The translations under genes were made by a program, and so were the position numbers. Positions 1 through 21,995 of a stretch of 21,995 bases of DNA are shown here, in pieces. The notes beneath the pieces were generated by a model that was not told where the DNA came from, did no database searches, and was given only the letters and a program-made list of their open reading frames with translations. This DNA is from a virus: positions 1-21,995 of the IMG/VR virus record IMGVR_UViG_3300017952_000119; one strand, 5' to 3'. The number at the start of each line of letters is the position of its first letter. The stretch's first letter is position 1.

Positions 1-175
1 ATAGTTCAGTAAAGTTAGATTCTAACATATCTAATTCACTATTCATTTCCATAACCATAGCATCACAAGCGTTCTGATGTGATTTAATTTCTTCTATGGA
101 GTTGAATACCCAACCAAATGCACCAAGCATTGCTGATAATAATATTGGCATTAAATTTTTTAAATCTATTTTCAT
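1..175 (-). CDS. Small membrane-anchored protein, partial
   Basis: An open frame starts at the ATG at 175-173, preceded by an AGGAG ribosome-binding site, and runs off the left edge with no stop, so only the N-terminal 58 residues are seen. Residues 8-23 form one hydrophobic segment (MPILLSAMLGAFGWVF). An acidic, probably helical stretch follows (SIEEIKSH, then MEMNSELDMLES). One N-terminal membrane helix with a helical tail fits a spanin- or holin-accessory-like protein, but no family motif is recognised. It is the last gene seen of a run of three tiny membrane genes on the minus strand and is only 6 nt from its neighbour, which suggests a shared lysis or membrane role. That role is inferred from context only. 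Confidence 0.6.
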   Translation of the reverse strand, partial: MKIDLKNLMPILLSAMLGAFGWVFNSIEEIKSHQNACDAMVMEMNSELDMLESNFTEL

Positions 176-181
176 TTTCTC

Positions 182-373
182 CTACATTAAATTCTGAATT
201 AAAGCACTTAATGCAGCTAAAGCTACAATCCAACCACTTAATTCCGCTCTTGATATTTTTGAATTAACTTTCTCGTGAAGTTCATCTATCCTTTTGTTTA
301 TTTTTTCCTGCCCATCTAAAACCATTAATAACATTTCCTTTTGTGTCATTCCGTTACCGTTATTATTAGTCAT
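182..373 (-). CDS. Small coiled-coil protein with C-terminal membrane helix (XhlA-like)
   Basis: This 63-aa protein has an N-terminal polar part, a heptad-like amphipathic segment around residues 20-42 (EKINKRIDELHEKVNSKIS) and a C-terminal hydrophobic segment (WIVALAALSALIQNLM). That layout, coiled coil then one transmembrane helix at the C-terminus, is that of XhlA/holin-accessory proteins, which assist holins at the cytoplasmic membrane. No residue-level signature proves the family. The start overlaps the stop of the upstream gene by 8 nt, so the two are probably translationally coupled. Lysis function is inferred from topology and neighbours. An alternative is a small structural or superinfection-exclusion membrane protein. 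Confidence 0.6.
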   Translation of the reverse strand: MTNNNGNGMTQKEMLLMVLDGQEKINKRIDELHEKVNSKISRAELSGWIVALAALSALIQNLM

Positions 374-608
374 TGTGGCTCACAATATTAAAGGCTTGAT
401 TAACTTCTTCCCAAGTCAATTTTCCATCTTCTAAGTATTTTCTGGCTAAGATTTCTAACACATTTGCTACGCCAAGAAAACCAGCTAACATAGCTGATTT
501 ATAAACATCAATCCCCACTAAACTTCCTGCACCGATTACGCTTAATGCTTGTGCTATAAAAACTGCAACCATACGTTTACTTATGTTTTTATACAATTCG
601 TAATCCAT
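366..608 (-). CDS. Holin-like small membrane protein
   Basis: This 80-aa protein has a hydrophobic stretch from about residue 13 to 34 and a second weaker one around 38-54, then a polar tail with KLTWEEVNQAF. Small proteins with one or two membrane helices followed by a 'DGKLTxEEvNxAF'-like tail are frequent in actinobacteriophage lysis regions; this is a memory-based resemblance. The gene begins a three-gene minus-strand cluster of tiny membrane proteins (608 down to 1). About 90 nt of A/T-rich sequence separate it from the metallophosphoesterase gene upstream. No endolysin is visible in the window, so the assignment cannot be confirmed by context. It could equally be another membrane protein. 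Confidence 0.6.
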   Translation of the reverse strand: MDYELYKNISKRMVAVFIAQALSVIGAGSLVGIDVYKSAMLAGFLGVANVLEILARKYLEDGKLTWEEVNQAFNIVSHND

Positions 609-698
609 ACAGATATATTTAACAGAAAAAAAATTAAAAAAAAATTGGTTTTTTTGTAAAACTTTTCCCCTATAGGTAAGAGAAAAAAGCTCTCAGTT

Positions 699-1766
699 TC
701 AGTCTAACCAAACATTTTCATAATCTGCTGTGACGATACCTTTTTTAGGATTAACAAACATCATTCTTTGAGCAGGTAATCCTAAAGCACCTAAGTTTTC
801 CGCAGCATAGTAGTTATTAGATTCTGGCGAAGGACTACATCTCATAGTAATACCAGCATCTGTCCAAGTTAATTGCTGATGCCAATGACCAAAAGCTAAA
901 TCCTTAAAATTTGGAAATGGCATATCTGGTTGTGAACCTAATGCTTTCCAAGAAACAACTTTCTTTTTGACACCATACCATGGAATGCCTAACTGACCAC
1001 GGAATTGGTCACCGTGAACAAGTAGACAAGAATATTTACCAATAGTATCAACAGCATACCAACCTCTATCACCTTCAAAGGCTTCAGGATTGACCCATTC
1101 TAATCTTTTCTCTCCAGAAAACATTAATTTAGTAGTTTCATACAAAATTCTATCTGCATTGTCTTCAGGATGAAAAGTTCCATATCTACCAATTCTTCCA
1201 TGGTTACCAATAACAGAAGTTACTTTTACTTCATCAAAAGTGGCTAACATTTCTCTAATAAAATTAGTTAATGTTTCTAAACCATTTTTCATTAACTGTC
1301 TATACAAACCAGAATCAACTACCCATGCTTGACCAGGGAATATATCAATACCTTCAACAATATCTCCTAATATCCAAATATGAGCTTTTTTGATATTATG
1401 TGATTTTCTATGTATAGCTGTTATCTCTTGAACTTTTTTAGCATATTGTGCAATTCTTTGCTGACATATTTCCGAATTGTAAGTCGGTGTTTTTTTACCC
1501 ATTTGCCAGTCAGCCAACATAATGACAGCTACTTCTTCGTTCTTACTTTTGGCAACTGTTAATTTTGGTGGTTTAACTGGTGGTATATCAATATCAGCTA
1601 TTGAATCTTGTACTGCATTGTAAATAGCATCTACCAATTCATCTTGATTGTTTTTTAGCTTATCTACTTGTTTATGTAAACGATTTATTGTCTGTTGTAA
1701 ATCTTTTACTTTTTCTGATTCAGATTCAGCAATTAAATCTGCAATTTCTTTATCTTTAAGTGTCAT
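699..1766 (-). CDS. Calcineurin-like metallophosphoesterase
   Basis: This 355-aa protein shows the ordered metal-binding motifs of the calcineurin-like phosphoesterase superfamily: ADWQMGK near residue 85 (a DxQ variant of the usual DxH), ILGDIVEG near 130, VIGNHGR near 185, LVHGDQ near 250 and GHWH near 293. These ligands bind a two-metal centre that hydrolyses phosphodiester or phosphomonoester bonds, as in Mre11/SbcD-type nucleases and phosphatases. Residues 3-50 form a predicted coiled coil, possibly for oligomerisation. The substrate is unknown. Phage members often sit among replication or head genes, and here the gene follows the head genes and precedes the small membrane genes. The short A/T-rich gap after its stop contains GAGAGC followed by a T-run on the sense strand, which may end the transcript weakly. 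Confidence 0.88.
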   Translation of the reverse strand: MTLKDKEIADLIAESESEKVKDLQQTINRLHKQVDKLKNNQDELVDAIYNAVQDSIADIDIPPVKPPKLTVAKSKNEEVAVIMLADWQMGKKTPTYNSEICQQRIAQYAKKVQEITAIHRKSHNIKKAHIWILGDIVEGIDIFPGQAWVVDSGLYRQLMKNGLETLTNFIREMLATFDEVKVTSVIGNHGRIGRYGTFHPEDNADRILYETTKLMFSGEKRLEWVNPEAFEGDRGWYAVDTIGKYSCLLVHGDQFRGQLGIPWYGVKKKVVSWKALGSQPDMPFPNFKDLAFGHWHQQLTWTDAGITMRCSPSPESNNYYAAENLGALGLPAQRMMFVNPKKGIVTADYENVWLD

Positions 1767-1778
1767 ACCAGCCCTGCT

Positions 1779-2024
1779 TTACAATTCTTTACCGCTATCG
1801 ATTAACGATAGGATATTTCTTCTGAAGGTATCTACTGTACCTTTGAATCCAAATTTTTCTCTGCATATTCTATGTGCTGGTGCAAATGGTACTGCAATAT
1901 TTTGTTCGTTGCAATGTTTTATTAAAGCATTGATATATTGTTTTCCATCAGCAGAAATGCTGTCTATCAGCATTGTTTTTCCATGTGATTCAAACGTGGA
2001 TTCAATTAATTTATTAACGTCCAT
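1779..2024 (-). CDS. Hypothetical 81-aa protein, possibly nucleic-acid binding
   Basis: A clear AAGGAG site lies just before the ATG at 2024, and the gene ends 12 nt before the metallophosphoesterase start, so it belongs to the same transcript. The protein has two predicted helical parts. The C-terminal half (HRICREKFGFKGTVDTFRRN) could be a small helix-turn-helix, because 'CREKFGF..TVDTFRRN' resembles the spacing of recognition-helix folds. This is an inference from pattern only. No catalytic motif is visible. It has coding-like composition and operon position, so it is likely a real gene of unknown function. Confidence 0.7.
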   Translation of the reverse strand: MDVNKLIESTFESHGKTMLIDSISADGKQYINALIKHCNEQNIAVPFAPAHRICREKFGFKGTVDTFRRNILSLIDSGKEL

Positions 2025-2091
2025 TTTTCTCCTTAAATAAGTTAAGGGTATTTTAGTATAAGTTTTTTAATAAGGGTAGTTTATTGATATA

Positions 2092-3354
2092 TTATTTTTT
2101 AGACATTTTCCAAGTACCGCCTCTAGCCTTGTAGGTTTTAGATGCCCATGCGTTAGCGTATGCACTTGGATATACGTTAAATTTTGATTTAGTTTCTGCT
2201 AGAACTGATTGCCAGAGCTTTGGTTTAGTTGGAATTGGCTTGGCTTTGGATATTTTTTTTTTTTTCTTTTTCTTATAATCCCATTCAGTATTTGCGACAT
2301 GAACATCACCTGGCGTTATGTCTTTTTTAACATTTTGATATCTTTCTAATAATCTACGACCTTTTGCAGCTAATTTAGCAGCATCTTGTCTATTCTTAGG
2401 AACTGGTTCACCCCAAGCATTAGCTGATAAAGCAAGTCTTGATGGTTGCCCATTAGGTTTAACCATTGGACCACTAGGATTAGTAAAAAATCTTGTTAAG
2501 AAAGAACCTTTTCTTCTCATCTTTTCTGGTGTATTAGCAGGTCCTTTAACACCAGGTTTTAAATTAGCACCTTCAGTTCTTTTAAAGTGTTCACGTCCTG
2601 CTTGTGTTAATCCACCTTTTGGGTCTTTTAATCTTGGATGACCAGCTTTATGTGCTTTCTTTAATTTTTTAGATTCTGATATAGCAATAGCCATTGCTTG
2701 TCCCCTATCAGTAACAATTTTACCTTGTGCATTTTTAAGTTTCTTAGCATAAAACTCACGCATAACTGTAGAGATTTTATCTTTACCTGCACCTTTACCA
2801 ACAGTTCTTGAAGCTCTTGAATGAGCTAAAGCCATAGTATCACCACTCATAATTCTTCTTCGCATTTCATCCATGTGCTTTTTAGAATGTTTTCCTTTTT
2901 TCTTATGTTCTTTTAAAGAACGTTCTATATCGCCTTCTCCGTGAACTTTAGACATAGTCATATCTACAATTTCTCTTTGACCTTTGCCGTGTACAGAAAA
3001 TCCTGTATATGAACCATTTTTTACTTTTTCCCAAACATCATCATTATCAACTTTAAATCCTATCCACCAGCCAGCAGGTATGTTTTCAGATTTTGATACT
3101 AAACCGAGAGCTTCTAATTTATCTGGAGTAACAACAAAAGATTCTACAACTCTTGCAACGTTTTGATTAATGTGCATTTCAGCACCATTTCTGGAATGAA
3201 GAACATAATCATATGCAGCTTTTTCTAATTCTCCAATATCTTCAATGAAATCTCCTTGTGAATCAACATAGACTTCACCATCTTCATCTTTTATAATATT
3301 TGCCCAACCGAATACTAATCGTTGGTCGTTATCAAACTTTATGATTTCGTTCAT
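2092..3354 (-). CDS. XkdF-like prohead protease fused to basic DUF-type domains
   Basis: Residues 1-130 resemble the XkdF-like putative phage serine protease family. They contain VDSQGDFIE, an HINQ histidine, a VVES segment and PAGWWIGFKVDND with GSYTGFSVHGKG, in the order expected for a prohead maturation protease. The remaining 290 residues are strongly basic and modular. A segment with DRGQAMAIAISESKKL recalls DUF6496, and one with KGGLTQAGREHFKRTEGAN through AWGEPVPKN to AAKGRRLLERY recalls DUF6321. A C-terminal VYPSAYANAWASKTYKARGG tail is also common in phage proteins. A run of seven lysines comes from a poly-A tract. The gene overlaps the minor head gene by 4 nt (ATGA). The protease role is well supported by family and position. 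The tail may act in scaffolding or DNA contact, which is inferred. Confidence 0.83.
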   Translation of the reverse strand: MNEIIKFDNDQRLVFGWANIIKDEDGEVYVDSQGDFIEDIGELEKAAYDYVLHSRNGAEMHINQNVARVVESFVVTPDKLEALGLVSKSENIPAGWWIGFKVDNDDVWEKVKNGSYTGFSVHGKGQREIVDMTMSKVHGEGDIERSLKEHKKKGKHSKKHMDEMRRRIMSGDTMALAHSRASRTVGKGAGKDKISTVMREFYAKKLKNAQGKIVTDRGQAMAIAISESKKLKKAHKAGHPRLKDPKGGLTQAGREHFKRTEGANLKPGVKGPANTPEKMRRKGSFLTRFFTNPSGPMVKPNGQPSRLALSANAWGEPVPKNRQDAAKLAAKGRRLLERYQNVKKDITPGDVHVANTEWDYKKKKKKKISKAKPIPTKPKLWQSVLAETKSKFNVYPSAYANAWASKTYKARGGTWKMSKK

Positions 3355-4193
3355 GTCCTAGATTCTACAGGATGTAATTGGCATCTGCAATTTGGGTGAA
3401 TTGGTGGAGATTGATACGCTCCCATTGATGTTTGAAAGTATTGTCCAGCTAAAACAATATCATTTGCCGAAGGTGCACATTTAACACAAGGTTGAGCATC
3501 TGTTATCCATTGAACAGGTGTTGGTGTTCCTGTAGATTTCCATACTTCTAATTTTGCAGTTTCAATAGCAGTTTGTACTTCTGTTTGTGCTATTAACTGT
3601 GCCCTTTGATTTAATAATTTAGCTGAATAATCAGATACTTGTTTATTTATCTTAACTTGTGATATTCCTTTTGTAGATAAACTGTTTCTTAAATTTTCAA
3701 CTGCTCTAGCTCCTCTAGTATCTAATCCTATATTGTCTTTAACTCTACTTGCTATTTCTGAAACACTAGCACCAGTTCTTATTCCATTTCCGATTGTTTC
3801 TCTTAAAGCTAATTGTGTTTGTTTACTTATTCCTTCAACTAAAACTGCACCTCTTTCTTGTGCAAACTTAGAAGCTAATCCGTTTATCAATTCTGGATTA
3901 TCAGGTATAGCTCTCGCTAATTTTGAATAAGCCAAGGATGCAGCCTGAGTAAAAACAAACGCACCTAAAGCTAACATTAAAGTACTATCGAATTGAGTAA
4001 TTTCCTCGTCTAAAACGTTCTGCTCATTAAAGTTTTTAGATAATTTAGCAATTTCTGCTTTATATAATTTTTCAGCTTCACGAATAGTATCTTCGTAGAT
4101 TTTTTCATATTCTTCAAAATCTTCGATTACTTGTTTTCTATTTTCCTTCGGATTTATTGCCTTCAGGATTAAATTCTTGTCTAACTGCTTCAC
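3351..4193 (-). CDS. Minor head protein, SPP1 gp7 / Mu gpF family
   Basis: The C-terminal part of this 280-aa protein has the hallmark of SPP1 gp7/Mu gpF head morphogenesis proteins: QWITDAQPCVKCAPS followed by a PPIHPNCRC motif at the end. These Cys/His residues probably bind zinc. Before it lies a long helical domain with RETIGNGIRTG, RAVENLRNSL and LIAQTEVQTA, also typical of the family. Such proteins associate with the portal and are needed for head assembly or DNA delivery. The start lies 56 nt inside the portal gene and the end overlaps the protease gene by 4 nt, the classic portal-minor head-protease order. The N-terminal 80 residues are variable. Confidence 0.9.
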   Translation of the reverse strand: MKQLDKNLILKAINPKENRKQVIEDFEEYEKIYEDTIREAEKLYKAEIAKLSKNFNEQNVLDEEITQFDSTLMLALGAFVFTQAASLAYSKLARAIPDNPELINGLASKFAQERGAVLVEGISKQTQLALRETIGNGIRTGASVSEIASRVKDNIGLDTRGARAVENLRNSLSTKGISQVKINKQVSDYSAKLLNQRAQLIAQTEVQTAIETAKLEVWKSTGTPTPVQWITDAQPCVKCAPSANDIVLAGQYFQTSMGAYQSPPIHPNCRCQLHPVESRT

Positions 4194-5640
4194 GAGCTTG
4201 TTCCCTTACTTGATTTACTGTTTCTTGTTGCTGTGCTAATTGGACAATTTTTTGATAATCAATATCAGCAATTCCTGTTGAATTATTTGGGTCTTGTGGT
4301 TTCAAATAATCTTGACTATCTTGTTTTGGCAATGTAGCAATCTGTCTTAAATATTCTTCAAGTTTTTGGTCAGGGAATATTTGCATACCAGAACCAGCAA
4401 GAGTAGATATGTATTGAGCTAACTCTTGTAGTGATGGTGTTTCCAAATCACTGTGTCTTAGTTTTGGTAATCTAGTTGTATCAAAACCATTGATTTGAAA
4501 TAATTTTGGAATAGCATAATCGTTAAATACATTTGTTATATTGTCTAAGTAACTTTCTAATGCTACTGCAAATAATCTTGTTTTATTTCCTGCTAAAGAA
4601 TAAGAACCTGTTCCGCCATGACCTAATAAAATAAAATCTGCTAATACTGTCATAGCAATTCTTTGTTCGTATCTGGTAACAATAGCTGTTGTATCAAACT
4701 GTCTACTTCCACCAGAATTTAAAAGACCAAATTCGTATAATGGTTTTCCTGAAGCATCATAAACTCTAGGAAAGATAATTCCTTCTTGTGTATCTCTACG
4801 AACATTAACAATTAATTTTTTAATAGCTTCTAACATTGCTTGTTGGTCAGCAGTTGCACCAGCAGCCATAATAGCTGGGTCTACATAAGCTATTGGAATA
4901 CCAGCTAAATCTCTTTCTACACCAATACCTTCTATTTCTTCAATTCTTTTTTTGAAGTACCAAGAACGATAAGCATTTCTTAAAATAGAACGACCTTCAG
5001 GATTATTTTTATGTGATTGTGTTCTGAATAATAAACATTTTTCCATTGGTATCACTACTTGTTTGTAGCTTGGTGGAGCTAATTGCATAGCACCACGAAT
5101 ACCACCTTGTGGGTCGAATATCCAATGGTCTATTGTGTCTTGGGCACGCATTGGCATTTTTCTCCAACCAATTCTTCCGTCTGTAAACTTAGAACGTTGT
5201 GTTGGGTCTGATGTGTCCATACCTCCACGCCTTTTGTAAACTATTTCATGTAAGCTAAATCCATACACAAGCATTGACATAACTTCAGAAACAAATTCAA
5301 GCCATGTGTTAGACATATCATCCATACACTCTTGAACAAATTGTGCTTGTTTAACATCATCTCTTTTAGCTGAGAATGGTTCAACATCCCATTTAGTACT
5401 TCTAATAATTTGGTCTACGGCAAATAAAATAGCACCGATAATAGCATCATTGTCTGCCATTTCACGATATGTTTTCATTCCCTTTCGACCTTGTAAGTCG
5501 TACAGGAACTCCTCCATCACATATCCAGCTTGTCTGTTTAATCCAGACATACCAAACTCTGACATACCTACTCTGGAATTAACATTAGGAGCAGAATCTC
5601 CTAACGCTTTATTTATTTGTTCAAAATCTTTTTCACTCAT
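4138..5640 (-). CDS. Portal protein (Mu gp29/DUF935-like)
   Basis: This 500-aa protein has the length and organisation of phage portals. An N-terminal part contains EMADNDAIIGAILFAVDQII, as in many portals where the 'xDxxvxaal' helix packs in the wing. A central GRSILRNAYRSWYFKKR segment and a C-terminal segment GMQIFPDQKLEEYLRQ resemble the DUF935/Mu gp29 group. Portals form a dodecameric ring at one head vertex and are the channel for DNA packaging and ejection. The neighbouring minor head and protease genes agree. The last 60 residues are glutamine-rich. The start overlaps the primase stop by 8 nt, an unusual direct join of a replication gene and the structural operon. Confidence 0.9.
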   Translation of the reverse strand: MSEKDFEQINKALGDSAPNVNSRVGMSEFGMSGLNRQAGYVMEEFLYDLQGRKGMKTYREMADNDAIIGAILFAVDQIIRSTKWDVEPFSAKRDDVKQAQFVQECMDDMSNTWLEFVSEVMSMLVYGFSLHEIVYKRRGGMDTSDPTQRSKFTDGRIGWRKMPMRAQDTIDHWIFDPQGGIRGAMQLAPPSYKQVVIPMEKCLLFRTQSHKNNPEGRSILRNAYRSWYFKKRIEEIEGIGVERDLAGIPIAYVDPAIMAAGATADQQAMLEAIKKLIVNVRRDTQEGIIFPRVYDASGKPLYEFGLLNSGGSRQFDTTAIVTRYEQRIAMTVLADFILLGHGGTGSYSLAGNKTRLFAVALESYLDNITNVFNDYAIPKLFQINGFDTTRLPKLRHSDLETPSLQELAQYISTLAGSGMQIFPDQKLEEYLRQIATLPKQDSQDYLKPQDPNNSTGIADIDYQKIVQLAQQQETVNQVREQAREAVRQEFNPEGNKSEGK

Positions 5641-6565
5641 CTTCAGGAAACCACATCTCTGCTTCTGTAAATAACTCTTTTCTTTGTTCTTTAGTTAAAT
5701 CTGCTGGGTCTTTAGCCCAGTCTGATTTATACCTTCCAACCATTATTGGTATTTCCATCTTATCACAAACGCTAACACCTGCCATTTTGCCTGCGTCATC
5801 ATTGTCAAAACATAACACAATATAGGCAGGGTTTAGGCGGTTTAAGAGCGTTTTTTGAAAATCACTTAAATTAGAGCCTAAAATTGCTAAAGCAGGTATT
5901 CCTATTTCCCAAAAAGATAAAGCATCAATAGAACCTTCAACCAAAGCGACACCTCCATCATACTTCAGCTTTTTAAAGTTCTCGTTTATTAAGTTATCTT
6001 TTTGATATTCATGCTGACCATATAAAAATCCAGCTTTATTAAATCCTTTTGGATATAAATAACGAATATTAGCTTCTGGGTCTAATCTTCTTTTAATTAC
6101 ACCAAGAATTTTTCCGTGATGTGTTTTCAAAGGAATAGTTGCAGAATTAGTTAATGGGTCATATCCTAAATCAAACCTTTCTACAGTTTCTTCACTTAAT
6201 CCACGGCTTTCCCAATATTCATGTGGATATTTATATTGGTCTAACCATTTTGATTCAAAATATTCAGTATCAGAATCCATTGTTGGGTCTGTAATGTATT
6301 CATCTAATTCACGAATAATATTATCGATAGCATCAACAGGAATTTCTTGTAGATGTGGATAATTTTTCTTAATACCTAATCTTCGTAATAAAGTATTCCA
6401 ATTACCTTTTTCATTACAGCCATGACAAATCCATAATCCGTTTTTCTTATTAACGGCAAAGCTAGGATTGTTGTCTGAATGAAATGGACATCTACAATAA
6501 AATTCTTCTTCAGATTCAGTTACAACGTCTAAATGTTGATTGACTATCTTTCCTCTATAATCCAT
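5633..6565 (-). CDS. DnaG-type DNA primase (CHC2 zinc finger, Toprim)
   Basis: An N-terminal CHC2 zinc finger is clear (FYCRCPFH, C27 and H30, then ICHGC, C48 and C51), followed after about 150 residues by a Toprim domain with VALVEGSIDAL near residue 208 and FDNDDAG near 255. The glutamate and the two acidic positions are the metal-binding catalytic residues. At about 310 aa it lacks the C-terminal helicase-binding domain of cellular DnaG, as is common for phage primases. It would lay down RNA primers for lagging-strand synthesis, probably with the helicase encoded at 7384-8670. I start it at the ATG at 6565; a GTG one codon upstream is also possible. It overlaps the preceding gene by about 11 nt. 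Confidence 0.92.
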   Translation of the reverse strand: MDYRGKIVNQHLDVVTESEEEFYCRCPFHSDNNPSFAVNKKNGLWICHGCNEKGNWNTLLRRLGIKKNYPHLQEIPVDAIDNIIRELDEYITDPTMDSDTEYFESKWLDQYKYPHEYWESRGLSEETVERFDLGYDPLTNSATIPLKTHHGKILGVIKRRLDPEANIRYLYPKGFNKAGFLYGQHEYQKDNLINENFKKLKYDGGVALVEGSIDALSFWEIGIPALAILGSNLSDFQKTLLNRLNPAYIVLCFDNDDAGKMAGVSVCDKMEIPIMVGRYKSDWAKDPADLTKEQRKELFTEAEMWFPEDE

Positions 6566-6851
6566 CACGCTTTACCAAATCCATAGCAACATAGTCTATA
6601 ATTGCTGTTTGGTATTCACTAAATTCAAAATATTCTCCACCAGCAGTATGACCACCTACTTTAATTTTCCAATGATTTTCGCCTTTATTATCGGTTATCA
6701 TTTCTATATTTTCGATAACTACACCTTGTTTGAAGTTACCTTCCATAACCATTCCAACTTTTAAGTCTGAAGGTTTCATAGCTTTTTTATTTCCAAGCGG
6801 TATAGTTCTTCCATAACCTAAATAGTATTTAACATTTGTTTTTCTTGACAT
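6555..6851 (-). CDS. Hypothetical 98-aa protein between helicase and primase
   Basis: I chose the ATG at 6851 (MSRKTNVKYY) because GAGAGGGG lies a few bases before it. An upstream in-frame ATG at 6893 has no ribosome-binding site and would overlap the neighbouring gene. The protein looks like a small beta-rich fold: PSDLKVGMVMEGNFKQGVVI, then NHWKIKVGG and a tail ending VKRDGL. 'LKVGMVMEG' followed by 'GVVIENIE' resembles small OB- or SH3-like barrels that sit next to replication proteins. No known family is recognised. Its place between helicase and primase suggests a replication accessory such as an ssDNA-binding or loader protein, which is only an inference. Confidence 0.75.
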   Translation of the reverse strand: MSRKTNVKYYLGYGRTIPLGNKKAMKPSDLKVGMVMEGNFKQGVVIENIEMITDNKGENHWKIKVGGHTAGGEYFEFSEYQTAIIDYVAMDLVKRDGL

Positions 6852-6889
6852 TTTACCCCTCTCTATCAAGACAAATTCGACTTCGTCTT

Positions 6890-7066
6890 TCATTTGACTA
6901 ATTCGTGTCCACGAACACGTGGAAACTTTTTCTCATGATGTTGAAAGCAAAATTTTTGTTTATTATATTGGCTAAGAACTTGTTCACAATCTTTATTTGC
7001 ACAAACTCTGCCTTTAGCAAAAGTTTTACTTTTTCGAACTTTAGCTTTTCTAGTTCCTTCTATCAT
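6890..7066 (-). CDS. 58-aa zinc-finger-like protein
   Basis: The ATG at 7066 is preceded by AAGGAG and overlaps the stop of the gene upstream. The protein has a basic N-terminus, then RVCANKDCEQVLSQYNK, then FCFQHH and a PRVRGHELVK tail. The C-x4-C...C-x2-H-H spacing would hold one zinc ion. Small proteins with 'vCanpdC...LsxYN....C..H' are frequent in actinobacteriophages, where they are of unknown role. The gene is in a chain of coupled genes downstream of the helicase. A nucleic-acid contact is likely from the basic N-terminus but is not proven. Confidence 0.8.
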   Translation of the reverse strand: MIEGTRKAKVRKSKTFAKGRVCANKDCEQVLSQYNKQKFCFQHHEKKFPRVRGHELVK

Positions 7067-7221
7067 TTGTCTTCTCCTTGTTCTGATATAGCAAAAATAC
7101 CAACGTTAAATTGCTGTGGTATATTTTTCATATCGTTTTCGGCATATTTAATTGCCTGTTCTTCAGTTTCAGCAAGGTAAGTTTTTTTACCGCTTAGTAA
7201 GATGTTAAATTTTTTCATCAT
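7063..7221 (-). CDS. Hypothetical 52-aa protein
   Basis: The frame opens with two adjacent ATG codons (7221 and 7218) behind AAAGGAAG and closes at 7063, sharing bases with the next start, so it is translationally coupled at both sides. The sequence (MMKKFNILLSGKKTYLAETE, then EQAIKYAENDMKN) reads as a short beta strand followed by a helix. The phrase 'A.tEEqAikyAe' is the common pattern of small phage proteins of about 50 residues that carry one strand-helix-strand unit. No motif for function is visible. Coding is supported by the exact overlaps with both neighbours. Confidence 0.7.
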   Translation of the reverse strand: MMKKFNILLSGKKTYLAETEEQAIKYAENDMKNIPQQFNVGIFAISEQGEDK

Positions 7222-7384
7222 CTTCCTTTCTTTTAACTATTTCCATAGTAATTTCTTGATTTAAGTTGTCAATGATTTGGTTAAACTTTTTTTCATACAA
7301 CTTTTTGAGTAAAAACTCTGGGTCATCTTTTAATTCTTTAGCTTTAAAGATAATCCATTGAGTTTTACTATTCCAAAGACTCAT
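7205..7384 (-). CDS. Hypothetical 59-aa protein
   Basis: The ATG at 7384 shares its A with the TGA stop of the helicase (TGATG), and the stop at 7205 lies 17 nt inside the following gene. The protein is highly charged and mainly helical (ELKDDPEFLLKKLYEKKFNQ), with no membrane segment and no cysteine. It could be a small helicase partner by position, but no family is recognised. Overlaps at both ends make it a likely real gene. Confidence 0.68.
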   Translation of the reverse strand: MSLWNSKTQWIIFKAKELKDDPEFLLKKLYEKKFNQIIDNLNQEITMEIVKRKEDDEKI

Positions 7385-8670
7385 CAGTCATATTCCAAAT
7401 CATCTTGGTCTGAGATAATCAAATCTTGTGCATCATCTCCAGATATTTCTTCAAACGAACCAGAGCCTGGTGTAAATTTACAGAACCAGTTTTTGTTATC
7501 TTGTCCATGTCTGAATTTAGCTAATTTGAATTTAACAACGTGGGGAGATTTCTGTACCAGAGTGACTACACAGTCCGCATCCATACCTATGGCATCAGAT
7601 TGAGATAAATGAATTACTGAAGGGGGTTCGTTACCTCCACCTTCTCTATTCATTTGTGCAGCAGATATAATCGGGATATCATATCTCTGAGCTATTGCTT
7701 TGATATCAGCACTTAACGAAGCAACAGCTCGCCAATCATCTCCCCCTGACTTCAACAAAGTTAAATAGTCTATATAAACAACAGTTGGCTTATGTTCTTG
7801 TATTCTACTAGCAACAACTGCTGGAGAAACTGCTCCTCTACTACCGTCTACTACTGTAAAACTTCCTTTAATTTTTTTAGGAAGTTCTTGTAAGAATTTC
7901 TTGTATTCTCTAATATCAAAGTTTTCACCTTTCATTAAATCTAAAGATTTGAAAGTTTCTTTTCCGTATTCTGAAGAAAGAAAACTTTGTACCCTAAACC
8001 CAATTTGTTTTGAAGGTTGTTCTAAAGATACAAATAAAACTTTTTCTCCTGCTTGTAATGCTGAACAAGCCATACGAATTAAAGTCCAAGTTTTTCCTTG
8101 CCCTAATCTAGCTCCTACTACCCAGAAATCTCCTCCTGATGCTCCACCAGTTAAATTATCTAAAGTTGGGAAGCCAGTTGGTATTCCAGCTAAACCTCTT
8201 TTATCTTTTGCAGCTATTCTTCTTTCAATATCTGCTAGTAAATAATCTCCATCTGATACAACATCTAAAGTACTAGAACCAGTACTAACTTTTTTCTGAA
8301 GTAATAAAATATCTTGATACAAAGAATCTAATAACTTAGAACCTTGTTCTTTTTCTTTTATATCTTCAAAAGTATTTTTCATTAAAGAACTTAACTTAGT
8401 TCTAACATAGTTATCTTTAACTTCTGAACAAAAATGTTCTAAGTCATCTACCTTGTACAAAGTAACTTCAGGGAAGTTAGTTTTAAAAGCATTAGTACTA
8501 GGTAAAGTTCTATGCTGTATAAAGTACTTTTCTATCCAAGAATATTCTTCAGGATATGATATAAAGTATTCTCTACTTATTCCTTGTTCAGCTATTACTG
8601 CGTAGTCTTTTCTGCGTAGCAAAGCAGAAACAAGAAGTATTTCAGGATGTGCTGACATCTTCTGCTCCAA
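7384..8670 (-). CDS. DnaB-type replicative helicase
   Basis: The C-terminal RecA-like domain is clear. GIPTGFPTLDNLTGG leads into the Walker A motif GARLGQGKT at residues 186-194. VLFVSLEQP carries the H1a glutamate, VVYIDYLTLL near 285 is Walker B, and IPIISAAQMNREGG is the H3/sensor motif with its glutamine. The N-terminal 130 residues are helical and match the DnaB N-domain that binds primase. The hexamer would unwind the fork 5' to 3', together with the primase encoded four genes downstream. It is the first gene of the left minus-strand operon. Upstream at 8694-8707 is a perfect inverted repeat that could control it. At 428 aa it is of usual length for a phage DnaB. Confidence 0.92.
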   Translation of the reverse strand: MEQKMSAHPEILLVSALLRRKDYAVIAEQGISREYFISYPEEYSWIEKYFIQHRTLPSTNAFKTNFPEVTLYKVDDLEHFCSEVKDNYVRTKLSSLMKNTFEDIKEKEQGSKLLDSLYQDILLLQKKVSTGSSTLDVVSDGDYLLADIERRIAAKDKRGLAGIPTGFPTLDNLTGGASGGDFWVVGARLGQGKTWTLIRMACSALQAGEKVLFVSLEQPSKQIGFRVQSFLSSEYGKETFKSLDLMKGENFDIREYKKFLQELPKKIKGSFTVVDGSRGAVSPAVVASRIQEHKPTVVYIDYLTLLKSGGDDWRAVASLSADIKAIAQRYDIPIISAAQMNREGGGNEPPSVIHLSQSDAIGMDADCVVTLVQKSPHVVKFKLAKFRHGQDNKNWFCKFTPGSGSFEEISGDDAQDLIISDQDDLEYD

Positions 8671-8693
8671 TCGTCTTATCTATTTAGTTGTTA

Positions 8694-8707
8694 CACAAGC
8701 TCTTGTG
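8694..8707. promoter_or_regulatory. Palindrome between divergent genes (operator candidate)
   Basis: CACAAGCTCTTGTG is a 14-base perfect inverted repeat lying 24 nt before the helicase start, in the 127-nt gap between the minus-strand replication operon and the plus-strand holin-like gene. The location suits a repressor site acting on one or both promoters. No clear -35/-10 pair is placed with confidence here. The rest of the gap is A/T-rich, with T-runs at about 8749-8771. Confidence 0.4.
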
Positions 8708-8797
8708 ATAAGAAAGTAATTTACACCATATTGATTTTTATGTGTAGTTTTTTTAAATATTTTTTTTTACTAGACTGTTTTACGAAGGAGAAGATAA

Positions 8798-8986
8798 ATG
8801 GAAAAATACAAAGACCTTTTAGAAAGAGTTGGATTTACATTTGCAGAAGCATTCATTGCTTCCATAACTGTAGCTCCACTCATTGAATTAGATGCTTCAA
8901 CTTTACAGTTGGCAATCATTGCAGGTGCTTCAGCAGCTCTTGTTGTAGTAAAAGAATTTGTAAAAAATAATATGCCTAGTAAGTAA
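8798..8986 (+). CDS. Holin-like protein, r1t-type
   Basis: A strong ribosome-binding site (GAAGGAGAAG) precedes the ATG. The 62-aa protein starts with a short polar helix (KYKDLLERVGFTFAEAFIAS), followed by a first hydrophobic helix. A short turn with polar residues (LDASTLQ) leads to a second helix (LAIIAGASAALVVVKEFV) and a lysine tail. Two helices with an 'ERvxxTFxeAFxAs' N-terminus resemble the r1t holin family, which pierces the membrane at lysis. It is on the opposite strand from the other small membrane genes at 1-608 and directly precedes the tRNA-like gene. The family call rests on recalled pattern and is not tested. Confidence 0.65.
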   Translation: MEKYKDLLERVGFTFAEAFIASITVAPLIELDASTLQLAIIAGASAALVVVKEFVKNNMPSK

Positions 8987-8993
8987 TACTGGT

Positions 8994-8999
8994 ATAATT
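8994..8999 (+). promoter_or_regulatory. Extended -10 promoter for the tRNA-like gene
   Basis: TGGTATAAT is an extended -10 element (TGn-TATAAT). Its TATAAT spans 8994-8999, exactly seven bases before the first base of the acceptor stem at 9006, so transcription would start at or next to the 5' end of the tRNA-like gene. No good -35 is seen, which is normal for extended -10 promoters. Confidence 0.5.
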
Positions 9000-9005
9000 A
9001 TTTTA

Positions 9006-9082
9006 GGGCTGGTACTGGAAAGACTTGCTAAGTGTTGCGGGACAGTTAGTAGGTAACGAGGGTTCGATTCCCTCCCAGTCCA
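9006..9082 (+). tRNA. tRNA-like gene, possibly tRNA-Ser(GCU) lacking a normal D-arm
   Basis: A seven-base acceptor stem pairs 9006-9012 (GGGCTGG) with 9075-9081 (CCAGTCC, one G-U pair). A perfect T-arm is present (GAGGG, loop TTCGATT, CCCTC, 9058-9074) with A at the discriminator position. No CCA is encoded. GTTA/TAAC at 9045-9057 abuts the T-stem like a long variable arm. The loop TTGCTAA would carry anticodon GCU for serine, but its stem has a G-G mismatch. I cannot draw a four-base D-stem, since the space between acceptor and anticodon stem is too short. It is either a functional D-armless serine tRNA, a decayed tRNA, or a tRNA mimic or attachment-site relic. The promoter placed just before it favours expression. 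Confidence 0.55.
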
Positions 9083-9086
9083 CAAC

Positions 9087-9266
9087 ATGGACGAATTAGA
9101 TAAAAAAATTCAAAGAGAAGGTAAAAAGTTAGTAGCTAATTTAGAACGCCTTTTATCAATGATAGATGATTATTCAAATCCTAGAATGTATCGTTGTTCT
9201 GTTTGTAAAAGAAAGTTATCAAATCACAAAGAAAATATCTTTTGTGAAAACAGAGAGCATTTTTAA
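9087..9266 (+). CDS. 59-aa protein with zinc-ribbon tail
   Basis: The ATG lies 4 nt after the tRNA-like gene with no visible ribosome-binding site, so it is presumably read from the transcript entering from 8798 or from the tRNA promoter. Residues 1-30 are a charged helix (DELDKKIQREGKKLVANLER). The C-terminal half contains YRCSVCKRKL and then FCENREHF, giving C-x2-C...C-x4-H, a likely single zinc site. It belongs to the abundant class of tiny phage zinc-ribbon proteins of unknown role. Confidence 0.65.
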   Translation: MDELDKKIQREGKKLVANLERLLSMIDDYSNPRMYRCSVCKRKLSNHKENIFCENREHF

Positions 9267-9312
9267 GAAAGGTTAAAATTTTCTCCCAAATTTTTTCTGG
9301 GGAATTATGCCA

Positions 9313-9567
9313 CTAAGGTAAATCGTCTTCTGTTAGACCCCAATTTAAGCCTTCTGGAATACTTTTAAGGGATTGTTTTACTTTCTTTGGTGCTTTTTTA
9401 TATTGGTCTGCTTCATGGCGAATCAGCACCGAAGTCAAGATGGCGTTGGGCGAAGCGGAAACAAAAAATTTACGATTTTTGCTCAACCACAGCCTCGCTT
9501 TGCTCGGCACAACAATGCTCACTACCATATTTGCAATTACAAATAGTGATATACGTACCGTCTTCAT
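9313..9567 (-). CDS. Uncertain 84-aa open frame; C-terminal part more convincing
   Basis: The last 35 residues (KKAPKKVKQSLKSIPEGLNW, then GLTEDDLP) look like a genuine soluble C-terminus. The N-terminal 45 residues do not look like a coherent domain. In another minus-strand frame from an ATG at about 9586 a cysteine-rich 38-residue peptide (with TICNCKYG and EHCCAEQ) can be read, so two short genes may overlap here, or one gene may be frameshifted. The local base composition is richer in G+C than the surroundings (for example ATGGCGTTGGGCGAAGCGG), which hints at separate ancestry. A plus-strand frame at 9387-9608 is also open but has no supporting site. Confidence 0.35.
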   Translation of the reverse strand: MKTVRISLFVIANMVVSIVVPSKARLWLSKNRKFFVSASPNAILTSVLIRHEADQYKKAPKKVKQSLKSIPEGLNWGLTEDDLP

Positions 9568-9604
9568 TTTTCGTTGTCATACACATAGAAATCAATCGTA
9601 TCAT

Positions 9605-9686
9605 ATAAAAAAAAAGAAGTCCATTTAGTGTGGGTGGTGAATCAGTTGCCTGATTCGGGTGGGTTCACATCCAAATAGACTTCTTT
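9605..9686 (-). terminator. Large hairpin terminator for the 10.99-9.3 kb operon
   Basis: Outer arms AAAGAAGTC (9613-9621) and GACTTCTTT (9678-9686) enclose further paired segments and an inner perfect hairpin, GAATCAG-TTGC-CTGATTC. Read on the minus strand, the 3' arm runs into about nine U residues, the signature of an intrinsic terminator for transcripts coming from the small-terminase side. On the plus strand only three T bases follow, so it is weaker in that direction. Confidence 0.75.
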
Positions 9687-9743
9687 AAATATATATATTA
9701 AATAAATCACTTTAAGAATAGTTATAATCGTGATTTATGTCAA

Positions 9744-9853
9744 GGGAGTTTGGGGGATTTTTTCTGTCTGTAGCTTGTTGCATTGTAATGGACGATTGAA
9801 TCTTCTTCTCAGAAGACATATATCAGTGACTGAGAAATCCCCCTCAACTTCCC
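9744..9853. ncRNA. Candidate structured RNA of about 110 nt closed by a long stem
   Basis: GGGAGTTTGGGGGATTT (9744-9760) pairs with the segment AAATCCCCC...AACTTCCC (9835-9853) with only one or two small bulges, giving a G+C-rich stem in otherwise A/T-rich DNA. Inside lies a perfect hairpin CTTCT-TCTC-AGAAG. A TATAAT at 9723-9728 could start a plus-strand RNA just before the stem. No open frame fits. It may be a small regulatory RNA or a second terminator-like block. Direction is undecided because the stem can form on either strand. Confidence 0.45.
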
Positions 9854-9897
9854 AAATAATATTGTATACTATCTATGTTTTATGACAAATTATTCTT

Positions 9898-9969
9898 TTA
9901 TGAGTTTCGCCATACCATATAAGCAACATAGTAAAGCCAAACCACAGATAATATTAATAACCACTTCAT
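9898..9969 (-). CDS. 23-aa membrane peptide
   Basis: The ATG at 9969 overlaps the TGA of the preceding zinc-ribbon gene (ATGA), an arrangement that favours coupled translation. The peptide is MKWLLILSVVWLYYVAYMVW followed by RNS, which is almost entirely one hydrophobic helix with a positively charged N-terminal residue and a polar C-terminus. Such peptides occur as small phage membrane effectors or lysis accessories. The precise stop-start overlap is the main support. It is too short for composition tests. Confidence 0.45.
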   Translation of the reverse strand: MKWLLILSVVWLYYVAYMVWRNS

Positions 9970-10109
9970 TCTTCTTCTGTTTTAGCTATTGCTAGTTTTT
10001 TACCAAAACGTTTATTGTACTGGACACAACCTAAATTTCCGCAAACTCTATAGTTATCTTTAATTTTAAATGTTGTTTTGCAACTCTTGCAGTTTTCTAT
10101 AAATTTCAT
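9966..10109 (-). CDS. 47-aa zinc-ribbon protein
   Basis: MKFIENCKSCKTTFKIKD begins with C-x2-C, and VCGNLGCVQYNKRFGKK supplies the second pair (C-x4-C), so four cysteines could hold one zinc. The pattern 'RvCgNlgCvqYNkRFgkk' resembles the 58-aa protein at 6890-7066, which suggests related small zinc proteins in two operons. AAGGAG lies 13 nt before the ATG. Immediately before the ATG is GAGAGC, part of a leader shared with the gene starting at 10992. Confidence 0.72.
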   Translation of the reverse strand: MKFIENCKSCKTTFKIKDNYRVCGNLGCVQYNKRFGKKLAIAKTEEE

Positions 10110-10293
10110 GCTCTCAGTTTATCTCCTTCTAAAAATTTTCTGTATATAAAAAATGGGTGACCAACAGGGTTAGTGAAAAATCGTAATTTTTGGTGGGGTG
10201 GGGTGCAAAGTTTTTCATTTTAAGTACTCATCACCTGTTTTGTGTAATAATTTTGATTGCAGCTCTATCCGATTGTTAAACGAGAACTTAATC

Positions 10294-10545
10294 TCAATCA
10301 ATCAGCTCTAGCAACCAGCTCCCATTGATTTTTATGCTCTCAAAATCTGTTTTAATCATGTGCTGCTGTCTGGATAAGTATGCTTTTGTGCTCTTTTGTT
10401 GAGTAAAGACACGGTCTTTGCTAATTGGCTCATTTATTGAGAACATTGCAGGTTTATTTCCATATCTAGTAGGCAACAAATCTTTGATATCTACTTGTTC
10501 TCCACTCACTAACCCCAGCATAAAGGCTTTCTCTATATCTATCAT
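10294..10545 (-). CDS. Hypothetical 83-aa protein downstream of the small terminase
   Basis: The gene starts 12 nt after the stop of the small-terminase candidate. The protein is mixed charged, without membrane segment or cysteines (MIDIEKAFMLGLVSGEQVDI near the start, KINGSWLLELID at the end). No family is recognised. A perfect AGTATACT palindrome sits 8 bases before the ATG, and its TATACT could serve as a -10 with start at or near the ATG, giving a leaderless message. That reading is speculative. After its stop, about 180 nt (10110-10293) carry no gene. Confidence 0.6.
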   Translation of the reverse strand: MIDIEKAFMLGLVSGEQVDIKDLLPTRYGNKPAMFSINEPISKDRVFTQQKSTKAYLSRQQHMIKTDFESIKINGSWLLELID

Positions 10546-10557
10546 GAGAACAGTATA

Positions 10558-10992
10558 CTATGAAACTTCAACACCATCAATCTCCTGTCTAATAGCTTGT
10601 AAGTACTCCTCTTTGCTCCCATCAACAATCATCACACCTTGTGTGATTTGTTGTTTTATTTCTGTCTGTTTCGGGGCGTCGAGTCCATACATCTTACTTA
10701 TTCTATCCATAACCGATAAAGCTCTGTCAATAGCTCCTAACTCTCCTTGTTGAACTCTCTCCCATAAGATTAATAAGATTTGATTTAGTCGCTCATACTC
10801 TACTTGTCGGAGTTCATCTGTAGGCTCGGCGATTATGGTTTTCATACTTCGTTGTACACTCTTATAAGCTCCACTACTATCAGCATATCCTAATTGCTTT
10901 GCAATGACCTCATAAGAAGCTCCAGCTTTGCGTAATTCGAGAGCTTGTCTGTCTTTTTCTCTTACTTCGATTGATTTAGTATTTACTTTCAT
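10558..10992 (-). CDS. Probable small terminase subunit / HTH protein
   Basis: Residues 10-45 form a helix-turn-helix with ALELRKAGASYEVIAKQLGY followed by an alanine/serine-rich turn and AYKSVQRSMK. ELRQVEYERLNQILLILWER and GAIDRALSVMDRISKMYGLD then complete a helical oligomerisation region. This order (rkaGasyxxIAxqLGY...AYkaV..., then 'E..Rl..ll..lw' and 'AidrxLrimerrakllGLD') is familiar from small terminase-like DNA-binding proteins of actinobacteriophages. The subunit would recognise packaging sites and load the large terminase, which is encoded at 17760-19145, unusually far away and beyond an opposite-strand block. Just before the ATG is the leader AGATAAAC with GAGTAC. Confidence 0.75.
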   Translation of the reverse strand: MKVNTKSIEVREKDRQALELRKAGASYEVIAKQLGYADSSGAYKSVQRSMKTIIAEPTDELRQVEYERLNQILLILWERVQQGELGAIDRALSVMDRISKMYGLDAPKQTEIKQQITQGVMIVDGSKEEYLQAIRQEIDGVEVS

Positions 10993-11279
10993 GTACTCTG
11001 TTTATCTTACTGTGAAACTGTCATCTATGCAAAGCCAAACCCCATCATTTTTGAATATCCCTTAGAGGTCTTAATTTATGTCGTGTTTCGCCATTACTTG
11101 TAGTACCTAAACACTATTTTTTTATCTTGAATAGTATCTATTTGGATAGTATTTGAGGTCTGGAAATAACTGTTTTTACGTTCTTTTACTCTATCTATAT
11201 CATAAAAATGATTTAATGACACCGAAGCCGATTTTTTTGAAAATTTCGTGCATTTGAGGGCAAAACCTTACCTTTGAGC

Positions 11280-11297
11280 TTGTGAAAAATTTCACAA
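11280..11297. promoter_or_regulatory. 18-base perfect palindrome
   Basis: TTGTGAAAAATTTCACAA is fully self-complementary apart from its two-base centre. TGTGA...TCACA half-sites are the classic shape of dimeric helix-turn-helix regulator sites, including CRP-like factors. It lies in the divergent control region, about 280 nt before the small-terminase gene start and about 800 nt before the plus-strand cassettes. Confidence 0.5.
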
Positions 11298-11364
11298 AGT
11301 CCAACTATTAGGCGTGTACTCAGCTAATTTTTGCTCAAAAATGGCTATTTTTTTAATGAATATT

Positions 11365-11392
11365 TATACATAAAAAATGTATAATTATACAT
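11365..11392. repeat. Iteron-like TATACAT repeats
   Basis: TATACAT occurs at 11365-11371 and 11386-11392, and its reverse complement ATGTATA lies between them at 11377-11383. The setting is nearly pure A/T. Three spaced copies in an A/T-rich stretch resemble initiator-binding or DNA-unwinding elements, but three short A/T-rich copies can also occur by chance. Confidence 0.35.
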
Positions 11393-11418
11393 AAATTTCT
11401 AGTCCTCTTGTATAAAAT

Positions 11419-11457
11419 CCCATGAAATAAGGCTTTAAAATAGGCTTATTTTATGGG
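11419..11457. other. 13-bp stem hairpin
   Basis: CCCATGAAATAAG (11419-11431) pairs with CTTATTTTATGGG (11445-11457), twelve canonical pairs and one G-U, around a 13-base loop. An alternative stem, AAAATAG with CTATTTT, overlaps it, so two exclusive folds are possible. No T-tract follows directly, so it is not a plain terminator. It may be a leader switch or a replication-related cruciform. Confidence 0.5.
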
Positions 11458-11511
11458 CTATTTTCCAGCTTATTTATTGAAAAAATCTTAAAAATAGGCT
11501 ACCTAATTGCG

Positions 11512-12060
11512 AGGACAATAGTATACTTATTATAAGGTATTTTATATCTTAAACCATCTTGGATAAAGAGGACAATAGGTGGTAGTTGGTCTATAGTCGT
11601 TGTCGGAGGACAAAATGGAACTGACCTTCAGCCTAAGTGTAAAACCTCTCCAAGAGGACACACAGAGCTTGTGTTTTCAAGCTGACTAGAGGTCAATACC
11701 TACACTCTTGCGACCTTACTGTCAGATGAGGACACAAGTTATGCCTTCGGTTATGAGGGCAGAGTTTGTGATGTTGGTGGTTGATTTTATCACAACCATA
11801 CGAGTGTCGGAGGACTGCTCAGACTACCATGATAACCAAGCCTGTTGGAGGGCGATACTTCAGTTCAAGAAGTAAAAACTACCAAGCTAGGTAGAGGACT
11901 AACGTTTTATGTGTTAGAAATTGTCTGTGCGTTGGTGTGTAGGGAGGGCAACCTCCTGTGTAGCCAAATAGTTTGTACAAAAGTACCATAATCATAAAAA
12001 AGAGGTCTTTTCTTAATAACCAAGTTCCTACATAATAGAGGACGCCTAGTGGATAATCAT
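11512..12060 (+). ncRNA. Candidate large structured RNA, about 550 nt
   Basis: This gene-free stretch is richer in G+C than its flanks and full of local pairing. TGACCT (11622-11627) pairs with AGGTCA (11690-11695). Inside are CCTCT-CCA-AGAGG (11645-11657) and AGCTTG-TGTTTT-CAAGCT (11666-11683). Further on is GGAGG-GCAA-CCTCC (11943-11956), a stem with a GNRA tetraloop. The phrase GTCGGAGGAC occurs twice. Large structured phage RNAs of this size (GOLLD, ROOL) are known, often near tRNAs, but I cannot assign one. Two short frames exist as alternatives: a 24-aa one at 11615-11689 with GGAGG before its ATG, and a 49-aa one at 11726-11875 without a site. Confidence 0.5.
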
Positions 12061-12062
12061 AC

Positions 12063-12334
12063 GATACGCATTACAATGTCCTCATAGAAATGGGGGTATA
12101 TATGGCTAGAATTGGCTCATGCAGAAGATGTGGAGGACACAATGCCTCAACTTGCTCCTGCGATAGATTAATGATTAATGCTAATTTTCCAATTCAAATG
12201 GGATTGGATAAAAAAAGAGGTCAAGCTCGAAAAATACTAATCAAAAATCCAGAAAAAATAAATCAAATAATAGACATATTAACTAATTAATTAACAGTAA
12301 CTAACTAACTAATGAGGACATTACAATGCGTATC
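12063..12334. repeat. Inverted repeat A around a one-gene cassette
   Basis: The left arm is 12063-12083 (begins GATACGCATTACAATG, ends GTCCTC). The right arm is 12314-12334 (begins GAGGACATTACAATGCG). Nineteen of 21 positions are complementary, the mismatches being two central bases. The left arm lies in the 5' leader of the 62-aa gene and the right arm 24 nt after its stop. GAGGAC is at the inner end of both arms. Confidence 0.75.
12102..12290 (+). CDS. 62-aa zinc-binding protein
   Basis: I start at the ATG at 12102 because GGGGG lies six bases before it; an in-frame ATG at 12090 would place that site inside the gene. The N-terminus ARIGSCRRCGGHNASTCSCD has C-x2-C followed by C-x-C, four cysteines and a histidine able to bind zinc. 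The rest is basic (KKRGQARKILIKNPEKINQI). The 'MARvGsCRxCGGhxAStCSC' opening is a known small-phage-protein pattern of unknown function. The gene is alone in cassette A, bounded by an inverted repeat. Confidence 0.75.
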   Translation: MARIGSCRRCGGHNASTCSCDRLMINANFPIQMGLDKKRGQARKILIKNPEKINQIIDILTN

Positions 12335-12378
12335 TAAAAGTACACTTCACAATGTACTCCGAGAAAGAGAGTATATAT

Positions 12379-12663
12379 ATGAATAAAGAACAATTATTAG
12401 AGTTGATTGAGGAATTTGGCGAGGTCAAATTCACTAGAAAACAACTTAATCTTTTAAGAGAAATCTTAAATGTTAATACTATGACACTAGTACATGAGTA
12501 CAGCAACAAAAACTCAAAAAGTTTCAAAGTTGCTTTAGAAAAATTGGCTAGTGTTAATTACGCTATAGCAAATGTTATGGAGGAGGTCAGCCCATCATTT
12601 GACCGAAATAAATGGTTCAATGAGGGCAACAAAACATCTTCTGCTTATATGCTATGGGGCTAA
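12379..12663 (+). CDS. Hypothetical 94-aa protein
   Basis: The ATG at 12379 is chosen because GAGAGAG precedes it. The in-frame ATG at 12352 lies within the inverted-repeat arm. The leader is nearly the same as that of the gene at 12102. The protein is mostly helical and acidic at first (NKEQLLELIEEFGEVKFTRK) and ends with a polar tail rich in Asn, Ser and Trp (FDRNKWFNEGNKTSSAYMLW). There is no cysteine and no membrane segment. The family is not recognised. Confidence 0.72.
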   Translation: MNKEQLLELIEEFGEVKFTRKQLNLLREILNVNTMTLVHEYSNKNSKSFKVALEKLASVNYAIANVMEEVSPSFDRNKWFNEGNKTSSAYMLWG

Positions 12664-12818
12664 GTCAAGAGGTCGATACACGTATAAAATGTATGTGTAA
12701 TCAATTCATGGCTAAAGTTTCCGTAATGGCTAACGTAAAGAGTACAACACTTGTACAATTCTTATGTTTCCATTGTGGTGCGAGTACAGTAGCCAAAGAA
12801 CAAGCTAAAAGAGTATAA
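12654..12818 (+). CDS. 54-aa zinc-ribbon protein
   Basis: The ATG at 12654 overlaps the end of the preceding gene by 10 nt, which suggests coupled translation. The protein reads MGLSQEVDTRIKCMCNQF at the start and has a second pair in FLCFHCGAST. C-x-C and C-x2-C with about 27 residues between make a plausible zinc ribbon of the kind found on transcription or translation accessory proteins. The pattern 'rikCxCxxxm.vsvm.nv.stt.vxFxCfhCG' suggests one beta-ribbon domain. It ends ten bases before arm B-right. Function is unknown. Confidence 0.68.
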   Translation: MGLSQEVDTRIKCMCNQFMAKVSVMANVKSTTLVQFLCFHCGASTVAKEQAKRV

Positions 12819-12911
12819 AATAATTATTCGGAGTACATTGAGAAGTGTATAGTATGAATTATAACAATCAGTAATCTACGATAGGTCTGTGTCCTCATGG
12901 AAGGATAAAAC

Positions 12912-13817
12912 ATGAATAAAGATAAGGTAATCTTATCAGAGGACGTAAGTTCTCTAATCCCTAAAGGCTCACTTGACAATTATGTTGAGAGAGTATTAGC
13001 AGGAGGTCAAACAGACCTACAAATACTAGCATACGCACACAAAGTAAGACACAATGTCCTCATTTCTGGGGATACAGGTGTTGGTAAAACTCATAGTGTT
13101 TCAGCTCATGCTGAGAGTACTAATTTACCATTTGTTTCCATAGCTTGTAATGGTGCAACTAATCCAGACCAAATGTTTGGGCAATTTAAACCATCAGAGG
13201 ACGGAAATGGCTTTGAGTGGGTAGACGGAATTGTTACAACTTTAGTAAGAAATGGTGGTGTCCTCTTACTAGATGAGGTTAATTTTATGAAACCAGACAT
13301 TTCGGCTGCCCTCCACCCTTTGCTAGATAGTCGTAGGACACTAACTCTAGTTGAAAATGGTGGTGAGGTCATCAAAGCTCATGAGGGTTTTCAAGCTGTA
13401 GCTTGTATAAACCCTAACTATGAGGGCACTAGACCATTAAACGAAGCATTTAAAAATCGCTTTGGTATTCATTTAGAATACACCTACGAGGGCAACAATG
13501 AGGATATTCTCGTTGAGAATAGACCAGCTTTGCTTGAACTCGCAGAAAAGCTAAGAATTGCTCGTGAAAATGGTACGATTGCAACTCCTGTGAGTACAAA
13601 CTCACTTATGGAATTTGGCGAATTTGTTGAGGACTTAGGTCTTGAATTTGCTATTTCCAATTTCGTTAATAAATTCGATATTGATGAAAGAGCAGCAATC
13701 AAAGAGTACTTTGATATATTAATCCCACAAATCGCTAACGAATTTGGCGAGGACGTTCCCGACATGTTTGTCAATGATGTTCCTCAATCAAATGACTTAG
13801 ATGATACAGATAACTAA
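12912..13817 (+). CDS. MoxR-like AAA+ ATPase
   Basis: Walker A is GDTGVGKT (residues 53-60), Walker B LLLDEV (118-123), sensor asparagine in CINPNYEG (168), and an arginine-finger candidate in FKNRFG (183). The GATNPDQMFGQF segment is typical of MoxR/CobS-like ATPases. Such proteins act as rings that remodel a partner and nearly always pair with a VWA-domain protein, which here is the next gene, 15 nt downstream. Together they could mature, unfold or insert metal into a target. The target in this phage is unknown. The C-terminal 50 residues are acidic (NDVPQSNDLDDTDN). GGAAGGA precedes the ATG. Confidence 0.9.
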   Translation: MNKDKVILSEDVSSLIPKGSLDNYVERVLAGGQTDLQILAYAHKVRHNVLISGDTGVGKTHSVSAHAESTNLPFVSIACNGATNPDQMFGQFKPSEDGNGFEWVDGIVTTLVRNGGVLLLDEVNFMKPDISAALHPLLDSRRTLTLVENGGEVIKAHEGFQAVACINPNYEGTRPLNEAFKNRFGIHLEYTYEGNNEDILVENRPALLELAEKLRIARENGTIATPVSTNSLMEFGEFVEDLGLEFAISNFVNKFDIDERAAIKEYFDILIPQIANEFGEDVPDMFVNDVPQSNDLDDTDN

Positions 13818-13832
13818 GAGAGGACTAACTTA

Positions 13833-15797
13833 ATGGATAATGAAAAAATGTCCATTGAGGAATTTAACGAGTTGATAGAGAGAATGGTTGAGGACACCTC
13901 AGCCAACTCTCTTGATGAAATGTCTGCTGAGGACAAAGCTCGTAAATCAATGGTCGATATTATCGGTCAGAGTTTTGCGAGTACATTTACTAAGGTAAAT
14001 CGTATTTTACTTGGCGACTATGAAACTCAAATATTCCTTGAGGACGGTAGACAAAAAATGATTGATGCTCCTGCATGGACAGATGGCGAGGACGTATATT
14101 TGAATAAAAGATACGTTGCGAAATCTTTTGCTAATTTGGTAGAAAGTAACCAAATTAACTTTAAGAACATAGCAGAGGTCAAAGGTCTTAATTATCACGA
14201 GTTGGCTCATATTTTCTTTACACCGCGTATGAACAGTAAGATAGCGAAAGAGGTCAGAAAAATGGCTGACCAATTTCCTGATTATTGGTATGCGTTTAAC
14301 GTGTTAGAGGACTTACGAGCAGAAATGTCTATGGTTATGATATTTCCAAAAATTGTTGATTATTTTTCAATCGCAGTTTTCAACTATATCTTAAACCAAG
14401 AGGACGGTGATGTTGCAAATTCTTATATGTTGTTAAGTGGTAGATATTTTCTACCAATCGAAACACGTATGGAAATGAGGTCATTATTCGCACAAGAATA
14501 TGGCGAAAATTTCACAAAGAATATGGAACAGATTGTCGAGGACTACGTTAAGAATATCACTTATACAAACACCCGATATCAAGAGGGCTATGACTTAATC
14601 GAAAGATTTGTCATAGAAGTGTTAAAGCCTATGAGGACTAAGTCTGGTAAGGCTTTGCCGAAGTGTATAGGTGGTAGCCAACACGTAAACGATAAAGATG
14701 CAGGAGCTGGTCGAGGTCATTGGAAGAAAACACAACAAGGTAGTCTTTCAAAAGGCAGTACGAGAGTACAAGACCAAAAACTTGTTAAACCTTTTATAGA
14801 TGAATTAATTCAAGAAGTTAAGGAAACTATAGAGGACATGAAATCTAACGAAGTTACTAACTTAGGTACTAAAGCTGGACGAGGTCAGGCTGATAACCAA
14901 TCTGTAAAAGATGTAAAAGCTAGTTTAGAGGAAATTATCGAAATATACGAGTCCAATCCTACTTTTAAAAATGATGTTGAAATTACTAAAAAAGATATTT
15001 CATCAAAAATTGAGAAAGCAGTTGAGGACATTAACGTTGTCGGTATTACGGCTAAACCTATGCTTGTTGCACCTTCTCCGAGTACACTTAGTCTAAAATC
15101 TCAAATTGATAGATATTTTAGACAATTAAGAATTGACTTAGAGCAAGATTGGTTACGAGGTCGCAAGACAGGTATCGTAGATATGAACAGATTGATGAGG
15201 ACACAACATCTTCCTAGAGCAGATGTTTTCAAAAAATGGAAACCTAGCGAGGAGGACGCTGCTACTAGCGAGTGTGTCATATTGCTTGATATGTCGGGCA
15301 GTATGGATAGCGTTGCGAGGTCAGCTAGTGAAGTTGTGTGGATATTAAAACAATCGTTAGATAAAATCGGTGTGAGGACTACAGTATTAGGCTTTGCTAA
15401 TCAATGTTATATTGTTTACAAACCTAACCAAAAAGCTCAGAGAGGACAAGTTCCTGTCTATGCTACAGGTGGTGGAACTCAACCCGAGTACGCTTTAAAA
15501 CAAGCATTAAACGTTTTACGTACAAGTGATAGAAACAACAAATTTGTTGTTGCCCTCACTGATGGTGCTTGGACAGATAGCGATAAAGAAATCGAATTAG
15601 TTAGAGAAATTACAAAAGAGGTCGATAGTTCAAATCTCTTATTCTATGGAGGATATTTCGACATAGAGAGGGCTAAGGACAAAGACAATTATGCTTTTGG
15701 AAATTTCACTAACATTAAGCAAATAAAGAAGTTAGAGGACACTTTAGATATTGTAAAATCTATCGTTTCCGATATAACTAATAAATATATATACTAA
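13833..15797 (+). CDS. VWA-domain protein with HExxH motif, MoxR partner
   Basis: An HExxH zinc-protease-like motif is seen at residues 122-126 (LNYHELAHIFFTPR), with an acidic segment VLEDLRAE at 157-164 that could supply the third ligand. The central part is helical, charged and probably flexible. Near the C-terminus is a von Willebrand A domain with the metal-ion-dependent adhesion site LLDMSGSMDS (485-494), and later GGGTQPEYAL and ALTDGAWTD as the second and third parts. A CobT-like or 'HExxH-VWA' partner is the expected companion of a MoxR ATPase. The protein could be a chaperone-assisted protease. GAGAGGA precedes the start. It contains about 30 GAGNNC words. Confidence 0.88.
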   Translation: MDNEKMSIEEFNELIERMVEDTSANSLDEMSAEDKARKSMVDIIGQSFASTFTKVNRILLGDYETQIFLEDGRQKMIDAPAWTDGEDVYLNKRYVAKSFANLVESNQINFKNIAEVKGLNYHELAHIFFTPRMNSKIAKEVRKMADQFPDYWYAFNVLEDLRAEMSMVMIFPKIVDYFSIAVFNYILNQEDGDVANSYMLLSGRYFLPIETRMEMRSLFAQEYGENFTKNMEQIVEDYVKNITYTNTRYQEGYDLIERFVIEVLKPMRTKSGKALPKCIGGSQHVNDKDAGAGRGHWKKTQQGSLSKGSTRVQDQKLVKPFIDELIQEVKETIEDMKSNEVTNLGTKAGRGQADNQSVKDVKASLEEIIEIYESNPTFKNDVEITKKDISSKIEKAVEDINVVGITAKPMLVAPSPSTLSLKSQIDRYFRQLRIDLEQDWLRGRKTGIVDMNRLMRTQHLPRADVFKKWKPSEEDAATSECVILLDMSGSMDSVARSASEVVWILKQSLDKIGVRTTVLGFANQCYIVYKPNQKAQRGQVPVYATGGGTQPEYALKQALNVLRTSDRNNKFVVALTDGAWTDSDKEIELVREITKEVDSSNLLFYGGYFDIERAKDKDNYAFGNFTNIKQIKKLEDTLDIVKSIVSDITNKYIY

Positions 15798-15869
15798 ATA
15801 AATCGAGGACATTAGACCTATCGTAGATTACTGATTATCAAAATTACTCTATATTAATTAGGAGGACAT

Positions 15870-16037
15870 ATGACACTAATGCAAATGTTTTTCAAAGATT
15901 GTGATAATTGTGGGAGTACTACAATTTGGACAAAACTTGAACAACGTAGTGAAACTCAAACTCTAGTCGAGTGCGACCAATGTGAAAGACAGGAAATCAT
16001 GCCGACTACAGTACACGAGGACGTTTTAGATGGTTGA
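15870..16037 (+). CDS. 55-aa zinc-ribbon protein
   Basis: GGAGGACAT directly precedes the ATG. The protein has two knuckles, KDCDNCGSTT and VECDQCERQE, making C-x2-C and C-x2-C about 20 residues apart, the normal form of a zinc ribbon. It resembles the 54-aa protein of cassette B in size and layout. Nucleic-acid or RNA-polymerase contact is possible but unproven. Its end overlaps the next gene by 8 nt. Confidence 0.75.
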   Translation: MTLMQMFFKDCDNCGSTTIWTKLEQRSETQTLVECDQCERQEIMPTTVHEDVLDG

Positions 16038-16416
16038 TGACATTAAAAATATTTTAATTTCGTTAAATCTAATTCGTACACAAAAGTTATCCTTAGATGA
16101 CCAAGAGAGTACATTAAAAGCTAAGTTAATGCAATATCTCAAAAATAGTGATATGAAAAGTTTTTCAGTATCACATGAGGGCTTAAACATTAAATCTACT
16201 CTAGTCAAAAATGACAGAATAGAAATTGATGAGTTAGGACTTATTGAGGACTTATCTACAGAGCAATATGATAAAATCATAAAAAAATCTATAGATAAAA
16301 AATTGCTTGAAATCGCCATTAAAAATGGGGATATATCAGAGGACATAGCTAAGAAATATCTCAAAGTCAAAACAGGTAAAGATTATATTAAACTTAATGT
16401 TGAGGAGGACAAGTAA
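16030..16416 (+). CDS. Hypothetical 128-aa protein, coiled-coil N-terminus
   Basis: The start lies 8 nt inside the previous gene, with GAGGAC at a usable distance before it. An N-terminal helix (LIRTQKLSLDDQESTLKAKL) is followed by a strand-rich middle with SVSHEGLNIKSTLVKNDRIE and a C-terminal KYLKVKTGKDYIKL tail. The layout 'short coil, MQYLKNSDMKSF, small beta unit, YDKIIKKSIDKKLLE' recalls Gp157-like and similar phage proteins, often next to recombination or anti-restriction genes. Assignment is not possible. The stop and the next start share a base (TAATG). Confidence 0.65.
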   Translation: MVDDIKNILISLNLIRTQKLSLDDQESTLKAKLMQYLKNSDMKSFSVSHEGLNIKSTLVKNDRIEIDELGLIEDLSTEQYDKIIKKSIDKKLLEIAIKNGDISEDIAKKYLKVKTGKDYIKLNVEEDK

Positions 16417-16715
16417 TGGTTAATCCAATACAAAAATCCCCCTCAGCATTGAGGACTTGGGTTGATAAAAACACAAGAGAAAAAGTATTTTTACCGATTG
16501 ATTTGGCGAGGTCTTTAGATGTGGATATTAAGACAGTTCGTAGGTGGTTGAGAACAAAGAAAATTTTGCCTAGCTATCATTTAAAGCAAGGAAAAAATTC
16601 AATACCAATATGGACTTCTGAGGACATTATCTATGTACAGAATTGGTATGTCAATAAATCAAAAGGAAAACAACCTAAATATAGAGAGGAGGTCAGTACA
16701 GATGATAACATTTAG
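16416..16715 (+). CDS. MerR/excisionase-like helix-turn-helix protein
   Basis: LARSLDVDIKTVRRWLRTKK (residues 25-44) is a clear winged-helix turn, with KTVRRWLR as recognition helix. The rest of the wing (GKNSIPIWTSEDIIYVQNWY) matches the SxxI/xWtxeDI pattern of MerR-type or excisionase (Xis)-type domains. The protein is basic and about the size of a phage regulator. It may bind inverted repeats or bend DNA. With no integrase seen, a regulator is more likely than an excisionase. GAGGAGGAC precedes the ATG. Confidence 0.75.
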   Translation: MVNPIQKSPSALRTWVDKNTREKVFLPIDLARSLDVDIKTVRRWLRTKKILPSYHLKQGKNSIPIWTSEDIIYVQNWYVNKSKGKQPKYREEVSTDDNI

Positions 16716-16905
16716 TAGTGGCTTACATTTCGGCATTATCGTAACTATGATTTTCATAGGTATATATGCTATTTACGAGGTCTTTAATATACTTCGTTTA
16801 GCCTATGCCGAATATAAATATAGAGAGCAAAAGCCCATAAACATTGACTTTAGCAAGAGTTCAGATGTTGATGAGTTTTTCAATGAAACTTACAAAAAAT
16901 GGTAA
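16702..16905 (+). CDS. 67-aa protein with one N-terminal membrane helix
   Basis: The ATG at 16702 is selected because GAGGAGG lies 9 nt before it; upstream in-frame ATGs sit inside the HTH gene without a site. Residues 9-31 are one hydrophobic helix (FGIIVTMIFIGIYAIYEVF), followed by a charged cytoplasmic-type tail (AEYKYREQK, FSKSSDVDEFFNETYKKW). The function is not recognised. Small single-span phage proteins of this kind may exclude other phages or sense the membrane, but the sequence shows no motif. Confidence 0.68.
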   Translation: MITFSSGLHFGIIVTMIFIGIYAIYEVFNILRLAYAEYKYREQKPINIDFSKSSDVDEFFNETYKKW

Positions 16906-17120
16906 AGAAACCAAGTCTAAACGAGGGCGATACCATAGAACACGCTTTAACTGTTGAAACTGTTATAGCTGGTCAAAAAATATGGATAAAGACAGGAGCT
17001 ACCACTACTGTGAGGACAGGCGAAAGTCCGAGTGGTGCTAGTAAACGTTTAGCCAACTTTGTAAGCAGGAGGACTTCACAACAAGTGCAAGAAATCCGAA
17101 ACGCAGGTAAATCAGAGTAA
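16899..17120 (+). CDS. Hypothetical 73-aa protein
   Basis: The start overlaps the preceding gene by 7 nt and has no clear ribosome-binding site, so re-initiation after that stop is likely. The protein has a strand-rich start (IEHALTVETVIAGQKIWIKT) and then SGASKRLANFVSRRTSQQVQ, a basic helix. 'vyGkkiwvKxgaxttvRxGEs...a..Rl..fV' is a recurring phage theme, possibly a small nucleic-acid-binding domain. Its stop lies inside the right arm of inverted repeat D, and a strong terminator follows 30 nt later. Confidence 0.65.
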   Translation: MVKKPSLNEGDTIEHALTVETVIAGQKIWIKTGATTTVRTGESPSGASKRLANFVSRRTSQQVQEIRNAGKSE

Positions 17121-17150
17121 TTTTGAGTACATAATTCATACATACCTTTT

Positions 17151-17200
17151 GGGGATAGTAGTTAAATTTAATTATTTAGCTACTATCCCCATTTTTTTTT
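17151..17200 (+). terminator. Rho-independent terminator of the plus-strand module
   Basis: GGGGATAGTAG (17151-17161) and CTACTATCCCC (17180-17190) form a perfect 11-bp stem with an 18-base loop, followed by A and then nine T bases (17192-17200). It sits 30 nt after the last plus-strand stop and closes the 12.1-17.1 kb transcript. Confidence 0.92.
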
Positions 17201-17759
17201 GTGCTCTTTTTTCATCTAATGACAATCCCCAGAGGGTGAAACAAAAGAGAACATTTAATATTCTTTGGCTTACGCAGCAGCCTTTTTTATTTTCATTGGA
17301 GAACATTTTTTTGTGGGTTACATTGGTAGATATCAGGAAAAAGAGAACTTAATCTAATGGCAGCGAAGGATATTTGCTCTCTTTTCATGTTTTCTTCGCC
17401 ATCTGGTTTTTGCAAAAAAAAGCTCTCACATTGGGACGAGATTTTTTTCCAGATGCTCTCTTTTTTCTTTTTTTTTTCAGGGGGGTTCGGGTTAAAAAAA
17501 CGAGAGCCATACCTTCCACCACCACCACCTTCAGTAAAAAAAATGTTCTCATCACCCAGCTTCCCTGAGTTTTTGCTCTCATTTTTTAGTGCAAACCGTT
17601 TGCAAGAAGAATTGTCCTCTTTTTTAACGCAACATAATAATTGTCCTCGATTTTTTTCAAATACACCTTTAAGGGCACTTTTAAAATGCACTCGCAACTT
17701 TCAAAACTTCCACAAATGAAAAATGATATTTTTGACTAACTAGATAAGAGTGCGAAGGT
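17201..17759. other. Gene-free stem-loop and T-tract region
   Basis: Frames open here on both strands but are low-complexity and unsupported by sites. GCTCTC or GTCCTC is repeated at least six times, usually followed by a run of T (about 17375, 17422, 17455, 17572, 17615, 17645). One stem is ATGG..CGAAG with CTTCGCCAT (17357-17402) and the next is ATCTGG with CCAGAT (17401-17454). A palindrome GCAAACCGTTTGC follows near 17591. On the minus strand the repeats read GAGNNC after A-runs. The region separates the plus-strand module from the end of the large terminase gene. Confidence 0.55.
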
Positions 17760-19145
17760 TCAAAGACTCCAAGGACTTTTGTCACGAACAAAATCAATTA
17801 ATGGTGCTAACGCTTCAAACTTAAATCCACGTTCTGCCCATGCTAAAGCCATAGCAACCATGCTGTCAGGTGTGTGTCCGTTTCCAAAGATATCATCAAA
17901 ACCAGCATATTTATGGTCTTGATACATACTTTCTATCATTGGACTTTGAATTAATCCACGCTCACACGCAGAAATATATTCAGAAAATAAGTTCTTTTTA
18001 TTACTTCCAGTAATTACATAAGGAATTGAATCAACTGTTATGTAATCTTCTACTACATTACCAATACCAGTAGCATCATGAACTAATTTCCCAGGATATT
18101 TAGCTAATCTTTGTTCAGCTTTTGCTACCATATCTCCCCAAGGCTCACGGTGTGTTCTTTCAAAAGCAACTACACGCCAAGGTTCAACATCAGTTCTTAA
18201 TGTAGTTATAACTGTATAATCTCTTTGCTTTGCCCAGTCCACTCCAGTTATGTAAGTGCCCTCCCCCATATACTTTTCGAACTGGTATTCTACACCGACT
18301 TCTCCAGAAACCTTATCGTGTGTTTGTAATGAAAACATTTCATCAACTTTCTCTGCTTCTATAGCTCTACCTTCAAATGAAGGCTCTTGCATATCAAATT
18401 CTATATCCCACATAGCTTGTGAAACTTCACTTCTTTTTCTTTCTACTTCTGTAGGCTCTAACCAACCATGTGGTTTAACTGTTTCTCTCCAACACCATTC
18501 ATATACTGGATAACCTTTTTCTTTTGCTCGTCTAAGCATTTCTGTCATAGTTTTATCTGGATATTGGTGTGTAGATGAAGCAACTGTTTGTGTTTGAATA
18601 CCATTTTTAGCCATTGGCTGTCCTTGTGCTGCTTCTAAGATGTCTAATTCCATTTCGTCTATCTCATCTAGTCTTAGTCTTTGTGGGTGCTGACCACGAA
18701 CAGACCTTTGTGAAGCTGTTAAAGCTCTAATCCAAGCTCCTGAAGTTAAATTAGTTGAATATTTGTTTGGTGCATCTACTAAAAGACCTGTAGGTGCGTT
18801 TTTATGTGCCCATGCTTCTAAAGATATTTCATAAACACGAAGTGATTGTGCTGCAGAACCTCCTAGTACTGTTACCTGAGCTCCTAAAGTTACTGCTTCC
18901 GTCAGGGCTAAAAGTCCTAAAGTATTAGTTTTTCCTCCCATACCACGACTTGCTTTCCAAATAGAAAAAGGATGCCTACCAAAGTAAGCATCAGCGAATG
19001 CGTCAAATGGGGATTGGTGGTGTGGACAAATAGGTGTTCTAGGTATGGATATTCCCCATAATAAACGAACTACTTCCCATAATTCATCATCATCTTGGGG
19101 TGGTCTTCCTAAAATTAGCTGTTTTTTTGCTTCTGTTTGTTCCAT
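17760..19145 (-). CDS. Large terminase subunit
   Basis: The N-terminal ATPase has Walker A ASRGMGGKT (residues 65-73) and Walker B LRLDEIDEM (157-165, with the catalytic glutamate). The C-terminal RNase H-like nuclease begins with ITGVDWAKQRDYTVI near residue 298, giving the first metal aspartate, and continues through VHDATGIGN, which gives the second. It packages DNA into the prohead and cuts it. The length of 461 aa is at the lower end for the family but complete. The small terminase is 7 kb away at 10558-10992 on the same strand. Its upstream gap to the JAB gene contains an inverted repeat at 19167-19219. Confidence 0.92.
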   Translation of the reverse strand: MEQTEAKKQLILGRPPQDDDELWEVVRLLWGISIPRTPICPHHQSPFDAFADAYFGRHPFSIWKASRGMGGKTNTLGLLALTEAVTLGAQVTVLGGSAAQSLRVYEISLEAWAHKNAPTGLLVDAPNKYSTNLTSGAWIRALTASQRSVRGQHPQRLRLDEIDEMELDILEAAQGQPMAKNGIQTQTVASSTHQYPDKTMTEMLRRAKEKGYPVYEWCWRETVKPHGWLEPTEVERKRSEVSQAMWDIEFDMQEPSFEGRAIEAEKVDEMFSLQTHDKVSGEVGVEYQFEKYMGEGTYITGVDWAKQRDYTVITTLRTDVEPWRVVAFERTHREPWGDMVAKAEQRLAKYPGKLVHDATGIGNVVEDYITVDSIPYVITGSNKKNLFSEYISACERGLIQSPMIESMYQDHKYAGFDDIFGNGHTPDSMVAMALAWAERGFKFEALAPLIDFVRDKSPWSL

Positions 19146-19166
19146 AATTAGTTAAAATTATACCAC

Positions 19167-19219
19167 AGGTGATTTCAATAGCGTAGTGGAGGTAAACAGG
19201 AAACACTATGAAATCACCT
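19167..19219. promoter_or_regulatory. Inverted repeat in the divergent terminase/JAB gap
   Basis: AGGTGATTTCA (19167-19177) and TGAAATCACCT (19209-19219) are perfectly complementary over 11 bases, with a second overlapping match TAGTG/CACTA inside. It lies 22 nt upstream of the terminase start and 47 nt before the JAB gene, so it may be a bidirectional operator or an RNA leader hairpin. Confidence 0.5.
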
Positions 19220-19279
19220 AAATGTGTTATTATTATTGTAGCAATATATAAAGAAAGGGCTACTTGTGTCAGATATTGA
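19208..19279 (+). CDS. Possible 23-aa leader peptide of the JAB gene
   Basis: An ATG at 19208, preceded by purine-rich GGAGG and AGGAAA, opens a short frame (MKSPKCVIIIVAIYKERATC) that ends 14 nt inside the JAB gene. The start overlaps the right arm of the inverted repeat, so folding could control it. A hydrophobic leader peptide coupled to the GTG start is possible. With 23 codons the frame may simply be open by chance. Confidence 0.3.
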   Translation: MKSPKCVIIIVAIYKERATCVRY

Positions 19280-19676
19280 ACTAACTAGCACGGTTTATGT
19301 GCCAGATAACTTAGCTGAATATGATAAATATTTAGTAGAGTTTTATACGGATATTCCTTATGATTATGATAATCCTACCGAAGAACAAGTGTTCTTTTGC
19401 TTAGGTCATTGGGATAATGAAGAAGTTTTATATATTAAAAAAGTTGTACCAATAAAAAACATAGCGGAGGATAAACAAAATAAATTTGAAGTTAATCCTC
19501 TCGACTATGAAAAATATTCTAATTTATTAGTTGCTATTATTCACACACATCCTAATCAAAATGTTTTCCCTTCAGATGAAGACGTTAAACACTTACCTAA
19601 AGATATTATTGGTGGTATTTATCAACCTATTACAAACCACGTTGTATGGTGGAATGCTTATAAATTAGATTTATAA
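19266..19676 (+). CDS. JAB/MPN (JAMM) metalloprotease-like protein
   Basis: I read a GTG start at 19266 behind AAAGAAAGGG. Residues 89-107 (VAIIHTHPNQNVFPSDED) hold the JAMM zinc motif H-x-H-P...S-D, in the usual place after two beta strands (VLYIKKVVPIKNI). JAMM proteins cleave isopeptide or amide bonds, or in phages serve in tail assembly (lambda K-like, then fused to NlpC/P60). Here there is no NlpC domain and no tail gene in view. At 136 aa it is a minimal domain. It is the only plus-strand gene within the right-hand minus-strand block and ends 1 nt before the next gene's stop. Confidence 0.82.
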   Translation: MSDIELTSTVYVPDNLAEYDKYLVEFYTDIPYDYDNPTEEQVFFCLGHWDNEEVLYIKKVVPIKNIAEDKQNKFEVNPLDYEKYSNLLVAIIHTHPNQNVFPSDEDVKHLPKDIIGGIYQPITNHVVWWNAYKLDL

Positions 19677-19677
19677 A

Positions 19678-19995
19678 TTATCTATTTGTTCTTCTAGTTG
19701 GTGTTGGTTTAGTTTTTAAAGCACCACGTTTTGAAGCAGCAGCTCTAACAGCAGCTACGTTACTTCTAGCACCGATACCTTGTGCCCTTAAAATGTTTCT
19801 AGCTCTTGTTTTAGCTCTTGCACCTTTATTAGGGTCATTAACTGTAGCCTGAGCATTTGTTAATTGCTTGAACTTTGTTGCTCTTGCAGAACCAGCTTTG
19901 AAAGGGTTTCTTTTAGTACCTCTAGCTTTTTGTTGTGCAGAACGTGTTGCACCAGAACCAGAACCAGCACCTTTAATTGTAATTACATTATTCAT
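19678..19995 (-). CDS. Small Arg/Lys/Ala-rich basic protein
   Basis: The protein is 105 aa with about one residue in four Arg or Lys and is rich in Ala, Gly and Thr (ARGTKRNPFKAGSARATKFK). It looks intrinsically disordered apart from a short helix with VAAVRAAASKRG. No motif is seen. Composition suggests DNA or RNA binding, for instance DNA condensation, or a scaffold or tape-associated role. It follows the ParB-like gene by 36 nt on the same strand and would share its transcript. A start at 19995 is preceded by a weak purine stretch. Confidence 0.68.
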   Translation of the reverse strand: MNNVITIKGAGSGSGATRSAQQKARGTKRNPFKAGSARATKFKQLTNAQATVNDPNKGARAKTRARNILRAQGIGARSNVAAVRAAASKRGALKTKPTPTRRTNR

Positions 19996-20031
19996 AGTAA
20001 GAACAATAATTAATATAAAAACAAGTGCAAG

Positions 20032-21453
20032 TTAGTCTTCTATGTGCTTAGGTTTTGAACCAGGTGCTAATGGGTCGTACATTTCTCCATCTTTACCTTC
20101 TTTTTTATCATATACAACACCACGTCTTTTGTGTGCATAGTTGTATAGATAAGTAGTCGGCATATCTGGTTTAACTCTTTCTTTAACTAAATTATGACCT
20201 GGATTACCACCATAGATTAATAAGTGCTCTGGTTGTAAAGCATCCAAAGCTATCTTTGTACAATTAGCTAATACTTGTATAGATTTTTCTCTTGTATCAC
20301 GTTTTGGATTACCTTCTTCGGCATCTATATTCTGAATACAAATAGCTAAGATAGGTGGATTTTTAGGTATTCCTAACATAGCTATATCCATTGATTGCTC
20401 ATCTGCGAATTGAACACGTGGTATAACTTTAATTCCAACTTCTTGAAACATACGTCCTAACCATTGTGCATTATATACTGCTTGTAAATGGAAGGCTTTT
20501 GGCTCTGTAAAATAAAAAGAGAAGTCTGGAACAATAGCCGACTTAATTCCAGCACTAACTACTTTTTGTATCATATAACCAGTATGGGTAATAAAGTTAA
20601 AGAACTTATGGTCATGTGTAAAGAAAGACATAATAGCTCTTTCGTATGGCATACCTATTGGTCTTGCTAAACCATAATTCCATAACCAATGTGTTATACC
20701 ATCATCAGGTGTAGCATCTCTACCTCCCCATGTATCTAATGGTTGTGGTAGTTTGTCTAGCAACATATCCCTTCTTAATTCTGGTATATCCCATCTATTG
20801 TTTGTAGGAAGAAAAAGTTTTTCATCATCTATCATTAAAACACTTTGGTCTATTTTATTATCTAATTCGACATTGTCATCAAAACCATCTTCATCATCAT
20901 CTTCTTCTGCGATACCGATATTAATATCTGTTAGCCCGTCTAATGTATCAGGTATTTCGTATTCCCCTTGTTGTGGGTTAGATAAACCATCAATGTATGT
21001 ATCTAAATTAGTATTACTACTTGTTAAACTATCAAATGTTTGGGTTAAACTTCTATCAACAGCATCAATTATCATACTTACATCTTGTGTTGTATAACCA
21101 GTACCAACTGGGTTTTTAACGTTTTTCAATAAATTAGCTAATTGACTTGTATCATATGAAGCTAAATCGTTTGTTCTGTTGTCTGCTAAAACAATTTTAG
21201 AAGCTGATTCATCATCAACATCAACATAAGCTACTTGTATAGTTTCCCATCCTAAACTTTTTGCAGCCATCCATGTGTGATTACCAGCTAATATAGCGTT
21301 ATCTTTTTTATTAACAACGATAGGTTTGTATTGTTTGTTTTCATTTAATGATTCAGCAATAGCTTCAATGCTACCTACTCTAGGATTTCCTTTATATGCT
21401 TTTAAATCCGTAACTTTTACATCTGCTATTTCAATTACTCTGTTGTTTTCCAT
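20032..21453 (-). CDS. ParB-like nuclease domain fused to DUF4417
   Basis: Residues 1-115 match a ParB/sulfiredoxin-type N-terminal domain. DLKAYKGNPRVG, then PIVVNKKDNAILAGNHTWMA and VLADNRTND carry the family's GGxR/HR-like nucleotide-contact patterns in modified form. An acidic spacer follows (EEDDDEDGFDDN). Residues about 240-455 resemble DUF4417, with SAIVPDFSFYF, LGRMFQEVGIKVIPRVQFAD and LLIYGGNPGH. DUF4417 is of unknown role and often sits with phage or defence genes. A ParB-like CTPase or nuclease with this tail may modify or mark DNA. The start lies inside the WhiB gene by 23 nt. Confidence 0.8.
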   Translation of the reverse strand: MENNRVIEIADVKVTDLKAYKGNPRVGSIEAIAESLNENKQYKPIVVNKKDNAILAGNHTWMAAKSLGWETIQVAYVDVDDESASKIVLADNRTNDLASYDTSQLANLLKNVKNPVGTGYTTQDVSMIIDAVDRSLTQTFDSLTSSNTNLDTYIDGLSNPQQGEYEIPDTLDGLTDINIGIAEEDDDEDGFDDNVELDNKIDQSVLMIDDEKLFLPTNNRWDIPELRRDMLLDKLPQPLDTWGGRDATPDDGITHWLWNYGLARPIGMPYERAIMSFFTHDHKFFNFITHTGYMIQKVVSAGIKSAIVPDFSFYFTEPKAFHLQAVYNAQWLGRMFQEVGIKVIPRVQFADEQSMDIAMLGIPKNPPILAICIQNIDAEEGNPKRDTREKSIQVLANCTKIALDALQPEHLLIYGGNPGHNLVKERVKPDMPTTYLYNYAHKRRGVVYDKKEGKDGEMYDPLAPGSKPKHIED

Positions 21454-21829
21454 TTTTCCTCCTACGTAATTCTAGCTCTCTTTTATAATTATGTTGTAAT
21501 AATTTTCTTTCCTCTGGCGTATATCCACCGAATATTCCCATATCAGATTTAGTTATTATTGCAAAGTCTAAGCATTCACGTTGTACTGGACAACCATGAC
21601 ATACTTCTTTGGCATCTTCTTCTGTATAAAGATATTCTCCATCTACTTTTACTGTAGGAAAGAATTTGTTACTATCTTCACCAACACAATTACCATTATT
21701 TTTCCAATCTCCTTCTAATAAGATTTGTATATCTGTATTACATTTCCAATCATCTGGTTTTTCTCGAATAAAAGAAGGTTGAAACTTTGGTATTAATTTA
21801 CCATATTTAAGTTGTTCGTCTTCTTCCAT
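21431..21829 (-). CDS. whiB: WhiB-family iron-sulfur regulator
   Basis: Four cysteines are present with the family spacing: C48 (NGNCVGE), C77, C80 (VCHGC) and C86 (QRECLDF). They bind a [4Fe-4S] cluster. They are followed by the family's GIFGG turn (98-102) and a basic tail with KRELELRRRKNG that contacts DNA. WhiB-like proteins bind the primary sigma factor of Actinobacteria, so this phage copy probably redirects host transcription. Some phage WhiB proteins are known to repress host whiB genes and block superinfection. The gene overlaps the resolvase gene at one side and the ParB gene at the other, as part of one operon. Confidence 0.93.
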   Translation of the reverse strand: MEEDEQLKYGKLIPKFQPSFIREKPDDWKCNTDIQILLEGDWKNNGNCVGEDSNKFFPTVKVDGEYLYTEEDAKEVCHGCPVQRECLDFAIITKSDMGIFGGYTPEERKLLQHNYKRELELRRRKNGKQQSN

Positions 21830-21995
21830 TGATTACTTCCTTATCCCAGCCGTATAATGCTATTCCTGTAGCATCACACATATCTTGGTTATGAAATTCT
21901 GTAGTTGGGTACATAGCTTTTATATGATTAGCTATGTCTTCTTTACTAGCGTTACCTTTACCTATGGCTACTTTCTTCCATGTTGAATTATTAAC
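21807..21995 (-). CDS. RuvC-like Holliday junction resolvase, C-terminal part
   Basis: Only 62 codons are inside the window; the start lies beyond the right edge. The frame contains WKKVAIGKGNASKEDIANHI followed by FHNQDMCDATGIALYGWD. The pattern 'wkkv.tGkGnAsKeei...D.aDAxaiAlyg' with a late aspartate (here D in CDAT) is the C-terminal signature of RuvC-type resolvases, which cut four-way DNA junctions during recombination or before packaging. It overlaps the WhiB gene by 23 nt. The missing N-terminus should bear the other acidic residues. Confidence 0.72.
   Translation of the reverse strand, partial: VNNSTWKKVAIGKGNASKEDIANHIKAMYPTTEFHNQDMCDATGIALYGWDKEVINGRRRTT

Follow-up and report, generated by a model that had tools for sequence, protein, structure and literature searches.

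The chromosome-organiser arrays RacA/ram, MatP/matS, Noc/NBS and SlmA/SBS comprise tens of sites over hundreds of kb, while pre-rRNA processing stalks and hok-type fold-back mRNAs place a long-range helix around an RNA unit, in which the sequence is free and the pairing is kept. Among mycobacteriophages, the stoperators of Cluster A are asymmetric, oriented with transcription and vary between phages together with the repressors (PMC6550527), and the ESAS of Cluster K have a common 17-bp consensus, with both repeats upstream of the gene (PMC3203893).

The island described here lies in a window of 21,995 nucleotides (the whole stretch of DNA that was analysed) from an uncultured phage, whose host is probably an actinobacterium. 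It resembles Cluster A stoperators in its many short asymmetric sites, which are mostly transcription-oriented and differ in sequence between relatives. However, stoperators are 13-bp sites found genome-wide in temperate phages, whereas the island has a 6-bp word, present 132 times in 7.6 kb, which is evenly placed, runs through coding sequence, is avoided elsewhere and is mixed in orientation in the flanks. With the organiser arrays the island shares region-restricted short motifs of the kind bound by a small DNA-binding protein, and the top PDB match of a 99-aa protein encoded in the island is RacA; in contrast to those arrays, it has about one site per 60 bp, with the gaps filled, and belongs to a phage. 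The array sits between terL and terS, near the terminase genes as expected of a pac or cos region, and TerS is an HTH DNA-binding protein, but the pac and cos sites of SPP1/SF6 and lambda are short and have few repeats, whereas the island measures 7.6 kb.

The inverted repeats of the island recall the Cluster K SAS/ESAS, the parallel drawn in the first-pass annotation, in that both lie just upstream of starts in actinophages. Unlike ESAS, the island arms lie on either side of a gene block, lack a shared consensus and pair across 0.2-3 kb, and the 17-bp inverted-repeat consensus beside a 13-bp SAS upstream of genes was not found among them. They also resemble pre-rRNA stalks and hok-type 5'-3' fold-back mRNAs, with a long-range helix joining the sequences on both sides of the unit and the pairing retained; the difference is that in the island four such helices follow one another in a single phage operon and enclose protein-coding cassettes. 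A comparison with integron attC sites found no common junction core among the arms and no integrase among the families listed for the genome G001. A limited literature search retrieved no system in which a locus of several kb is tiled at ~60 bp by one word that is avoided elsewhere and switched as a set, and we know of no multi-kb, gene-containing locus of this kind. The features of the island suggest that a small group of uncultured phages marks or coats one stretch of the viral genome in a manner not described before. Its features are as follows (a reader is a protein that would bind the word).

10110-17753 (both strands counted): tiled GAGNNC array, 132 words, 7.6 kb
10558-10992 (- strand): terminase small subunit TerS (HTH), inside the array, second candidate reader
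11562-12050 (+ strand): structured non-coding RNA leader of the + operon, ~500 nt
12102-12290 (+ strand): cassette A ORF, 62 aa, Cys-rich (probable start)
12352-12818 (+ strand): cassette B ORFs, 103 aa and 54 aa
12912-13817 (+ strand): AAA+ ATPase, CobS-like (phrog_249)
13833-15797 (+ strand): VWA-domain protein, CobT-like
15870-17120 (+ strand): cassette D, five small ORFs (55, 128, 99, 90 and 73 aa)
16416-16715 (+ strand): 99-aa MerR/Xis/RacA-like winged-helix protein, candidate reader
17150-17191 (+ strand): intrinsic terminator-like hairpin of the + operon; the tiling runs on beyond it
17760-19145 (- strand): terL, terminase large subunit, whose stop codon is the array boundary

No tRNA genes were found.

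Leader and paired arms of the gene cassettes

The island consists of a structured RNA leader followed by gene blocks, each with its own matching pair of ends. The leader has 86% column identity across 4 phages and a z of -3.1, and 15 of its 164 predicted pairs are altered on both sides. A search of Rfam, which includes known large phage RNAs such as ROOL and GOLLD, gave no match at gathering score and none at E <= 5. The inverted-repeat arms claimed by the first-pass annotation were all confirmed (left / right arm, no strand assigned):

12063-12085 / 12312-12334: arm pair A, 21/23 match
12341-12362 / 12828-12849: arm pair B, 21/22 match
12857-12888 / 15814-15845: arm pair C, 29/32 match, with a perfect 23/23 core
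15838-15850 / 17114-17126: arm pair D, 13/13 match
12056-12061 (TCATAC) / GTATGA (listed with right arm B): outer helix, which encloses cassettes A and B

With matches scored +1 and mismatches -2, partners within 4 kb and a threshold of at least 17, the only pairs found in the 21,995-b window were C (23), B (19) and A (17), and in two 57-kb relatives such pairs were confined to the same island. The shuffle check proposed earlier excludes chance as their source: 60 dinucleotide shuffles of 11.5-17.2 kb gave no arms as strong as A, B and C (top score 16; a mean of 0.017 pairs of at least 16 per shuffle). Arm D, with a score of 13, is at chance level in the whole-island search (0.4 expected per shuffle), but it recurs in all relatives at its predicted spot, with one arm in the stretch that separates arm C from the start codon and the other at the last stop: it is matched 13/13 in the window, L004 and L005 and is also present in L069 and L006, with P <= 0.0055 in each against shuffles of the two short stretches. 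The left arm always precedes the RBS and the right arm follows the stop, much as had been noticed. That each pair is private holds fully for C and D, but not for A and B, since the inner halves of their left arms have ACAATGTNCTC in common (10/11 bases).

The relatives bear out the claim that pairing, rather than the sequence of the arms, is kept, as both partners change together and not one with the other unchanged. Between relatives, arm B columns alternate between C-G and T-A and between A-T and G-C, arm C changes from A-T to T-A and arm D from T-A to C-G. Arm C of L069 is matched 23/23 with a double change, and the arms of L006, a 60%-identical relative, are unrelated in sequence and still pair (24/25 for C). 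Pairing that is kept while the sequence changes is also what characterises processing stalks. Only the position of the arms suggests RNA as the molecule that pairs.

Cassette A probably starts at 12102 and not at 12090, because a 1-nt insertion in L005 rules out the first ATG. This cassette is absent together with both arms in L003, L004 and L069, and with its arms constitutes a clean presence/absence unit, while the gene content of cassette B differs in L004 and L005. Both facts would suit a role of the arms as DNA, namely as ends of exchangeable cassettes whose match is maintained through recombination or gene conversion between the inverted copies, as would the about equal frequency of G.U and A.C mismatches in the arms. 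We nevertheless consider this unlikely. The arms have no recombinase site in common, and in none of the relatives is a cassette inverted; helix B has a 1x1 mismatch that persists with differing bases in 3/4 sequences, although conversion would erase it; the L006 B arm still pairs through two G.U pairs; and the arms keep their constant placement with respect to RBS and stop. No cassette-closing arms were found in L071, in L111 or around the L112 gene pair.

GAGNNC tiling of the island

The first-pass annotation had noted GAGGAC inside each arm of pair C. The motif is present, but it is merely one part of a 7.6-kb tiling with GAGNNC, which had been missed. The array, with the terL stop codon at one end and a point ~450 bp past terS at the other, has ~17 sites per kb and a mean spacing of ~58 bp. 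The spacing CV in the window is 0.317 (both strands), against 0.77 for the next-lowest of 104 words, and in the islands the CV is below every one of 5000 nulls. On the + strand alone, GAGKNC has 89 sites in 11.0-17.15 kb, with a mean spacing of 69. The tiling crosses genes in all frames and non-coding DNA, including the leader, and continues beyond the terminator.

Codon shuffles exclude codon bias as the source of the tiling, with 64 sites on the coding sense strand of the window vs 15 expected, and 63 vs 9 in L006. Outside the island of G001 the word is avoided on both strands (sense 2 vs 20.8 expected, antisense 3 vs 11.7 expected); in L006 this control is small, covering 4.8 kb of genes. 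The array is one locus and not genome-wide, with 133 GAGNNC in 7.9 kb of G001 vs 33 in 49 kb. Avoidance of restriction fails to explain why the word is enriched and regular within the island. Outside it, GTGKDC shows a mild excess.

Orientation is almost uniformly + in 11.5-17.13 kb (88+/10- in the operon) and mixed in the flanks (14/20), which are equally regular. Within the + operon, the few sites on the minus strand fall in the middle of gaps (47 nt from the nearest + site vs 18.7 nt expected; 0/20,000 as large), and therefore double-stranded DNA is what is read. Distances between adjacent + sites show helical phasing near 10.5 bp (r 0.24 when pooled, n 223, with window and L069 sites partly common by descent; P 0.001 for the window alone), whereas for L006 alone the phasing is not significant (P 0.13).

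Word switch among relatives

In L006 the word is GCGNNC, with 125 copies mostly at new positions and a spacing CV of 0.315, against 0.64 for the next-lowest word. The word thus changes as a set between relatives. Only 10/72 sites are in place between the window and L006, yet the totals are 72 vs 73, and the GAG to GCG switch turns Glu into Ala at 6/9 exactly orthologous sites.

Scans of genome contigs found no close relative. Among more distant relatives, no comparably regular word was found in L071 (VWA 26% identity), L086/L087 (TerL 55%), L095-L097 (TerS ~37%) or L101-L106, nor in named Arthrobacter, Gordonia, Rhodococcus, Microbacterium and Brevibacterium phages. The hexamer GGCGAG appears enriched in L039/L043, and we rejected it as the same array since it is irregular (CV ~1).

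Proposed organisation of the island

The reader is perhaps the 99-aa RacA/Xis-like protein or TerS. The former is encoded within the array, is 64-74% identical among relatives and has weak Pfam matches (HTH_17/MerR/Exc) and weak RacA/Xis matches (E 0.03-0.3), with RacA as the top PDB match (E 0.027). TerS was identified by tblastn matches to TerS of Arthrobacter, Microbacterium and Gordonia phages.

Our preferred reading, to which we give a probability of about 40%, is that the arms form long-range RNA helices and that a DNA-binding protein of the phage uses the tiling as its binding lattice. In the first layer, the + operon would open with the structured RNA of ~500 nt, and a long-range helix would join the 5' leader of each block to the stretch past its last stop, so that every block in the transcript would be a closed loop. 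The arms pair and covary; the loop most likely protects or delimits an mRNA unit, and protection or RNase III processing would be its consequence. In the second layer, a 6-bp word (GAGNNC, or GCGNNC in the relative), present in ~130 copies at intervals of ~60 bp in the double-stranded DNA of the locus and its flanks, would be bound by a small HTH protein of the phage, most likely the 99-aa protein, otherwise TerS, and this binding would load the region evenly into one nucleoprotein domain. The lattice, its reading at the DNA level, its avoidance elsewhere and the concerted change of the word are observed; the reader and the coating are what we propose. As to the purpose of the coating, we can only guess that the region is organised, anchored or silenced in infection, or offered for packaging.

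The island would then be a chromatin-like phage domain, an idea we hold equally tentatively. Besides its own structured RNA and loop-closed gene cassettes, this locus would bear a private word at near-regular intervals that lets a phage protein coat it alone; a change in the word would be matched by one in the reader, and proteins would give up Glu for Ala so that the lattice is kept. If true, the island would offer a small example, open to testing, of how selection for the spacing of DNA-binding sites can prevail over protein sequence and of how a DNA word and its reader evolve jointly. The arms would be a second layer, in which long-range pairing across the operon marks off mobile gene cassettes. 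The word, a control word and two candidate readers are known, and direct tests are therefore simple.

The tiling could instead be a giant pac platform, in which TerS binds the words from terL to terS, terminase can start at any point of the region, and copies elsewhere are selected against since packaging would be misdirected by them. terS lies within the array, the terL stop codon marks the end of the array, the word is avoided outside on both strands, and the recognition helix of this HTH protein differs between GAG and GCG phages by Q to K only (SSGAYKSVQRSM / SSGAYKSVKRSM). We regard this as improbable, since the pac sites described so far are short, a start site would not have to extend without gaps over 6 kb of genes, and the SF6 TerS DNA-binding domain has little sequence preference (PMC4737164). 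In addition, four named actinophages with a homologous TerS (Tank, Bolt007, Jace and Hendrix) have no regular word near terS, which disfavours TerS as a general reader.

A similarly doubtful explanation is that the words are stoperator-like sites, at which an operon-bound phage repressor blocks or slows transcription elongation. The uniform orientation in the operon and the change of the word as a set would follow, in agreement with the asymmetric, transcription-oriented Cluster A sites that vary with their repressors (PMC6550527). Nevertheless, the flanks are mixed in orientation, minus sites fill gaps, the density of ~17 per kb is confined to one locus, and the families listed include no recognisable repressor or integrase.

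It is very unlikely that the word is read on RNA, by a protein coating the + transcript. The strong + strand bias in the operon extends to the non-coding leader, but we rejected an RNA-binding motif because minus sites lie in the middle of gaps, the lattice runs across the terminator and across genes on the other strand, and the word has no preference for hairpin loops; the avoidance on both strands also argues against it.

Finally, codon bias, restriction-avoidance bias or chance has a negligible probability as the origin of repeats and arms: these genomes do avoid other words, and GATC is missing from them, but the counts exceed the codon shuffles, the CV lies below all nulls, the arms score above every shuffle, and six separate metagenome contigs agree.

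A regularly spaced DNA word tiles the island

The word GAGNNC tiles a 7.6-kb island of the window as a regularly spaced, orientation-blind DNA lattice, a larger discovery than the inverted repeats described below. Counted on both strands, it occurs at 132 sites from 10,110 to 17,753 with a CV of 0.317, against 0.77 for the runner-up in regularity among 104 comparable words. The relative L069 has 123 sites (CV 0.316), and in the more distant L006 the word is switched as a set, to 125 GCGNNC sites (CV 0.315). Written in full, the motif reads GAG-N-(not C)-C-(not C); inside the operon its fourth base is G or T, and in the flanks A or C is found as well. By hexamer counts, GAGGAC occurs 33 times in 12-17.15 kb, where 1.1 are expected. 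Sites fall in all reading frames and in the non-coding leader. Compared with codon shuffles, the island genes carry 64 sense-strand sites in the window (15 expected) and 63 in L006 (9 expected). Outside the island the word is depleted on both strands, with 2 vs 20.8 and 3 vs 11.7 expected in the genome G001, and 5 vs 24.0 and 2 vs 14.2 in G003; no GAGGAC occurs in G001 beyond the island.

The word is very probably read on DNA. Nine minus-strand sites in the plus-strand operon lie midway in the largest gaps between plus sites, at a mean distance to a plus site of 47 nt vs 18.7 expected, which was unmatched in 20,000 trials, and gap-centred minus sites are seen in L069 and L005 as well. The lattice continues with unchanged regularity and mixed orientation through the minus-strand genes on the left and beyond the terminator on the right. 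Together with the avoidance on both strands, these observations speak strongly against a word read on RNA. Spacings between neighbouring plus sites have maxima near 38, 47, 56, 69 and 88 bp, which correspond to half-integer turns of a ~10.5-bp period. The pooled signal has r 0.24 (n = 223), with P 0.001 for the window by itself and P 0.13, in the same phase, for L006 by itself; it is supportive only, because the window and L069 have sites in common.

In 12.85-17.2 kb the totals are similar (window 72, L069 65, L006 73), while 43 of the window's 72 sites are still in place in L069 and 10 in L006; selection acts on spacing and leaves position free. Nine coding sites that are exactly orthologous have GCG in place of GAG, and the six of them that lie in frame turn Glu into Ala; here the DNA word overrides protein sequence. 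Across the array, position 4 is G in 75 of 98 central sites and A, C or T in 27 of 34 flank sites (10110-10993, 17201-17575), as if the edges bore weaker sites.

Paired arms close the gene cassettes

The first-pass annotation had described a chain of four gene cassettes with their own inverted repeats, and all four arm pairs were found where it placed them:
12063-12085/12312-12334, pair A, around a 62-aa ORF (+)
12341-12362/12828-12849, pair B, around 103-aa and 54-aa ORFs (+)
12857-12888/15814-15845, pair C, around an AAA+ ATPase (CobS-like) and a VWA protein (CobT-like) (+)
15838-15850/17114-17126, pair D, around five small ORFs (+)

With a match scored +1, a mismatch -2 and pairs taken within 4 kb, solely C (23), B (19) and A (17) reach at least 17 in the whole window, and in two 57-kb relatives such pairs are confined to the same island; the best score in 60 dinucleotide shuffles of the island was 16. 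Pair D (13 nt) is not remarkable by length and is present at the expected place in every relative.

The relatives come from separate IMG/VR samples, with ATPase identities of 96-100% (L002-L005), 76% (L069 and L007) and 60% (L006). The proposal that pairing is conserved survived the covariation test suggested with it, as the arms co-vary in pairs. In L069, the C arms pair at 23/23 although an A-T pair has become T-A; two-sided changes also occur in the B arms (C-G/T-A and A-T/G-C) and in pair D (T-A to C-G). In L006, the arms flanking the same two genes as C are entirely different in sequence and pair at 24/25, the preceding cassette has a 23-nt pairing including two G.U pairs, and D is a new pair. 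Since arms with double changes and arms of entirely different sequence still pair, pairing is under selection. The left arm lies directly upstream of the ribosome-binding site and the right arm directly downstream of the stop, which favours RNA as the pairing molecule; as the arms contain roughly as many G.U as A.C mismatches, we infer RNA pairing with reserve.

Cassette A with both arms is in the window, L002 and L005, and missing from L003, L004 and L069; where missing, the flanking TCATAC and GTATGA fuse with the B helix into a single 30-nt helix. The small genes of cassette B differ among the window, L004 and L005. On this comparison the cassettes move as units. Upstream, a ~500-nt non-coding leader has 15 covarying predicted pairs and no Rfam match. 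Gordonia phage ChisanaKitsune has a ~1.1-kb non-coding stretch (~1300-2460) ahead of an AAA/CobT-like operon, resembling the window's leader in layout, with no Rfam match, tiling or arms.

Candidate readers of the lattice

The array extends from the stop codon of the terminase large subunit (17760) to ~450 bp beyond the small subunit gene, and encodes two HTH proteins:
10558-10992 (-), terminase small subunit (TerS), with homologues in Arthrobacter, Microbacterium and Gordonia phages
16416-16715 (+), 99-aa island protein, winged-helix-like; best solved-structure matches RacA (chromosome anchoring) and excisionase, both weak

Our tentative reading, with a probability of about 0.4, is that a candidate phage HTH protein coats the locus; the main rivals give the tiling a purpose in packaging or in transcription control. 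Between GAG and GCG phages the TerS recognition helix differs by one residue, Q to K, as one would predict from a switch of A-T to C-G; with one GCG phage, this is an anecdote. Named phages with homologous TerS have no tiling, and both tiling and cassette-closing arms are absent from Gordonia and Brevibacterium phages that carry the AAA/CobT-like pair. The TerS homologues, together with WhiB, suggest an actinobacterial host. TerS also matches phrog_645 ('RNase E'), a label that looks wrong, as depositor-annotated homologues are terminase small subunits.

Other features of these genomes

In the window and L072-L077, TGGGTC is strongly enriched and strand-biased outside the island (in G001, 26 on plus vs 2 on minus; about 6 expected in genes, both strands together), a pattern reminiscent of T7-type primase recognition sites; in 14.7 kb of L006 it occurs once on each strand. 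GATC is absent from the window, L006 and L072-L077 (0 in two 57-kb contigs), where several further palindromes are strongly depleted. At 8998-9082 (+) the window has a serine-type tRNA likeness by eye (3' end ...GGTTCGATTCCCTCCCAGTCCACA), in which ARAGORN found no tRNA. In G001 (L072-L074), Pfam detects a short C5-cytosine methyltransferase (L072:11972-12562) along with one protein that has a SET domain (E 7e-9) and another with a JAB domain.
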